Assembly: GCF_007859935.1 (NCBI RefSeq)
Contig: NZ_SJPO01000007.1
Span: 62,001-126,000, forward strand
Direction of reading: 5' to 3'
From: Posidoniimonas polymericola
Lineage (GTDB): Bacteria; Planctomycetota; Planctomycetia; Pirellulales; Lacipirellulaceae
Length of the DNA stretch: 64,000 bases
The position numbers were made by a program, and so were the translations under genes. Shown here piece by piece: positions 1 to 64,000 of this stretch. Numbering within the stretch: the stretch's first letter is position 1; the number at the start of each line of letters is the position of its first letter. The notes below the pieces were generated by a model. That model saw only the letters and a program-made list of their open reading frames with translations, searched no databases and was not told the origin of the DNA.

Positions 1-1
1 G

Positions 2-280
2 GGGCTCGATCCTGGCGAGCTCAAGGGCCGTAAGAGCCGCCAACAAGAGGCCAGGAACGATCAGGACCGCAAGGACAAGCTGGCGATCGTCGCGGCCATG
101 CAGAAGGCCAGCGATCGCGTCACCAATAAGCTGCTGCGAAAGGCCACTGGCATGGGCCGAGAGAAGCTGGCTCGGCTTCTCGATGCCCTCGAGTCTGAGG
201 GCCAGATCAAGTCCGAAACCACACTCAAGAGAGGCAATCCCTGCGATGAATACTACCTCCCAAACGACTCCGAAAGCTGA
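2..280 (+). CDS. Partial phage/element replication-type protein, C-terminal winged helix
   Basis: The reading frame is open from the window edge and stops at the TGA at 278-280, so only the last 92 codons are present. The visible part starts with a charged, probably helical linker rich in K, R, Q and D. A winged-helix-like segment follows (pattern TNKLLRKATGMGREKLARLL then a turn and a short wing) and ends in a typical YYLPN-like strand. Such domains commonly close AAA-type helicase/primase or RepA-like proteins of phages and plasmids, which fits its position before an inverted-repeat cluster and phage genes. The family is inferred from fold pattern and context only; the catalytic part lies outside the window. 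Confidence 0.5.
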   Translation, partial: GLDPGELKGRKSRQQEARNDQDRKDKLAIVAAMQKASDRVTNKLLRKATGMGREKLARLLDALESEGQIKSETTLKRGNPCDEYYLPNDSES

Positions 281-421
281 CGTGGACGACGTGGACGGGC
301 CACGTCCGGTCCACGTGGTGAGCGGTGTGTGTGGCGGGCCTATAAATAGGGCCCGTCCACGTCACCCCCGCTGGCGCCGTCCAGGCCGTCCAGGCAATAG
401 CAGGCCCGTCCACGTCGTCCA
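279..421. repeat. Cluster of GTCCACGTC inverted/direct repeats (iteron- or operator-like)
   Basis: Positions 283-301 (TGGACGACGTGGACGGGCC) are the exact reverse complement of 403-421. Positions 350-363 (GGCCCGTCCACGTC) repeat 14 bases of the same unit, and 279-301 contains the GACGTGGAC core twice. Further GTCCAGG units lie at 379-392 and 418-423. The cluster begins at the stop codon of the replication-type gene and fills the following non-coding gap, with an AT-rich island (TATAAATA, 341-348) in the middle. This layout resembles replication iterons or a regulator binding array; the role is inferred. The rest of the gap up to 711 shows nothing recognisable. Confidence 0.6.
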
Positions 422-711
422 GGCCATGTTGGGCGGCCAGCACCGATCCCCCAGCGTGACAACCGACCGCCTCCTCATGGCGGCCGAGCCCGGTGTCAGC
501 CTTGCTCGCGACGCTTACGCATTGGATCGAAGCCAGGAGCCGAGCCCGTTCTGATCGCCCCCCCCATCCGGGTCCTCCCCATGGCGCCCCGCGGGGGCTT
601 TGCCAAAAGCGATCGTGCCACTTTTTTACACGCGGCGCGCCAAACGAGTAGTAGTACGACCCTCTCTCTCCGTCAGCCAGCCCGCCACGCCCCCAGAAAG
701 GCCCCTTCCCG

Positions 712-1386
712 ATGCCTAAGACCACCGAAGCCCCGAAGCCGTCAGGCGGCCACACAGCGGACCTGGAGAGCCTCACCCAACAGCAGGCCGCGTGGCTCAT
801 CGGCAAGCCGACCAGCTGGCTCCGCGACCGGGCCGACCTCGACGGCCGGCGCCCGGATGGAAAGTACAACGCTCGGGACCTGGTGCGAGCGTTCCTGGCT
901 GACGAGAAGAGCCGCCTCGAGCCGGCAGAGGTCCCTGAGCCGGACCTGCAGGCGATGGTTCAGACCTGTGGGCACCTCGAGGACACTCATCGAAGCATCG
1001 GAATTCAAATCCTCGAGAGTATCCAAGCGAGGTTCGGCGCCGCGGGGCTGGCCCGGGCCGGCGAGATCCTCCTCCGCAGTCTGAAGTGGGACCACGCCCG
1101 CTGGGGCGACCAACCAAGCCACCGGCCGCGGCCCAAGTTGACCGAGGCCGAGGTGCGGGCCAAGGTGCTGGCGGACCTCGAGGAGCGGGTCGCCGACCGA
1201 CTCCGCGAGGAGGAGGAACGCGAATCGCGGCAACTCGGCCGCGTTGTCGAGCAGTGCCCCGACTGCCGGCGGGTGCTGTGGGTGCTGGAGTGGCGGAAAA
1301 TGGTCCCGCCGGCCGGGTACCTGATCGACGAGATCGAGTGCGACGACTGCCTGGTGAAGAAATTCCCGCCGAGGCTGCCGGCATGA
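712..1386 (+). CDS. Phage-like protein with N-terminal HTH and C-terminal zinc-ribbon pattern
   Basis: This 224-residue protein starts at ATG after a purine-poor leader. Residues about 20-65 read LTQQQAAWLIGKPTSWLRD followed by a DGRRP turn and NARDLVRAFLADE, a helix-turn-helix layout like the DNA-binding end of Nu1-type small terminases or MerR-like adaptors. A long charged helix (about 141-172) leads to CPDC (182-185) and CDDC (210-213), a four-cysteine zinc-ribbon pattern. Its stop overlaps the next start in ATGA, so the two are probably translated together. A DNA-packaging or regulatory role is possible, but no specific family is recognised. Confidence 0.6.
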   Translation: MPKTTEAPKPSGGHTADLESLTQQQAAWLIGKPTSWLRDRADLDGRRPDGKYNARDLVRAFLADEKSRLEPAEVPEPDLQAMVQTCGHLEDTHRSIGIQILESIQARFGAAGLARAGEILLRSLKWDHARWGDQPSHRPRPKLTEAEVRAKVLADLEERVADRLREEEERESRQLGRVVEQCPDCRRVLWVLEWRKMVPPAGYLIDEIECDDCLVKKFPPRLPA

Positions 1387-1739
1387 CCCCCACCCGCCCC
1401 AGCTACGCCGCGATTTTCCACCGCCTGGCGAGCCTCGAGCTCGTCGACGGCGCCGAGCTGCTGGCGCTGCCCGGCGTTGAACCCGACTTGCTGGATCCGC
1501 CGATCCATCCGGCCCTGAGCTACTGCCTCGAGGAGGCAGCACCTCTGATTGAACTCGCCGGCCGCCTGGCCGATGACGAGATGCCCGGCATGGCTGAGCA
1601 AGCGCGGGTGATCGCTCTCGACCTGCAGGAGCACGTGGAAGCCCACGGCTACATCACATCCACCCTCGAGGCCGCACGCTCTGTCATCTGGCAGGTAGGC
1701 GTGAACGCGGACCTCGCGACCCAACTTCCGAAAGGCTGA
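1383..1739 (+). CDS. Hypothetical phage-region protein (118 aa)
   Basis: The start ATG at 1383 overlaps the previous stop by four bases (ATGA), which decides the start and implies coupling. The 118-residue product is acidic and mostly predicted helical. It has leucine-rich stretches (RLASLELVDGAELLALPG and CLEEAAPLIELAGRLADDEM) and no cysteine cluster, signal peptide or membrane span. It sits directly before the tape-measure-like gene, where tail-assembly chaperones or small head/tail proteins often lie; that placement is the only hint of function. Confidence 0.6.
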   Translation: MTPTRPSYAAIFHRLASLELVDGAELLALPGVEPDLLDPPIHPALSYCLEEAAPLIELAGRLADDEMPGMAEQARVIALDLQEHVEAHGYITSTLEAARSVIWQVGVNADLATQLPKG

Positions 1740-1743
1740 TCCC

Positions 1744-3402
1744 ATGGCTGTAGTCCCCATCAACCTGAAGGCCGACGTCAAAGCTGGGCAGGCGCTGAAC
1801 CGCGTGCTCGGAATGACCGACGAGCAGCTCGAGAATATCGTGTCCAGCGGCAAGGGCGCGGCGGGCGCGGTCGAGCGTCTGGCCCGGCAGGCCGACCCGA
1901 TGCGGCGATTCGAGGCTCAGATCGCCAAGGTGGAGTTGGCCCAGCGCAAGCAGGGCCTGTCTACCGAGAACGCCCGGGTGCTCACGGAGAAGTACACGCG
2001 ATCGCTGGACTACCTGGGAAGGACTGCGGATCGCACACTCGGCACGCAGCTGATCAGCAAGGTCGGCATGCTGGCGGCCGGCACGCTCAGCTTCGGGTCG
2101 GCCATCGCGCTCGTACGCAACGAGCTCGAGGCGCTCCGCCAGCAGGCAGACCGGATCGGTCAGACGCACATCAACGCGGCCGGCGCTCGCGAGAAGTTGC
2201 TGCAGAACACTGCGGGGCTCTCCTCCGCCCAGCGGGAAAAGTTCGTCGCGAGAGCCGAGAAGCTGGCGGCAAGCACTGGCCAGCCGCAGAACGTGATCGA
2301 CTCAGCCCTCGCGGACGCCTACTCGGGTTCCGGCGGCAACACCGAGGCCGCGTTCCGGAACGTACGCATCGCCGCCGAGTACAACCCGAACACCCCGAGC
2401 GCTATCGGCCCGACGGCGGGGGCCCTGTCGGACGTCAGCAAGAGCACCGGCGACCTCAACGCGGCCAGGAACCTTGGATTCCTCAACAAGGTCGGGCTCG
2501 CGTCACGCGTCACCGATGCGGGCAAGCAATTCAAGGCGATCCCGCAGGCGCTGGGCGGCTTGGTCACGGCCGAGGCGACCGCGCAGGAGTCGGGAGCGCT
2601 GTTCGCGGCCCTGTCGAACGCGATCCCCGACACCGAGGGCAACGTCACGGCGACCGCGTCGATCAACTTCGGCGCCAAGCTCGAGGAGTTCGCCGACAAG
2701 GCCATTAAGAGCGGCAAGCTCACGCCCGACGTTGACACCTTCGGCGAGCGATTACTGGCCGTGCAGGGCGATGCAGCCTTAGGCCGCGCGTTCGTGGGCA
2801 TGATGGGCGGTGAGGCAAAGGCGAAGGGCGCCCTCGAGCAGCTGGTGATGGACCCGAACTCCGACATCGCCAAAGCGTACGCGGCCACAAAGGCGGGTTT
2901 CGGCACCGCGGCCGACCAGGAGGCCCACGGCAAGCGCACGCTCGGCATCATTGCCGGCGACAAATACGGCAACACCGCCACCGCCAACCGGGTCGTCGCC
3001 TCGTTGAATGAGCGGTTCGAGTTGGGATCGGACGGGTACCTCACCGAAGAGGCGAAGCAGAAGCTCGACCAGGCGTTGCTGTTCAGCGGGCGAGCGGCGT
3101 CGGGTGACGCCGACTTCTTCCGCGGCACGGCATGGGGCAACAGTCTCCGGCGCTACGCGAAGACCGGATCGCAGGTTTCGATCCCTGAGGCGCGGGCAGT
3201 CATCGAGAGCGAGATCGCTAGCCTCGAGCGCTGGCAATCTTACCACGGCCCGGGCGGCTCTGAGTTGCAGGCCGGACCCGAGCAGATCAAGGACGTGAAC
3301 AACGCTCTCGAGAAGCTGGAGCGAACGGCCGACATCTTCGAGCGGATTGGCGAGCAGGCGGAGCGCATGAGCCTGCCGAACGCTGGCCAGCGGCGCGAGT
3401 AG
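1744..3402 (+). CDS. Phage tail tape-measure-like protein
   Basis: This 552-residue protein begins four bases after the previous stop. It is long, alanine-rich and helical, with heptad-like stretches (about residues 35-110). A single short hydrophobic segment near residues 105-120 (MLAAGTLSFGSAIALV) is followed by a Q/R-rich coil. This is the usual look of tail tape-measure proteins (N-terminal coiled coil, short hydrophobic patch, long helical body), although it is shorter than most. No peptidase or lysozyme domain is visible. It could instead be another long helical virion protein. Its presence is the main evidence that the left part of the window is phage-derived. Confidence 0.6.
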   Translation: MAVVPINLKADVKAGQALNRVLGMTDEQLENIVSSGKGAAGAVERLARQADPMRRFEAQIAKVELAQRKQGLSTENARVLTEKYTRSLDYLGRTADRTLGTQLISKVGMLAAGTLSFGSAIALVRNELEALRQQADRIGQTHINAAGAREKLLQNTAGLSSAQREKFVARAEKLAASTGQPQNVIDSALADAYSGSGGNTEAAFRNVRIAAEYNPNTPSAIGPTAGALSDVSKSTGDLNAARNLGFLNKVGLASRVTDAGKQFKAIPQALGGLVTAEATAQESGALFAALSNAIPDTEGNVTATASINFGAKLEEFADKAIKSGKLTPDVDTFGERLLAVQGDAALGRAFVGMMGGEAKAKGALEQLVMDPNSDIAKAYAATKAGFGTAADQEAHGKRTLGIIAGDKYGNTATANRVVASLNERFELGSDGYLTEEAKQKLDQALLFSGRAASGDADFFRGTAWGNSLRRYAKTGSQVSIPEARAVIESEIASLERWQSYHGPGGSELQAGPEQIKDVNNALEKLERTADIFERIGEQAERMSLPNAGQRRE

Positions 3403-3426
3403 ATCCTTCCGTCACCGGAGGCTGAG

Positions 3427-3627
3427 TTGATCGACGTCGACGACAACGCCAACTGCAAACACACGCCCGACCCGGAGGAGATCGCAGCCGTCTGCGCCGA
3501 GATCCGGGCCACGTGGTCACCGGAAGAGACCCTCCGGCGGATCCGGCCCGACTGGCGGCCCGCTAGCTGGACGGCGCCGGAGCTCGAGCTGGCGGAGGGG
3601 CACGGCGTCGAGGAGTGGCGGGAGTGA
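3427..3627 (+). CDS. Small hypothetical protein (TTG start)
   Basis: This 66-residue product uses a TTG start at 3427, supported by GGAGG at 3417-3421 with a five-base spacer. The sequence has an acidic N-terminus and a motif-like core (EIRATWSPEETLRRI followed by RPDW and WTAPEL). The WSPEE-R-R pattern suggests a short helical domain that may bind DNA or a partner protein, but no family is recognised. It follows the tape-measure-like gene by 24 bases and precedes a perfect palindrome. Confidence 0.55.
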   Translation: MIDVDDNANCKHTPDPEEIAAVCAEIRATWSPEETLRRIRPDWRPASWTAPELELAEGHGVEEWRE

Positions 3628-3636
3628 GGCGCGGCG

Positions 3637-3655
3637 GGTGTCAACGGTTGACACC
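3637..3655. promoter_or_regulatory. Perfect palindrome GGTGTCAAC-G-GTTGACACC, operator-like
   Basis: Positions 3637-3645 and 3647-3655 are exact inverted 9-mers around a single central G. The right half contains TTGACA, a -35-like hexamer, so a protein bound here could block a promoter. The half-site GTTGACACC recurs at 6678-6686 upstream of the AlbA_2 gene, and a 16/19 match lies at 8101-8119. It is probably a repressor or recombinase binding site; the function is inferred. Confidence 0.5.
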
Positions 3656-3666
3656 TGAGGGGCTAG

Positions 3667-3801
3667 ATCTTTGGCATCTTGAACGATTCCCGCGTCGGTC
3701 AGAGCGTCAACGGCCGCGGCGCGGGCTACTACCTGAACGACATTCTGGTGGATGCGCCCTGCAAGTCGTCGATTGCGGCCGAGAGTCTGTTGGTGTCTTG
3801 A
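3667..3801 (+). pseudogene. Apparent remnant of a phage gene beside the SIR2 gene
   Basis: The frame is open from 3667 (after a TAG at 3664-3666) to the TGA at 3799-3801 with no ATG. It reads as a protein-like fragment, GILNDSRVGQSVNGRGAG then YYLNDILVDA, before becoming featureless near 3757. The fragment overlaps the last codons of the convergent SIR2 gene. The best explanation is that a phage structural gene was cut when the SIR2/AlbA_2 cargo arrived, but the fragment is short and a chance open frame cannot be excluded. Confidence 0.35.
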
Positions 3802-5471
3802 TCGAAGAGCCCGGCCTTTAGGAGTGGATGCTCACCACCTTGGCTCTCCAACGCCGTCCGCTCTTCCTCGAGATAAGCGTTGCCCTCGGTTCTCGCTTCT
3901 CCCCGCCACTGGTAGTTGCAATCGAATACGGGGCCACCTAGAGACCTGGAAGTCAGGCCGAGGTAGACCTCGAATCGGTCGAAAAGCCTCAATAGGTCAA
4001 CATCCCGTCCCAGCACAAGATGGATCGTCGGCCCGATGATGTTCTCTGTCCAGTTGCTGTACGGCGTTTTGTGTCTTGCTTGGTCCAGTGGTGACAACGC
4101 TTCGCCCAATTGGAGCAGATCTTCCGGTGCGATTCGCATGACCGCGGGATACTCGTTGTCGCGGATTCGGATCCTTGTCGTTGCTAGATCGATCACCGTG
4201 GACAATCGGTCCTCGTGAAGAGCAGCCATTCCGGCAGCGTACATCACTAGCGTTCCTGGATACCTCGACAAGTCGTGCCACCATTGCTTGTGGGAGTAAT
4301 CCGGGCCGGGGCGTTCTGCAAACAGGCGGATTATTCGTTGCACTAGCCGAATGGCTCTATCATCGCCCCAGGCACCGCAAGCGTTCGCCATGGCTGCTAA
4401 ACCAGCCGACGAAGCGCAGAAGATTTCCGCCCGTTCCCGATAGGTGTCGGCCTTCGGGCTAGCACCTTGAACGGGATACGAATCCGGACCAATTGCGTCA
4501 AAGACGCGAGTTGCCTCACGGATTATCAAGTCGTGAAGGCCGATGAAACCGTCGGGCCGAGCTATGGCACGCTTGGCCTCGGCTGCAGCCAATTCAGCCG
4601 ACAATGGGTGAGCCTTCCGTCCCGAGCGAAGGGCGTCCACCTTTGACACAATCTGTTCGAAAGCGGCATCGGCTGAAGCGATTGGCACTAGCACTCCCCT
4701 TCGGCGATGCAGGAGACCAGCGGCCGCCTCTCCCGGTTGCCCACGCCCGAGAAAGTAGAGCGTAAAGCGATTCACTGACCGATCGATGGCATCCACGAGC
4801 GCCTTGTCCCACTCCCCAGACCAGCCGCAGGCAACCAAGCTGTACTCCGAGAAGAGTCGATTGAGAAGATCGGCCAGGGCTTGATCGTAGGTCGCCAGTT
4901 CCGATTCGGTGTTCAGGATCCGGGTGTCGAGGTAGTCTCCGTGCACCTTCACCACCAAGCAGGGCAAATGCTGAACTGGCATCATTCCTTGAACGTGGTC
5001 GGCCGAGGAAACGACAACGGGCTGGATCCCCTCGGCCTCGAGTGCCTGTTCGATGAGGCGGTCGAAGTTCGTTGTGATGATGATTTTCACAACGCCCGCG
5101 GCCACCAGCTTGGCGATTGCTCGGTGGGCTGCGGTGGGAAGCTTCTTGCCCTCCGCCCTCTCTTCCTCGGTTGGCTCAAAGAACTGCCGAAGCAAGGACA
5201 TTCGCTCCGCGGGCCTGCTCGCGACCTCTTCCAAGAGAGCCGAGTAGTTGGGCTCAGCGCCGAACTTGTCGCGGTACCACTGTTCGAGGTCCTCTGGCTC
5301 GGTCTCTTCTCCAGACGCGATAGCTACGCGTCTGGTTAGCTCAAGGATCACCTCCCAGCCAGTGGGAATACCTGCGCTGCGAGATGCTCCTGAGCCAAGC
5401 AAGACAGCGAATTGCCCAGGGTGTTCGGCCAGTGAGAGTGACAGTGCGACGAGGGGGTCGAGGATCGACAA
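3729..5471 (-). CDS. SIR2-family NADase-like protein (probable anti-phage effector)
   Basis: This 580-residue protein has an N-terminal SIR2 domain (about 18-270). The nucleotide loop is GSGAS at 26-30 followed by GIPTGW, the catalytic Asn is N135 in TTNFD, His177 lies in KVHGD, and a G-W-S-G-E-W-D motif begins at 216. The Asn/His pair is what SIR2 NADases of anti-phage systems (Thoeris ThsA, DSR, SIR2-Argonaute) use to consume NAD. The remaining about 300 residues are helical, W/R-rich and unrecognised, and may sense infection or form oligomers. It begins 11 bases after the AlbA_2 gene on the same strand, so the two are one operon. Base composition is visibly less GC-rich than its neighbours, which fits transferred cargo. 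The NAD-depletion role is inferred. Confidence 0.85.
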   Translation of the reverse strand: MSILDPLVALSLSLAEHPGQFAVLLGSGASRSAGIPTGWEVILELTRRVAIASGEETEPEDLEQWYRDKFGAEPNYSALLEEVASRPAERMSLLRQFFEPTEEERAEGKKLPTAAHRAIAKLVAAGVVKIIITTNFDRLIEQALEAEGIQPVVVSSADHVQGMMPVQHLPCLVVKVHGDYLDTRILNTESELATYDQALADLLNRLFSEYSLVACGWSGEWDKALVDAIDRSVNRFTLYFLGRGQPGEAAAGLLHRRRGVLVPIASADAAFEQIVSKVDALRSGRKAHPLSAELAAAEAKRAIARPDGFIGLHDLIIREATRVFDAIGPDSYPVQGASPKADTYRERAEIFCASSAGLAAMANACGAWGDDRAIRLVQRIIRLFAERPGPDYSHKQWWHDLSRYPGTLVMYAAGMAALHEDRLSTVIDLATTRIRIRDNEYPAVMRIAPEDLLQLGEALSPLDQARHKTPYSNWTENIIGPTIHLVLGRDVDLLRLFDRFEVYLGLTSRSLGGPVFDCNYQWRGEARTEGNAYLEEERTALESQGGEHPLLKAGLFDQDTNRLSAAIDDLQGASTRMSFR

Positions 5472-5482
5472 GTGATTTTCTC

Positions 5483-6625
5483 CTACCAGCGTGGAGCCCA
5501 GTCGGCGGGCGGTTCGCCACAGTCCCAGGCAAACGCAATGTCGCCTAAGAGGCCATGGAGGTACTCCGGCATTGGTGTCGTTCGAGGCTCTGAGTCGAGC
5601 AGGTCGTGTGCCTCAAGATCGGTGTCGATTCTGAACTCATCATCTAGGAGAGGCTTACCGGCATCCCAGCGTCCAGCTTTCGCCTGAAATCCGCGGCAGC
5701 CTTTGAACGCAATCCCTGCGCGAAGTGGGCCCGCAGCACTGACTCCATCGTTCGAATAGAACTCCTTGGACGCTTCAAAGAGCTCTCGAAGGAACTCGAG
5801 AATCCAGTACAGGTAGATCGTCGGCTCCTGCACCTGTGGGCTGGGCAGCATGGCCTCGGCTTTGACCACTTCCCCCCAGGTGCCAAAGTGCGTTGCTTTG
5901 GAACCGTAGTGCCACAAGACACCGCCAGGCACACGCCGCCTGCTCCCGTGGGCACTCTGGCGGAACACGGTGTCGCGATCGCATACGGGTCCCGCGGAAA
6001 ACGTCGGCGCGACATACCCGGTGATGAGCATCGGGGTATGGGGGGATGATTGCTCCTGGCCTTCGTTCGCGTCCACCACAATGGAGAGGCGATGCTGGCT
6101 AACATCTATCAGCTTCCCGCGTGTCAGCTCCCACTCGCGGCGAGTTCGCAGCATCTCGACAATCCGGTCGACCGCGGCCAATTCTTCCGGATTACTGAGG
6201 CTTCCGGTGCGAACTCGGATCTCTGGCCTGTTGCGGCTCGCATGCGGCGCCAGCGGACTGAGCGGCACGCGGACGACGACCGCACATCGATCCGCAGCGC
6301 CCGGAAGTAGAAGCGGTTTAGAGATCTCCGGCAGGACCGGCGGGGAAAGCCGATCGCGGCAAAGCTGAATGATCCTGGCTTCAATGCCTCTTTCGAGTGC
6401 AATTCCGCACAGCGGCAGCTGTGGGGTCGCTGTTTCCTTCTCCTCCGCGACTCCGATGATGACTAGGCCCCCTCGCGTGTTCGCCATCGCCCCAACGACC
6501 TGCCAGATGTCCTTGGTGAGCTCTTGCTTGTAGTCGAGCTCCGTCCCTTCGGGCAGCTCTGCCTCGCAGAACTCGAGCACGTCGTCGAAGCTTATGGCGT
6601 TGATGTCCTTAGACCAAAGGCTCAC
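5483..6625 (-). CDS. Schlafen/AlbA_2 domain protein, partner of SIR2
   Basis: A GTG start at 6625 is chosen because GGGAGG lies at 6631-6636, five bases upstream; the longer frame adds 24 unlikely residues. The 380-residue product opens with an AlbA_2 (divergent AAA_4, Schlafen core) domain at about 14-130: ELDYKQEL at 29-36 and GAMANTRGGLVIIGV at 45-59 are its two hallmark motifs. A middle part with RPEIRVRTGS resembles the second half of that domain, followed by about 230 unrecognised residues. Proteins of this family bind nucleic acids or nucleotides, and some Schlafen relatives cut tRNA. As the first gene of the operon it may be the sensor or a second effector for the SIR2 protein. Confidence 0.8.
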   Translation of the reverse strand: MSLWSKDINAISFDDVLEFCEAELPEGTELDYKQELTKDIWQVVGAMANTRGGLVIIGVAEEKETATPQLPLCGIALERGIEARIIQLCRDRLSPPVLPEISKPLLLPGAADRCAVVVRVPLSPLAPHASRNRPEIRVRTGSLSNPEELAAVDRIVEMLRTRREWELTRGKLIDVSQHRLSIVVDANEGQEQSSPHTPMLITGYVAPTFSAGPVCDRDTVFRQSAHGSRRRVPGGVLWHYGSKATHFGTWGEVVKAEAMLPSPQVQEPTIYLYWILEFLRELFEASKEFYSNDGVSAAGPLRAGIAFKGCRGFQAKAGRWDAGKPLLDDEFRIDTDLEAHDLLDSEPRTTPMPEYLHGLLGDIAFAWDCGEPPADWAPRW

Positions 6626-6666
6626 GGATCCCTCCCGGCGGTGGCAGACGCAGAAATGCGGCGAGC

Positions 6667-6697
6667 AGTATACCGCAGTTGACACCCACCCCGCCAA
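6667..6697 (-). promoter_or_regulatory. Putative promoter of the AlbA_2-SIR2 operon
   Basis: On the minus strand a good -10 hexamer TATACT (6672-6667) lies 41 bases before the GTG start, with a weak -35 TTGGCG (6697-6692) at 19-base spacing. The half-operator GTTGACACC (6678-6686) sits between them, so a repressor bound there would block this promoter. Confidence 0.4.
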
Positions 6698-6701
6698 TCG
6701 G

Positions 6702-6750
6702 GCAGAATCGCGGGCGTATAAAGCGTTTCTGGTGGCGCCCGTGATTCTGC
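6702..6750. repeat. Inverted repeat, 14 of 15 bases, with TATAAAG loop
   Basis: GCAGAATCGCGGGCG (6702-6716) pairs with CGCCCGTGATTCTGC (6736-6750), with one mismatch and a 19-base AT-rich loop. It lies between the divergent AlbA_2 gene and the small-gene operon at 6956. A smaller hairpin, CCACGG/CCGTGG with a GTGA loop, lies at 6844-6859. Either may regulate the divergent transcripts or mark a module boundary. Nothing else is recognisable between 6751 and 6955. Confidence 0.5.
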
Positions 6751-6955
6751 GAAAGCACCAGCTAGGTTCCCGTATGAACTAAACCGTATTCAGGAGTCCC
6801 AGCCCTTGCGAGTGTGGCCGTGCGTGTGGGGCAACCCATGCGCCCACGGGTGACCGTGGCCGGGCAGTTACGGCTGCCTATACGACGCTCGTGAGGGCTG
6901 GGGCTTCTTTATTTGCTACCGGCATTCTGCCGGCGCAAGGAAGGCCAAGATTAGG

Positions 6956-7138
6956 ATGGCTACTTCTGCTCTCGCTGCGCGCACCGCCGCGCAATCCCCC
7001 GCCGCTGACGACCTCCCCGCGTGGGAGACCATCGCCGCGGCAGTCGCCCGCTCGGCTGAGCTCGAGCCGGTGAGCCCCGCCGAGCTCGAGGCGATGCTCG
7101 GCGGCCGCTGGACGCTGACGGAAGGGGGTGAAGCATGA
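6956..7138 (+). CDS. Small hypothetical protein, first of a coupled four-gene set
   Basis: This 60-residue acidic, alanine-rich peptide starts at ATG 6956. It contains WETIAAAVARSAELEPVSP and ELEAMLGGRWTL, a short helical pattern without a recognised family. Its stop overlaps the next start (ATGA at 7135-7138), and the sequence GAAGGGGGTG upstream of that junction recurs before the third gene. This coupling is the best evidence that it is a real gene. It may be a small element-maintenance protein. Confidence 0.5.
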   Translation: MATSALAARTAAQSPAADDLPAWETIAAAVARSAELEPVSPAELEAMLGGRWTLTEGGEA

Positions 7139-7491
7139 TCCCCGCCCACTCCCCCGCGTCGTTCAAGTACCCCGAGACCCTGCTGGTGAACGAGCAGGCC
7201 CGAGAGGCCGTCGTCGCGATGCGTGAGCCGCTGGCATACGTGCTCCGGAGCGCCGTCGACCGGATCTGCGGAGTCGATGAGCCGGATCCCTGGCGGTGCT
7301 GTGACCGCCTCAGGGCCGCCGGTTGCTTCGGCGGCACGCTCCACCGGCATCTGACCCGGATGCTCAGCGAGCAACGCAAGGTGGCCAACGGTGGCCGCTG
7401 CCGACCCCGTGACGCGTCGTTCATTGTGCCGCGGGCGAAGCAGCTCGCCGGCAAGGTGGCTCGCCTGCTGTCGGAAGGGGGTGCAGCTTGA
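7135..7491 (+). CDS. Hypothetical protein (118 aa) in integrase operon
   Basis: This 118-residue protein is translationally coupled to the gene before it (ATGA) and to the one after it (TTGA). The middle has DRICGVDEPDPWRCCDRLRAAGCFGG, then a basic C-terminal half (HLTRMLSEQRKVANGG, RCRPRDASFIVPRAKQLAG) that suggests nucleic-acid contact. No known domain is recognised. It probably belongs to the same transcript as the integrase. Confidence 0.55.
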   Translation: MIPAHSPASFKYPETLLVNEQAREAVVAMREPLAYVLRSAVDRICGVDEPDPWRCCDRLRAAGCFGGTLHRHLTRMLSEQRKVANGGRCRPRDASFIVPRAKQLAGKVARLLSEGGAA

Positions 7492-7979
7492 ACGACTTCC
7501 CCCATGCCGACGATGTCGGCGGAGATCTGCTGGCAGCGGCGAAGTCCCTGGTCTCGCTGGGCTGGGCTCGCGCCTCCGTGGTCGTCGCGCGGGCGGCCCT
7601 CGAGTCGGTCGTCGCGGATATGGTCCGCGAGCTCGGTTTCGAGGACGACTTGCCCGATCGCAACTTCATGCGAGAGAGCCTCGAGCGGCTTGAGGCCAAG
7701 GGCGTGATCTCCCGGCGGTTCCGGAAGGACCTGGTTGGCGTCTACAGCGACGCCAGCGCAGTGGCTCACGGTGAGCGGGTGAGCCTCCACCGAGCTGTGC
7801 AGCTGATCGTCTTGGCGGATGAGTTTCGCCGGGGCCTGTTCGAGGCGTTCCGGACGGGAAGCATGGCGACTTACCGGCCGTCGCCGGCCACGGTCGCCCG
7901 CCGGGGCGTGGCCCACCCGAGGCCGCGGCGCCGTCGAATCGTGAAAGGAGGTGAGCCGTGCTCAGCCCCGAACGCGTGA
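7488..7979 (+). CDS. HEPN/DUF4145-like helical protein
   Basis: The TTG start at 7488 overlaps the preceding stop and follows GAAGGGGGTGCAGC, nearly the same ribosome-binding context as two genes earlier. The 163 residues include GWARASVVVARAALESVVADM, then GVYSDASAVAHGERVSLHRAVQLI. The helical layout and position of the AHG segment recall DUF4145 and HEPN-type domains, although the R-x4-6-H RNase motif is not clearly present. The last about 30 residues are basic and overlap the next gene. A defence or toxin-like role is possible but unproven. Confidence 0.5.
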   Translation: MNDFPHADDVGGDLLAAAKSLVSLGWARASVVVARAALESVVADMVRELGFEDDLPDRNFMRESLERLEAKGVISRRFRKDLVGVYSDASAVAHGERVSLHRAVQLIVLADEFRRGLFEAFRTGSMATYRPSPATVARRGVAHPRPRRRRIVKGGEPCSAPNA

Positions 7980-8290
7980 AGCAGATCGAGACGCTGCTCG
8001 CTTCCGGCATGCCCCGGCGCAGGGTCTCCCGCCTGACCGGCGTCCGCACCGGCATCATTGCGAAGATCGAGGCCGGCGAGCGGCCGCGGGGTCGGCGCGG
8101 CGTGGCAACGGTTGACACTTGGGAGCGGGTCCGAGCCGCGGCCGAGCACTACCGCCGTCAGCATCGCGGCAGGGCTCCTGAGCGGCCGCGTGTGGCTCGC
8201 GACCCGGCCGACGCCTACCTGCCGTCGGCCGAAGAGATCGAAGCTCACTGCGAGCGATTCCGGGCACAGCACTTGGCTGAGCTGGTGTAA
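7958..8290 (+). CDS. Small helix-turn-helix DNA-binding protein
   Basis: The GTG start at 7958 is supported by AAAGGAGGT at 7945-7953; the gene overlaps the previous one by 22 bases. Residues 5-40 (RVKQIETLLASGMPRRRVSR then LTGVRTGIIAKIEAGE) form a clear resolvase/Hin-type HTH. The remainder is charged and ends with an E/R-rich helix. It is the last gene before the integrase and may be the excisionase or a regulator of the element. A near-copy of the 3637 palindrome falls inside this gene at 8101-8119. Confidence 0.65.
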   Translation: MLSPERVKQIETLLASGMPRRRVSRLTGVRTGIIAKIEAGERPRGRRGVATVDTWERVRAAAEHYRRQHRGRAPERPRVARDPADAYLPSAEEIEAHCERFRAQHLAELV

Positions 8291-8368
8291 CTTTGAACCA
8301 AGCCCGCGTTGCCAAATGCGCAGCCGTTGCGCATTTGGCGGCCGGGCCTTTCGAAAGGATGGGAGATC

Positions 8369-9442
8369 ATGAAAGCGTGGGTATTCCAAGATCCGAAGCA
8401 GAAGACCAAGCACGGCGAGAAGAAGTGCCCGTGGTCGGTCGGATGGTATGACGAGCGAGGGCGGAAGAAGTCGAAGAGCGTCGGACCCAAGAGCACGGCT
8501 AAGGCGTACGCGCGGAAGCTGGAGGGGGAGTCTGCCGCCGGACTACTGAAGAGCCGGGAGCGGCTGAAGTGGGCGGAATTCGTCACCCGCTTCGAGGAAG
8601 GCCACCTAGACACGCTCGCGGCGCGCTCCCGCGAGGAGTACAAGACAAGCCTCGGGCAGTTCAACCGCATCTGCAGGCCGGGGTACGTCGAGCAGGTCGA
8701 CGCGGCGATGGTTGACGAGTTCCGGGCCAAGCGGCTGAAGGAAGGCGTCGGCCCCGCTACGGTCAACAAAGACCTGCGCCACCTCAAGGTGGCCATGAAC
8801 AAGGCCCGCAAGTGGCGACTGATCGGCGAGCGGGTCGAATTTGAGATGCTCAGGGAACCCGAGCGAGATCCCGAGTACGTCGACGACGACGCATTCGCCA
8901 AGCTGTACAACGCCTGCGACCAGATGACGCTTCCGGCCGGCAAGCACTACCCGGCGCCGGACTGGTGGCGGGCTCTGCTGGTGTTCGCCTACCTGACCGG
9001 GTGGCGAATTGGCCAGATCATGGCCCTGCGTCGCGATGACGTCGATTTTGGAGCCGGTACGGCGTTCGTAGAGGCCGACAAGACCAAGGGCAAGAGGGAC
9101 GCCAGGGTCGATCTCCCGAAGCCCGTGGTGGACCACCTGAAGGGCATTGCAGGCTTCGACGACCTGCTGTTCGCCTGGCCGCACCACACGCGGACTCTCT
9201 ACGCCCACTTCGCGAACCTGAAGAAGGCCGCCAAGGTCGAATACAGCGGAGCGTTCCACCGCTTCCGCTTCGGCTTCTGTAACGCTAATGTAGACGCCTT
9301 GCCCGCCGACGTCCTGCAGCAGCTGATGCAGCATCAGGACGCCAAGACTACCAAGCTGTACGTGAACCGTGCGGCGCGGTTGCGTCGCCAGGGGACCGCG
9401 GACCTGATCCACGTTCCGGAGATCCTGACGAAAAAAGCGTAG
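8369..9442 (+). CDS. Tyrosine-type site-specific integrase
   Basis: ATG 8369 follows GGATGGGAG; an earlier in-frame ATG at 8309 lacks such a site. The 357-residue enzyme has an N-terminal arm and a SAM-like core-binding domain (about 65-150, GPATVNKDLRHLKVAMNKA). The catalytic domain carries R213 (TGWRIGQ), a Lys in DKTKGK (238-242), H297 and R300 (FHRFR), H322 (MQHQD) and the nucleophile Y331 (KLYVN). All catalytic positions are present, so it is probably active. It ends 77 bases before tRNA-Lys, the likely attachment target, and closes the element that starts left of the window. It is preceded by a 78-base gap after the HTH gene. Confidence 0.93.
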   Translation: MKAWVFQDPKQKTKHGEKKCPWSVGWYDERGRKKSKSVGPKSTAKAYARKLEGESAAGLLKSRERLKWAEFVTRFEEGHLDTLAARSREEYKTSLGQFNRICRPGYVEQVDAAMVDEFRAKRLKEGVGPATVNKDLRHLKVAMNKARKWRLIGERVEFEMLREPERDPEYVDDDAFAKLYNACDQMTLPAGKHYPAPDWWRALLVFAYLTGWRIGQIMALRRDDVDFGAGTAFVEADKTKGKRDARVDLPKPVVDHLKGIAGFDDLLFAWPHHTRTLYAHFANLKKAAKVEYSGAFHRFRFGFCNANVDALPADVLQQLMQHQDAKTTKLYVNRAARLRRQGTADLIHVPEILTKKA

Positions 9443-9472
9443 CTGTGGCGGGTTTTTGGCGGGTTGCCCGCC

Positions 9473-9501
9473 TTGGATACCGAGCTGGCTTGTTCTAAAC
9501 T
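9473..9501 (+). promoter_or_regulatory. Promoter of tRNA-Lys
   Basis: TTGGAT (9473-9478) and TAAACT (9496-9501) are separated by 17 bases and lie 19 bases before the tRNA 5' end, an ordinary housekeeping promoter geometry. Confidence 0.5.
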
Positions 9502-9519
9502 ATTGCCAGCAAAAGCTTT

Positions 9520-9592
9520 GAGCCCGTAGCTCAGTTGGTAGAGCATCGGACTTTTAATCCGTGGGTCGTGGGTTCGAATCCCGCCGGGCTCA
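9520..9592 (+). tRNA. tRNA-Lys (anticodon TTT)
   Basis: A full cloverleaf is visible: acceptor GAGCCCG (9520-9526) pairs with CGGGCTC (9585-9591), with discriminator A9592. It has a D arm with GCTCAGTTGGTAGAGC, anticodon loop CTTTTAA (9551-9557) giving anticodon TTT at 9553-9555, and a T arm GTGGGTTCGAATCCCGC. CCA is not encoded. It is the probable integration target of the adjacent element. Confidence 0.97.
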
Positions 9593-9618
9593 TTTGTTGG
9601 ATTCTTTAGACTTGGGGT

Positions 9619-9647
9619 CCCCTACGAGACGTAGGGGTTTCCATTTT
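9619..9647 (+). terminator. Rho-independent terminator after tRNA-Lys
   Basis: CCCCTAC (9619-9625) pairs perfectly with GTAGGGG (9631-9637) over a GAGAC loop, followed by TTTCCATTTT. Confidence 0.7.
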
Positions 9648-9752
9648 CTCGCCTTTCTGGCGCCACCGACGCGTACAGCCGGTAGTACACCTCGTCGGGC
9701 CGTGTGGCAGTCCCAGACCTGTCGGACGCACCTTTTGCGTAAGGCGACGACC

Positions 9753-9869
9753 ATGGCCACTGCTGCCGGCGCCCCCGAGCAATGCACCAAGCCCGCTAAG
9801 CCGTACGACCGCTTCCCTCCGTTCCCGCATGCGGGCGGCTATTAGGCGAAGGAGATCAAGGGCAAGAGA
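9753..9869 (+). pseudogene. Broken N-terminus of a second integrase
   Basis: ATG 9753 opens a 30-codon frame that ends at TAG 9843-9845. Its product, with KPAKPYDRFPPFPHAGGY, matches the N-terminal pattern of planctomycete tyrosine integrases as I know them (KPYP-x-FPLFPHATGRWAKKIRGK). The resemblance continues in frame after the stop (AKEIKGK), so the TAG replaces the expected Trp codon. Homology fades after about 9869, and no catalytic domain follows. It looks like the relic of another element that used the same tRNA-Lys. Nothing else is recognisable between 9870 and 10105. Confidence 0.55.
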
Positions 9870-10105
9870 ACCGCCAGCGGTCGCGGCGTTGAGGCTGCAT
9901 CTCGCCGCGAGTTCTGGGTTTCTCCTAAAATGGAGCCGAGGCCGGCGGTGCGGGGTGTGCCGCAGGGCGGCCGTTCGGGGGTGTGGGTTTCGCGAAATCT
10001 GGGGGATTTCTCTGTCAGGAATTGCGGTTTCGGGCCATGAGTCAGGGTGGCGGAGGCGGGGCAAGACCGCAGGGCCCGTTCGGGAATCATTCAGGCGACA
10101 TCCTC

Positions 10106-10648
10106 ATGACGTGGGCAGGCGAAGCCGACAGCGAACGGGTGCAGGTGTTCGGCGAGCTGCTCGCCGAGTGCCACCGCGACCTGTTTGGGTTTATTTATTC
10201 GATGGTGCAGCACCACTCCGATGCCGAAGACGTCTACCAGCAGGTGGCGCTGGTGCTGTGGCGGAAGTTCGACGAGTTTGAGCTCGGCACCAACTTTGCC
10301 GCCTGGGCGACCAAGGTTGCGCACCTTACCGCGCGAGACTTCATCCGCACGCGGCGACGGCACGCGGTCGCGTTCAGCGACGAGGTGCTCGAGGCGATCG
10401 CCGCGACCTACAATCCAGGCAAGGCCTGGCGCAGCGACGACACGTCCGACGCGTTGTCGGTGTGCCTCAAGAAGCTTCCTCCGAAGGACCGTGCGTTGGT
10501 CGAGCAGTGCTACTCGCCGGGGCGAGATTACAACCAGATTGCCGAGCAGCAGGGGCGGACCATCGGCGCCATCTACCAGGCCATTTCGCGGGTCCGCAAG
10601 AGCCTGTACCACTGCGTCAAACGCACCCTCGCCCAGGAGGCGTTCTGA
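10106..10648 (+). CDS. ECF RNA polymerase sigma factor
   Basis: This 180-residue protein contains sigma region 2 (about 15-85, with YSMVQHHSDAEDVYQQVALV and the R-x-F-x-FELGTNFAAWATKVA segment). Region 4 spans about 120-172 (LPPKDRALVEQCYSPGRDYNQ, then an HTH IAEQQGRTIGAIYQAISRVR). It belongs to the ECF group widespread in planctomycetes. ATG 10106 is chosen because homology begins there; upstream in-frame ATGs at 10037 and 9983 are less likely. The stop overlaps the next start in TGATG, coupling it to a FecR-type regulator, the usual anti-sigma partner. Confidence 0.9.
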   Translation: MTWAGEADSERVQVFGELLAECHRDLFGFIYSMVQHHSDAEDVYQQVALVLWRKFDEFELGTNFAAWATKVAHLTARDFIRTRRRHAVAFSDEVLEAIAATYNPGKAWRSDDTSDALSVCLKKLPPKDRALVEQCYSPGRDYNQIAEQQGRTIGAIYQAISRVRKSLYHCVKRTLAQEAF

Positions 10649-12159
10649 TGCCCATCCCCCCCCAAGAGATCGAGCAACTCATCGAGATCCTGTCCCGCAG
10701 TTGGGACGGCCGGGCCACCGGCGACGAGGTCGACGCGATCGAGGAGTTTGTCCGCCGCTACGGCAGTGCGGGCGTCGAGGTGCTGATGCAGGCGTCGAGC
10801 CTGCACCTGGAGCTGCAGCGGCTGGTAGAGTCGAGCCGCGTCTACGACCTGGCGATGGACCGCGTCCGCGCGGCGGCCAAGCTGCAGCAGTTCGCCGAGA
10901 GGTCCGCCAACGAGGCGATGTCCGAGCTTGCGCCCGCCCGGCGTCGGGAACAGCGGAAGTTCCCCCGATCGGGATTCGTCTGGGCGGCGGCCGCGGCGTT
11001 GCTGCTGGCGGTGGGGATGCCCTGGTGGATTAGTAGTCAGTCCGCACGGCCCGACAGGCCGGCGGGCGGGAATCGTCTGGTGCAGCAGTCGCAGCTCATC
11101 CGGCCCTCGACCCCGGTGGCGCGGGTCGTGGCGTTGGAGGACGCGGCCTGGGCCGAAGGGGGGGACATCTTCGTCGGCTCGTACATCAAGAAGGGGCGGA
11201 AGCTCGAGCTGACGGCGGGCCAGGCGCACCTCAGCATGGTGTGCGGAGCCGACATCGTGCTGCAGGCGCCGTGCACGGTGCGGCTCTCGGCCGACGATGA
11301 GGTGCAGCTGGAGGACGGCACGCTGACCGCTCAGGCAGCGAAGTGGGCGACGGGCTTCGTCGTGATCACGCAGGACCTCCGCATCACGGACCTCGGCACA
11401 CGCTTCGCCGTATCAACCAGCAAGTCGGGGGTCGTCGAGGCGCACGTCCTGCAGGGCGAGATCCTGGCCGAGCCGATGAAGCACCGCCGCCCGCGGCACT
11501 CGTCGATGCTGTTGGAGAAGGGGCAGGCGATCCGGGTGAACCCGTTCAAGTCGAGCATCGACCTGATCGCCGCACGCAACGAGGACTTCGTCGGCGAGAT
11601 TGTTGACTTCCGCCCGCTGCGACCCATCCCGATGTGGAACACCGGGGTCGGCCTCATGCCGGGCGACACGGACCCCCACTGGAGGCTCATCTCCGGCAGC
11701 GATCCCCACGGCCCCTACCCACGTGATTCGGTCGTCACGGTCGGCGATACCCGCTCCTACAAGAACAACAAACCCGAGGTGTCGCAGTGGATCTCGGTAG
11801 CGGAGGAGGGCTACCCGGGCGTGCCGCCCGAGTCGGTGCACACCTTCGAGACCACCTTTGAACTCGGTGGCTACGACCTCGACACCGTGTACGTCGTGGG
11901 CCAGATCCTGGTCGACGACGCCGTCAACGAGCTGCGCATCAACGGCAGGCCGGTGTCGTTCAAGCGTTGGGTCACCACCTGGGACGAGTTCGACTTTAAG
12001 AGCTTCCACCCGATCGAGATCCTCGAGGGCTTCGTCGAGGGGACGAACGTCATCTCGATCGACGTCTACAACTCTCCCTCGAACCCGAGCACGCCGGCCG
12101 ATTTCAACCCGACCGGCCTGCGGGTCGAGTGGCAAGCCTTTGGGCGTGAGCACCGCTGA
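10648..12159 (+). CDS. FecR-type transmembrane anti-sigma protein
   Basis: The start ATG shares one base with the sigma stop (TGATG). The 503-residue protein has a cytoplasmic helical domain (1-105), a membrane helix (about 110-128, VWAAAAALLLAVGMPWW), and a FecR domain (about 180-280, with GRKLELTAGQAHL and LRITDLGTRFAVSTS-x-SG). A C-terminal about 140-residue beta-rich region resembles a carbohydrate-binding jelly roll. Such proteins hold an ECF sigma at the membrane and release it on an external signal. No TonB receptor, the partner of classical FecR, is nearby; in planctomycetes the pair is often followed by a DUF1559 gene, as here. Confidence 0.88.
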   Translation: MPIPPQEIEQLIEILSRSWDGRATGDEVDAIEEFVRRYGSAGVEVLMQASSLHLELQRLVESSRVYDLAMDRVRAAAKLQQFAERSANEAMSELAPARRREQRKFPRSGFVWAAAAALLLAVGMPWWISSQSARPDRPAGGNRLVQQSQLIRPSTPVARVVALEDAAWAEGGDIFVGSYIKKGRKLELTAGQAHLSMVCGADIVLQAPCTVRLSADDEVQLEDGTLTAQAAKWATGFVVITQDLRITDLGTRFAVSTSKSGVVEAHVLQGEILAEPMKHRRPRHSSMLLEKGQAIRVNPFKSSIDLIAARNEDFVGEIVDFRPLRPIPMWNTGVGLMPGDTDPHWRLISGSDPHGPYPRDSVVTVGDTRSYKNNKPEVSQWISVAEEGYPGVPPESVHTFETTFELGGYDLDTVYVVGQILVDDAVNELRINGRPVSFKRWVTTWDEFDFKSFHPIEILEGFVEGTNVISIDVYNSPSNPSTPADFNPTGLRVEWQAFGREHR

Positions 12160-12379
12160 CGCCCGCCCTCGCGGGGATGTGCGCGTTTTGGGCAAGCGGG
12201 CCTGGCGCGGTGTCGGTCGGCAGCCGAGGGTTTTTTGTCGAAAATCTCTGGTTCTTCCCTGAGATTGGGCCCTCGTCCCCCATGTAGTAGCAGCCGCCCC
12301 GCAGCGGCCCCGTCTTGTCGGTATTCTTCTGTTCACCGGTTCCTGGGGTGGCGTTCAGCCGCCCGGTAAGAGAACTTCC

Positions 12380-13378
12380 ATGCCACGATTCTCGCTTCCC
12401 AGGCGTCTGCAAAGGCGAGCCTTCACGCTCGTCGAGCTGCTGGTAGTGATTGCGATCATCGGCGTTTTGATCGCGTTGCTGCTGCCGGCGGTGCAGTCGG
12501 CCCGTGAAGCCGCCCGACGCATGCAGTGCGTCAACCACCTCAAGCAGTGGGGGTTGGCGATGCACCTCCACCACGACACCAAGGGCGAACTCCCGATCGG
12601 CGCCCAGGGCAAGTACGGTGTGAACTTCCCGCGGCAGACCTGGGTGCTCCACCTCTGGCCGTTTATCGAAGAGGTCCAGCTGGCGGCCGAGGTTGGCCCG
12701 ACCACCGACCTCGACAGCCCGCCATTCACCATCCCCAACACAATGAATGGCCTGTCGGGTCAGGCGGTGCCGATGTACCGCTGCCCCAGCGACAATGGGT
12801 CGGACATGCTGGCCGGCTACTACCAGCGGCGGCGGGGCAACTACGTTGTGAACTGGGGGAATCGCACCTACGGCGACATCTTCGATCGGAGCGAGCTGAG
12901 GCGACTCCTGACCGATTTCGGCGAGGGCGAGGCGCCCTTCCGCCACGACAAGGGCGATCCACTCAAGCCGATTACCTCTTCGTTCGGCAAGATGGTCGAC
13001 GGGACCAGCAAGACCCTGCTCATGGCCGAGACGCTCATGGCGCAGAGCTCCGAAGACCTCGACTGGCGGGGCGACATCCTCAACGACGAGGGCCAGCTCC
13101 GGTTCCACACGCTCATGACGCCCAACAGCCGCGAGCCCGACCTGCTCGACTCGGCCGGTCCGAACGGCCGCCCGTGGTTCGTTGAGACCGGCGACCCGCT
13201 AATGCCGGCAGCCGGCGTGCAGAAGCGGAATCAGAAGTGCGGAGCCCGCAGCCGCCACGCCGGCGGCGTCAACGCCGCGATGTGCGACGGCTCAGTCGAC
13301 TTCTTCACCGACGGCGTCGACCTCTACTACTGGGCCTCGCTCGGCACGATGAATGGCGGGGAGGTCCTGACCCCATGA
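12380..13378 (+). CDS. DUF1559 type IV pseudopilin-like protein
   Basis: This 332-residue protein has the prepilin signature [19 protein letters not shown] (residues about 12-30) with cleavage before F and Glu at +5. [17 protein letters not shown] and the DUF1559 body follow, with the closing motif [20 protein letters not shown] (about 290-310). It is probably exported through a type II secretion/type IV pilus-like machine. This is one of the most expanded families in planctomycetes; its molecular role is not established. It follows the sigma/anti-sigma pair and overlaps the next gene (ATGA-like, 13375-13378). The 220 bases before it hold an AATCTC/GAGATT short inverted repeat (12243-12266) and no gene. 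Confidence 0.93.
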
Positions 13379-13776
13379 GCCTGCTCAGGTGCACGCTGCT
13401 CACCCTGCTGCCCGCGTTGATGGTGGTCGGGTGCGACGAGCCCGACGGCCTGTCGTCCGTGTCGGGGATCGTCACCGTGGATGGTCAGCCCGCCGCGCAG
13501 GGCGCGATCTCGCTGATCCCGTTGGGATCGGACGCCCGCCGGTCGGGCGGCGCGATCGAGGCGGGGTCCTACAGCATGAAGGCGCCCCAGGGCCGGGCGA
13601 AGGTGGTCATCCACGTGCCGAAGGTCGTTGGCCAGCAGCCCAGCAACGACCCCAACCAGCCGGCCCGGCCGATCATGAAAGAGAGCCTGCCGCCACGCTT
13701 CAACAGCAACAGCGAACTTGTCATCGAGGTGCAGCCCGGCGAGTCGGTGCACAACTTCGACCTTACTTCTTCTTAG
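13375..13776 (+). CDS. Small lipoprotein with transthyretin-like fold
   Basis: The start at 13375 overlaps the DUF1559 stop. The 133-residue protein has a lipoprotein signal with lipobox VVGC (Cys at about 20). The pattern [20 protein letters not shown] followed by [16 protein letters not shown] is the usual carboxypeptidase-regulatory (TTL)-like planctomycete lipoprotein found directly after DUF1559 genes. It is probably anchored to a membrane facing the periplasm. The function is unknown; the pairing with DUF1559 suggests a shared surface structure. Confidence 0.8.
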
Positions 13777-13876
13777 CAATCAGGCCCGCGTACGCCGCAC
13801 AAAGCCGGCCGGGCCGACTCGAGTTTCAGCAGTGACCCACACCCATCTACTCTCATCACGTCGGAGTGAACACAAC

Positions 13877-14800
13877 ATGTGTCGATCCATCGCAGCGATT
13901 ACGCTCGCTACTCTTCTTGCATCGCAGGGCGTCTGCCACGCGGTTGTCGTGGCGTCCCTCGAGACGAACGTCGCCCCCGCCGGCACGGCCGGCGACCCGT
14001 ACAACCCGACCTTCACCGCCGGCGGCCCGTCGACGACCGACCTGCTCGAGGGGCTCCTGCCGACCGTGGCGATCGGCAACCTGACTCAGGAGAACTCGCT
14101 CGGAGCTTCGGCACTGACCAACGGCACGGTGGCGACTGCGTACGGCTCCGGCGACGCAAATAGCGCGCACATCGCCTACGCAACCGGCGGCCCGGGCGAA
14201 GAGGTCACCTACGCCCTCGGCGGCATCTACGACCTCGACTCGATCGTGATCTTCGGCGGCTGGAACGACGCCGGCCGCGACGCCCAGTCGTACGACCTGT
14301 ACGTGTCGAGCGATGGCGCCCAGAACTTCTCGCTGCTCACGAACTACAACAACGGCAACGGCGAAGAGCAGGGCGTGGTGACCACCCCCGTTTCCCACCG
14401 GGTCGAGTTCACCGAGGACTCGCTGCCGAACCTGGCGACCGGCGTGACGCACGTCAAGGTTGACTTCCTCGACGTCGAGAACGGCTACACCGGCTACACC
14501 GAGATCGACGTGTTCGGCTCGCTGGTCAACGTCCCCGGCGACGCCGACGGCGACGGCGACGTCGACCTCGACGACTTCTTTGTGATCAGCAATCACTTCT
14601 TCACGACGCCGTCGGCCATCGGCCTCGACGGCGACGTCGAGCCCGACAATATCGTCGACGAGAAGGACTTCCGCTTGTGGAAGAGCGTCGCCTCGGCGTC
14701 GGTGCTGGCGGAGTTCGCCGCGCTCGGCGTGCCCGAGCCTTCGACGCTCGCGCTCATTGGCGTTTCCATGGGGCTGTTGGCAGGTCGCCGACGCGGCTAG
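13877..14800 (+). CDS. PEP-CTERM protein with discoidin-like and dockerin-like parts
   Basis: This 307-residue secreted protein starts at ATG 13877 with a signal peptide (RSIAAITLATLLASQGVCHA). The middle contains SIVIFGGWNDAGRDAQSYDL and YVSSDGAQNFS, a galactose-binding/discoidin-like pattern. About residues 221-265 form a dockerin-like calcium repeat (GDADGDGDVDLDDFFVISN, then DGDVEPDNIVDEKDF). The end, VPEPSTLALIGVSMGLLAGR plus RRG, is a PEP-CTERM sorting signal recognised by exosortase-type machinery. It lies 100 bases after the lipoprotein gene, probably part of the same sigma-controlled unit. Confidence 0.85.
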   Translation: MCRSIAAITLATLLASQGVCHAVVVASLETNVAPAGTAGDPYNPTFTAGGPSTTDLLEGLLPTVAIGNLTQENSLGASALTNGTVATAYGSGDANSAHIAYATGGPGEEVTYALGGIYDLDSIVIFGGWNDAGRDAQSYDLYVSSDGAQNFSLLTNYNNGNGEEQGVVTTPVSHRVEFTEDSLPNLATGVTHVKVDFLDVENGYTGYTEIDVFGSLVNVPGDADGDGDVDLDDFFVISNHFFTTPSAIGLDGDVEPDNIVDEKDFRLWKSVASASVLAEFAALGVPEPSTLALIGVSMGLLAGRRRG

Positions 14801-14869
14801 TCCGCGCCGCCTCGGCGGCCGGGCGACCCGATACCCTTTTCCCCACGGACACCAAGATCGAGATCCAAG

Positions 14870-16813
14870 ATGCGCACAAAACTAACTATAATTGGCTCGC
14901 TGGGGCTGGTCGCGTTTGCTCTGCAAACGTCGGTCGTCCTCGGCCAGGGGCCGGGCACGGCCAACTACTGGCTCCCGGCGGATGATACCTACACTTCCTC
15001 CAACGACGCGGCCTGGAGCATCGGCTTCGTGCCGGACTTCAACTTCGACGAGGCCGCGGTCGTCACGACCAACGACAACGCCACGACGCCGCTGGCCCGC
15101 GTCTCAGGTTCCTTGAGCACCCAGCCGGGCGCCTTGTACATCGGCGAGCTGATCGGCGAGAGCGGCGCCGTGCGGGTGGAGAGCGGCGGCAACCTGACCA
15201 TCGGCTACCTGACCGGCAATTCGGCCCTCGGCGGCGTCAACGTCGGGCTCGGGGGCGTCGGCTTCCTTGATGTGCTGCCCGGCGGCACGCTCGACGGCGG
15301 CTACCTAACGCTCGGCGGGCAGGGGGGCAGCGTCGCCACGCTCGGCGGCACGGCCGCTGGCGTAACGTCGGTCACTATCCAGGGCGGCGGCGGCAACGAC
15401 GGCGGCGAGTTCGGCACCACCATCGGCGCCCAGAACACGCTCCGCGTCGTCGGCCCGAACGTCGACTACAACACGTTCACCTTCCAGCTGGCGAGCGGCG
15501 GCACGCTCGCCGCCGGCATCACCGGCGCGTCGCACTCGATCATCAAATCGACCAACGCAGTCGGCATCAACGGCACGCTGCGGCTCGACTTCGACGGCGT
15601 CACCCCCACTGTGGGCGACAGCTGGGACCTGTTCGACACGCCGGGCGTGAACGGCGCCTTCTCCTCCATCGAGGCCACCGGCGCGGCGGCGCTGCCGATC
15701 GGCCAGACCTACGTGTTCAGCTCGGCCGCCGACGGAGCAAGCACGCACGGTGTGGTTGGCCGGGTATCGGTTGAGCAGAGGCTGGTGCTCAGCGTCAACC
15801 GAGACACGGGCGCCGTGGCGATCCAGAACGGCGCCATGCCGGTCAGCTTCGACGGCTACTCGATCAGCTCGCAGTTCGGCGCCCTGAACCCTTCCAGCTG
15901 GAACAGCCTCGACGACCAGGGCGTGAGCGACTGGCGCGAGTCGCCGGCCAACGGATCCGGCACGCGTCTCAGCGAGCTGAAGCCGACGACGTCTACCGCG
16001 GTGTCGGCCGGGCCGGGCTTTAACCTCGGCAATGTGTTCGACTACGCCACGCCGACCGAGTTTGGCGCCGAGACCGAAGACCTCGCGTTCGAGTACTACA
16101 CCGAAGCCGGCGACAAGTTCCAGGGGACGATCATTTACGAGGGGATCAAGTTTAACAACAACCTGCTGCTCGTGGTCGACCCCGCGGACGGCCAGGCCCA
16201 GCTGGTGAACGACTCGTCGTTCGACATCAACCTGGACGGTTACTGGATCTCCTCGGTGTCGGGATCGCTGCAGGGCGGCAACGGCGACTGGAACAGCCTC
16301 GACGACCAGAACGCCGCCGGCGGCGCCTGGACCGAGGCCAACCCGACCGCCAACAACCTGGTCGAGCTCCAGGCGCAAGGCGACACCATGCTGGCCGCGG
16401 GCGCCCGGTACAACCTGGGCACGCTGTTCGACACCGCCGGCGAGCAGGACCTGGTGCTGCGGTACCTGTTCCCCGAGGACGAGACCTTCACCCGGTTCGG
16501 GGCGGTCGACTACCGCGCGGTAGACGGCGGTCTGACCGGCGATTACAACGGCGACGGCGTCGTTAACGCGGCCGACTACACCGTCTGGCGCGACGCCGAC
16601 GGCAGCAGCGTCCCGCCGGGAACGGGCGCCGACGGCAGCGGCGACGGCCTTGTCAACGGCGCCGACTACGACCTGTGGGTCGCCAACTACGGGGCATCGG
16701 TCGGTGCGAGTGTCGTGACTACGCCGACTGCGACGCCAGAGCCCTCGGCTCTGGTCGTACTGCTGTTCGTTTCGGCGGCCGCCTGCAATGCCAGGATGCG
16801 GGCGTCTCGCTAA
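14870..16813 (+). CDS. Large PEP-CTERM/dockerin surface protein with internal repeat
   Basis: This 647-residue protein has a signal peptide (RTKLTIIGSLGLVAFALQTSVVLG). A Gly-rich beta-helical part follows (about 60-300; repeated GG/NVGLGGVGFLDVLPGGTLDGG patterns, as in passenger-type repeats). Two copies of a lamin-tail-like module lie near 329 (GYSISSQ then WNSLDDQG) and 457 (GYWISSVSG then WNSLDDQN). A type I dockerin sits near 557 (GDYNGDGVVNAADYTVWRD and GDGLVNGADYDLWVANYG), and a C-terminal PEP-CTERM-like tail (TPEPSALVVLLFVSAAACNA) ends with RMRASR. It is probably an exported cell-surface or matrix protein. Seventy bases separate it from the previous PEP-CTERM gene. Confidence 0.85.
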   Translation: MRTKLTIIGSLGLVAFALQTSVVLGQGPGTANYWLPADDTYTSSNDAAWSIGFVPDFNFDEAAVVTTNDNATTPLARVSGSLSTQPGALYIGELIGESGAVRVESGGNLTIGYLTGNSALGGVNVGLGGVGFLDVLPGGTLDGGYLTLGGQGGSVATLGGTAAGVTSVTIQGGGGNDGGEFGTTIGAQNTLRVVGPNVDYNTFTFQLASGGTLAAGITGASHSIIKSTNAVGINGTLRLDFDGVTPTVGDSWDLFDTPGVNGAFSSIEATGAAALPIGQTYVFSSAADGASTHGVVGRVSVEQRLVLSVNRDTGAVAIQNGAMPVSFDGYSISSQFGALNPSSWNSLDDQGVSDWRESPANGSGTRLSELKPTTSTAVSAGPGFNLGNVFDYATPTEFGAETEDLAFEYYTEAGDKFQGTIIYEGIKFNNNLLLVVDPADGQAQLVNDSSFDINLDGYWISSVSGSLQGGNGDWNSLDDQNAAGGAWTEANPTANNLVELQAQGDTMLAAGARYNLGTLFDTAGEQDLVLRYLFPEDETFTRFGAVDYRAVDGGLTGDYNGDGVVNAADYTVWRDADGSSVPPGTGADGSGDGLVNGADYDLWVANYGASVGASVVTTPTATPEPSALVVLLFVSAAACNARMRASR

Positions 16814-16834
16814 GGCGGACGAAAGCGGGCAGTG

Positions 16835-16877
16835 AGCCGTCGTGCCTGTCCCGGGAAACCGGGCGGGCACGCGGCTT
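16835..16877 (+). terminator. Long imperfect hairpin after surface-protein gene
   Basis: AGCCG-T-CGTGCC (16835-16846) pairs with GGCACG-C-GGCTT, with an inner CCCGG/CCGGG stem closed by a GAAA tetraloop. The T tract is weak, so termination is likely but not certain. Confidence 0.5.
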
Positions 16878-16955
16878 ATTCGCCTTCCGCGGCCGCCGCA
16901 AGCCGCCTAGCCTATCGATAGCATCCCTCCCCTCTACCACGTCCGCGACCCACCA

Positions 16956-19900
16956 ATGCTAAACAGACTGCCAGCGTATCGGACCCCCACTAGCTTCCTC
17001 CGCGTCACGCTGGGGGCCGCTGCCCTGTGGGCCGGCGGGCTGGTCGAGCGGGGAGCCGCCGAGGTCGCGGCGACGCGGTTGAGCTGCGAGTGCCGCACAG
17101 ATCCGCTTGGCGTCGACCGCCCGCAGCCCGAGCTGGCGTGGATCGTTGAGTCGGCAGAACGCGGACAGTCGCAGTCGGCCTACCGGGTGATTGTGGCCAG
17201 CAGCGAGGAGCAGCTCAAAGAGAACGCCGGCGACTTGTGGGACTCGGGCAAGGTCGACAGCAACGCCACCTACGCGGTCCGCTACGCGGGCCGGCCGCTC
17301 GAGTCGCACCAGCAGTGCTACTGGAAGGTAATGGCGTGGGACGCACACGGAGAGCCCGGCCCCTGGAGTGACCCGTCGGTGTGGACCGCCGGCCTGCTAA
17401 AGCAGGGCGATTGGGCCGGCGAGTGGATCGGCTACGACGCCGCCCGCGGAGCCATCAGCGACCCCCCGGCCGTCGACCTCGACGGCGCCCGGTGGATCCG
17501 CGTGGCGACCAAGCAGGAGAAGCAGCCGCCCAAAGGGAAGAGCGACTACGTCGGCTTGTGGGAGCTGCCGCAGGGCGTCGAGCTCCGCACCGCCCAGCTG
17601 GCCGTCATGTGCGACGACCGCTGCCAGGTGAAGATCAACGGCGCGCTGGCTGTCAGCGCGGTGACGCTTTCGACGCCGAAGACCGAAGAGGTGGTCGGGT
17701 TCCTCCGCCCCGGCAAGAACCGCGTCGAGGTGGCCTGCACGAACGACTCCGAGGGCCACACCGGGATCTGCCTGAAGCTGACGGCAGAGACCTACAGCGG
17801 CGAGGTGTTCGTGCTCACCACCGACGGCCGGTGGACCGCGGTCTCGCGCAACGAGTCGGGCGACCAGCAGCCGCTGCTCGCCGAGATTGTCGGCCCGTTC
17901 GGCTGCGAGCCCTGGGGCCGGCCCGCGTACCGCCGGGACCTGTCCTCGCCGCCCGTCTACCTCCGGTCCGACTTCGCGGTCGACAAGCCGGTGCGGCGCG
18001 CGACCGCGTACTTTGCTTCGCTCGGCTGGGCCGACTTTTCGATCAACGGCCAGCCGGTCAAGTCCGACTACTTCAGCTCGGGCTGGACCGACTACCGCAA
18101 GCGGGTCTACTACCGCGCGTACGACGCGACCGACCTGGTCCGCGCCGGCGGCAACGCGATCGGCCTGGTGCTGACCGACGGCTGGTACTCCGGCCACGTC
18201 GCGTGGGGCATGCAGCGCGGCCACTACGGCGAGCACCCGCGCGTCCGCGTGATGCTCCGCATCGAGTACGAGGACGGCGACACCCAGACCGTCGCGACCG
18301 ACCGCCGCTGGAAGGCCAGCGTCGACGGGCCGAAGCGGGTCGCCGACCCGCTGGTCGGCGAGGAGTACGACGCCACCCGCGAGATGCCGGGCTGGGACGA
18401 GTCAGGGTTCGCCGACGCCGACTGGCGGGAGGTGGTCGCGGGCGCCGATGTCGACCCGGCGATCGAGTGGCACCCCGGTCCGCCGGTGGTAGAGATCGCC
18501 CGCTTCGCCCCCCGCTCGGTCACCGAGCCCAAGCCGGGCGTTTTTGTCTATGACCTGGGGCAGAACTTTGCTGGGGTGGCCGAGCTCAAGATCAGCGGCC
18601 GCGCCGGCCAGCGGGTCCGGGTACGGTTCGCGGAGCGGCTTGCGCCGGACGGCATGGTGTACACGGACAACCTCCGCATGGCCCGCGCGACCGACATCTA
18701 CACCTGCCGCGGCGACGGGGTCGAGACCTGGCGCCCGACGCAGACCTTCCACGGCTTCCAGTACGTCGAGCTGACCGGCGTCGAGGCGCCGCCCACCGAC
18801 GCGGTGACCGGCATTGCGATCAGCAGCGACACGCCGGTCGTCGGCGAGTTCGAGTGCTCCGACCCCGCGCTCAACCGGCTGTTCCAGAACGTGCTGTGGA
18901 CCCAGCGGGCCAACTTTGTTGACGTGCCCACCGACTGCCCGCAACGCGACGAGCGGCTCGGCTGGACCGGCGACGCCCAGGTCTACGTGCACACCGCCTG
19001 CCTGACGTCCGACGTGCAGGCCTTCTTCCGCAAGTGGCTGGTCGACATGGTGGACGCCCAGGAGCCGAACGGGCAGTTTCCGAAGGTCGCCCCCGTGGTC
19101 GCCGACCAAGCGGACGGCGGCCCCGCTTGGAGCGAGGCGGGCGTCATTTGTCCGTGGGAGATCTACTCGGTCTACCACGACCGCACGCTGCTCGAGCAGC
19201 AGTACCCCGCCATGGCGCGGTACGTCGAGTTCTGCCGCAACCGCTCGATGAACGGCGTGCTGCCGCCCGACCGGTTCCACTGCTTCGGCGACTGGCTGAG
19301 CGTCAACGCCAACACGCCCAATGAGGTGATCTACACCGCGTACTACGCCCGCAGCGCCGACATCGTCAGCAAGGCGGCGGCCGTGCTCGGCCGCGACGAC
19401 GACGCGCAGCGGTACCGTGAGCTGTTCGCGCAGATCAAGCAGGCGTTCAACGACGAGTACGTCTCGGCCGACGGCCGGGTCCGGGGCGACACCCAGTGCG
19501 GCTACGTCCTGGCGATCGGCTACGACCTGCTCGACGGCCCGACGCGCGAGCAGGCCGCTCGCCATCTGGTGGACGACATCCGGGCGCGGGGCTGGAAGCT
19601 GTCGACCGGGTTCATCGGCACCAAGGACCTGATGATGGTGCTGTCGGAGATCGGCCGCCACGACGTCGCGCTGCGTCTGCTGCACCAGGAGCAGTACCCC
19701 GGTTGGTTGTTCTCGATCAACCACGGCGCCACCAGCATCTGGGAACGCTGGGACGGCTGGACCCCGGAGCGTGGGTTCCAGGACCCCGGCATGAACTCCT
19801 TCGCCCACTACTCGTTCGGCGCGGTCTACGGCTGGATGGCCGAGAACCTGGGGGGCATCCGCGGAGCGGAGCCCGGCTTCGGGGAGTTGGTCATCGAGCC

Positions 19901-20258
19901 GACCTTCGACCCGCGGCTCGACTTCTGCCGGGTCTCTTACGACAGCCTGCACGGCCCGATCAGGACCGAGTGGCGGCGCGACAACGGCAAACGCCGGCTC
20001 GACTTGCGGGTCCCGGCGAACGCCGGTGCGACCGTAAGGCTGCGGGGCGTCTCGGTCGCCGACGTCCGCGTGGACGGCAAGCCGCTCGCCGAGGCGGGAC
20101 TCGACGCCCGGGACGCGGTCACCGAGTACCCGGACAGCGGCGCCGGCGCCACGCCCCGGGTCGCGACGGCGGTATTCCAGGTCCCGTCAGGTGAGTACCA
20201 GATCGAAACGCCCATCCCTGCGCAAGAAGCCGCGGGCGACCCGGGTCTGGGCGGCTAA
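16956..20258 (+). CDS. Alpha-L-rhamnosidase, glycoside hydrolase family 78
   Basis: This 1100-residue secreted enzyme has a hydrophobic leader (SFLRVTLGAAALWAGGLVER). The GH78 order of domains follows: Fn3-like start (LSCECRTDPLGVDRPQPELA), an inserted carbohydrate-binding region (about 160-310), and the Bac_rhamnosid_N domain (YRAYDATDLVRAGGNAIGLV). The concanavalin-like part contains FVYDLGQNFAGVAELKI. The (alpha/alpha)6 catalytic barrel starts near 640 with DVPTDCPQRDERLGWTGDAQ, holding the general acid Glu, and GATSIWERWDGWTP follows later. It ends with a beta C-terminal domain. It releases L-rhamnose from rhamnogalacturonan or similar glycans. It lies about 20 kb from the rhamnogalacturonan cluster and probably feeds the same pathway. 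The length is typical for planctomycete GH78. Confidence 0.95.
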   Translation: MLNRLPAYRTPTSFLRVTLGAAALWAGGLVERGAAEVAATRLSCECRTDPLGVDRPQPELAWIVESAERGQSQSAYRVIVASSEEQLKENAGDLWDSGKVDSNATYAVRYAGRPLESHQQCYWKVMAWDAHGEPGPWSDPSVWTAGLLKQGDWAGEWIGYDAARGAISDPPAVDLDGARWIRVATKQEKQPPKGKSDYVGLWELPQGVELRTAQLAVMCDDRCQVKINGALAVSAVTLSTPKTEEVVGFLRPGKNRVEVACTNDSEGHTGICLKLTAETYSGEVFVLTTDGRWTAVSRNESGDQQPLLAEIVGPFGCEPWGRPAYRRDLSSPPVYLRSDFAVDKPVRRATAYFASLGWADFSINGQPVKSDYFSSGWTDYRKRVYYRAYDATDLVRAGGNAIGLVLTDGWYSGHVAWGMQRGHYGEHPRVRVMLRIEYEDGDTQTVATDRRWKASVDGPKRVADPLVGEEYDATREMPGWDESGFADADWREVVAGADVDPAIEWHPGPPVVEIARFAPRSVTEPKPGVFVYDLGQNFAGVAELKISGRAGQRVRVRFAERLAPDGMVYTDNLRMARATDIYTCRGDGVETWRPTQTFHGFQYVELTGVEAPPTDAVTGIAISSDTPVVGEFECSDPALNRLFQNVLWTQRANFVDVPTDCPQRDERLGWTGDAQVYVHTACLTSDVQAFFRKWLVDMVDAQEPNGQFPKVAPVVADQADGGPAWSEAGVICPWEIYSVYHDRTLLEQQYPAMARYVEFCRNRSMNGVLPPDRFHCFGDWLSVNANTPNEVIYTAYYARSADIVSKAAAVLGRDDDAQRYRELFAQIKQAFNDEYVSADGRVRGDTQCGYVLAIGYDLLDGPTREQAARHLVDDIRARGWKLSTGFIGTKDLMMVLSEIGRHDVALRLLHQEQYPGWLFSINHGATSIWERWDGWTPERGFQDPGMNSFAHYSFGAVYGWMAENLGGIRGAEPGFGELVIEPTFDPRLDFCRVSYDSLHGPIRTEWRRDNGKRRLDLRVPANAGATVRLRGVSVADVRVDGKPLAEAGLDARDAVTEYPDSGAGATPRVATAVFQVPSGEYQIETPIPAQEAAGDPGLGG

Positions 20259-20402
20259 GGAAGCCGGAACGCTGCTCCGCAGTCGCGGCCAGTTTTCGGT
20301 AGCAATTAGGCCAGCCCCTGTGTTCCAATAGAAGCACGATCGTCGCTCTGGGGGAGTGGTGCGCTGCAACGTGACGCCGGTGTGGTGCTCAGTTGATGCC
20401 CG

Positions 20403-20568
20403 CGACTTTTGTCCGCTCTCACGTGCAGAAGGGGACAAAAGTCGGCGGAAGCGGTTCGCTTCGGTTGCCGCAACTGCTTGCTGCTAAGGGGCTTGCGAAG
20501 GATCGGGCCCGGGGTATGGCCCTACTTTTGTCCCTAGGAATGGATGCGCCAGGTAGGGACAAAAGTCG
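20403..20568. repeat. Paired hairpins of the GGGACAAAAGTCG intergenic repeat family (copy 1)
   Basis: Hairpin one is CGACTTTTGTCC (20403-20414) with its perfect complement at 20433-20444 and an 18-base loop. Hairpin two is ACTTTTGTCCCTA (20524-20536) with TAGGGACAAAAGT (20554-20566) and a 17-base loop. Each right arm is followed by CGGCGG or CGCCGG and then a GGTTCG or GATTCGG stretch. The unit fills the 360-base gap between the convergent GH78 and methyltransferase genes. The same arms recur at 60965-61244. Nothing else is recognisable in the gap. Confidence 0.75.
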
Positions 20569-20618
20569 CCGGGGAGCCGATTCGGTTTTGCCGCTAGTTG
20601 GCCCCTCTGCGGGTCCAC

Positions 20619-21413
20619 TCACGCGGCGACCGCCGGCGATTGGTCGCTGGTTGAGGAGGCGGGCTCGGGTAGAGGACGGCGGGCCAGCGGGCCGAACGGC
20701 ATCAGCGGGAAGCCCGGCGTCGTGGCCTGGTAGGCTCGGTAGCTGTCGCCGAGGTAGAACGCGAGCCGCTGGTCCTTCAAGCAGCTGCCGACAAACAGGT
20801 ACACGGTCCAGACCGCCGTCAGCACGACGTGGTCGAGCGACATCCGCGGCGTGAACCACACCAGCCCCATGAAGCTGAGGTACACCGGGTGCCGCCACAG
20901 CAGGTACGCGCCCCGCGGGGTGAACGTCCGCCGCGGCGGCTGCTGGCGCCGCGCCCAGTAGAGCCACGGTGTGAGCCCGGTCTGGTAGCCAAGGCCCGTC
21001 AGGTGCAGGCTGTAGAACAGCGCCGCCCACGAGGCGTAGAAGCCGGCCTGAACCGCCAGGCGGAGCGGACCGGTGAGATTCCACACCACCTGCTCGCTCC
21101 CCTGCCACAACCCGAACACCACGAGCAGCGAGGTGCAGGTCACCACCGTGTAGAACAACCCGTAGAACGCCTGGGGGATCCGCTTGGCCAGCGACTTGCG
21201 TACCGACGGCAGCAGCAGCACGCTGTGCGGTGCGGCGAAGAACACCGCCAGGCCAATGTCGAACCCCAGGCCGCCCCATTCTTGGCCGCCCGACCCGGCG
21301 CCGCGGCCCTCCTTGAGGAACCAGAACAGATGCCAGACCGTGAAGACAAAGAGCAGGTGCGTCGCGACGCCCGCGGCGAGACCGAGGCGTCGGTTGGTGG
21401 TGGCGTGGTGCAT
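20619..21413 (-). CDS. NnrU/MddA-like integral membrane methyltransferase
   Basis: The start is ATG 21413 with GAGGGAAC upstream. The 264-residue protein has about five to six membrane segments. The C-terminal pattern of isoprenylcysteine-methyltransferase/NnrU-like proteins is visible: GAYLLWRHPVYLSFMGLVWF, then CLKDQRLAFYLGDSYRAYQA and TTPGF. Methanethiol S-methyltransferase (MddA) belongs to this superfamily, so S-methylation of a thiol is a reasonable guess. It lies 50 bases downstream of a SAM-dependent methyltransferase and ends a long minus-strand operon with metal-efflux genes. Its substrate is not deducible from sequence. Confidence 0.7.
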   Translation of the reverse strand: MHHATTNRRLGLAAGVATHLLFVFTVWHLFWFLKEGRGAGSGGQEWGGLGFDIGLAVFFAAPHSVLLLPSVRKSLAKRIPQAFYGLFYTVVTCTSLLVVFGLWQGSEQVVWNLTGPLRLAVQAGFYASWAALFYSLHLTGLGYQTGLTPWLYWARRQQPPRRTFTPRGAYLLWRHPVYLSFMGLVWFTPRMSLDHVVLTAVWTVYLFVGSCLKDQRLAFYLGDSYRAYQATTPGFPLMPFGPLARRPLPEPASSTSDQSPAVAA

Positions 21414-21463
21414 TCGTTCCCTCGAGCGAGTTTTCCTAATTGAGTGTCGTCCCTGTTGTGCGT

Positions 21464-22297
21464 TTACTGCGGCTTGCGGGCCACAAAGCAGCCGTACTCC
21501 ATTGCCCCGCTGCGGTAGGCGTCGAGGATGGTCTGGAACCGGTCGAGGAAGATGATCTGCTGGCGGTCGATCAACTTGGCGGCGCCGTACATGCGGAACC
21601 GCAGCACGCGGTCGCGGCAGATCTCCCAGGTGCGGTCGACGTTGCGGGTCCAGTCTTCGGCGACCTCGACCTCGAGGCCCGCGTCCCGCATCCACTGCTG
21701 GTACTCGGCGCTGGTCGCCAGCGAGGGGCAGAACATCCCCTCGCAGACGTCGTACACCTGCTGCCGCTTAGCCTCGTCGAGGTCGGGCCCGGCGAGCCAG
21801 GCGCAGATTGCCATCGCGCCGCCCGGCTTGACCCACTCGGCCGCCCGGCGGACAAACTCCGGTTTGTCGGTCAGGTGCTCGGTGCACTCGATGCTCCAGA
21901 CGGCGTCGAACTCGCCGGGTCGGAACTCCACCTGCTCGGCGTCGGCGCAGAGGAAGCGGGTGCGGCTCCGCAGGCCGTGCCGCGTCGCGGCGAGCGAGGC
22001 CCAGCGTTTCTGGAAGGGGCTGATGGTCACCCCGGTGACGTGGCAGTCGTGCAGCTTGGCGAGCCGGCGGGACGAGCCCCCCATGCCGCAGCCGATGTCG
22101 ACCACGCGGCTGCCGCGGGCGATGCTGGCGGCGGCGGCCAGCTTGTCGGTCAGCTGGTCCTGGGCGACCTCGGGCGACTCGTCGGCGTCCCAGTAGCCGT
22201 GGTGGATGTGCCGCCCCCACAGCAAGCGGTAAAAGAGCGTCGACACGTTGTAGTGCCGGCGGATGGTTTTCTTTTGGATACCGGGGCAGCTGATCAT
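21464..22297 (-). CDS. Class I SAM-dependent methyltransferase
   Basis: This 277-residue soluble protein has the class I methyltransferase fold: motif I VVDIGCGMGGSSRRLA (about 84-99), acidic loop CADAEQVEFRPGEFDAVWS, and WVKPGGAMAICAWL. The N-terminal HYNVSTLFYRLLWGRHIHHGY is the signature of the tocopherol/sterol/cyclopropane-synthase-like small-molecule methyltransferases. Gamma-tocopherol methyltransferase-type enzymes are the nearest group, but the substrate is unknown. It lies between the YceI gene (42 bases) and the membrane methyltransferase (50 bases) on the same strand. YceI proteins bind isoprenoid lipids, so an isoprenoid-quinone-like substrate is a speculative option. Confidence 0.82.
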   Translation of the reverse strand: MISCPGIQKKTIRRHYNVSTLFYRLLWGRHIHHGYWDADESPEVAQDQLTDKLAAAASIARGSRVVDIGCGMGGSSRRLAKLHDCHVTGVTISPFQKRWASLAATRHGLRSRTRFLCADAEQVEFRPGEFDAVWSIECTEHLTDKPEFVRRAAEWVKPGGAMAICAWLAGPDLDEAKRQQVYDVCEGMFCPSLATSAEYQQWMRDAGLEVEVAEDWTRNVDRTWEICRDRVLRFRMYGAAKLIDRQQIIFLDRFQTILDAYRSGAMEYGCFVARKPQ

Positions 22298-22339
22298 GGG
22301 GGAGCAATCTCAATGAGGAGGTGGCAGCGATCGACCATT

Positions 22340-23032
22340 CTAGCCGCCAGAGCCGGCGTCGGGCGCGACCCAGACGTCGCCCCAGATCGAGATCTCGTCC
22401 GCCACGCCGATGGCGCCGAACGCCTTGGAGAACGGTGTCATGCCGAAGTCGGTCTGCTTGATGCGGAAGCCGCCGCGGGCGTGCTGCCAGCCCTTGGCCA
22501 TCTCGACCTCGACCGGGAACTCGAGCGGGCGGGTGGCGCTCTGCAGGGTGAAGTCCCCCTTAAGCAGGTACTGGGGCAGCCCGCGCTTACTCGGCTGGCT
22601 CATCGCCTGGGCCGACTTCACGACAAACTTAGCGGTCGGGAACTTGGCCACGTTCAGCACCTGGGCGCTCCGCATGTTGTCGGTGACCTGCTGCTGCGTC
22701 GACTCGGACGAGGTCCCCTCGAGTCCGACGTACTTGCGGGCCGGCTCCGCGTCGGCGGTGAAGGTCGCCATGTCGAACACGATGTCGCCGGCGTTCTGGG
22801 CCGCGCCGAGGTGCAGCTTGCCGCTCTTCAGCATGCCCACCACGCCGTGCTCGTGGCCAAAGCCCGACTTACCGACCAGGGCGTACACGCGGCTGCTCTG
22901 CAGGTAGATGTCGCCCGGCGCCACGGCGGGCGCGGCGGTGGCCGCCGCCTGCTGGGCCCGCGCGGGGGCTGGCGCCAGCAACGCGGCTAGCAGAAACAGG
23001 GCGAACAACCTAGTCGCAGAGCGATAGTCCAT
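22340..23032 (-). CDS. YceI-family periplasmic lipid-binding-like protein
   Basis: The start is ATG 23032 (MDYRSATRLF), chosen because a clear signal peptide begins there (LFALFLLAALLAPAPARAQ). The 230-residue protein shows YceI features: YALVGKSGFGHEHGVVG at the start of the barrel, DMATFTADAEPARKYV, NVAKFPTAKFVV, and GGFRIKQTDFGMTPFSKAFG near the end. YceI proteins are lipocalin-like and bind polyisoprenoids. Here it lies 52 bases after the metal exporter gene, within the same apparent operon, suggesting a stress-related periplasmic role. Confidence 0.88.
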   Translation of the reverse strand: MDYRSATRLFALFLLAALLAPAPARAQQAAATAAPAVAPGDIYLQSSRVYALVGKSGFGHEHGVVGMLKSGKLHLGAAQNAGDIVFDMATFTADAEPARKYVGLEGTSSESTQQQVTDNMRSAQVLNVAKFPTAKFVVKSAQAMSQPSKRGLPQYLLKGDFTLQSATRPLEFPVEVEMAKGWQHARGGFRIKQTDFGMTPFSKAFGAIGVADEISIWGDVWVAPDAGSGG

Positions 23033-23084
23033 TGTTTGAATCCTCGTGCGTCGTGCGTGAAGGAGTAGCGTAAGCAGCGTGGTG

Positions 23085-26000
23085 CTAGGTGGGAAGTCCA
23101 GCATCGGCGAATGGGTCTTCGGTTGGCTCGTCGAGTGTGCCGCCGCGGGGGGAGAACCAGGGGTAGACCGCGGGGATCACCAAGCAGGTAAGCAGCGAGC
23201 TCGTGACCAACCCACCAATAACGACCGTTGCTAGCGGCCGCTGGATCTCGGCGCCGTCGCTCGACGACAGGGCCATCGGGAGGAACCCGAGGCTCGCCAC
23301 CATGGCGGTCATGAGCACCGGCCGCAGGCGGCTCTCGGCGGCCCGGCCGGCGGCTTCGCGGGGCGTCGCGCCCTGCTGGCGCCGGCGTTCGGCGTCGCTG
23401 GTCCAGACCAGCCCGTTGAGCACCGCCACGCCGAACAGCGCAATAAACCCAACGCCCGCCGCGATGCTGAACGGCATGCCCCGCGACGCCAACGCGAAGA
23501 CGCCGCCGCTCGCCGCGAAGGGCACACACAAGAAGATCAGCGACGCCAGGCTCACCGAACCGAAGCTGGCGTGCAGGAGCATGAATATCATCAGCAGCAC
23601 GATCGGGGTGATAAGCATCAGCCGCCGGCTGGCCGACTGCAGGTTCTCGAAGTCGCCGCCCCAGTCGATTTCGTACCCGGACGGCAGCTCGACGTTCTGG
23701 GCGATCGCCCGCTGCGCCTCGCCAACAAAGCTCGCGACGTCGCGGCCGCGGACGTTGGCCGATACGAACGTGCGTCGGCGGCCGTTGTCGTGCTCGACCG
23801 TGGGTGGGGTCTCCTCCAGCCGGATGTCGGCCAGCTCACCCAGCGGGATCGGCTTGCCGCCGGCGGAGCTGACCGGAAGCTGCGCCAGGAGCGTCTGGTC
23901 GGCGCGCCACGCTTCCGGCAGACGCACCAGGATCGGGAATCGGGCGCGGCCGTCCAGCACGTTGCCGACGCTGCGGCCGCCGACCGCGGCCACGACGTCC
24001 ATCACCTCGGCGGCGTCGACGCCGTACCGCGCGAGGGTGTCGCGACGCGGCTCGATCGTCAGCGTGGCGAGGGTCGACTGGATGTCGGCCTTCACGTCGG
24101 CGGCGCCGGGGATGCGGCGCAGCTCGCGCTCGATCTCCTTGGACTTCTCGGCGAGCACGTCGAGGTCGTCGCCGTACAGCAGGATCGCGACGTCCGCCTT
24201 GACGCCGGCCACCAGCTCGTCGACGCGCATCTCGATCGGCTGGGTGAAGCCGAACGCCACGCCGGGGACCCGCGCGTTGAGCGCGACCTCCATGTCGGCA
24301 ATCAGCTCTTCCCGTGACTTGGCGGCGGGCCACTCCTCCTTGGGGTGCAGCATGACCCAGACGTCGGTCTGGTGGACGCCCATCACGTCGTTGGCGATCT
24401 CCGGGCGGCCGGTCTTGCAGAACACGGTCTTGATCTCGGGCAGCTCGAGCAGGGTGGTCTCGATCTGCCGGGCCATGTCCTCGGCGCCCTCGAGCGACGC
24501 CGTGGGGAGTCGGGCCGCCTCGACCAGGAGGTCGCCCTCGTTGAGTCGCGGCATGAACTCCGCGCCCAGACCCAACCCGATCGGCACGCTCACCAGCACC
24601 ACGCAAATGGCGACCAGGGCCGTGGCCCAAGGCATGCGGATGGCCATCCGCACCATCGGCAGGTACACGACCTTGAGCAACCGGATCGGCCAGACGTCGT
24701 GGTGGCTTACCCTGCGCGGCAGGCCGAGCGAGGCGAGCGCCGGCATCAGGGTCAGCGAGATCACCAGCGAGCCGAGCAGCGCGAACAGCACGGTCATCGC
24801 CATCGGTCGGAACAGCTTGCCCTCGGTCCCCTCCAGCATCAGCACGGGGACGTACACCACCGCGATGATCAGCTCGCCGAACATGGTTGGACCGCGGACC
24901 TCGATTGCGGCGTCGCGGATGACGCGTAGCCGGCTGACGCCCGGCGGGCTCTCCGCCAAACGGCTCACGCAGTTCTCGACCATAATCACCGACGAGTCGA
25001 CCACCAGGCCAAAGTCGATGGCGCCCAGGCTCATCAGGCTCGCCGAGACGCCCATCGCCAGCATGACGTTGGTGGCGAACAGCATCGAGAGCGGGATCGC
25101 GAGCGCCACGATCAGCCCGGCGCGCAGGCTGCCGAGGGTCATCAGCAGCACCAGGGTGACCAGGGCCCCGCCGACCGCCAGGTTCTCGAGCACCGTGTGC
25201 AGGGTGCGGTCGATGAGGTCCTCGCGGTCGTAGATGATATCGATCTCGACATCTCGGGGCAGGGTCTTCTGCACCTCGGCGATACGCTGCTTGACCCGCG
25301 ACACCACCCGGCGACTGTTCTCGCCGATCCGCATCATCACCATGCCGGTGACCGCTTCACCGCGGCCGTCGCGGCTGACGGCGCCCTGCCGGGCCATCGG
25401 CGCGAGCCGCACGTCGGCGACGTCGCCGACGAGCAGCGGGGGGGCGTTTGCCGAGCGTTTGAGGACTACCTGCCGGAGGTCGTCGAGGGTGCGGAGCAGC
25501 GCCTCGCCGCGGATGAAGCGTTGCTCCTGGTGGTGCACCACGTAGCCGCCGCCGGCGTTGGCGTTGCTGGCTTCGATACGCTGGTAGATCTCGCCGAGGG
25601 TCACCCCGTGCTGGTTCATCAGGTCGGGGTCGGGCCGGACCTCGTAGGTCTTGTAGAAGCCGCCCATCGTGTTGACCTCGGTGACCCCTTTGACCTCACG
25701 CAGCCGCGGCGAGACCTCCCAATCGAGCATCGTCCGCAGCTCCATCGGGGAGCGCGCCGTGCTCCGCAGCTCGAACTGCAGGATCTCACCGAGCGCGGTG
25801 GTCATCGGTCCGAGCTCCGGAGGACCGTACTGCTCTGGGATCTGCGACGCCGCCTGGGCGAGCCGCTGGCTCACCAGGTTGGTGGCGAAGTAGATGTCCG
25901 TTCCTTCCTCGAACACGATCGTGATGACCGACAGGCCGAACTTCGACACGCTCCGCACCTCAGCGACGTCGGCTAGGCCGCCCATCGTCCACTCGATGGG

Positions 26001-26201
26001 GTAAGTCACCTGCCGCTCGACCTCGACCGGCGGGAGCGAGCCGGCGCTGGTGATGACGGTCACCTGGGTGTTGGTGAGGTCGGGCACCGCGTCGATCGGC
26101 AGCAGCAGGGCGCTGCGCATCCCGGCGCCGGCGACCAGCAACGCCCCGACGATCACGACAAACCGGTTGCGGAGTGAGAACTCGATCAGGTTGGTAAGCA
26201 C
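23085..26201 (-). CDS. CusA/CzcA-like heavy-metal RND efflux pump
   Basis: This 1038-residue inner-membrane transporter has the RND arrangement of 12 membrane helices with two large periplasmic loops. HME-type features include the N-terminal FSLRNRFVVIVGALLVAGAG, DAVPDLTNTQVTVITSAGSL, YPIEWTMGGLADVAEVRSVS and the proton-relay helix GAIDFGLVVDSSVIMVENC. It pairs with the membrane-fusion gene two bases upstream. It probably exports monovalent or divalent metal ions (Cu/Ag or Zn/Co/Cd); the specificity cannot be read from sequence alone. No outer-membrane TolC-like gene is seen in the cluster. Confidence 0.95.
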   Translation of the reverse strand: MLTNLIEFSLRNRFVVIVGALLVAGAGMRSALLLPIDAVPDLTNTQVTVITSAGSLPPVEVERQVTYPIEWTMGGLADVAEVRSVSKFGLSVITIVFEEGTDIYFATNLVSQRLAQAASQIPEQYGPPELGPMTTALGEILQFELRSTARSPMELRTMLDWEVSPRLREVKGVTEVNTMGGFYKTYEVRPDPDLMNQHGVTLGEIYQRIEASNANAGGGYVVHHQEQRFIRGEALLRTLDDLRQVVLKRSANAPPLLVGDVADVRLAPMARQGAVSRDGRGEAVTGMVMMRIGENSRRVVSRVKQRIAEVQKTLPRDVEIDIIYDREDLIDRTLHTVLENLAVGGALVTLVLLMTLGSLRAGLIVALAIPLSMLFATNVMLAMGVSASLMSLGAIDFGLVVDSSVIMVENCVSRLAESPPGVSRLRVIRDAAIEVRGPTMFGELIIAVVYVPVLMLEGTEGKLFRPMAMTVLFALLGSLVISLTLMPALASLGLPRRVSHHDVWPIRLLKVVYLPMVRMAIRMPWATALVAICVVLVSVPIGLGLGAEFMPRLNEGDLLVEAARLPTASLEGAEDMARQIETTLLELPEIKTVFCKTGRPEIANDVMGVHQTDVWVMLHPKEEWPAAKSREELIADMEVALNARVPGVAFGFTQPIEMRVDELVAGVKADVAILLYGDDLDVLAEKSKEIERELRRIPGAADVKADIQSTLATLTIEPRRDTLARYGVDAAEVMDVVAAVGGRSVGNVLDGRARFPILVRLPEAWRADQTLLAQLPVSSAGGKPIPLGELADIRLEETPPTVEHDNGRRRTFVSANVRGRDVASFVGEAQRAIAQNVELPSGYEIDWGGDFENLQSASRRLMLITPIVLLMIFMLLHASFGSVSLASLIFLCVPFAASGGVFALASRGMPFSIAAGVGFIALFGVAVLNGLVWTSDAERRRQQGATPREAAGRAAESRLRPVLMTAMVASLGFLPMALSSSDGAEIQRPLATVVIGGLVTSSLLTCLVIPAVYPWFSPRGGTLDEPTEDPFADAGLPT

Positions 26202-26203
26202 GG

Positions 26204-27646
26204 CTATTCCTCCCCGGCGAGCAGCAGCTCGCTCTTAAGGAAGAACGCGCCCTGGCTCACGACCTGGTCGCCGGCCCGCAGCGGCGAGCAGAGCTCAACC
26301 CGCCCGTCGAACCGCCTGCCGAGCTTCACCGGGGTGAGCCTGAAGGCGTCGCCGTCGGGAACAAACACCGCCGGCACCCCATCGACGTCGACCACCGCCG
26401 AGTCGGGCGCGACGAGCGTCTCGGCCGCTTCGGAGGTGGGGACCTGCACCCGGGCGAACATACCAGGGCGGAGGGCGGGTTGGGTGTTCTCGAACTCGGC
26501 GACCAGCGGTGCGGACCCTGCATCGGGGTCGATCTGCCGGCCGAGGTAGCGGACCCTGGCCTCCCAGCGGTCGCCGCCGGTGGCCGGCGTCGAAACCAGG
26601 ACGGTCGCGCCCGGTTCGAGGTGCAGCCGCCGCCAGTCACCGCCACGGATGTCTGCCTCGACCCACAGGCGGTCCGTGTTGGCGACAATGAACAGCTCGT
26701 CGCCGGTTGCGACCCGCTCGGAGCGGGAGAAATTTCGGCGTTCCACGACGCCGGCGATCGGGGACACCACCTTGACGACCGACAGCTCCGCCTCGTCCGC
26801 AGGAACGAGCTCCTGGTCGGCGTTGCCGGCGAGGCCCAGCAGGGTCGCAAGCTCTTGCTTGGCGATCTGCGCCCGGCGTGCGGCGGCTTCGGCCGCCGCG
26901 CGGGCGCGGTCGAGGTCCTGGGTCGCCTCGAAACCGGCCTGCTCGATCTCAGCGAGGAACGAGGCCCCGGCGACCCGGGCGGCGCTCTGGCGTCGGGCCA
27001 GCTCGCGTCCGCTGAGGACGCCCCCGCCGCGGCTTGAATCGGCCAGTTGTTCGGCGAGCTGCTTCTCGTTGAGCGCGGCGAGCAGCTTGGCGCGGTGGTC
27101 GCCGAGCCGGTCGGACCGGAGGGAAGTCTCGATCTGCTCGGCCCCTTCGCCGCTCTGCACCAGGTAGATCAGCTTCTGCACGCCAGCGGCGGTGGCCTCG
27201 CGCCAATCGAGTTCCCGGGCGGCGAGCTGGGCGTCGGTTTGAAGTTGCATCAGCTCGGTCCGGGCCAAGCCCGCCTTGGGGCAACGCATGACGGCGAGCG
27301 TCTGTCCCGGCAGGACGGAGTCGCCCGGCTGTACGAGCACCGATTGCAGGGCGCCGGCGGCCGCGGCGGCGATCGCCACGTGCTGCGTCTCGTCGTAGGC
27401 GATCCGGCCAGGCAGGGTGAGCGTCGTGTGGAGCCGCTCCGTGTGGAGCGACGCCAGCTCGATCCCGGCGGCGGCCCGCTCGTCGGGGTGCAGGCTCACG
27501 GCGTCGGGCGGCGCGTTGTCGGGCGGCGCGTTGTCGGCGTATGGCGCGGAGCCCCCGCTGTGGGCGTCGTGGCCTGATTGAGTCCAGAGGTAGACGGCGC
27601 CCGCCACCGCGACTGCGGCGGCGAGGAGGGATAGCAGGCGGAGCAT
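26204..27646 (-). CDS. CusB-like membrane-fusion (HlyD-type) protein
   Basis: This 480-residue periplasmic adaptor has an N-terminal membrane anchor (LLSLLAAAVAVAGAVYLW) and a His/Asp-rich linker (HDAHSGG). A split lipoyl half (AAAAAGALQSVLVQPGDSVL) is followed by a long alpha-hairpin (about 130-270, coiled-coil-like with many A, E and R), the second lipoyl half (VVSPIAGVVERRNFSRSERV), a beta-barrel and a membrane-proximal end. It bridges the RND pump and an outer-membrane channel. It is immediately upstream of the pump gene (two-base gap). The hairpin is longer than in CusB of enterobacteria. Confidence 0.92.
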   Translation of the reverse strand: MLRLLSLLAAAVAVAGAVYLWTQSGHDAHSGGSAPYADNAPPDNAPPDAVSLHPDERAAAGIELASLHTERLHTTLTLPGRIAYDETQHVAIAAAAAGALQSVLVQPGDSVLPGQTLAVMRCPKAGLARTELMQLQTDAQLAARELDWREATAAGVQKLIYLVQSGEGAEQIETSLRSDRLGDHRAKLLAALNEKQLAEQLADSSRGGGVLSGRELARRQSAARVAGASFLAEIEQAGFEATQDLDRARAAAEAAARRAQIAKQELATLLGLAGNADQELVPADEAELSVVKVVSPIAGVVERRNFSRSERVATGDELFIVANTDRLWVEADIRGGDWRRLHLEPGATVLVSTPATGGDRWEARVRYLGRQIDPDAGSAPLVAEFENTQPALRPGMFARVQVPTSEAAETLVAPDSAVVDVDGVPAVFVPDGDAFRLTPVKLGRRFDGRVELCSPLRAGDQVVSQGAFFLKSELLLAGEE

Positions 27647-27817
27647 GACGACTTCGTCCAGGGGGCTAACCGGGTCCCGTGCTTATCCGAGGCTGCGGCT
27701 TGGAAGCGGCAGCACACGGTTGCAGTGGGACTCGAAGCGGAGGAACGCTCCGACGGCGACACGTCCCGCGCGGGGGACTTGGTGTCGGAGCTACGCGGCA
27801 GAAAGACTGCGGCGCTC

Positions 27818-28210
27818 CTATAGCCTAAGAACCTGGCAATCGGCGAGGCTCGCGGGGCGGCAGGGCAGACGGTCTAAATCCTGCCGCGAGCCGTGGGAGA
27901 AGTGCACGAACTGCGTTGGGACGAGAAGTTCGCTGCTGTGAGCGGCGTCCCACGCCAAGTCGGTCCGGGTCTTCTGATGCCCGGCAGACTCTGCCAGGAT
28001 CACCGAGTCGGGCGCCGGGTGGTCCTCGTCGCACGGGGGGGCGCCGCCGTTCGGCGCGTCGTCATGACCCGAGGCGTCCGAGCACAGCGCCAGGGCGACG
28101 TCACTCCAGGCGTTGTGGTCTAGGCAGCCGCACGGGCAGCCGCCAAGCTGGTACAGGCCCGCCAGCACCAAGCAGATTCGCAACGGAGTTTGCAGAAGGA
28201 TGGCACCCAT
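27818..28210 (-). CDS. Cys/His-rich small exported protein heading the efflux operon
   Basis: ATG 28210 is chosen over the upstream ATG because a short hydrophobic leader starts there (LLQTPLRICLVLAGLYQLGG). A C-P-C-G-C cluster follows immediately, and LGGC could be a lipobox. The 130-residue product then has D/H-rich stretches (CDEDHPAPD, HFSHGS) plausible for metal binding. It lies 171 bases before the membrane-fusion gene on the same strand. A metal chaperone or sensor role is inferred; no family is recognised. Confidence 0.6.
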   Translation of the reverse strand: MGAILLQTPLRICLVLAGLYQLGGCPCGCLDHNAWSDVALALCSDASGHDDAPNGGAPPCDEDHPAPDSVILAESAGHQKTRTDLAWDAAHSSELLVPTQFVHFSHGSRQDLDRLPCRPASLADCQVLRL

Positions 28211-28306
28211 GTCGCCAAGGCTAGCTGGGCGCGAGCGGAGCGTCAAGCGGAATCGAGCGAGTCGAGCCCCACCCGCTCGCGCTCGGGAGTTCGGCAACGA
28301 GCAGGG

Positions 28307-29395
28307 CTAGTCGAACAGGTCGGCAGACGGCTGTGCGTCGTTGGCGCTGACGGCGTACGCCATCGCGATCTCATCGAGCTTGTCTCGCAAGAACACGACA
28401 TGCCCGTCGATATAGCCGGAGTTGACTCCGCCCGGGTGGAGGCTGCGGGGCGCCGACGAGAGGTAGCCCCGCGGGCCGAGGGTCCGGTTCCAGCGCACGC
28501 AGGGCATCCCCTCCGCGGCGGCGTCCTTGCTTTGCTGTTCGCCGCAGATGCTGAGCACGTCGGCGTTGGGGGACTGTGAATTGGGACGCTGGGTCTCGCC
28601 GATGCTGTCGGGGCTGGCGACGAACGGCGCGGTTTGGTCGAGCTCGTAGGCGTCCGTGCCGTCGTCGTCGTGCCCCAACTTCCACCCGGCCGGGTGCATG
28701 TCGAACGCCAGCAGGCTCGCGCCGTTCCACGGGACCGACCAGACGCCCCGCTCGTCGAGTTCGTCGTCGCGGGTGCGGACCTCGCTGAAGCAGAGAGTGT
28801 GGCTGGCGCCGTCGATCACTGCGGCCAGGGACTGCCCACCGCCGACGAGCGCGCCACGATAGACCTGCTGCATGTCGACGTGGAAGGGGCTGGTGTAGGC
28901 GGCGTAGTTGCCCTTGGCGAAGCCTCTGTCGAGCGTCAGCACGGTGTGACGGAAGACGCGATTGGCCGGGCTGTCACTCGGGCACGCGTACACAGACAAG
29001 AACTGCTCCGGGCCGCGTTGGGGCTGGCGGACGATCGGGATGGCCACGTCGAACAGGTCGGATTCTGCAGAACGTTCGAGGTAGGGCAGGATCAGCACTC
29101 CCCAACCGATCTGGGATCCGGAGTAAGGGTTGAAGACCTCGACATCAAACTCGGCGTCGCGGCGCATCCTCACCAAGCCAGACGGCGGCAGCCTCTGGTG
29201 GGTCGACTCGTAGTTGAGCGTCGCCAGTGCGATCTGGTGCAGGTTGTTGGCGCACTGCAGCCGCCGCGCCGATTCGCGTGACGACTGAACCGCCGGCAGC
29301 AGCAATGCAATCAAGACCCCGATGATCGCAATCACGACCAGCAGTTCTACCAGGGTGAACGCACGCGGCCTGCGGCTCAGGTGAAGCTTTGCCAT
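28307..29395 (-). CDS. DUF1559 type IV pseudopilin-like protein
   Basis: This 362-residue protein carries the prepilin signature [20 protein letters not shown] and [20 protein letters not shown]. It ends with the DUF1559 closing motif [20 protein letters not shown]. Its start lies inside the end of the preceding matrixin-like gene (19-base overlap), so both are translated from one mRNA in the operon that begins with an ECF sigma. It is probably surface-exposed; its role is unknown. It differs from the other copy in this window by a longer middle part (cysteine-containing SICGEQQ segment). Confidence 0.92.
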
Positions 29396-32337
29396 CGCGC
29401 CCTGACGGGAGAGAGTAGGGGACGCTGGCCGGGCTCGGTTGCGGGCTCGCCCGCGTCCGGCGTGGTCGTCGGATCGGTTGGCCGCGTCGGCGTCGAGATT
29501 GCTCGGCTGGCGTCGGTGTAGAGCAGGGCAAGCGCCGCATCGTGCTCCGCGGGGAACGGGTCTGCTAAAAGCTTGGCGGGACGACGCGTCGAACGCCGCG
29601 GTTGCAGCGACGTCCCCTGCAGCGAGGCGCCGTCAAACGGAGCGGCGGCCGCGGCAGTGTCTGGCTGGGGCGGCGTTGCTGTAGTGAAAGTCAAGACCGG
29701 GGCGGCGATGGCCTCGACCGTCGGGGCCGTCTGCTGTGCCGCCGCGAAGGCCTCCCGCCACCCCGTGTAGTCGGCTGAATTGACGACCATGTCGCGGTTG
29801 CCGTCGGCTACCAGGTCGGTTGTCGAGCCGTAGCTGGCGCGCCACAGGGCAGAGTCTGCCTGGTCGACGACGCCATCGCCGGTGTAGTCGCCGGTGATCC
29901 CCGACCCCACGACCAGGTAGGCCGTGCCCGGGGTCGCGTTCTGTTGGAAGTCGAGCGCCGAATAAGTGAAGGAATCGGAGCCCACGTAGCCGGCATCCGG
30001 CGTGTAGTGCACCTCGCCGTTCGGGTCGAGCTGCAGCGTGCCGTGCTGCGGCCCCTCACCCAGCACGGCGACAAACTCCATCCCCTCGGGGTCGATGTCG
30101 TTAGCGAGGACGTTGAACACCCCTTCGGCCGCGGCCGCCTCGCTAGGCGACGGGGTTGCGAGGATATCGAAGCGGTCGTCCTGCGTGAGGATCGGCCCGT
30201 TCGCGCCGGCCTGCGCCCAAACCCACGACCACCAGTCGCCCAGCAGAAGATTGACCAGCTCCGTGAGCGGCAGCGTCGGCTCGTCCGGCAGCGAGCCGAC
30301 GAAGTCATCCCACAGGTAAGGGTCGGCGGACAGGAAATCGCCCGGGTAGCAGTAGAAGCCGGCTAGCTCTGGGTCGGGGCACGCAAACGGGTGGCTGGTC
30401 GGGTCCGAGGGGTCGCCGACAAACGGGTCGGAGAGGGTGCGGGAGATGAGGCTGTAGGTGATCTCGGGGAGCGTGCCGGACGAGAGCGAGGCGGCGAACA
30501 CCTCGATCGAGTAGGTCCCCGGCGCCAGCAGCACGGCGGGCGCGGTCCGCGTGTCGCCGAGCGGCGCCGCGACAGTCGCCTGGGCCTCTCCGTTTGCGTC
30601 CTTGATCACGGCAATGACCGAAGTGGGCGCGGTCGTCGGGACGGCGGCAGCGGCCAATCCGAAGTGGAATAGCTGGGGCTCGCCGATGTAGAGGGTGTGC
30701 TCCTGGACGCCGTTCTCGGCCCCGACGGTCCCCGCCCCGACCTCCGTCACTGTGGCCGGGTCCGCGGCGAACGTAATGGTGAGGTCGTAGTTCCCTTCCG
30801 TGAAGGGGCCAGCATCTCCCGCCGGCGAAACGCTCACGAAGTACTCTTTGTTGGCCGCGACGCCTGTCACCTGCACAACCAGCAGCCCGCCGCCGTTGGC
30901 GATCACCTGCGTTGGGACGCGCGCCTGATTGTCGTCAAGCACCTCGACCTGGGGGATCAGGCCGCCCGCCGACAACGATCGGACCGACAGAAACATCGCG
31001 CCGAGCGGCCCGACGGCGGCCTTGGGCGACTTAATGCTGTAGTAGTCGACGTCGGTCGGCCCGGCGATGCTGCCGAGCACGTCGTACCGCGTCGAGTCGA
31101 CGAAGCCGGTCGAGGTGCTCAGCTCGGTGCTGGCGCCCGGCGTCTCGTTGGAGCCGCCATCTTCGCCGAAGAAGTCGTCGGAGTCGTTGTTGTCGAAGAG
31201 GTCGCGGAGGTCCTCGGTCGACAGCGTCCGGTAGCGGCCGCTGGTTAACTCGTCAATCACCGCGGCGTCGACTGTGTTGAGGGAGTCGAACGTCACAGCG
31301 AGTGAGTACCCCCCGACCTCGAACACCCCGGGGGCGGCGCCGTCTACCCGGAATACAAACGCGTCCTGTTCGGGGGAGATCGGCAGCGAAATCGTCAACA
31401 GCGACCCGCCCAGTTCGGTTGACGACGCCTGCGACAGCGGCTGCCCCGTGGAGTCGAGCACGGCCAACGACGGCTGGAGCAGGCTCACGCCGCTGGTCCG
31501 CAGCCGGACCGTCATCGCGCCCGTATAGTCGCCGGGGGCGTCGATCTTGAAGTAGTCGACGTCGGCCGCGTTGTGGAGGTCGCCGAAGGCGATCGTGGGC
31601 GCCGACCCTTCACTGGCTTCGTCGACACGCGCGAGATCGAGCGACGCAGCGTTGGCGAGCGAGTCGTTGTCAGTAGCTCCGCCGGGCCCCGACTCCTCCA
31701 GCGCGTCCGGGGCCCGCACGCCGTGCAGCGCCTGCAGCGCGGCGATGTCGGCCGCGGTTGGCGGATGGACCACCGGGGCCTCGCCGAAGTAGAGCGGGGA
31801 GTTGGGGTCGGTGCTGTCCTTGAGCCCAAAGACATTGCCCGCCTCGTGGGTCAGGACCGCTAGCACGTCGTCGACCGAGGCGTAGTTGAATGACGAGTTC
31901 ACCACGACATCGGCCCACCAGGTCCCCGGCGCGGCGTTATCGATCGGCACCGAGACCGCGCCCACCTCGGGCGACAACGCCGTGGCGCCGATGCGGATGT
32001 CCCCGAAGCGCTCGTCGTGCTGGGTCGCGCCGGGCGTGCCGAACGCCTGCCCCCCGTCGGCGACCACGGCGATGTCGGCGTTGGTGTGCACGGCCCAGGT
32101 TTGGAAAGCAGTGAGCACCGCCTCACGCCAAGCGGCGTTCGGGGCGAGGGCGTCGAGCCTCGCGTTGAGCGTGCTCGGGGCGGCGCCGATCTCGGTCCCG
32201 TCGGGGGCAAAGCTGAGCGTGAAGTGCGGGTCGACCCCCGTCAGCACGCCGCCGGCGTCCAGCGCGAGGCGGTCCTCGAGTCGCTCGAATCGGCCGCGGT
32301 AGCGGCGGGCGGTACTGGTGGAGTTCGATCGGGTCAT
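29377..32337 (-). CDS. LEPR-XLL/matrixin-like dockerin surface protein with damaged zinc motif
   Basis: This 986-residue protein starts with [15 protein letters not shown] (16-30), an LEPR-XLL-like N-terminus of planctomycete giant surface proteins. A matrixin-type metalloprotease region follows (about 35-205). Its zinc site reads [14 protein letters not shown] (162-175). H164 and E165 remain, but Asn168 and Asp174 stand where HExxHxxGLxH needs His, so catalysis is doubtful. Next come several pre-peptidase/bacterial-Ig-like beta domains ([23 protein letters not shown]), a cadherin-like Ig ([19 protein letters not shown]), and a type I dockerin ([19 protein letters not shown]) near 815. It overlaps the downstream DUF1559 gene. 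Confidence 0.83.
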
Positions 32338-32361
32338 CGGTGGTGTTCGGACGAGTCTCGG

Positions 32362-35300
32362 CTAGTTGGCGCCTGGGCCGCCAAGGATTTCACGTTTAGC
32401 AGTTGCGAGGTCGCGGTAGGCGTCGGCCAACCGGCGGAACTTGTCGGTCGATCGCAGGGTCTTGAGGTCTGGGTCGACCGCCGCCCGGGCGAACAGCCGA
32501 GGGTCCTGGTCGAGGGCCTGTGACAGGAGCCGGAGGCCGCAGTCGGAATCGGCATTGGTGGTCGCCGCGGTGAGCGACAATGCGCACGCGCACTGCAACC
32601 GGATAAGCGGCGAGTCGCTCTTCGCCAGCGCCAGCTTGACGTCTTTCAGGCTCTCATCACGCAGGCCTTGTCGCGCCTTCAGCACCGCTCGGCCAGCGAA
32701 CGCCGACGCGTCGCCGGGGTTGGCGGCGGTCAGGGCGTCGAGGGCCCGCATTGCGTCGTCCTGCAAGTCTAGGCGGTCGGCCGACACATAGACGATGTTC
32801 TTCAGGGCGTCCCGCGAACCACGGTAGAGTCGCAAGGCGGTCTGGAAATCGGCGAGCGCCGCTCTGGGGTCGTCTGCGAGCCGGGCGATCCCGCGGGCGA
32901 CCCAGCCTGCTTCGTCAACCGGCACAAGAGCGAGGGCCGCCTGGAGGTCCCGCTTGGCGCCGTCGAGGTCGCCTGCGCCGCGACGCAGGCGCGACCGCAG
33001 CAAGTAGGCCCGGGGCGGGGCGTTGCCGGTGGCGATGGCAGCGTCGAAGTCGTGCAGCGCCTTGTCGGGCTGCCCCAGCGCCTGGCGGGCCAGCCCTCGG
33101 TTGAGCATTGCGCACACGAGGCTAGGACGCAGCTCGAGCACCGCGTCGAGATCGGCGATTGCCTCGGCGTGGCGGCCGCGTTGGCTCCGGCACAAAGCCC
33201 GGTTGTACGACGCGATGTACGACCGCGGCTGCAGCGAATGCGACAGCGTGAACGCCGCCTCGGCGTCCGCAAACTCGCCCAGGGCCGCCAACGCGTTGCC
33301 GGTCAGCAGCCAGGCGACCGGGTCGGTGGGAGTCTGAGTGAGCACCGCCGACAACGACGCAGACGCCGCGCGGTAGGCGCCGCTCTCGAGTTGCTGCTGC
33401 GCGTCGAGGTAGGACTCGATGTGGCTCGCGTGGCTCACCCCAAACGCCGGTGCGGCCGGCAAGTCGTCTGCCATCAGCGAAGCAATCGCCTCGCGTTGAA
33501 CGCGTGCGGCGGCTGCGTCGGCGCCCAGAATCCCGGTCGCCAGGTCGTTGGCCGCCAGGGCCCTCTCGAGGCCCGCCCGGTTTGGCTCGACGCCTCGGCT
33601 CAGCAGCAGCTCGCCGCGGGCGACGTAGTAGGCGAGTTCGGCCAGATCGCCGTAAAGGCGGCGCCGGTGCTCGGGCGTCAGACGTCGCACCTCGTTCGAT
33701 TGCAGCCAATTGGGCTCGCTGACGTACTCGTCGAGCGCGGCCTCGCCCTGCGTGACGCCGTCGCGGAGCAGCTCGAGGTCGGTGTTGGGAACGCTCAGTG
33801 ATAGCCGAGCCGGCGTCAGCCGTTCCTGGAACGAGGCGAAGTGGGCGTTTGCTTCGAGGGTCTTCAAGTAGTCGGTGCGGCTGACCCACAGCAACGCCAC
33901 CGCCGCGAGCAGGGCGGCCGACATGGCGGCCACGGCGCCGCCCGACGCGATGCGGGGGTGCCTGCGCCGCCACTTCTGGCAGCGTTCCCGCCAGGACGGG
34001 TTGGACGCGTGCCGCAGCGGCAGCGAGTCCAGGTGTCGGTCGAGATCCTCAGCCAGGTCGTCCGCCGACGCGTAGCGATCGCTCGGCTTGGGGGCCAAGC
34101 ACTTCGCCACGAGGGCGTCGAGCGAGGCGGGTACGGTTGGTTCAAGCGACGACGCGGGCGGCGGAGGGACGCTGCGCTGGGTCTGCGCCTCGACAAAGGC
34201 GTCGTCGCCTGTGCGGTCGAGGTCGGCAAACGGTCGGCGTCCGGTGAGGGTCTCGAACAGGATGACGCCGAGCGAGTAGAGGTCGCACGCCTCGCCGATC
34301 GGCCCGCCAGTCTGCACCGCGAGCAGGTGCTCGGGCGCCATGTAAGGAACCGTGCCGCCGACCGTCAGCGACTCCTTGTCGAGGGCGGTCGCGTCGTCGG
34401 AGAGGTTGAAGTCGAGGAGCAGTGGGCGGCCGTCGTCGCCGATGAGGACGTTCGCCGGTTTCAGGTCGCGGTGAACGATCCCACGCTGGTGCGCGTGGGC
34501 CAGCGCCAGAGCCAGGTCCCGGACCAATTGAACCGCGTCGTCAATGACAAGCCGGCGGTGTTCGCTCGACTGCTGCTGAGTGACCAAGGCGGGTTGGGGC
34601 GATCCGTGCGGCGCCGCTTTGCGTGCGGCCCGAATAGTCTTTTCGTGGCGGCGGGCGACCGTGCTGCGGAGGGCGACATCGGGCGCCTCGCCGCGGAGCA
34701 CATCGGCGAGGGTGCGGTCGCCGCGGTACGGCATGCAGACCGCGGTCAAACCGCCCGACTCGTGGACCGAGTAGATCGGGACGATGCCGGTGTGCTGCAA
34801 CCGTGCCAGGTGCTCGGGCTCCACCGATCGGCGACGCGAGACCTTGAGCGCTACCGGTCGGTGGGCGAGGTCGTTCTGCTCGGCGAGGAACACGGTGGCG
34901 AAGGCCCCGCGCCCCAACTCTCGCAGCAGCCGGAAACCGGCGAGTGAGTCGCCAACGGCGGGCAGGGTCACGCCGTCCGCGCGACGCCCTACCTCGCCAG
35001 TCAGCGAGGGGGCCTCGACCCGCGGCCAGGCGTCGGTCGGTGTCCCAAACCGGTCGGCGTACTCGTCGCGCGACACCTGCTCGCCCGCTTGGCGACGCAG
35101 GCGAAACTCCTCGTACGCCGCCTCGCTGAGCAGCGCGGGGTCGTCGAACAGCTCGGGCGTTTCGTCGCGGTAATCGGCGAGCGGCCGTGGCCGACCCTGC
35201 TCCCACCGCCGCTCTAGGTCCACCCGCACTAGCTCGACCGCGACGCGGCAGCGCAGTGGGTGGCCCGCCGCGGGGAGGAAGCGGGCCAGTGCGACAACGC

Positions 35301-35397
35301 CGCCATCGCCGGCGGCCTGCTCGTAGCGTTCGACGTACTCCGCCACCTCGGTCCAGGCTTCTGGCGCAAGCGACGGCGTGCTGCGGGATTGGATCAC
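32362..35397 (-). CDS. Membrane Ser/Thr protein kinase with TPR sensor region
   Basis: GTG 35397 lies one base after the sigma stop and is preferred to an upstream in-frame ATG at 35439 that would overlap the sigma gene. The 1011-residue protein has an N-terminal helical region and a Hanks-type kinase domain (about 150-450). The Gly loop GRGAFATVFLAE, catalytic [10 protein letters not shown] (near 307), metal-binding LLLDFNLSDD (near 330) and APE loop MAPEHLL are visible. The usual DFG is DFN. One membrane helix follows near 480-500 (GGAVAAMSAALLAAVALLWV), then an extracytoplasmic tetratricopeptide array (about 600-1000). It probably senses or organises envelope proteins; its operon links it to the sigma factor and surface proteins. 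Confidence 0.9.
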   Translation of the reverse strand: MIQSRSTPSLAPEAWTEVAEYVERYEQAAGDGGVVALARFLPAAGHPLRCRVAVELVRVDLERRWEQGRPRPLADYRDETPELFDDPALLSEAAYEEFRLRRQAGEQVSRDEYADRFGTPTDAWPRVEAPSLTGEVGRRADGVTLPAVGDSLAGFRLLRELGRGAFATVFLAEQNDLAHRPVALKVSRRRSVEPEHLARLQHTGIVPIYSVHESGGLTAVCMPYRGDRTLADVLRGEAPDVALRSTVARRHEKTIRAARKAAPHGSPQPALVTQQQSSEHRRLVIDDAVQLVRDLALALAHAHQRGIVHRDLKPANVLIGDDGRPLLLDFNLSDDATALDKESLTVGGTVPYMAPEHLLAVQTGGPIGEACDLYSLGVILFETLTGRRPFADLDRTGDDAFVEAQTQRSVPPPPASSLEPTVPASLDALVAKCLAPKPSDRYASADDLAEDLDRHLDSLPLRHASNPSWRERCQKWRRRHPRIASGGAVAAMSAALLAAVALLWVSRTDYLKTLEANAHFASFQERLTPARLSLSVPNTDLELLRDGVTQGEAALDEYVSEPNWLQSNEVRRLTPEHRRRLYGDLAELAYYVARGELLLSRGVEPNRAGLERALAANDLATGILGADAAAARVQREAIASLMADDLPAAPAFGVSHASHIESYLDAQQQLESGAYRAASASLSAVLTQTPTDPVAWLLTGNALAALGEFADAEAAFTLSHSLQPRSYIASYNRALCRSQRGRHAEAIADLDAVLELRPSLVCAMLNRGLARQALGQPDKALHDFDAAIATGNAPPRAYLLRSRLRRGAGDLDGAKRDLQAALALVPVDEAGWVARGIARLADDPRAALADFQTALRLYRGSRDALKNIVYVSADRLDLQDDAMRALDALTAANPGDASAFAGRAVLKARQGLRDESLKDVKLALAKSDSPLIRLQCACALSLTAATTNADSDCGLRLLSQALDQDPRLFARAAVDPDLKTLRSTDKFRRLADAYRDLATAKREILGGPGAN

Positions 35398-35398
35398 G

Positions 35399-36007
35399 CT
35401 AGTTGTCTCCCGCGTCGATGAGCGACCGCAGCCGCTCACGGAACTGCTGCAGGGTCCGTTCTACTGTCCGCTTCGAACGGCCCGACAGCGCGGCGACCTC
35501 CGCGACCTCGTGCCCCTCGATCCGCAGCTCGATGATCTGCCGGTTTGACTCGGGGAGGTCGCTGATCAGGTCGGCGACCACCATCCGCAGGCTGCTGTAG
35601 GCGAGCTGGTCGTCTTGCGAGACTGCGTTGGAGGTGGATTCGTTCTCCTGCACCGACCACGTCCGCGATACGTCGCGTTTCTGGGCGCGATGCCGCCCCG
35701 CCAGGTCCCGCAGCTTGTGGAGCGAGAGCACCAGCAGCAGCCTCCAGAGCTCTTCGCCGGCGGGCACGTCGTAGTAGCCGGTCGAGGCGCGGCGGAAGAA
35801 CGTGCGGAAGACCGATTGCACGACGTCCTCGGGGTCGAACCGCGCCGCGAGGTCCGCCCCGGTCTGCTTCGACGCCAACGCCTGCAGCCGCCGCGCGTAG
35901 CGGACGTAGATTTCGGTCGCGGCGTCCTGCTCGCCCGACCGGAAGCGGCGCAGCAGCGAGCGGTCGGAGAGTGAGGATTGGGCGCTGATGGGAGGAGGCG
36001 TCGTCAT
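35399..36007 (-). CDS. ECF sigma factor heading kinase/surface-protein operon
   Basis: This 202-residue protein has sigma region 2 (about 20-95: FRSGEQDAATEIYVRYARRL and ARFDPEDVVQSVFRTFFRRA) and region 4 (about 145-198: SDLPESNRQIIELRIEGHEV then an HTH with GRSKRTVERTLQQFRERLRS). It belongs to the planctomycete ECF groups that neighbour Ser/Thr kinases. One base separates its stop from the kinase start. A possible promoter (TTGCCA, 15-base spacer, TATACT on the minus strand around 36050-36077) lies upstream. The kinase may act as its regulator in place of an anti-sigma protein. Confidence 0.9.
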   Translation of the reverse strand: MTTPPPISAQSSLSDRSLLRRFRSGEQDAATEIYVRYARRLQALASKQTGADLAARFDPEDVVQSVFRTFFRRASTGYYDVPAGEELWRLLLVLSLHKLRDLAGRHRAQKRDVSRTWSVQENESTSNAVSQDDQLAYSSLRMVVADLISDLPESNRQIIELRIEGHEVAEVAALSGRSKRTVERTLQQFRERLRSLIDAGDN

Positions 36008-36232
36008 AAGGCTTGGAGGCTTCTAGCAATGAGGAGCCGCGACCCTCCAGTATATCCGCCAGGCTTTTTTGGCAATTACGGAGGTGAGGAGGAAAATCAC
36101 CCTTTTTCGGTCAAATGTGGCGGTCTCGTCCGGCGGCCGGGGCTCTTCCTGACAGACGACCGATCGCCCGCCACAACGGCGACTGATCGTCGGGACCCCC
36201 TCACGTACAGACCCACTTACGGAGCCACACAA

Positions 36233-37372
36233 ATGCGACTCTTCACCGCCGCCGCCGTCGCGGCGCTCCTCGCCACGCCGCTAGCGAGGGCCTCGATCTA
36301 CGGAACAATGTCTAACTTCGACGTCTTCAATGAGACCGAGACCGAGGTCCACGGCGCCGAGATCGAGCTCGAGGGCATCCACCCGGAAGGCGTCAGCCGA
36401 TTCTTTCCGGCGCATTTTGCGAACAAGACCATCAGCTCCTACGACGACGGCGCCGGCTCCTTTGGCGTCCGGGTCGTCTACGAAGGCTACAACTTCGGCG
36501 GCCAAGAGTTCCTTGCCCCCACGGTAGGGCAGTCGACCAACGGGCACACCTGTGTCGGCACTCCCGGGTGCGAGCACTTCGGCTTCTCGACGGTCGGCGC
36601 CCAACCTTCCGCCTCTAATTTTTTCTGGCTCGACGTCAACGGGAACCGTATTGGGAGCGGGCCGGAGCAGGTGCCGGTCCCGACCTGGTCGTACGTCGCG
36701 AACGGCGGCGGCAACCCGATCCTGCGGGCCGAGGTTGAGCCGGTCGAGGTCATCGAGCAGAAGCCCGACTCGGTCTGGATGAAGGTCTTCAAGACCGAGA
36801 TCGAACGGGCGGTCGACCTGGCGGAGCTGATGTCCGGCAACGGCATTGTGCCCGAGGGCATCGGCGAGACCGAAACCGAGTGGGAGCTGCTCGAGGGCGG
36901 CAAGATGGACCAGGCCGAGGACGAGATCGACGAGGAGAAGGTCCACGCGATCATCCGCAGGTACGAGTACTACGAGTATACCGGCCCGTACGATGAGGAG
37001 AACGAGCCGATCTCGCTGTTCCTGGACCAGGACCTGCCGGAGCCGCCGGCCGGTGAGCTTGGGCAGTTTATCTCCGCGAACATGGTGGCGGCCAACCTGG
37101 CCCCGCCCGACCGGGTCTACGGCGACTTTAACGGCGACGGCCTTGTGAACGCCGCCGACTATACCGCCTGGCGGGACAACTACGGTTCGGAAGACCACTA
37201 CCTCGCCGACGGCGACGATGACGGCATGATCGACGACGACGACCGGGGCGTCTGGTCGGACCACTACGGCCATGTGCTCGACGCGCCGCCTGCCGCGGCC
37301 GGCGTGCCCGAGCCCGCTGCGGCGTCGCTGCTGCTGCTGGCGATTGGCGGTTGCAGCCGCCGGCGACGCTAG
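36233..37372 (+). CDS. PEP-CTERM/dockerin protein with acidic middle
   Basis: ATG 36233 starts a signal peptide (RLFTAAAVAALLATPLARA). The 379-residue protein has a beta-rich part with paired Cys (HTCVGTPGCEHFG), then a strongly acidic segment (about 190-280, many E and D with RRYEYYEYTGPYDEENEP). A dockerin follows (GDFNGDGLVNAADYTAWRD and DGDDDGMIDDDDRGVWSDH), then a C-terminal PEP-CTERM tail (VPEPAAASLLLLAIGGCSRR). It is divergent from the ECF-kinase operon across a 225-base gap. It is probably exported and sorted to the surface. No enzymatic motif is visible. Confidence 0.82.
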   Translation: MRLFTAAAVAALLATPLARASIYGTMSNFDVFNETETEVHGAEIELEGIHPEGVSRFFPAHFANKTISSYDDGAGSFGVRVVYEGYNFGGQEFLAPTVGQSTNGHTCVGTPGCEHFGFSTVGAQPSASNFFWLDVNGNRIGSGPEQVPVPTWSYVANGGGNPILRAEVEPVEVIEQKPDSVWMKVFKTEIERAVDLAELMSGNGIVPEGIGETETEWELLEGGKMDQAEDEIDEEKVHAIIRRYEYYEYTGPYDEENEPISLFLDQDLPEPPAGELGQFISANMVAANLAPPDRVYGDFNGDGLVNAADYTAWRDNYGSEDHYLADGDDDGMIDDDDRGVWSDHYGHVLDAPPAAAGVPEPAAASLLLLAIGGCSRRRR

Positions 37373-37399
37373 CTGCAAACAATTTCAGACGGGGCACTA

Positions 37400-37429
37400 C
37401 GACCCTGGGCGCAGGCCCAGGGTCGTTTT
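37400..37429 (+). terminator. Strong rho-independent terminator
   Basis: CGACCCTGGGC (37400-37410) pairs perfectly with GCCCAGGGTCG (37415-37425) over a GCAG loop and is followed by TTTT. It ends the PEP-CTERM transcript and separates it from the MMPL gene. Confidence 0.9.
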
Positions 37430-37595
37430 CTGTTTGGCCGCCGACCCGCAGAACGCCAACGGTCAACCGCGACCGCCGAGGTTCGTCTATCCATCGAATC
37501 GCTTAACGGGTATTCATGGGGCCCGCTGGCGCCGGGCACGCAACGGAAGTTTGCCCGGCGGCGATCGCACCAGGGTCGAAGAGACGCAAATTGGA

Positions 37596-39896
37596 ATGGA
37601 AGCTCACCGGCCGCGGCTACGCCTGCTGTTGCTCTACGCGTTGATAGCGGCGCCGGCGGTCGTGATTGGCGCCATCCACGCGATGGAGTCCAACAACAAC
37701 TCGCCGGTCGACTGGGTCGATGCCGATTTCCATCCCCGCGCCAGCTACGACCAGCACTGCGAGCTGTTCGGCCCGGGCGACGTTGTGGTGATGAGCTGGC
37801 CGGGCGCCACGGTCCAGGACGAGCGGCTCGACCGACTCTCGGCCGTCATCCGCACCGCGCCGGTGTTCCGCGATGACAACGGCGAGTGGCTGTTCAGTGG
37901 GGTCGTGTCGGGACGCGAGGCGCTGGCCCAATTGGGGCAAGCCGCGGCGTTCGCCGAGGGGCTGAGCCTCACCCCCGATGAGGCATCCGCACGGCTGCGT
38001 GGCTACCTGATCGGACCCGATGGCCAAACCACCGCCGTGGTGGTGACCTTCGGCGAGCAGGGGCTCAAGCGGCGGGAACGCCTGGTGGGGCTGCTGCGTC
38101 AGGCGGCGCACGACTTCTGTGGCGTCGCCCCGGGGGAGGTCCGCATGGCGGGGCCGGTGATCGACGGACTGTCGGTCGATCAGGCTAGCCGCGACACGCT
38201 CTCGCGGTACGCGGCTCCTTCGGCGGCGTTGGTGTTCGCCCTCTGCTGGTTCAACCTCCGCTCGCTCCGTGCGGCGGTCGTCGTGTTCGGGCTGGCGATG
38301 TTCTGTCAGGGCGCGACGCTCGCCTTAGTCTACTACTCGGGCGAGTCAATGAGCGCGCTGCTAGTTGTCCTGCCGCCGCTGATCCAGGTGCTGGCGGTTT
38401 CCGGCGGCGTGCACCTGACCAACTACTACTTCGACCTTTCCGACATCACCCCGACCAGCAAGCGGATCGCCGAGGCCATCCGCGCCGGCTGGCTGCCGTG
38501 CGCCCTCTCGTCGGCGACCACCGCGATTGGGATGGCGTCGCTGATGGCGAGCCGGCTCGAGCCGATCCGCCTGTTCGGCGCCTACTCGGCCGCCGGGGTG
38601 CTGCTGACGCTCGGCGTGCTGCTGGGCCTGCTGCCGGCGTGCTACACGTTCTGGCCAGCACGCCGGTCGCGGCGCGGTTTGGCGCCGACAGGGTCGCGGA
38701 CGCTCGGCTGGGAGGCCTGGGCCCGGCTCACTAGCCGCTGGGCGCCCGCGCTGACCGTACTGGGAATCGGCGCTGTCGTGGTGGGCGGCTGGCAGGCCGC
38801 GTCCATCCAGACCTCGGTCCGGATCGAAACAATGTTTGCCGCCGACAGTCGTGTGATTGAGGACTACCGCTGGATCGAGGAGCACCTCGGCCCGACGGTG
38901 CCGCTCGAGGTGACGCTGTCGTTCGACAACCGTTCGCCGCTCGGCTACCGAGACCGACTCACCCTGGTCAGCGACCTGAGCAGTCGCCTGGCTCAAGAGC
39001 CGGGCCTCTCGAAGTGCATCTCGGCGGCGAGCTGCGTCCCGCCGTTCCCTGAGGTCCCGCCCGAGGTGCTCCAGCAGGCCGAGCACGAGGCGGTGCTGCA
39101 GCTCGGCCCCGTGCTCGATCGGATCGGGCTGTGGCGACGGACGCCGGCCGGCGAGCATTGGCGGCTCACCACGCGGACCTCGGCGCTCGGCTCGGCCGAC
39201 TACGGCAAGCTGCTCGAACGCGTGCGGCGTGTGGTCGCCGAGCGGCTGAACCAGTACCCCGCCGCGGTCAGGACCGGTCTGGCGACCAACACCACGGGCG
39301 TGATGCCGCTGGTTCACGAGATTCAGGGGCAGCTCCTGTCGGACCTGCTCAGCAGCTTCGCCGCCGCACTAGCGCTGATCGTCGTGGTGATGACCCTCGC
39401 GCAGGCCGGGATTGCGGCCGGTGTGCTGGCGATGGTTCCGAATGTGTTCCCGCTCGCGCTGTTCTTCGGCTGGCTTGGCTACCGCGGACACCCAATCGAC
39501 ATCGGTGTTGTGATGACGGCGAGCGTTGCATTGGGGATCGCGGTGGACGACACGCTGCACTTTCTGACGTTCTACCGCCGCGCGCTTCCGCGCTCGACCG
39601 ACCGCACCGAGGCGGTTGGGTTTGCGATGCGGCACTGCGGGCCGGCGATGATTCAGACCTCGATCTGCTGCGGCCTGGGCCTGTTGGTGTTCGCCATGAG
39701 CGACTTCCTGCCCACCAGCCGGTTCGCGTCCGGCATGGCGATCCTGCTTGGTCTGGCGCTGGTGGGCGACCTGGTCGTGCTGCCTGCTCTGCTGTTGGGT
39801 CCGCTGGGCCGCTTCCTCGCGGCGGCGCCAATCGACAGCGAGCCGGCCGACGAGCCAGCCGACGAGCCGGCGGCGCCGCTTGTTGCCGCCGCGTGA
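37596..39896 (+). CDS. MMPL/RND-superfamily exporter (HAE3-like)
   Basis: The start is ATG 37596; the frame is open further upstream but that part overlaps the previous gene and the terminator. The 766-residue membrane protein has an N-terminal helix, a periplasmic domain (about 40-200), a bundle of five to six helices with sterol-sensing-like GVHLTNYYFDLSDITPTSKR (near 270), and a second periplasmic domain. The final bundle has DIGVVMTASVALGIAVDDTL then HFLTFYRRALP. Duplicated MMPL halves of this type export lipids, hopanoids or other hydrophobic compounds. The substrate is unknown and no partner genes are adjacent. Confidence 0.88.
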   Translation: MEAHRPRLRLLLLYALIAAPAVVIGAIHAMESNNNSPVDWVDADFHPRASYDQHCELFGPGDVVVMSWPGATVQDERLDRLSAVIRTAPVFRDDNGEWLFSGVVSGREALAQLGQAAAFAEGLSLTPDEASARLRGYLIGPDGQTTAVVVTFGEQGLKRRERLVGLLRQAAHDFCGVAPGEVRMAGPVIDGLSVDQASRDTLSRYAAPSAALVFALCWFNLRSLRAAVVVFGLAMFCQGATLALVYYSGESMSALLVVLPPLIQVLAVSGGVHLTNYYFDLSDITPTSKRIAEAIRAGWLPCALSSATTAIGMASLMASRLEPIRLFGAYSAAGVLLTLGVLLGLLPACYTFWPARRSRRGLAPTGSRTLGWEAWARLTSRWAPALTVLGIGAVVVGGWQAASIQTSVRIETMFAADSRVIEDYRWIEEHLGPTVPLEVTLSFDNRSPLGYRDRLTLVSDLSSRLAQEPGLSKCISAASCVPPFPEVPPEVLQQAEHEAVLQLGPVLDRIGLWRRTPAGEHWRLTTRTSALGSADYGKLLERVRRVVAERLNQYPAAVRTGLATNTTGVMPLVHEIQGQLLSDLLSSFAAALALIVVVMTLAQAGIAAGVLAMVPNVFPLALFFGWLGYRGHPIDIGVVMTASVALGIAVDDTLHFLTFYRRALPRSTDRTEAVGFAMRHCGPAMIQTSICCGLGLLVFAMSDFLPTSRFASGMAILLGLALVGDLVVLPALLLGPLGRFLAAAPIDSEPADEPADEPAAPLVAAA

Positions 39897-40058
39897 GTCG
39901 CGGCGTTGCAACGTCGGCCCGCTTTTAGGTCATTCGGTTGAGCCGGCAAGCCCAGGCGTTTAGAGTGTGCCCAAGCAATCCGCGACCAACGGCCGGTGGT
40001 TGGCGGGACTTGAGCAACACGGGCGGGAGCCGATCAGGGAAGCGGCGAGGCAAAACGG

Positions 40059-41684
40059 ATGCAGACCCACTTCTACACGATCGACTGGATTGTGCTGTGT
40101 GGCTACTTCGTCGGGGTGATGTCGCTGGGGCTATTGTTCTCGGCCCGGGGTCGCTCGTCGGAGCAGTTCACCGTGGGCGGGCGGTCGCTACCCGCGTGGC
40201 TGTGCGGGTTGTCGATCTTCGCGACCTACCTGAGCAGCATTAGCTACCTGGCGCTGCCGGGCAAATCGTTCTCGGGGAACTGGAACCCGTTTGTGTTCTC
40301 GCTGGCGATCCCGCTCGCGACCTTTATCGCGGTTAAGTGGTTCCTGCCCTACTACCGGGCGAGCGATGAGGTCTCGGCGTACGCGTTGCTCGAGCGGCGG
40401 TTCGGCGCCTGGGCGAGGATCTACGCCAGCGCGTTCTACTTGCTGTTTCAGATTGCGCGGATGGGCGTGGTGATGTACCTGATGGCGCTGCCGATGGCGG
40501 TGATCTTCGGCTGGAACATCATCACCGTTATCCTGCTGACCGGCGTCGCGGTGACGGTCTACTCGTTTATCGGCGGCATTGTCGCCGTGATCTGGAGCGA
40601 CGCCATCCAGGCCATCGTGCTGATGGGGGGCGCCGTGGTGGCGACCGTCGTGATGCTGGCGGGACTGCCGGGCGGGGCAGGAGAGGTGCTGACCATCGCG
40701 ACCGAGAACAACAAGTTCTCGCTCGGGTCGTGGGACCCGACGATCTTTTCTTCTCCCACGGTGTGGGTGGTCCTCGCCTACGGGTTCTTCGAGAACCTCA
40801 AGAACTTTGGCATCGACCAGAGCTACGTCCAACGCTACCTGGCGGCTGGCAGCGACCAGCAGGCGCGGCGCAGCCTCTGGCTGGGCGGGCTGCTCTACGT
40901 GCCGGTGAGCGCGTTGTTCTTCTTCATCGGCACCTCGCTGTTCGCGTTCTACACCGCCCACCCCGAGGACATGCAAGAGCTGCGGCTCGCGGCCGCCCGG
41001 CAGCAGCTCGTGCAGGAGGGATTCGCCGCCCCGGCACAGGACGCGGAGCCGGACGCTGCCGCCGACTACGACGCGCGGCTCCAAGCGACCGCCGCCGAGG
41101 TCAGCGAAGCCAAGCTTGGCGACCGGGCTTTCCCGCTGTTCATCGCGAAGCACCTGCCGCCCGGCGTCACCGGACTGTTGATCGCCGCGGTGTTTGCCGC
41201 GGCGATGAGCACGGTCTCGACGTCGCTTAACTCCTCAGCGACGCTCGTCATGACCGACTTCTACCAGCGGTTTGTCCATCCGAACGCGAGCGAGCAGGCG
41301 CGGATGCTGGTGCTCCGTGGCGCCACGGTGCTGTGGGGCGCGATGGGCGTCGGGATGGCGCTGGCGCTGGTCTCTTTGACCGAGAGCGCGCTCGACCTGT
41401 GGTGGACCCTGTCCAGCGTGCTCAGCGGCGGGATCGTCGGGCTGTTCCTGCTCGGCCAGATCAGCCGTCGCGCCGACAACGCCGCCGGGGCCTTGGCGGT
41501 CGCGGTGGGACTGCTGGTAATTGCCTGGATGGTGTTCTCGAACACGTCCTGGTGGCCTGCCGGATACGAGCATCTCCGCAGCCCGTTCCACAGCTTTATG
41601 GTGACGGTTGTCGGCACGCTGACGATATTGCTTACGGGGTTGCTGGTGTCGGGCGTTCGGGCTGCGAAGCAACCGCCGAGCTAG
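40059..41684 (+). CDS. Sodium/solute symporter (SSS family)
   Basis: This 541-residue inner-membrane protein has about 13 membrane segments. SSS features are present: IDWIVLCGYFVGVMSLGLLF, SEQFTVGGRSLPAWLCGLSI, FATYLSSISYLALPGKSFSG, and GLLIAAVFAAAMSTVSTSLN followed by SSATLVMTDFY, the sodium-site helix region. A soluble insert (about 300-360, A/Q/E-rich) is unusual. It is the first gene of the rhamnogalacturonan cluster, 181 bases before the GH2 gene, and is probably the importer of a released sugar such as rhamnose or galactose. That substrate is inferred from context. Confidence 0.92.
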   Translation: MQTHFYTIDWIVLCGYFVGVMSLGLLFSARGRSSEQFTVGGRSLPAWLCGLSIFATYLSSISYLALPGKSFSGNWNPFVFSLAIPLATFIAVKWFLPYYRASDEVSAYALLERRFGAWARIYASAFYLLFQIARMGVVMYLMALPMAVIFGWNIITVILLTGVAVTVYSFIGGIVAVIWSDAIQAIVLMGGAVVATVVMLAGLPGGAGEVLTIATENNKFSLGSWDPTIFSSPTVWVVLAYGFFENLKNFGIDQSYVQRYLAAGSDQQARRSLWLGGLLYVPVSALFFFIGTSLFAFYTAHPEDMQELRLAAARQQLVQEGFAAPAQDAEPDAAADYDARLQATAAEVSEAKLGDRAFPLFIAKHLPPGVTGLLIAAVFAAAMSTVSTSLNSSATLVMTDFYQRFVHPNASEQARMLVLRGATVLWGAMGVGMALALVSLTESALDLWWTLSSVLSGGIVGLFLLGQISRRADNAAGALAVAVGLLVIAWMVFSNTSWWPAGYEHLRSPFHSFMVTVVGTLTILLTGLLVSGVRAAKQPPS

Positions 41685-41865
41685 CCATTTCGCGGCGATC
41701 TTGCGTTCGATGGCGGCGGGTTTGCATTCGAGTGGCGCCGCGCTGTTGGCGATCGGCTGGTCTGCTTGACGCCTGCGGCGTGATGAATGAGGATCGAGCG
41801 GGATCGTCGTTCTCGCTTCTTGTCCCCCATCGGTCGCGGCAGCTCACGCCGCGAATCGCCCACTT

Positions 41866-44220
41866 ATGAATCGGATTCATGGAGTTGTCGCCCTCGTCCT
41901 GCTCGCCGGCGCCGCAGTCGCGGAATCGCCACGCGAAGCCCGCTTGTTCGACCAGGGGTGGCGCTTTGCAAAAGGCGACCACGCCGGCGCCGAGGCGCCC
42001 GACTGGGACGACGCCGCTTGGGACTCGGTCGACCTGCCGCACGACTGGACCATCGCCGGGCCGTTCAGCAAGGACAACCCAGCGGGCGGCGAGGGCGCGT
42101 TTTTGCCGACTGGCGTTTGCTGGTACCGCAAGTCGTTCCCGACGCCCGCCGACCTGGGCGACCGCCGCGTCTTCGTTGAGTTCGACGGCGTCATGGCCAA
42201 CAGCGACGTCTGGATCAATGGCGATCCCCTCGGCCACCGACCCAACGGCTACGTGAGCTTCCGTTACGAGCTGACTGAGCACCTGAATCCGGCTGGCGAG
42301 CAAAACGTGCTCGCCGTGCGGGCCGACACGTCCCAGCAGGTGGCGTCGCGGTGGTACACCGGCAGCGGCGTCTACCGGCACGTGCGGCTGGTCACCGTCG
42401 AGCCCGTGCACGTGGCCTACAACGGCGTTTACATCACCACACCGCAGGCGGAGGCCGAAGCCGCCACGGTCGCGTACCAGGTCGCGGTGCGGAACCACCG
42501 ACATGACGCACAAGACTTTGTCGTGCGTGCGACGGTGATCGGCCCCGATGGAGCCGAAGCAGCCGCTGCCGAGGCGAGCGGCGCGGTCCCAGCTGGCACG
42601 GTTGCCGAAGCAGGCGGCGAGTTGCCGCTAGCCAACCCGCGACGCTGGAGCGTGGACGCGCCGACGCTCTACACGCTCCGCACTGAGGTCGTCGTCAGTG
42701 GAAAAGTAGTCGACCGGGTTGAGACCGCCTTTGGAATCCGCAAGGCAGAGTTTCTCGCTGATTCTGGTTTCTGGCTGAACGGCGAGAACCTCAAACTCAA
42801 GGGCGTTTGCCTGCACCACGCGGGCGGCGCCCTGGGGGCCGCGGTCCCGCCCGGCTGGTGGGAGGACCGCCTCGCCAAGCTGAAAGAGCTGGGCGTGAAC
42901 GCGGTTCGCACCAGTCACAACCCGGTGGCGCCGGAGTTCCTCGACCTCTGCGACCGGCTCGGCATGATGGTAATGGACGAGTTCTTCGACTGCTGGGAAA
43001 TGGGCAAGCGGACCCACGACTACCACAAATACTTCGCCGAGTGGTCCGACCGCGATCTCCGAGACACCCTCGTCCGCGACCGGAACCACCCCTGCATCGT
43101 GCTCTACAGCGTCGGCAACGAGATCCGTGACACCCACAAGGAGGTCCAGGCGAAGCGGATTCTCCGCCGGCTGGTCGACACGTGCCACGAGGTCGACCCG
43201 ACCAGGCCGGTGACCCAGGGGCTCTTCCGGCCCAATGTGACCCACGACTACGACAACGGCCTAGCGGACATCCTCGACGTGATCGGCACCAATTACCGCG
43301 ACAGCGAGCTGCTGCAGGCGCACGTCGACGATCCGACGCGTAAAATCGTTGGCACCGAGCAGGGCCACGACCGCCGCACTTGGCTCGAGTGCCGCGACAA
43401 TCCCCAACACTCGGGCCAGTTCCTCTGGGTCGGGATCGACTACCTCGGCGAGTCCCGCCGCTGGCCGGTAACTACCTTCGACTTGGGTCTAATCGACCGA
43501 ACGGGCCACACGCACCCACGGGGATACGAGCGGCAGAGCTGGTGGAGCGATCGCCCCATGGTGCAGGCGTTCCGCCGCATCGCCCCGACCGAGAAAACCC
43601 CGACCGACCCCGGCTACGAGGTGGTCGAGTGGAAACGCCGTCAGGTGCTGTTCCCCGACTGGACGCCGCGGAACCAGGAGGCCCACGCCGAGCAGGTCGA
43701 GGTCTTCAGCAACTGCGAAGAGGTAGAGCTGCTGCTCAACGGCGAGTCACTGGCAGCGAAGAAGCTGCCGCGGGACGCGGGCCCACGTGCCTGGCGGGTG
43801 GACTACAAACCAGGCGAGCTGGTCGCCGTGGGCCGCACCGAGGAAGGTGAGACGGTCAAGCACGTACTCCGCACCGCTGGGTCGGCTGCGCGGATCGAGC
43901 TCGCTTGTCGCCAGGACGCGATCAAGCCGGGCTGGGAGCAGATGGCCGTCGTCGACGCCCGCATCGTCGATGAGCACGGCACGGTGCTGCCACGGGCTGA
44001 ACAGGAGATCGTGTTTAAGGTTTCAGGACCGGCCGAGGTGGTCGCAGTCGACAACGGCTCGATCGTCAGCCTCGAGCCGTTCCAGTCAGACCGCCGCACC
44101 ACGTTCCAGGGCCGGTGCGTCGCGTTCCTGCAGGCCGTAGGCGGCGCCGGCCAGGTCACCGTGACCGCCGACTCGCCTGGCCTTGCGTCTGGAAAAGTCA
44201 GATTTACTGTCGAGGAATAG
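41866..44220 (+). CDS. Glycoside hydrolase family 2 (beta-galactosidase-like)
   Basis: The protein is 784 residues with a signal peptide (RIHGVVALVLLAGAAVAES). The GH2 order is clear: sugar-binding jelly roll (about 25-190, DWDDAAWDSVDLPHDWTIAG; VWINGDPLGHRPNGY), immunoglobulin-like domain, and TIM barrel (about 295-560). The barrel has KGVCLHHAGGALGAA, RTSHNPVAPEFLDLCDRLGM, the acid/base Glu in YSVGNEIRD (near 419) and a probable nucleophile Glu in VGTEQGH (near 497). C-terminal DUF4982-like and Ig-like domains follow. It probably removes beta-galactosyl side chains of rhamnogalacturonan I; GH2 also holds mannosidases and glucuronidases, so the substrate is inferred. Confidence 0.93.
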   Translation: MNRIHGVVALVLLAGAAVAESPREARLFDQGWRFAKGDHAGAEAPDWDDAAWDSVDLPHDWTIAGPFSKDNPAGGEGAFLPTGVCWYRKSFPTPADLGDRRVFVEFDGVMANSDVWINGDPLGHRPNGYVSFRYELTEHLNPAGEQNVLAVRADTSQQVASRWYTGSGVYRHVRLVTVEPVHVAYNGVYITTPQAEAEAATVAYQVAVRNHRHDAQDFVVRATVIGPDGAEAAAAEASGAVPAGTVAEAGGELPLANPRRWSVDAPTLYTLRTEVVVSGKVVDRVETAFGIRKAEFLADSGFWLNGENLKLKGVCLHHAGGALGAAVPPGWWEDRLAKLKELGVNAVRTSHNPVAPEFLDLCDRLGMMVMDEFFDCWEMGKRTHDYHKYFAEWSDRDLRDTLVRDRNHPCIVLYSVGNEIRDTHKEVQAKRILRRLVDTCHEVDPTRPVTQGLFRPNVTHDYDNGLADILDVIGTNYRDSELLQAHVDDPTRKIVGTEQGHDRRTWLECRDNPQHSGQFLWVGIDYLGESRRWPVTTFDLGLIDRTGHTHPRGYERQSWWSDRPMVQAFRRIAPTEKTPTDPGYEVVEWKRRQVLFPDWTPRNQEAHAEQVEVFSNCEEVELLLNGESLAAKKLPRDAGPRAWRVDYKPGELVAVGRTEEGETVKHVLRTAGSAARIELACRQDAIKPGWEQMAVVDARIVDEHGTVLPRAEQEIVFKVSGPAEVVAVDNGSIVSLEPFQSDRRTTFQGRCVAFLQAVGGAGQVTVTADSPGLASGKVRFTVEE

Positions 44221-44257
44221 CCCGCCGGGCGGGTGAGGGCGGAACGCCGTTCCTGCG

Positions 44258-46243
44258 TCATCTTCCGTGTTGGGGACGCACCGGCTCCGCGTCTGTGAGC
44301 AGCTCGGCAAGGCCGGGCAGGTTCGCCCGGATCCCGTCTACGACGCACGCCGCCAGCATCTCGGCGCCGAGATCGTTGTGGTGCGTGCCATCCTGAAAGA
44401 TGTCGGAGACCCGGCTGCCCAGCACCCGGTACAGCTCGCGGCTGCGGGCGTGCAGGTCGATCAGCGGGATCTGCTCCTCGGCCGCCAGGTCCCGCATCGT
44501 CTGGGGGTAGGCGCCGAGCGTGTCTTGCTCGATCCCCGACTTCCGCTCCATCGAGGTCACTAGGACCGGCGCGGCGCCCCGCTCCCTCGCCGCAACGACC
44601 AGCCGGCGGAGGTCTTCCCGGTAACGCTGGACGGCGTCGTCGCGTTTGCTCTTCATGTCGTTGTGGCCGAACTGGATGAGTAGCCAATCGCCCGGCTGCA
44701 CCGAGTAGAGGATCTTGTCGCACCGCCCCCGCGACCACGACGCGGCGATCGTTTCCCCCGACTCGGAGTGGTTCGCGACCGCGGCGTTCGACCCGAAGTA
44801 GCGCGGCAGCTTCTGACCCCAGCTCGCCCACGGCGCCACGTACTGGTCGGCCACGGTCGAGTCGCCCAGCAGGTAAACGGTTGGCACGGCAGGCGCCGGC
44901 AGCACCTCTAGCTTGGCGACGCTAGGATTCTCTCCGTAGAAGCGAAGCGACAAGCGGCTGTCCCAAGCGACGCTCTCGGATTCTTCTTCGCGCGGTTTCA
45001 GCCTTACCTGCTTTCCGTGGGGCAGCACTTTGGTGCGGGTGTTGACCAAGAATTCTTTGGTCTCGAACTGCCCCGCCTGCAGCCGGACCTCGTCGGTCAT
45101 CCTCCGCCGCAGTTCACACTCGACGCTTGTGGCCGATGGCCTGGTCGGGCTGCCGAAGGTCACCCGCACCAAGTGGTTCCTATCGGGAACGATAATCGAC
45201 AGCATAAACTCGGCATCGCTTGAAACCGATCCAGCGCGGTCGCCAGACGGGAACGTGAGCTTCGAAGTGTTTAGGAAACCGTACCCGTGCTCATCCGAGT
45301 ACGCAACGGCCTCGTTCAGGCCAGTGAACCCAGCTTCCGGCTCGGCAACGCCAAAGTCTAGCCGCGCTGCCGGTTCGTTGGACGGTGGCAGCAGGAACTG
45401 TTTGAGATCGTGATCGTTGAGGCCGCGAATGCCCGCGACGACGCAGGCGGCATTGAGCTTGGCGCCCGCCTCGCTGGTGTGGGTGTGGTCGGTGGGCGTG
45501 AAGTAGGTGGCCTGGACCTCGGCCTGCCCGGTCTCGTCGTACCGGTCGGCGACGATTGTGTTGAGGTCGACGAAGTCGGCGCCGGCCTGCGCGGCCGCAT
45601 CCTTGGCCCATTGGCCGTAGTCGCCACCCGCGCGGACGACATGCCCTTCACGCCACTGGTCGCGGGGAATGGGCGAGAGCACGATCGGCGTTGCGCCCTT
45701 CTGCTTCGTTTCGGCGATGTACTTTCGCAGGTACCAGCCGTAGCTGTGCACGGTCTGGTGCTTGCCAGTCATGACCACCGTGCCCTCGCGGACGTCGTCG
45801 CCGTTTCCCGGCAGCGACGCCCTGGGGCGGTCGCTTTCGAACAGCTTGCCGCCGTCGTTGTGGCCGAACTGCATGAGCACGTAATCGCCTGGCTGGATTT
45901 GGTCGAGGGTCTTCGCCCACAGCCCTTCGGTGAGATACGTGCGGCTGCTCCGCCCGCCGAGCGCCCGGTTCTCGACCACGAGCCGGTTGAGATCGAAGTG
46001 CGACTGCAGCACCTGGCCCCAGCCCCACAGGCCGCCGTCTCCCTTGCCGCTGCCGTTTTTGACGGTCGAGTCTCCGATCAGAAACAGCGTAGCCGGACGG
46101 GGCGGTGCGCTGGCGGTTTGGTTGCCTTGCGTCCCAGTGTCCGCTGCCGAGGCGGAAGGCGCTGCAAGGAGCACCCCAGCCGCGAGTCCAAAGAAGCCGG
46201 CGAGTAGGGAAACGCGAGAAGCGATAGTCGGGTGTTGTAACAT
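44258..46243 (-). CDS. Double SGNH-hydrolase rhamnogalacturonan acetylesterase
   Basis: ATG 46243 starts a good signal peptide (SLLAGFFGLAAGVLLAAPSA); longer frames lack one. The 661-residue protein has two complete SGNH esterase domains. The first carries GDSTVKNG, QFGHNDGGK and DHTHTSEAG; the second carries GDSTVADQ, QFGHNDMKSK and DGTHHNDLG. A beta-sandwich (about 290-430) lies between them. Each domain keeps the Ser, Asn, Asp and His catalytic positions. The CE12-like sequences point to removal of acetyl groups from rhamnogalacturonan. It is transcribed against the neighbouring GH2 and divergently from the GH106 gene. Two active domains in one chain are unusual. Confidence 0.9.
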   Translation of the reverse strand: MLQHPTIASRVSLLAGFFGLAAGVLLAAPSASAADTGTQGNQTASAPPRPATLFLIGDSTVKNGSGKGDGGLWGWGQVLQSHFDLNRLVVENRALGGRSSRTYLTEGLWAKTLDQIQPGDYVLMQFGHNDGGKLFESDRPRASLPGNGDDVREGTVVMTGKHQTVHSYGWYLRKYIAETKQKGATPIVLSPIPRDQWREGHVVRAGGDYGQWAKDAAAQAGADFVDLNTIVADRYDETGQAEVQATYFTPTDHTHTSEAGAKLNAACVVAGIRGLNDHDLKQFLLPPSNEPAARLDFGVAEPEAGFTGLNEAVAYSDEHGYGFLNTSKLTFPSGDRAGSVSSDAEFMLSIIVPDRNHLVRVTFGSPTRPSATSVECELRRRMTDEVRLQAGQFETKEFLVNTRTKVLPHGKQVRLKPREEESESVAWDSRLSLRFYGENPSVAKLEVLPAPAVPTVYLLGDSTVADQYVAPWASWGQKLPRYFGSNAAVANHSESGETIAASWSRGRCDKILYSVQPGDWLLIQFGHNDMKSKRDDAVQRYREDLRRLVVAARERGAAPVLVTSMERKSGIEQDTLGAYPQTMRDLAAEEQIPLIDLHARSRELYRVLGSRVSDIFQDGTHHNDLGAEMLAACVVDGIRANLPGLAELLTDAEPVRPQHGR

Positions 46244-46633
46244 CGGTAGGCGGTAGGATTGATGGCGATTCGCGCGACGCCGAAGGCAAACGATTCGAAG
46301 CGAATCAGCGTAGCACGCAGGCGACGCGACCGGAAACGCTGGTGCGGAATTGCCAGACCGCTTGCGGAATAGGGGCGGGCAATTGCGGAATCGTGCCGAG
46401 TGCCTGCGGACCCTTGCAGTGTTGCCGGGGTAACATAGGTGGTCGATCGGCCTACGCTCATCACGCTGCCGCAGGGCGCCATTGCGGTCCCTCACCGGGT
46501 AGACTTCAGGCAGCGGACGGGGGGCGCCGCAGGCGAGTTGCCGCCGCGTTGCACGGCGCCGCTTACGCAAACTCATCAACATGTAACGCGTTGTCGGCCG
46601 GATCGGCAGGCAAGACGCCACAGGAATGCTGCT
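46244..46633. other. Divergent intergenic region between esterase and GH106 genes
   Basis: This 390-base stretch holds the upstream regions of two divergent secreted-enzyme genes. An open frame on the plus strand from 46439 joins the GH106 gene but has non-protein-like composition. I see no clear operator, riboswitch or strong promoter here. Confidence 0.4.
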
Positions 46634-49327
46634 TTGACTGCTCATCTATTCAAGTATGCCGCGGCGTTGCTGCTGGCGCTGGCTCCCGCGGTGGTCGCTC
46701 CTGCACAAGAGGACGCGGCGTCTTTTGAGTGGCCCGAGGCGACCCAGACCGCGCGTCCCTGGACCCGCTGGTGGTGGCACGGCTCGGCTGTGGACGCCGA
46801 GAACCTGACGCGGTTGCTCGAGGAGTACCACTCGGTTGGCATCGGCGGGGTAGAAATCACCTGCATCTACGGCGTGCAGGACAATGACGACCGCGACCTC
46901 CAGTACCGTTCGGCAGAGTGGGTCAAGGCCGTGCAGCACGTTATCGCCGAGGCCGAGCGGCTCGGGATGGGGGTCGACATCCCGGCCGGGTCGGGCTGGC
47001 GGATGGGAGGGCCCAACCAGACGGCGGATCTAGCGAACTCTCGGCTGGTGCTAGACACAAGGAAGTGCGTCGGTCCGAGTGAGTTCGCCTACGACAGCAG
47101 CCGCGTCACGCTGCAGGCCGCCACCGCGCAGTCGGCCGGGGGCGAGGTCGTCAACCTGACCGACAAGATCAGGGATGGCCGGATCGAGTGGGACGTGCCG
47201 GCCGGCGACTGGACGATCACCACCGCTGGTTACCGCTGGGCCGGTGACAAGGTCAAACGCCCTGGGCCAGGCGGCGAGGGCCTGAACATCAACCCGTTCT
47301 GGCGCCGCTCGGTCGACGCCTTCCTGACCGACTTTGGCTCGACGCTCGACCAGCTCCCCGGCATCCGCGCGCAGTTCCACGACTCTTTTGAGTACGAGGG
47401 CGACTGGCAGCCCGAGTTCTTCGCGGAGTTCTACGAGCGCCGCGGCTACCGGCTTGAGGAGCACCTCGAAGAGCTTTCCGGCGAGGGCGAGGCCGACCTT
47501 GTCGCGAGGGTTAAGTGCGACTACCGCGAGACGCTGGCCGACCTGGTTCGCGACGACCTAGTGAAGCCGTGGGTCGACTGGTCGCACGAGCACGGCATGC
47601 TCGCCCGCAATCAGTCGCACGGCTCGCCCGCCAACTGGCTGGACCTGTACGCCGCGTGCGACATCCCGGAGACCGAGAGCTTCGGCCGGCTGCACGGTGG
47701 CGATGCGAAGATCATGGCGCTGAAGTTTGCGTCGTCCGCGGCCAACGTGGCGGGGAAACCGTTGACCTCGAGTGAGAGCGCAACGTGGCTCGACGAGCAC
47801 TTCCATGTCACGCTCGCGGAGGTCAAGCAACTGGTCGATCGCCAGATCCTCAGCGGCGTTAACCACCTGTTCTACCACGGCACGGCCTACTCGCCCGCCG
47901 ACGCCGCCTGGCCCGGCTGGCTGTTCTACGCGTCGACCCAGGTGAACCCACAGAACCCGATCTGGCGCGACTTGCCGAGCCTCAACCAGTACATTACCCG
48001 CTGCCAATCGCTGCTGCAGTCGTCTCAGCCCGACAACGACGTGCTGCTCTACTGGCCGCTGCACGACTTCTGGCACGACCCGAACGGGCTGCGGAAGGAT
48101 GTGCGCGTGCACAATTTCGAGCGCTGGTTCGAGGGCCATCCGTGCGGCGACGCCGCCGAGGCGCTCGACCACCACGGCTGCACGTTCGACTTCATCTCCG
48201 ACGCGCTGCTGCAGCAATGCGAAGCAGCCGGCGACAACCGCATCAAGGCCCCCGGCGCCGGCTACCGGGCGGTGGTCGTGCCGCGGACCGAGCACATGCC
48301 GCTCGCGACACTCACCAAGCTGGTCGAGCTGGCCGAGTCCGGCTGCCCCGTGCTGGTCGAGGGGGGAGTCCCCACTAGCCCTCCTGGGCTCAAGGGCGCA
48401 GAATCGCAAGGCGAGTGGGCGGCCCACCGCCGTGAGTTCAACGATCTGGCCAGGCGTCTAAGCAAGGCCACCACTGTCGGCGACGACCTCACGACGCTAC
48501 TCGATAAGGCGCCGCTTCGTCTGGAGCCGTGGGCGGCTGAATCCGGGCTTAAGTTCCTTCGCAAGCGTCACGATCGCGGCGTGCTCTACTTCCTCAGCAA
48601 CACGACCGACAAGGCCGTCGACGAGTGGATCAATCCCGCGGCTGCCGGAGAGCAGGTGCTGCTGGTTGATCCGACGTCCGGGCAGGCGGGCGGAGCCGCT
48701 GTCCGGGGCAAGTTGGTCCGTATTCAAGTGCCTGCGGGCGAGTCGTTATTCCTGATTGCGGCCGGCAAGCCTTCGGGCGCCACCGCGTGGCAGTATGATG
48801 AACCAGCGGGCGATCCAATCACGCTCGCTGGCGATTGGAAGGTAGAGTACGTCACCGGCGGCCCAAGCCTGCCGGAGTCTTTCGCGAGCACCAGCGGCCC
48901 GCAGCCGTGGACCGACACGGATGACCCGGCGGCAGAGGTGTTCGGCGGGGCCGCGCGGTACACGCACGTGTTTAGTGCGCCGGAGCAGGCCGTAGGGACC
49001 GCCTGTCGGCTCTGCCTGGGCGAGGTCTTCGGCAGCGCGCGAGTCGCTTTGAACGGCGACAGCCAGGGCGTGCTGCTGGGGCCGGACTATTGCCTCACGC
49101 TCGAGGGTCTGAGGCCTGGCCGAAACAGGCTCGAGATCGAAGTCACAGGCGTGGCCGCCAACCGTATCCGCGACCTCGACCGCCGTGGCGTCGCGTGGCG
49201 GATCTTCAAGGACATCAACCTGGTGACCATCAAGTACCGCAAGTTCGACGCCTCGGGCTGGCCGGTCGAGCCGATGGGGCTCGCCGGGCCGGTCACCCTG
49301 ACCCCGCTGCGCGACCCTGCCGAGTGA
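46634..49327 (+). CDS. Alpha-L-rhamnosidase-like, glycoside hydrolase family 106
   Basis: A TTG start at 46634 is proposed: AGGA lies at 46622-46625, and the resulting 897-residue protein begins with a signal peptide (AHLFKYAAALLLALAPAVVA) missed by the longer ATG-led frame. The family signature is PWTRWWWHGSAVDAENLTRL followed by EEYHSVGIGGVEITCIYGVQ. MGVDIPAGSGWRMGGPNQTA, HDSFEYEGDWQPEF and SESATWLDEHFHVTLAEVK follow, as in GH106 rhamnosidases that cut rhamnose from rhamnogalacturonan. A C-terminal galactose-binding-like domain (about 770-890) is present. It lies 69 bases before the PL11 gene on the same strand. Confidence 0.9.
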   Translation: MTAHLFKYAAALLLALAPAVVAPAQEDAASFEWPEATQTARPWTRWWWHGSAVDAENLTRLLEEYHSVGIGGVEITCIYGVQDNDDRDLQYRSAEWVKAVQHVIAEAERLGMGVDIPAGSGWRMGGPNQTADLANSRLVLDTRKCVGPSEFAYDSSRVTLQAATAQSAGGEVVNLTDKIRDGRIEWDVPAGDWTITTAGYRWAGDKVKRPGPGGEGLNINPFWRRSVDAFLTDFGSTLDQLPGIRAQFHDSFEYEGDWQPEFFAEFYERRGYRLEEHLEELSGEGEADLVARVKCDYRETLADLVRDDLVKPWVDWSHEHGMLARNQSHGSPANWLDLYAACDIPETESFGRLHGGDAKIMALKFASSAANVAGKPLTSSESATWLDEHFHVTLAEVKQLVDRQILSGVNHLFYHGTAYSPADAAWPGWLFYASTQVNPQNPIWRDLPSLNQYITRCQSLLQSSQPDNDVLLYWPLHDFWHDPNGLRKDVRVHNFERWFEGHPCGDAAEALDHHGCTFDFISDALLQQCEAAGDNRIKAPGAGYRAVVVPRTEHMPLATLTKLVELAESGCPVLVEGGVPTSPPGLKGAESQGEWAAHRREFNDLARRLSKATTVGDDLTTLLDKAPLRLEPWAAESGLKFLRKRHDRGVLYFLSNTTDKAVDEWINPAAAGEQVLLVDPTSGQAGGAAVRGKLVRIQVPAGESLFLIAAGKPSGATAWQYDEPAGDPITLAGDWKVEYVTGGPSLPESFASTSGPQPWTDTDDPAAEVFGGAARYTHVFSAPEQAVGTACRLCLGEVFGSARVALNGDSQGVLLGPDYCLTLEGLRPGRNRLEIEVTGVAANRIRDLDRRGVAWRIFKDINLVTIKYRKFDASGWPVEPMGLAGPVTLTPLRDPAE

Positions 49328-49395
49328 TGCGTGGCAGCGACTGCCGACCTCCCGCCAACGCTTCCGGCGTTTGCCGACCTACTGAAAGGCGAATC

Positions 49396-51333
49396 ATGAC
49401 TCGCTTCCCCTCCACCCTGGCAGCCCTGCTCACCCTCTGTGCGACGGTTACGGCCGAGCGGCAGGCAGAGCACGTTACCCGCGGCCTGGTCGCGGTGCGG
49501 GCGGAGGGCGAGCGCGTGTTCGCCGGCTGGCGGCTGCTCGCGTCCGACCCGCCCGGCGTCGGCTTCAACCTCTACCGGGTCACCGAGAGCGGTGAACGCG
49601 AGCTGGTCAACGACTCGCCGTTGCTGGGCCCTACCAGCACGTGGGACGCGAACGCGGGTGACGCGGTGGGCTACGAGGTCAGCGCGGTTTATGCCGGGGC
49701 CGAAGAGCCTCGCTCCGCCACGGCGCCCCTCTGGGAGCACGATTACCTGGAGATCCCGATCGACCCGATCGACGGCTACCGCCCCGGTGACGCCTCGGTT
49801 GGCGACCTCGACGGCGACGGGCAGTTCGAGATCGTGCTGCACCAGACTTCGCGCGGCCGCGACAACGGTTCGGCCGGCGTCACCGGCGAGCCGGTGCTCG
49901 ATGCGTACCGGCTCGACGGCACACGGTTGTGGCGGATCAACCTCGGCAAGAACATCCGCGAGGGGCAGCACTACACACAATTCATGGTCTACGACCTCGA
50001 CGGTGACGGCCGTGCCGAGGTCGCCTGCAAGACCGCCGACGGCACGACCGACGGCCAGGGCAAGGTTATCGGCGACCCCGACAAGGACTGGCGGACGCTC
50101 GAGGAGGGCTCGCAGCGCAACGGCCGCATCCTCGACGGCCCGGAATACTTTACGATCTTCGACGGCCAGACCGGCGCCGCGCTCGCCACGGCCGACTTTG
50201 TGCCGGACCGAGATCCGATCGACGGCTGGGGCGGTATCGGCGGCAACGCCGGCAACGACTCCTACGGCAACCGCTGCGACCGCTTCCTGGCCGGGGTCGC
50301 GTACCTGGACGGCGAGCGGCCGAGCGTCGTGATGAGCCGCGGCGTCTACGGACGCACGGCGATTACTGCCTGGGACTGGCGGGACGGCAAGCTGTCGATC
50401 CGCTGGAAGTTCGACACCGGACCGAGCCGGCCCCCGTACCGCGACGCCTCGCCCTACGCGGGGATGGGGGGCCACGGCCTGTCGGTCGGCGACATCGACG
50501 CCGACGGCCGCGACGAGATTGTCTACCAGGCGATGGTGGTCGACGACAACGGCGAGGGGCTCTACTCGACCGGCCTGCGGCACGGCGACGCCATGTACCT
50601 CACCGACATCGACCCCGAACGTCCCGGCCAGGAAGTGTTCACCATCCAGGAGAACGAAGAGCACGCCGAGCGGTTTCAGACGCCGGCAATCGCGATGCGC
50701 GACGCCCAGAGCGGCGAGCTGCTGTGGCAGTTCAGCCCCACGGTCGACGCGCCGACCGGCATGGCGGCCGACATCGACCCGCGGTTCCGCGGCCTAGAGA
50801 TGTGGGGTGGGCCCGGTGGGCTCCGCGATGTGCACGGCGAAGAGATTGGCGCCGCTCCGCGCAACTCAAGGTGGTGCGTCTGGTGGGACGGCGACCCCCA
50901 GCGGGAGCTTTTCTCACCAGGACGCGGCGCGTTCCGCGGCCGACCCGGGAGCCAACAGGCGGGGCAGGCCACCCGGCGGCCGCCCCGCAACTGGCGGTGG
51001 CCCGCGACGACGCGGGTCACCAAGTGGGATTGGGAGAACAAACGCGACGAGGTGATCTACGAGTGCGACGGCATCGCCACCGAGCCCGGCCCGGCGCTGC
51101 AGGGGGACCTGCTCGGCGACTGGCGCGAGGAGCTGCTGCTGGTTTCGCCCGACCGCCAATCTCTCCGCCTGTATACCACGACCATCCCAACCGAATACCG
51201 CCTGTCAACGCTTTTGCAGGACCCGCAGTACCGGCTTGGCCTGGTGTGGCAGAATGTGGTTTACAACAAGCCGCCGCAGCCGAGCTTCTTCTTGGCCGAC
51301 AAGCTCGAACCGGCGCCTCAGCCGGCAGAGTAA
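49396..51333 (+). CDS. Rhamnogalacturonan lyase, polysaccharide lyase family 11
   Basis: This 645-residue secreted protein starts at ATG 49396 after GAAAGGCG, with a signal peptide (FPSTLAALLTLCATVTAERQ). The PL11 eight-bladed propeller is visible as repeated calcium-binding loops: VGDLDGDGQFEIVLHQTSRG, YDLDGDGRAEVACKTADGTT, VGDIDADGRDEIVYQAMVVD, plus EQVTRG-like start VTRGLVAVRAEGERVFAGWR and GGPGGLRDVHGEEIG. It cuts the rhamnogalacturonan-I backbone by beta-elimination. Together with the neighbouring GH106, GH2, acetylesterase and symporter it defines an RG-I degradation locus. Confidence 0.95.
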   Translation: MTRFPSTLAALLTLCATVTAERQAEHVTRGLVAVRAEGERVFAGWRLLASDPPGVGFNLYRVTESGERELVNDSPLLGPTSTWDANAGDAVGYEVSAVYAGAEEPRSATAPLWEHDYLEIPIDPIDGYRPGDASVGDLDGDGQFEIVLHQTSRGRDNGSAGVTGEPVLDAYRLDGTRLWRINLGKNIREGQHYTQFMVYDLDGDGRAEVACKTADGTTDGQGKVIGDPDKDWRTLEEGSQRNGRILDGPEYFTIFDGQTGAALATADFVPDRDPIDGWGGIGGNAGNDSYGNRCDRFLAGVAYLDGERPSVVMSRGVYGRTAITAWDWRDGKLSIRWKFDTGPSRPPYRDASPYAGMGGHGLSVGDIDADGRDEIVYQAMVVDDNGEGLYSTGLRHGDAMYLTDIDPERPGQEVFTIQENEEHAERFQTPAIAMRDAQSGELLWQFSPTVDAPTGMAADIDPRFRGLEMWGGPGGLRDVHGEEIGAAPRNSRWCVWWDGDPQRELFSPGRGAFRGRPGSQQAGQATRRPPRNWRWPATTRVTKWDWENKRDEVIYECDGIATEPGPALQGDLLGDWREELLLVSPDRQSLRLYTTTIPTEYRLSTLLQDPQYRLGLVWQNVVYNKPPQPSFFLADKLEPAPQPAE

Positions 51334-51417
51334 GGGGAATTCGCGACGCTTGCCAGCGGGCTCGTGTGTCGGCGAGAATGGCTCCGAACCGAGCCCGCCC
51401 CCGAATCCGCCCGCCGT

Positions 51418-52092
51418 ATGCTACGCGTCGAGAACCTCACCGTCACCGCCGGGCAGCCCTTGCTGGAGGGCGTCACGTTCTCGGTAGGCGCCGGCGAGTA
51501 CGCGGTGCTGATGGGGCCTACCGGCAGCGGCAAGACCTCGCTGCTCGAGACCCTCTGCGGCCTCCGCCCGCGTGGTAGGGGACGCATCGAGATCGGCGGC
51601 CGCGACGTGAGCCGAGCGGCCGTCGCCGAGCGGCAGATCGGCTATGTGTCGCAGGCCGCCTCATTGTTCCCGACCATGACCGTGCGGGAGAACCTGAGTT
51701 TTCCCGGCATGATCCGCGGCGTGCGGGCGAAGCAACAGCGGGAGCAGGCCGACGAGCTTGCCGAGCGGCTTGCGGTCACGCACCTGCTCGGGCGGCGGGC
51801 GGCTGACCTCAGCGGCGGGGAGGCCCAGCGTGTCGCCCTTGGCCGGGCGCTCGCGTCCAAGCCGATCTTGCTGCTGCTCGACGAACCATTGTCGGCCCTC
51901 GACCACGCCGTTCACGCGGAGATGGTCACGCTGCTCAAGAGCGTGCAGCAAGCAACCGGCGTCACCACGCTGCATGTGACCCACAACCGCGTCGAGGCCC
52001 AGCAGGTCGCCGACCGCGTGTTCGCGATCGAAGGGCGCTGTATCGGCGAGTGCGCGGCGTCGCCCGCCAGCGGGAGCGAGGCCGCGCGGTGA
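51418..52092 (+). CDS. modC: Molybdate-type ABC transporter ATPase
   Basis: ATG 51418 is used; the frame extends 18 codons upstream without good coding signs. The 224-residue ATPase has Walker A GPTGSGKTS, Q-loop YVSQAASLFPTMTVRENL, signature LSGGEAQRVALGRAL, Walker B ILLLLDEPLSALD and the switch His in HVTHNRVEA. It lacks the C-terminal MOP domain of classical ModC. It is the first gene of a three-gene unit with ModA- and ModB-like proteins; its stop overlaps the ModA start. Tungstate or another oxyanion is possible. Confidence 0.85.
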   Translation: MLRVENLTVTAGQPLLEGVTFSVGAGEYAVLMGPTGSGKTSLLETLCGLRPRGRGRIEIGGRDVSRAAVAERQIGYVSQAASLFPTMTVRENLSFPGMIRGVRAKQQREQADELAERLAVTHLLGRRAADLSGGEAQRVALGRALASKPILLLLDEPLSALDHAVHAEMVTLLKSVQQATGVTTLHVTHNRVEAQQVADRVFAIEGRCIGECAASPASGSEAAR

Positions 52093-52919
52093 GCCAGTTC
52101 AACCCACTGACGAAGCTGATCGCGGGCTGCCTGATCGCGATTGGCGTGTTGGTTGCCCTGCTTCCCAGCAACGGGCCCAACCGCTCGGGCGAGTCGCTGA
52201 TGGTGTACTGCGCCGCCAGCCTGCGGCGCCCCTTGGAAGAAGTCGCCGCCCGTTTCGAGGGTGAAGAGGGGGTGTCGGTCCAACTGCAATTTGGCGGATC
52301 CAACACGCTGCTGAGCCAGATCGAGGCTTCTCGCCAGGGAGACCTGTTCCTCTCTGCGGACCGGCGCTACCTCGATGTGGGACGCGAGCGGGGCCTGATT
52401 GGGGAAATCATCTCAGTCGCCCAGATGCGGCCGGTGGTCGTGGTGCGTCGCGGCCGGGGCGATTCGGTCCGGACGCTCGACGATCTGCTCGAGCTGCGGC
52501 TCGCGAGCGGCAGCCCCGATCAGGCCGCCATCGGACGCGTTACCCGCGATCTGCTTAGGGCGGCGGGGCGGTGGGACGCGTTCGACCAGCGTGTCCGCAC
52601 CGCCGGCGTTTACAAGCCGACCGTCAACGACGTAGCGGCCGACGTGGTGCTGGGGAGCGTCGACGCGGGGATCGTCTGGGACGCGCTCGCTGCGCAGATG
52701 CCCGAACTCGAGGCGATCTCGCTGCCCGAGTTGGCTGAGGGGAGATCCGAAATCGGAATCGGCGTGCTGACATCGAGCAAGGCCCCCGCGGCGGCGCTGC
52801 GATTCGCCCGCAACCTAATTGCAGACGACGGGGGGGCCGAGGTGTTCCGCTCCTACGGGTATCAAGCCGTTGCGACCGCCGAGGGACGCGGGACAACCGA
52901 GTCGGGGGCGCCCCCATGA
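52089..52919 (+). CDS. modA: Molybdate-binding periplasmic protein ModA-like
   Basis: The GTG at 52089 overlaps the ATPase stop (GTGA), deciding the start. The 276-residue protein has an N-terminal membrane-anchor/signal (LIAGCLIAIGVLVALL). The ModA fold follows with the oxyanion-binding start YCAASLRRPLEEVAARFEGE, VQLQFGGSNTLLSQIEASRQ, GDLFLSADRRYLD, and the second lobe with DVVLGSVDAGIVW. It captures molybdate (or tungstate) for the ModB/ModC channel. The downstream gene overlaps in ATGA. Confidence 0.88.
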   Translation: MSQFNPLTKLIAGCLIAIGVLVALLPSNGPNRSGESLMVYCAASLRRPLEEVAARFEGEEGVSVQLQFGGSNTLLSQIEASRQGDLFLSADRRYLDVGRERGLIGEIISVAQMRPVVVVRRGRGDSVRTLDDLLELRLASGSPDQAAIGRVTRDLLRAAGRWDAFDQRVRTAGVYKPTVNDVAADVVLGSVDAGIVWDALAAQMPELEAISLPELAEGRSEIGIGVLTSSKAPAAALRFARNLIADDGGAEVFRSYGYQAVATAEGRGTTESGAPP

Positions 52920-53764
52920 GCACCGATCCAACACCAACTCGGACGCGGACGGTTGGCCGCTCCGACCGCTGGTTCTGGGGGACGGCGGGGGCGGTCTGCG
53001 GCCTGTACCTGGCGGTGCTAGGGGGACTGATCGCGGCCGACGCCGGCTACATCGCGGGCATTGGCCCGTTCGCGGAAGACAAGAAGGACGCCGCTAACCC
53101 GCTCTGGTCGGCGCTGGCGGACCCCGACATCCGTCATTCGCTGCACCTAACGCTGGTGAGCTGCAGCATCACCAGCATCTTGTCTCTGCTGACCGCGACG
53201 CCGATCGGCTACCTGCTCTCCAGGCGGCAGTTCCGCGGCAGGGCGCTGGTCGACACGCTGCTCGACGTACCGATCGTGCTGCCGCCGTTGGCGATCGGCG
53301 TCAGCCTGCTGATCCTGTTCCAGACGCTGCCTGCCTCGCTACGCGACGCCGTCGTGTACCAGACGCCGGCCGTGATTGTGGCGCAGTACGTCGTGGCGTC
53401 GGCGTTCGCGATCCGCTCGATGCGGGTGACGTTCGACCAAATCGATCCGCGTTTGGAACAAGTCGCCCAGACGCTCGGCGCGTCGCGGCTGCAGGCGTTC
53501 GGCTGGGTGGTGCTGCCCGAGGCCCGCAGCGGCATGCTCTCGGCTACGCTGCTGGCGTGGGCGCGTTCGCTGGGCGAGTTCGGCCCGCTGCTGGTGTTCG
53601 CCGGGGCGACCCGCGGCAAGACCGAGGTGCTCTCGACTACCGTGTTCCTGGAGCTGAGCATCGGCGACCTCCGCAGCGCGGTAGCGGTTTCGCTGCTGAT
53701 GATCGTGATCTCGGTCGCGGCGCTGACGCTCGCCCGAGTGCTCGGCGGCCGGACCCGCGATTGA
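52916..53764 (+). CDS. modB: Molybdate ABC transporter permease ModB-like
   Basis: This 282-residue permease has six membrane segments. The cytoplasmic EAA loop is VAQTLGASRLQAFGWVVLPE, followed by SLGEFGPLLVFAGATRGKTE, typical of ModB/CysT permeases. The N-terminus is longer than in E. coli ModB, with a periplasmic stretch after the first helix (ADAGYIAGIGPFAEDKKDAA). Its start overlaps the ModA stop (ATGA). It ends eight bases from the convergent hemB gene. Confidence 0.9.
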   Translation: MSTDPTPTRTRTVGRSDRWFWGTAGAVCGLYLAVLGGLIAADAGYIAGIGPFAEDKKDAANPLWSALADPDIRHSLHLTLVSCSITSILSLLTATPIGYLLSRRQFRGRALVDTLLDVPIVLPPLAIGVSLLILFQTLPASLRDAVVYQTPAVIVAQYVVASAFAIRSMRVTFDQIDPRLEQVAQTLGASRLQAFGWVVLPEARSGMLSATLLAWARSLGEFGPLLVFAGATRGKTEVLSTTVFLELSIGDLRSAVAVSLLMIVISVAALTLARVLGGRTRD

Positions 53765-53772
53765 CGCCCCGC

Positions 53773-54798
<1,026 letters not shown>

Positions 54799-54894
54799 TC
54801 ATCGGGAATGCGGGGCGGGGATCAGCCTTCCATTATCTGCCCGCCGGCGCCAAAATCTACCGCTCCCTCGCCCCCGGGCCCTCCACACTCCGTT

Positions 54895-55332
54895 ATGTCC
54901 GACGCTCCCAAGCCGCCGCCAAAGATCTCTGTCGGCCCGTTCGACTTCACTTCGGTGGGGGTGCGCATCTCTGGAAAGCCCGACATGGCTGCCTGGAAGG
55001 GGCCGCTGCAGTTCGCTTTGTGGTGCCAGCGGGCCGGGCCGTGGTGGATCGGCGACCTCCTGAACGCGGGCGAGGACGGTTTCGGCGAGACCTTCTCGCA
55101 GATGTGCGAGGGCGCAATCTCGCCCGAGATGATCAACCGGTACGCGTCGGTGGCGCGGCGGGTGCCAATCCAGAACCGCCTGGCGTCGCAGTCGTGGAGC
55201 GCCCACGCGGCGGTCGCGCGGCTCGAGGGGTCGCTGCAGCTGCGGTTCCTGAAGAAGGCCGATAAGGAGGGCTGGTCGAGCGAGGAGCTGCGGGTCAAGG
55301 TCCGCGACTACATGCGTCGCGACGCCGGTTAG
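54895..55332 (+). CDS. Hypothetical protein with ParB-like helical region
   Basis: This 145-residue soluble protein starts at ATG 54895. Its N-terminal half (GPFDFTSVGVRISGKPDMAA then QFALWCQRAGPWWIGDLLNA) carries two aromatic clusters. The C-terminal half (MINRYASVARRVPIQNRLAS, SWSAHAAVARLEGSLQLRFL, KKADKEGWSSEELRVKVRDY) resembles the helical DNA-binding part of ParB/phage replication-type proteins. No other motif is seen. It lies divergent to hemB and convergent with a kinase gene, so context does not suggest a role. Confidence 0.6.
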   Translation: MSDAPKPPPKISVGPFDFTSVGVRISGKPDMAAWKGPLQFALWCQRAGPWWIGDLLNAGEDGFGETFSQMCEGAISPEMINRYASVARRVPIQNRLASQSWSAHAAVARLEGSLQLRFLKKADKEGWSSEELRVKVRDYMRRDAG

Positions 55333-55347
55333 AAGCTAGCGCGACCG

Positions 55348-56352
55348 CTACCCACGCGACGCGAGCAGCGCCACCAGGGCGATCGCCGCCACGACGGCCG
55401 CGGCCGCCGCCAGCCGCGCCGTCGAGACCGTCGGCTTCGCCGGCTTGGCGTTGGCCTTGAGCCGCTCGGTGAGGTTGGGCTCTATAATTGGTTCGTCGCG
55501 AGATGCTTCGGAGGCGACTGCCAGGGGCGCTACCTCGCGGCCTTCGATGATCGACTGCAGCGTGTCCCGCGCCTCGGTGGCGCCGGGGCGGTCGGCGGCC
55601 TCCTTCGCCAGCAGCCGGGCGACCAGCTTGTCCAACGCGGGCGGGCAGTTCGGGCAGCGGCAGCTCAGCGCTGGCGCCGGCGTGAACAGGTGGTGCTCGA
55701 ACACCTCGACGACGGTCTCGCCGGTGAACGGGCAGTCGTTGGTGGTCATCATATGCAGCAGGCAGCCGATGGCGTACATGTCGACCGCGCCGGTCAGCTG
55801 GTCGTCGCCGCGGACCTGCTCGGGCGCCATGTAGCGGCACGTCCCCACGGTTTGCCCATCGAGCGTTAGGCGGTGGCGGTCGGCGTCGCGGGCCAAGCCG
55901 AAGTCGCCGATCTTCACCTGCCCGTCGGAGGTGAGGAACAGGTTGGCCGGCTTGAGGTCGCGGTGCACGACGCCGCGGTCGTGCGCGTGGGCGAGCGCGT
56001 CGCACGCCTGGGCGGCGACCTCACACGCCTCGCGCCAGGGCAGCGCGCCCCCCTCGGCCAGCACGTCGTCCAGCGATCCGCTGTCGACCAGCTCCATCGC
56101 GATGAACAGCTGGCCGTCGTGGACGCCGCACTCGCGGAACCTGACGATCCCCGGGTGGTCGAGTTTCTCGGCGACCGACGCCTCGCGGACGAATCGCTGC
56201 TGCATCGCCTGGTCGTTGGCGACCTGGTCGACCAGCAGCTTGAGCGCGACGGGCTCGTCGGTGTGCACTTGGCGGGCGCGGTAAGCAATGCCGGCTGCGC
56301 CCTGGCCGAGGGCCTCGAGGATTTCGTAGTCACCAACCTGATGTTGCGCCAT
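55348..56352 (-). CDS. Ser/Thr protein kinase with C-terminal membrane anchor
   Basis: ATG 56352 is preferred to an upstream start because the kinase fold starts at once ([20 protein letters not shown]). The 334 residues contain [20 protein letters not shown] (near 125), [16 protein letters not shown] with a normal [12 protein letters not shown] and a short C-terminal linker ending in one membrane helix ([18 protein letters not shown]). A CRCPNCPP cluster lies just after the kinase core. It is the second of two similar kinases on the same strand; the region between them is 78 bases. Confidence 0.9.
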
Positions 56353-56430
56353 GAGGGCCCCTGCAACCAATCGTGTCGAGGGCGACCTTGCCCTTCTGAA
56401 TCGCCAGCATCTGGTAGCACGCGTCTGTGA

Positions 56431-57378
56431 TTAGAGCGTGGTGTCGAACTTGGTGGAATCGGAAATCATCTCGAGCGAGATATCTTCCACGGTCTCTTTG
56501 GATTTCGACGCGCCGTCAGATTGCGGTCTGCCGTCGGGCAGCGGCGCGTCCTTGCCGCCGCCCGACTTGAGGATCGCCAGCAGCTCCTTGGCGACCGCCT
56601 TGGCGTCCGCCGGCCGGCCGGCCGGGGCCTTCGAGACCAGGCTGCTCACCAGCTTGTCGAGTTCAGGGGGGCAGTCGGCGGCGTGCTCGGCCAGGCGCGG
56701 CGGCGGGCTCGACAAATGGGCGTCGAACACTTCGGTATGCGACGCCCCGTTGAACATCGGCTCGCCAACAATCATCTGGTAGAGGATGGCGCCTAGTGCG
56801 TACAGGTCGACGCTGCCGGTCAGCGGGTCCTCGCAGCGGATCTGCTCGGGCGCCATGTAGCGGCAGGTGCCGATGGCGGCGGCCTCGAGGGTCAGGCGGT
56901 GGCGGCCCAGGTCGCGGGCCAGGCCGAAGTCGCCGATCTTGACGCGGCCGTCGTTCGACAGGAACACGTTGGCCGGCTTGAGGTCGCGGTGGATGACGCC
57001 GGCGGCGTGCGCGTGGGCCAGCCCCTCGCTGATCTGACCGGCGACCTTGACCGCGGTCCGCCACGGGAACTTGCCGTAGTTCTTCAGGGCCGACTTGAGC
57101 GAGCCGCACTCGACCAGCTCCATCACGATAAACAGCTCGTCGTCGTCGATGCCGCACTCGACGAACTTGACGATGTTGGGGTGGTGCAGCTTTTTGAGGA
57201 CCACCGCCTCGCGGACAAACCGGTTCTGCGTCGAGGGCTTCTCTGCCTCCTCGGGGTGCAGCACCTTCATGGCGAACCGCTCGCCCGTTTCGGGGCGTCG
57301 GACCAGGTGCACCGCCCCCGCGGCGCCCTGTCCTAGGGTGTGCACCACCTCGTAGCCACCAATCGATTGCGTCGCCAT
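56431..57378 (-). CDS. Soluble Ser/Thr protein kinase
   Basis: This 315-residue Hanks-type kinase lacks a membrane helix. Motifs are GGYEVVHTLGQGAAGAVHLV (Gly loop), FAMKVLHPEEAE (Lys), [14 protein letters not shown] (catalytic loop), [16 protein letters not shown] (metal site) and [10 protein letters not shown] Ser/Asp-rich tail ends with DISLEMISDSTKFDTTL, possible phosphorylation sites. It is clearly paralogous to the downstream kinase; the same blocks ([24 protein letters not shown]) recur. Its targets are unknown. Confidence 0.92.
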   Translation of the reverse strand: MATQSIGGYEVVHTLGQGAAGAVHLVRRPETGERFAMKVLHPEEAEKPSTQNRFVREAVVLKKLHHPNIVKFVECGIDDDELFIVMELVECGSLKSALKNYGKFPWRTAVKVAGQISEGLAHAHAAGVIHRDLKPANVFLSNDGRVKIGDFGLARDLGRHRLTLEAAAIGTCRYMAPEQIRCEDPLTGSVDLYALGAILYQMIVGEPMFNGASHTEVFDAHLSSPPPRLAEHAADCPPELDKLVSSLVSKAPAGRPADAKAVAKELLAILKSGGGKDAPLPDGRPQSDGASKSKETVEDISLEMISDSTKFDTTL

Positions 57379-57515
57379 TGTCGCCCCAGTGTGTCGGTCG
57401 GTCCGCCGGACCCGGCGCTCACTTTATACAGTCAGGGCAGGTCGCCGGCAAATTTGTGCGACGCGGCGACCCGCGCTCGCGGCGGTCAACTCAGGGAATG
57501 AATTGCGAACGATAG

Positions 57516-59150
57516 CTAGACAAACACGTCGGTGAACTCGAACCGCCCCCCGTCGAACAGGCCCTTGTCGCTGAGCTTCAGCGCCGGGATCACCAAGAGC
57601 GCCATGAACGACAGCGTCATGTACGGCGCCCGCAGCGGCGAGCCCCACGTCTTCACCATCGCGTCGAGCTTGCCGTAGGCGGCCCCCACGCTCTGGCAGT
57701 CGCCGGTCGCCATCAGGCCAGCCACCGGCAGCGGCTGCGACAAGGATTGGTCGTCCGACGAGCAGGCGGCGCTCAGCCCGCCGCCGTCGCGCATCACCAG
57801 GTTGATCGCCGCCGCCAGGTCTTCGTCGGAGACCCCGACCGCGATCACGTTGTGCGAGTCGTGCGCCACGCTCGAGGCGATCGCGCCCCGGGTCAGGCCA
57901 AAGTTCTTGACAAACGCCACCGCCGGGTCGGCCTCCGCGTAGCGGTTGACGACCACCATCTTCAGCACGTCCGACCCGACGTCGGACACCGCTGCGCCGT
58001 CGACCACCTTGGCGGGCGACTCGACGCAGCCGGTCACCAGCTGGCCGTCCTCGGCCGCGATGACGCGGACGGTTTCGCCCGCCGCCTCGAGGCGAAGATC
58101 GCCGGGCGTGATCTCCCGGGTCTCAAACTTGTTGGCGACTTCTACCGGCGGGCTCGGCAGGGTGGTCGCGCCGTGCTCGGCGACCAGCCGCCCATCGATC
58201 CAGGTCCGCAGCACGTTGACTTCGGTGAGCGACTCGACCTCGATGAAGTCCGCCGGGTCGCCGACACGCAGCTGACCGACCTCGAGGCTGTAGTGCTGCA
58301 CCGGGGTGACGCACGCCGCCTGCAGGGCGTCGTACGCGTCGACCCCGCCGGCCACCGCGCGGGCGACCAGCTTGTTGATGTGCCCAACCAGCAGTTCGTC
58401 GGGGTGTTTGTCGTCGCTGCAGAGCATGGTCATGCCCGGTTGCTCGCCGATCAGCGTGTAGAGCGCGTCGAAGTTGCGGGCGGCGGAGCCCTCGCGGATC
58501 GAAATCTTGCAGCCGGCGGCCAGCTTGTCGAGCGCCTCGTCCTTGGTGAAGCACTCGTGGTCGGTGGTCATGCCGGCCGCCACGTAGCGGGCGGCCTCGT
58601 CGCCCCGGAGGCCGGGGGCGTGCCCGTCGACCGGCTTGCCGCGCTTCTTCGCGGCTTCGATCTTGGCCAGGCACTCGGGGTCGCCATTCAACACGCCGGG
58701 GAAGTTCATCATCTCGCTGAGGTAGACGATCCGCGGGTCGTCGAGGAGCCGCTCGACCTGCTCGACGGTGATGGCGGCGCCGGCGGTCTCGAAAGGGGTG
58801 GCCGGCACGCAGCTCGGGGCGCCAAAGTAGAACTTGAAGGGCGACTGCTGGGCGTTCGCCAGCATGTACTCGACCCCGGCGACGCCGAGCACGTTGCCGA
58901 TCTCGTGCGGGTCGCTCACTGTGGCGACCGTGCCGTGCACCACCGCCGCCCGGGCGAACTCGGTGGGGACTAGCATCGAGCTCTCGACGTGAACGTGCGC
59001 GTCGACGAAGCCGGGCAGCAGGAACGTTGCAGGGGCGTCGGGCGCCGGATGGATGGCGGCGATCCGCCCGTCGCGCACTTCGACGCGGACCGGTCGGCAG
59101 GCCCGCTCTGCGATGTCGACAAGTTGGCCTGAGACTTCAAAATCTGCCAT
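57516..59150 (-). CDS. ade: Adenine deaminase
   Basis: ATG 59150 follows AAAGGTGA, giving 544 residues, the usual length; upstream codons in the frame are not protein-like. Amidohydrolase motifs include the metal site GFVDAHVHVESSMLVPTEFA, TVSDPHEIGNVLGVAGVEYM, GHAPGLRGDEAARYVAAGMT, SDDKHPDELLVGHI and the C-terminal VAHDSHNVIAVGVSDEDLA. The enzyme converts adenine to hypoxanthine in purine salvage. It stands alone on the minus strand, 137 bases from the kinase gene. Confidence 0.95.
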   Translation of the reverse strand: MADFEVSGQLVDIAERACRPVRVEVRDGRIAAIHPAPDAPATFLLPGFVDAHVHVESSMLVPTEFARAAVVHGTVATVSDPHEIGNVLGVAGVEYMLANAQQSPFKFYFGAPSCVPATPFETAGAAITVEQVERLLDDPRIVYLSEMMNFPGVLNGDPECLAKIEAAKKRGKPVDGHAPGLRGDEAARYVAAGMTTDHECFTKDEALDKLAAGCKISIREGSAARNFDALYTLIGEQPGMTMLCSDDKHPDELLVGHINKLVARAVAGGVDAYDALQAACVTPVQHYSLEVGQLRVGDPADFIEVESLTEVNVLRTWIDGRLVAEHGATTLPSPPVEVANKFETREITPGDLRLEAAGETVRVIAAEDGQLVTGCVESPAKVVDGAAVSDVGSDVLKMVVVNRYAEADPAVAFVKNFGLTRGAIASSVAHDSHNVIAVGVSDEDLAAAINLVMRDGGGLSAACSSDDQSLSQPLPVAGLMATGDCQSVGAAYGKLDAMVKTWGSPLRAPYMTLSFMALLVIPALKLSDKGLFDGGRFEFTDVFV

Positions 59151-59406
59151 CGCTGCTATCACCTTTGCGGCGGTTGCGTATGTGGACTGGGGGACCGGGC
59201 AATATGGCGGAATTACGGGGCAGCGTCGACCCACTTGGGCGTCGCTGCTGGGAGTAAAACTTTTCCGGTTGCATCGACTTTTCTGCAAGTGCCGGCGATC
59301 CGCGGGACGATACCAATAGCCAAGCAGTGTTCCAGGGGGGCCTGGCGCAACGCGACGCGCACCTGCTGCGCAGTCCGACCGCCGTATGACCCCCCGAGGA
59401 ATCACC

Positions 59407-60888
59407 ATGCGTTTCCGAATCGCCTTAGCACTATTAGTACTCTCAACGAGCGTCCCCTCCGCGCGAGCCGAGCTCGTCTGGCAGGGCGCCGGCCAAGGCG
59501 CGGCGACCGAGGAATCCTCGGCCGCAACCCGCTCTACTGCACGCTTCCAGCGCCCTTCGGTCGCGCAGCGGGCGAAACGCGTCACCCCTCAAGAGCCGGC
59601 GCAGCTGCCGACCCGCGAGGCCGCTCCGCTGGCTAAGCAGAGCCAAGCTCAGGCGCCGACCGGCAGCCAGGGCGGCGCCGGGTACGTCTCGCAGGCGAGC
59701 CACACGAACCGCACCGCCGCACGTGTCCGACAGGCCCGTGTCATGCAGGCATCTGAGGAGAGCGTGATGGCTCCCCGGCCGAATGCCCCCAGCGTCATGT
59801 CCTCCGGCCCCGTCTACGAAACCCAAGAGGTCTACGACCCCACGATCGAGATGCACAGCGGCATGGCCTACGGGGCCGACTGTGGCTGTGGCGACCCGAG
59901 TTGTGGCTTCGCCGAGCCGGGCTGCGGCTTTGTTGAGCCCGGCTGCGGGTGTGTGGACGGCTGCTGCGAGATGCCGAGCTGTGGGTACCCCACGGACGAC
60001 TGCTGCTGCGGCGAGGTCGGTTGCGGCGGCGCTTGCTGCGACGCCCCCTGCCTGGGCGGTTGCGCCGAGCGTGGCGCCATCCCGCTCTGCATCTACATCC
60101 CGCCGATCAAGGAGTTCACTGCGTTCGGTGGCGTGCACGGCTTCAAGGGCCCGCTCGACGAGTACCGCGACCACGGCAACTTCGGCTTCCACGAAGGCTT
60201 CAATATGGGCGGCAAGATGGCGTGGATCCCGTGGCCAGGCCTCGGCTACCAGGTCGGCTACCAGGCGGTGCACAGCCAGCTGCACGGCAGCTCGGAGAAC
60301 CCGCTCTACGACGGCTCGCACACGCAGCACTTCCTGACCGCGGGCCTTTTCCGCCGCAGCAAGGTCGGCTTCCAGTACGGCGTCGTCTACGACATGCTGC
60401 GTGACGAGCGGATCGAGTCGACCAGCTTCCACCAGGTGCGTGGCCAGATCAGCGTGATCAACCCGAAGTGCCATGAGATCGGCTTCTCGTTCGCCGCGAG
60501 CAGCGACTCGGAGCAGCTCGACGGCACCATCGGCACGGTCACCACCACGCGGACCTACCAGCCGATCGACCAGTACCTCGGCTTCTGGAAGTACCACAGC
60601 TGCGGCGGAGGCGAGTTCAGCCTGTACGGCGGCGGTGGCGGTGGCTACGGCATCTTCGGCGGCGAGGTGTTCGCCCCGCTGAACGACAGCTGGTCGCTGC
60701 AGACCGGATTCACCTACCTGTCGCCCGGCGGCTCCTCGGCGACCGACGCCCAGGAAGAGGGCTGGAACCTCGGCATGAACCTGGTGTGGCACTACGGCTG
60801 CAGCGCGAAGCGGTTCTACAAGAGCCCCTGGCGACCAATGTTCAACGTCGCCGACAACGGCTCGTTCTTCGTCGACGACGTCGACTGA
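59407..60888 (+). CDS. Cys-rich outer-surface protein, planctomycete-specific family (DUF6666-like)
   Basis: ATG 59407 starts a signal peptide (RFRIALALLVLSTSVPSARA). The 493-residue protein has a disordered Ala/Gln/Pro-rich stretch (about 30-150). A striking Cys/Gly segment follows (about 158-220), with 17 Cys in units such as GCGFVEPGCGCVDGCC and DDCCCGEVGCGGACC. The C-terminal half (about 235-493) is Gly/aromatic-rich with alternating beta pattern (YQVGYQAVHSQLHG, LTAGLFRRSKVGFQYGV, EFSLYGGGGGGYGIFGG), like an outer-membrane or surface barrel. The family assignment to DUF6666 is from memory of similar planctomycete proteins. It may form disulphide-linked envelope material. Confidence 0.75.
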   Translation: MRFRIALALLVLSTSVPSARAELVWQGAGQGAATEESSAATRSTARFQRPSVAQRAKRVTPQEPAQLPTREAAPLAKQSQAQAPTGSQGGAGYVSQASHTNRTAARVRQARVMQASEESVMAPRPNAPSVMSSGPVYETQEVYDPTIEMHSGMAYGADCGCGDPSCGFAEPGCGFVEPGCGCVDGCCEMPSCGYPTDDCCCGEVGCGGACCDAPCLGGCAERGAIPLCIYIPPIKEFTAFGGVHGFKGPLDEYRDHGNFGFHEGFNMGGKMAWIPWPGLGYQVGYQAVHSQLHGSSENPLYDGSHTQHFLTAGLFRRSKVGFQYGVVYDMLRDERIESTSFHQVRGQISVINPKCHEIGFSFAASSDSEQLDGTIGTVTTTRTYQPIDQYLGFWKYHSCGGGEFSLYGGGGGGYGIFGGEVFAPLNDSWSLQTGFTYLSPGGSSATDAQEEGWNLGMNLVWHYGCSAKRFYKSPWRPMFNVADNGSFFVDDVD

Positions 60889-60928
60889 TATCGCAGGCAG
60901 CACGGCGCCAAACAATCGATCTCAACAG

Positions 60929-60954
60929 CCCACCCCGCAAGGGGTGGGTTTTTT
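60929..60954 (+). terminator. Strong rho-independent terminator
   Basis: CCCACCCC (60929-60936) pairs perfectly with GGGGTGGG (60941-60948) over a GCAA tetraloop and is followed by six T. It ends the Cys-rich protein transcript. Confidence 0.93.
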
Positions 60955-60964
60955 CGTACCCAGG

Positions 60965-61244
60965 TTTTGTCCCACCACTGCGATCAGCCGAGGACAAAAG
61001 TCGCCACCGCTCGAAACACGGCGGCGCCGATTCGTACCGCTATGTCAGGCCTATCGTGACACTGGCCGTGTCGAGTAATTGGACTTTTGTCCCCAATTCC
61101 GCGTAATCGATTCCTAGGGACAAAAGGCACCGCCGACCGTGGGCCTTCGCCCGTGTAAGTCGTTTCAGGTTGTGGAGTTGTGACATTCGCCTCCGGATCG
61201 ACGGGGCGACTTCTGTCCGAGTGTGCGCACAGCGGGGGACAAAG
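60965..61244. repeat. Three degenerate hairpins of the GGGACAAAAGTCG repeat family (copy 2)
   Basis: Arms are TTTTGTCC (60965-60972) with GGACAAAAGTCGCC (60992-61005), CTTTTGTCCC (61084-61093) with GGGACAAAAG (61117-61126), and CGACTTCTGTCC (61207-61218) with the imperfect GGACAAAG (61237-61244). Loops are about 19-23 bases. As in copy 1, the first right arm is followed by CGCC and, further on, GCCGATTCG. The element fills the 509-base gap between the convergent Cys-rich protein gene and the arginine dihydrolase-like gene; no other gene is seen there. Confidence 0.7.
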
Positions 61245-61397
61245 CCCGTCGTGGTTGATGACTTGTGGTTTGTGGCTGACGCCGCCATCCAGCGCCACAC
61301 CGCTAGCCATCCGTCACTGCCCGCCAACCCCTAATTAGAGGGCCCCCTCGGACCGCTCGCTACAACAATCCGCGGAGAATCACCGATTGGGTCGGCG

Positions 61398-62225
61398 TCA
61401 CTCGGTGTGCTTCCAGCCGGCCGCCTCTTCGCCGTCGAGCCGCAGTGTGAGGCACTTCGCGCTGCCGCCCGCCTTAACGAATTCGCCCAGCGGGGTGGCG
61501 ATCGCCGTGTAGCCGTGCGCGCGGAGGTTCTCGTGCAGCTTTGGGCAGCCGGCGTTGGTCACCACCGTCTTGCCGACGACCACCGCGTTGCACGCGAACG
61601 ACCGGGCCTCGTCCTCGGCGACCGGGATCAGCGTGCCGATGTTCGCCTCCAGCACCTTCTGGCCGTACTCGTCAAACGCGCCGGGAAAGTAGATCGCCTG
61701 GTCCTCGGCCAACGGGCAGAAGCAGGTGTCGAGGTGGTAGTAGTACGGGTCGGCTAGCTCCAGCGGCAGCACCCGCACGCCGAGCACCTCTCCAATCTTC
61801 TGGTGCCCGCCGGCGTCGCTCCGCATGCGGTAGCCGGCGTAGAGTGTGTCGCCACAGAACAGCGCATCGCCGGCGCCCTCGAAGCTCAGCTCCGCGGGCG
61901 GGTCGAACACCTCAAAGCCATCGCCCTCGAGCCAGGCGCGGTCGAGCGGCGTCTCGCCCTGCCGCTGCGGGTGCTTGAACCGGGCCACGATCGCCTGCCG
62001 CCGGTAGACCATCGCCGCATTGGCGGTGAACACCAGGTCGGGCAGCCCTTTGACCGGCGTCATCACCTCGATCGATGCCCCGGCCAACTCGAGCGCCGCC
62101 CGCAGCGCGTCCCACTGCTCGCCGGCCAGCGTGTGGTCGGCCTGCCGCTCGGTGCTCATCCACGGGTTGATCTCGTACTCGATGCCGTAGAACAGCGGCG
62201 GGCACATGAGGATGCGGGCGCCCAT
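61398..62225 (-). CDS. Arginine dihydrolase-like guanidino-group hydrolase (AgrE/ArgZ N-domain type)
   Basis: ATG 62225 follows AAGAGG; a TTG 16 codons earlier is less likely. The 275-residue protein has the pentein (amidinotransferase) fold with all catalytic positions: D63 and N69 in LPDLVFTANA, E116 in FEGAGD, H164 in YYYHLDTCF and nucleophile C258 in GGSAKCLTL. The start ARILMCPPLFYGIEYEINPW is typical of the group that includes cyanobacterial AgrE/ArgZ, which turns arginine into ornithine, CO2 and ammonia; dimethylarginase is the main alternative. A LOR/SDH-type ornithine cyclodeaminase, fused in AgrE, lies one gene away here on the same strand, which supports the dihydrolase reading. 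Confidence 0.8.
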   Translation of the reverse strand: MGARILMCPPLFYGIEYEINPWMSTERQADHTLAGEQWDALRAALELAGASIEVMTPVKGLPDLVFTANAAMVYRRQAIVARFKHPQRQGETPLDRAWLEGDGFEVFDPPAELSFEGAGDALFCGDTLYAGYRMRSDAGGHQKIGEVLGVRVLPLELADPYYYHLDTCFCPLAEDQAIYFPGAFDEYGQKVLEANIGTLIPVAEDEARSFACNAVVVGKTVVTNAGCPKLHENLRAHGYTAIATPLGEFVKAGGSAKCLTLRLDGEEAAGWKHTE

Positions 62226-62464
62226 AGGAACCGGCCTCTTGGGGTGTGTGTTGCCAAGTTTCACCGGCGCCAACAGATGGCGGATCGCACCGGCTTTGAG
62301 TGGTTCGCGGAGAATTGCATACTGAGTGGGCCTGCGGTGCTTGAGAGTTCAGTTACCGACCGCTAGGATCCGGCTACCCGCCTCTTCGCAGTTATTAGGA
62401 CCGCCGGAGTGGCCGTGTTGGTTCGGAACCGGACTATTCCTACGTACCTGAGCGAGAGAGCCTA

Positions 62465-63103
62465 ATGCAGCCTGTAGAATCTCGGATCGTCATGATTGTC
62501 GCAATCGTGGTTTGCCTGCTCGCGCCGGAGGCGAACTCCGCAACGGTGACCGATCTGGTTGGGGACAAGGACGGCTTTGGCGTTCCGGGGGCGCCGGCGA
62601 CGCCGGCCGATGGCGTGCTGTGGCGTGACGACTTGGGGGGAATCTTCTTTACTGACTACCGGGACGCCGACGACTTGGCCGACGCGCCTTTCACGGACAT
62701 TTGGCAGGCCCCGGGCAGCGTAAGCTACTCGCACAGCTACGCGTTAGGGGGCATGCAGGCGTTGCAAGCGACGCTCCAGCTGCAGATCGCAGGAATCGCT
62801 GATGTCGACGGTCCTTATCAGGTCTCGGTTAATTCGATTGTTATTGGTCAGATTGATGCGAACGCTGCGGCCAACGCGTTTCAAGAAGTCAAGCTGTACT
62901 CATTCAACATACCGGTTGCGTTGATCAACGGGAGTGACGCGATCGAAGTGAGCGCTTCTCAGGGCGACGGCAACATCTTCAATTTCTCTGAGTTGATAGT
63001 CCGAACCGTTCCTGAGCCTACTGCGTTGGCCTTATCTGCGTTGGTGCTGGGGAGCTACGGAGTCGCGACGCGGCGGCGAATTGAATTCCGACGGTCTGCC
63101 TAG
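62465..63103 (+). CDS. Small PEP-CTERM secreted protein
   Basis: This 212-residue protein follows GAGCGAGAGAGCC and starts with a signal peptide (IVMIVAIVVCLLAPEANSAT). The body is a beta-rich domain (DIWQAPGSVSYSHSYALGGM, LQLQIAGIADVDGPYQVSVN) that may be a carbohydrate- or calcium-binding jelly roll. It ends with the PEP-CTERM tail VPEPTALALSALVLGSYGVA plus TRRR. It is less GC-rich than most neighbours and is inserted, on the opposite strand, between the two arginine-degradation genes. No specific function is visible. Confidence 0.8.
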   Translation: MQPVESRIVMIVAIVVCLLAPEANSATVTDLVGDKDGFGVPGAPATPADGVLWRDDLGGIFFTDYRDADDLADAPFTDIWQAPGSVSYSHSYALGGMQALQATLQLQIAGIADVDGPYQVSVNSIVIGQIDANAAANAFQEVKLYSFNIPVALINGSDAIEVSASQGDGNIFNFSELIVRTVPEPTALALSALVLGSYGVATRRRIEFRRSA

Positions 63104-63146
63104 GACTGTGCAGCCGCATCGGTCAATGAAATGGTGAGGCGTGCGC

Positions 63147-64000
63147 TCACTGCCCACTCGTTTTCCATACTTCCTCGACCAGCGACCGCAAGAACGGCTC
63201 GACGTCGGTCACCAGGCCGACCGTCTGGAAGCTGCCGCGGTCGCTCAGCTTAATGACGGTCGACGGGTTGATGTCGACGCACACCACTTTGACCCACGCC
63301 GGCAGCAGGTTGCCGACCGCGATCGAGTGCAGCGTGGTGGCGATCATTAGGCAGAACGTGACGTCGCGGACCGCTTCGCGCATCTGACGCTGGGCGTCGA
63401 GCACGTCAGTGATGACGTCGGGCAGGGGGCCGTCGTCGCGGATGCTGCCGGCCAGCAGGAACTCCACGTTGTTCTTCACGCAGTCGTGCATCACTCCCGA
63501 GGTGATCAGGCCCTGGTCGACGGCCGCGGCGATCGAGCCCACCCGGCGGATCCGGTTGATGGCCCGCAGGTGGTGCTCGTGGCCCGCCTCGGCGATGCGG
63601 GCGTCGTCGAGGTGCACGCCGAGGCTGGTGCCGAACATCGCCTGCTCGATGTCGTGGGTCGCCAGGGCGTTGCCGGCGAACAGCTTGTGCACGTAGCCGC
63701 CGCGGATCAGCTCCGACAGCAGCGGGCCGCTGCCGGTGTGCACAATCGCTGGCCCGCCGACGATCAGCGTCTTGCCGCCGCCGGCTTGGTTGTCACGCAG
63801 CAGCTCAGCGATCTGGCGTACCTGGCCAGCCTTCGGTTTCTCGGTCGACACGGCGCTGTTCATGAACGCGAACGCGTGCTCGCCGGCGTCGCCCCGGTCG
63901 GGCGGGAAGACCCGCACGCCGGCGTGGCCGACGATCACCTTGTCGCCAACATTGACTTCGGACATCGGCACGCACCGCGGGCGGTCGTCCTTGCCGACGA
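63147..64000 (-). CDS. LOR/SDH-type ornithine cyclodeaminase (TIGR00300-like), partial
   Basis: The frame stays open to the window edge (VGKDDRPRCVPMSEVNVGDK), so the N-terminal LOR/SDH-like domain is outside; about 284 codons are visible. Conserved blocks are VGHAGVRVFPPD, FAFMNSAVSTEKPK, VGGPAIVHTG, GNALATHDIEQAMFGTSLGV, AGSIRDDGPLPDVITDVLDA, LHSIAVGNLLPAWVKVVCVD and INPSTVIKLSDRGS. In this family the NAD-dependent domain converts ornithine to proline and ammonia, and in cyanobacterial AgrE it is fused to arginine dihydrolase. It faces the PEP-CTERM gene convergently, with a 43-base gap. Confidence 0.85.
   Translation of the reverse strand, partial: VGKDDRPRCVPMSEVNVGDKVIVGHAGVRVFPPDRGDAGEHAFAFMNSAVSTEKPKAGQVRQIAELLRDNQAGGGKTLIVGGPAIVHTGSGPLLSELIRGGYVHKLFAGNALATHDIEQAMFGTSLGVHLDDARIAEAGHEHHLRAINRIRRVGSIAAAVDQGLITSGVMHDCVKNNVEFLLAGSIRDDGPLPDVITDVLDAQRQMREAVRDVTFCLMIATTLHSIAVGNLLPAWVKVVCVDINPSTVIKLSDRGSFQTVGLVTDVEPFLRSLVEEVWKTSGQ

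What the first reader, a model, noticed from the sequence alone, without database searches (positions are those of the whole stretch)
61398..64000. Separately encoded halves of the AgrE/ArgZ arginine-degradation enzyme
In cyanobacteria arginine dihydrolase and LOR/SDH-type ornithine cyclodeaminase are one protein (AgrE). Here the pentein enzyme (all catalytic residues present) and the TIGR00300-like gene are separate same-strand genes, with a PEP-CTERM gene inserted between them on the other strand. Together they would convert arginine to proline and ammonia.
Basis: partly seen in the sequence, partly recalled or inferred. Interest (0 to 1): 0.55.

Follow-up and report, generated by a model that had tools for sequence, protein, structure and literature searches.

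The report
Two-gene version of cyanobacterial arginine degradation
A planctomycete carries, as two neighbouring genes, relatives of the two enzymes that cyanobacteria fuse into one protein to turn arginine into proline and ammonia; this two-gene arrangement turns out to be common in its relatives and also appears in other phyla.

Summary
Window 61398-62273(-) encodes a pentein enzyme whose best solved relatives are the arginine dihydrolase (ADH) domains of AgrE/ArgZ (245 bits, against 55 for DDAH). Window 63147-64000(-) is the 3' part of a TIGR00300 ornithine cyclodeaminase (OCD) gene that runs about 406 bases past the window. A PEP-CTERM-type gene lies between them on the other strand. The seven ArgZ/AgrE active-site positions checked are all kept.
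The split is no local oddity. Of 196 genomes sampled in the order, 79 have the ADH, 82 the OCD, 78 both. Of 58 with both on one contig, 53 are adjacent on one strand, OCD first, the reverse of the fused ADH-OCD order; 2 are fused. The window's gap is the widest of the 53. The pair also occurs in contigs titled Nitrospirae, Deltaproteobacteria, Chloroflexi and Verrucomicrobia. The fused proteins form one branch with AgrE/ArgZ.
Two leads: all 54 TIGR00300 genomes in the phylum sample carry LarC, fitting NCBIfam's label 'nickel-pincer nucleotide-dependent'; and four genomes have only the ~75-residue PF04455 domain of the OCD, tied to the ADH.
Activities are inferred, not shown.

The parts
61398..62273 (-). 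Arginine dihydrolase-like pentein (291 aa from TTG; ATG at 62225 possible), counterpart of the N-terminal domain of ArgZ/AgrE
   Evidence: PDB 6lrf 245 and 6juy 235 bits vs DDAH 3rhy 55 bits; NF052232 273.6 bits, below its cut-off of 450; active-site residues kept
62465..63103 (+). PEP-CTERM-type secreted protein gene lying between the two enzyme genes; not part of the pathway; not seen in the gap of the same-genus genome G357
   Evidence: sequence; PepA 31.8 bits, below cut-off; G357 gap
63147..64000 (-). 3' part of the TIGR00300 / ArgZ-like C-terminal ornithine cyclodeaminase gene; whole gene is L002:5147-6406 (window-equivalent 63147-64406), 419 aa: PF04455, PF21571, PF21570
   Evidence: TIGR00300 524 bits; Pfam PF21570 337, PF04455 105, PF21571 101 bits; PDB 6juy, 6lrf, 3c2q about 350 bits each

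Best explanation
A two-gene arginine-to-proline catabolic unit. The ADH (a Cys-His pentein hydrolase) removes the guanidino carbon and both terminal nitrogens of arginine, giving ornithine, CO2 and two ammonia; the TIGR00300 enzyme then closes ornithine to proline, releasing a third ammonia. Together they do in two proteins what cyanobacterial AgrE/ArgZ does in one. Shown here: homology, conserved active-site residues, co-inheritance, conserved OCD-then-ADH gene order in relatives. Inferred: the activities, the substrate, co-transcription (doubtful in this genome because of the opposite-strand gene between) and use of a nickel-pincer nucleotide cofactor by the OCD.
For: ADH aligns over its length with AgrE/ArgZ and keeps N22, N71, R90, E118, D122, H168, C264; two DDAH-like controls, L176 and L177, whose best NCBIfam models are dimethylargininases (180 and 182 bits, below cut-off), have Asp at the 71 site. 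OCD 524 bits to TIGR00300, over cut-off. Order: 78 of 79 ADH genomes also have the OCD (Fisher p 1e-48, kinship ignored); 53 of 58 same-contig pairs are adjacent, one strand, OCD first, median gap 82 bases between matches. Phylum: all 13 genomes with ADH over 240 bits have TIGR00300. Pairwise identities of ADH and OCD over 45 selected genomes correlate, r = 0.90 (shared descent alone also gives this). Known chemistry: AgrE makes proline from arginine with one CO2 and three NH4+ (PMC8262935, passages); archaeal MMP_1218 reported to make proline from ornithine (PMC10809761, passages), and its relative 3c2q matches at 349 bits (that 3c2q is MMP_1218 is recalled).
Against: The ADH is below NCBI's curated cut-off for arginine dihydrolase (273.6 of 450 bits), as are all matches in both samples, fused ones included. 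It scores nearly as well on the dimethylargininase model NF045659, named for M. tuberculosis (254.9 bits, cut-off 300). Asn at site 71 is also found in 10 of 15 weaker relatives of unknown activity, so that residue alone does not settle the substrate. In this genome the two genes are 873 bases apart with an opposite-strand gene between. Nothing was assayed.
Confidence: 0.87

Rival explanations
1. The pentein is a dimethylarginine hydrolase (DDAH) making citrulline from methylated arginine; the neighbouring cyclodeaminase is unrelated to it.
For: Pfam's only hit at E 0.001 is DDAH_eukar (48 bits) and NF045659 'dimethylargininase' scores 254.9 bits.
Against: AgrE and ArgZ score 245 and 235 bits against 55 for the best DDAH in the PDB; the DDAH-like proteins L176 and L177 have Asp where this one has Asn; citrulline would not feed the co-inherited ornithine enzyme (78 of 79 genomes); the NF045659 cut-off of 300 is not met.
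Confidence: 0.06
2. The pentein is an arginine deiminase-like or agmatine-acting enzyme, and the TIGR00300 protein mainly makes proline for biosynthesis from ornithine of the arginine pathway.
For: TIGR00300 occurs without an ADH over 240 bits in 41 of 54 carriers in the phylum sample and without the ADH in 4 of 82 in the order, so the OCD can work without it.
Against: No arginine deiminase or agmatine deiminase family reached E 0.001 for the window protein; in these samples the ADH is almost never found without the OCD (1 of 79 in the order, 0 of 13 in the phylum).
Confidence: 0.05
3. The arrangement is AgrE broken in two by insertion of the PEP-CTERM gene.
For: The intervening gene is not in the gap of the same-genus genome G357, so a gene came in here or was lost there.
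Against: Order is OCD-ADH, the reverse of AgrE; in the order 53 of 58 same-contig pairs are two separate adjacent genes; the fused proteins form a separate branch (100/98 in the ADH tree; 100 in the OCD tree).
Confidence: 0.02

Closest known systems
AgrE (Anabaena Alr4995) / ArgZ (Synechocystis Sll1336), bifunctional arginine dihydrolase-ornithine cyclodeaminase
   Same: Both domains, with the active-site residues of the ADH domain
   Different: Two proteins instead of one; gene order OCD then ADH; outside the fused branch in both trees
Archaeal-type ornithine cyclodeaminase TIGR00300 (MMP_1218, MJ1480)
   Same: Over the family cut-off with the three Pfam domains of the ArgZ C-terminal half; PDB 3c2q 349 bits
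   Different: Here paired with an arginine dihydrolase-like gene
M. tuberculosis Rv2323c (annotated dimethylarginine dimethylaminohydrolase, needed for growth on arginine; PMC4569260, passages)
   Same: Single-domain relative, if NF045659, which is named for M. tuberculosis, is its model (254.9 bits; the link is inferred from the name)
   Different: Below that model's cut-off; Rv2323c lies in a cluster with rocD and rocE (PMC4569260, passages)

Membership tests
TIGR00300 ornithine cyclodeaminase | Full-length match over NCBIfam cut-off 410.8 | tested here: met
   524 bits, profile 4-404 of 407
TIGR00300 ornithine cyclodeaminase | Makes proline from ornithine | not testable with these tools
   needs assay
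TIGR00300 ornithine cyclodeaminase | Nickel-pincer nucleotide dependence (NCBIfam label) | tested here: inconclusive
   LarB, LarC and LarE over cut-off in the genome; LarC in 54 of 54 TIGR00300 genomes vs 133 of 192 others; but the genome also has one weak LarA-type match, and cofactor use itself cannot be tested
Arginine dihydrolase NF052232 | Score over curated cut-off 450 | tested here: not met
   273.6 bits; 0 of 246 and 0 of 196 genomes reach it, fused proteins included
Arginine dihydrolase NF052232 | ArgZ/AgrE active-site residues N22, N71, R90, E118, D122, H168, C264 (roles recalled; primary papers not held) | tested here: met
Arginine dihydrolase NF052232 | Arginine to ornithine, CO2 and two ammonia | not testable with these tools
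   needs assay
Bifunctional ArgZ/AgrE NF052231 | ADH and OCD in one polypeptide | tested here: not met
   separate genes 873 bases apart with an opposite-strand gene between
Dimethylargininase (DDAH) NF045659 / NF045660 / NF045658 | Score over cut-offs 300 / 340 / 450 | tested here: not met
   254.9 / 77.6 / 58.2 bits

The most novel reading that the evidence does not exclude
The two-gene OCD-ADH unit is the broader and perhaps older form of the pathway, of which cyanobacterial AgrE is one derived fusion; its OCD is one of the non-LarA nickel-pincer nucleotide enzymes that have been looked for; and the PF04455 domain at the start of the OCD is really a partner (docking or regulatory) module of the arginine dihydrolase, which some bacteria keep as a stand-alone 75-79-residue protein, or fused to the ADH, after losing or never having the cyclodeaminase.
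Probability: 0.3. Interest if true: 0.62.

Novelty: new variant of a known kind. Interest (0 to 1): 0.45.

Why it matters
It extends the arginine dihydrolase pathway, known from the cyanobacterial fusion, to a two-gene form common in Planctomycetota and found in contigs titled as four other phyla, in proteins that score below NCBI's cut-offs for both arginine dihydrolase and dimethylargininase. It offers single-function proteins for testing the chemistry, adds planctomycete co-occurrence evidence that TIGR00300 enzymes may need the nickel-pincer nucleotide, and points to PF04455 as a possible partner of the dihydrolase.

Tried and rejected
DDAH reading: rejected on scores, the residue at site 71 and the co-inherited partner. 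AgrE split by insertion: rejected. Promoters and terminators: the pattern scan of L002:3300-6800 found about what shuffles give (1 promoter-like vs mean 0.5; 2 terminator-like vs mean 2.1), so co-transcription is undecided. GSU2086-family proteins: two weak TIGR00300 matches (profile about 180-258), L196 and L197, score 363 and 290 bits on NF052581 (cut-off 250); 31 phylum genomes with weak TIGR00300 matches only were set aside, and of these two (G042, G198) were checked. LarC cannot be tied to the OCD alone: 58 of 101 genomes with neither Lar_N nor TIGR00300 still have LarC, and of the 14 named control genomes two (Synechococcus elongatus, Corynebacterium glutamicum) ring for LarC but for neither of the others. 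LarB and LarE were looked for in the window's genome only. Literature: searches for ornithine cyclodeaminase together with nickel-pincer nucleotide, or with NPN and nickel, gave no paper, and none of the listed papers showed both, so the basis of the NCBIfam label was not seen. The ArgZ/AgrE listings (titles and abstracts) showed no paper on separate genes, but most subscription papers are not held; [quoted passage not shown] Structure prediction was not run, because solved relatives cover the domains.

Rows dropped before counts: order, ADH 82 to 79 genomes (G316, G328, G408 weak only) and OCD 86 to 82 (G307, G326, G331, G436 weak only); phylum, TIGR00300 85 to 54 (31 weak only), ADH 74 to 13 (kept: over 240 bits; the next has 214.5). 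Contig-end fragments were kept, down to 30.7 bits for one ADH (G302). Two of the 20 'different contig' pairs (G284, G332) also show an ADH fragment beside the OCD. Fisher tests ignore kinship.

Full report
What is there. The window is G000:C7:62001-126000 of a 6.26-Mb assembly, 97% complete. On the minus strand, 61398-62273 encodes a 291-residue pentein-type enzyme and 63147-64000 the 3' part of a second gene that is complete in the assembly (L002:5147-6406, 419 residues from the ATG chosen here). The two are 873 bases apart. Between them, on the plus strand, 62465-63103 encodes a 212-residue protein with a signal-like start and a VPEP-hydrophobic-RRR end; its only family match is PepA at 31.8 bits, under the cut-off of 80. 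Beyond the first enzyme lie DUF6666 (354 bits) and adenine deaminase genes.

First enzyme. In the PDB the best matches are AgrE 6lrf (245 bits) and ArgZ (6jv0 239, 6juy 235 bits); the best DDAH has 55 bits. NCBIfam gives Arg_dihydro 273.6 bits (cut-off 450) and dimethylargininase NF045659 254.9 (cut-off 300); neither cut-off is met. In an alignment numbered on AgrE the window has N22, N71, R90, E118, D122, H168 and C264. Of 154 rows scoring over 240 bits on my ADH profile (several are the same gene held in two loci; two are PDB rows), N22 is kept in 153 (one gap), N71 in 152 (one Ser, one gap) and C264 in 152 (two gaps). Among 15 weaker relatives, 10 have Asn and 5 Asp at site 71; the two DDAH-like controls, L176 and L177 (best NCBIfam models dimethylargininases at 180 and 182 bits, below cut-off), have Asp. 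The roles of these residues are recalled; the two structure papers are not held.

Second enzyme. TIGR00300 524 bits, cut-off 410.8; Pfam shows PF04455, PF21571 and PF21570, in the same order as in a fused planctomycete protein. NCBIfam's name for TIGR00300 is 'ornithine cyclodeaminase, nickel-pincer nucleotide-dependent'.

Context in the order. In 196 genomes drawn from the order, 79 hold the ADH and 82 the OCD (fragments included), 78 both, 1 ADH only (G312, a 231-residue frame), 4 OCD only. Of the 78, 58 have both on one contig: 53 adjacent on one strand with the OCD first (23-948 bases between matches, median 82), 2 fused ADH-OCD (G400 of the window's own family, G371), 2 far apart, 1 on opposite strands; 20 lie on different contigs. 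The window's 948 is the widest of the 53. In the same-genus genome G357 the flanking genes are the same (DUF6666, 328 bits; and a gene starting MSDQNKSNWD), the distance between matches is 570, and the gap holds a different frame: 163 residues, same strand as the enzymes, its ATG overlapping the OCD stop, no Pfam match. So separation itself is usual; the PEP-CTERM-type gene was not seen in the one congener checked.

Context in the phylum. In 246 genomes, 13 have an ADH over 240 bits and all 13 have TIGR00300 (54 carriers in all). Two of the 13 are fused (G077, G220); G105, G145 and the window are adjacent OCD-first pairs; of the other 8, five have the genes far apart on one contig and three on different contigs.

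Other phyla. 42 of 80 have an OCD upstream on the same strand (one at 1,977 bases): 26 with planctomycete titles, 5 Verrucomicrobia/Spartobacteria, 4 Nitrospirae/Thermodesulfovibrionia, 3 Chloroflexi/Dehalococcoidia, 2 Deltaproteobacteria, 2 only 'bacterium' (titles; nearly all are metagenome bins and titles may be wrong). One has the OCD on the other strand, four have the reduced form below, and 33 have no OCD in the locus (some are cut by contig ends); of these 33, 26 have one over cut-off elsewhere in the genome and 7 do not.

A reduced form. Four loci have only the first ~75 residues of the OCD, most of the PF04455 domain: as a separate gene directly before the ADH in L150 (Verrucomicrobia, 79 residues), L153 and L156 (Gastranaerophilales, 75 residues each), with 1, 12 and 1 bases between its stop and the next ATG, and fused in front of the ADH in L158 (Vampirovibrionales, 385 residues). 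In each of the four genomes this was the only TIGR00300 match (completeness of these bins unknown). A solved structure covers the domain (MJ1480 3mgj, E 5e-15).

Trees. ADH, 67 chosen rows: the six fused proteins (four planctomycete, AgrE, ArgZ) are one branch (100/98), next to the two Gastranaerophilales proteins (97/87) and, less surely, the Vampirovibrionales one (91/59). All planctomycete separate ADHs in the tree but one (L025, G145) are one branch of 32 (99/96). Of the 10 rows used as outgroup one, L173, on a very long branch, fell inside, so the root is not firm. OCD, 45 rows, quick method, midpoint root: fused ones again one branch (100). Pairwise identities of the two proteins correlate (r = 0.90, 990 pairs). 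This fits one origin of the fused form and transfer between planctomycetes and cyanobacteria; which state came first is not settled.

Cofactor. The genome has LarB, LarC and LarE over cut-off and one weak LarA-type match (E 1.7e-7). In the phylum sample LarC is present in 54 of 54 TIGR00300 genomes and 133 of 192 others; among genomes without a Lar_N match, in 32 of 32 against 58 of 101 (Fisher p 5e-7, kinship ignored). In the order it is 80 of 82 against 65 of 114; the two misses are G392 and G420, 86 and 87% complete. Of the 14 named control genomes, the two with TIGR00300 (Methanocaldococcus jannaschii, Haloferax volcanii) have LarC and no Lar_N match; Synechococcus elongatus and Corynebacterium glutamicum have LarC with neither. 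A 2024 paper says about 15% of the genomes analysed have larB, larE and larC without larA, and that most cyanobacteria likely use the cofactor in a yet unidentified protein unlike LarA; it shows that the Synechocystis 6803 genes make the cofactor (PMC11796402, passages and section 17). Synechocystis carries ArgZ, so TIGR00300 is a fitting candidate, but the 58 genomes with neither family mean that LarC has other uses as well.

How it most likely works. Arginine to ornithine, CO2 and two ammonia by the first enzyme, ornithine to proline and ammonia by the second, as stated for AgrE in PMC8262935 (passages). Homology, residues, co-inheritance and gene order are shown; activity, regulation and cofactor are inferred.

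Verdict. Observation confirmed, pathway reading supported. The parts are known; the two-gene, reversed-order form and its spread are the variant.

Noticed in passing
L150:5751-5987, L153:4973-5197, L156:3539-3763, L158:5668-6822: Stand-alone PF04455 (LOR/SDH conserved region) genes of 75-79 codons directly before an arginine dihydrolase gene, and one PF04455-ADH fusion, in four genomes with no other TIGR00300 match: the domain seems to travel with the dihydrolase.
   Followed up: partly
246 Planctomycetota genomes: 58 of 101 genomes with neither a Lar_N match nor TIGR00300 still carry LarC, so other nickel-pincer nucleotide users, or other uses of LarC, remain to be found.
   Followed up: no
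L196:915-1880, L197:1110-2291: GSU2086-family proteins share a short stretch of the TIGR00300 Rossmann domain (profile about 185-252); two of the weak TIGR00300 matches in the phylum were identified as this family.
   Followed up: partly
L066:5867-6358(-), same-genus genome G357: The gap between the same two genes holds a 163-residue open frame without Pfam match whose ATG overlaps the OCD stop, where the window has the PEP-CTERM-type gene on the other strand.
   Followed up: partly
G400:C485:3587-5659 and G371:C97:10217-12268: AgrE-like ADH-OCD fusions in the window's own family and order that group with cyanobacterial AgrE/ArgZ and not with the separate genes of their kin: possibly transferred.
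   Followed up: partly
NCBIfam NF052232 and NF045659: Arg_dihydro's cut-off (450 bits) is reached in none of 246 and 196 genomes, AgrE-like fusions included, and the window protein scores almost as well on a dimethylargininase model, so such genes may go unnamed or be misnamed.
   Followed up: partly
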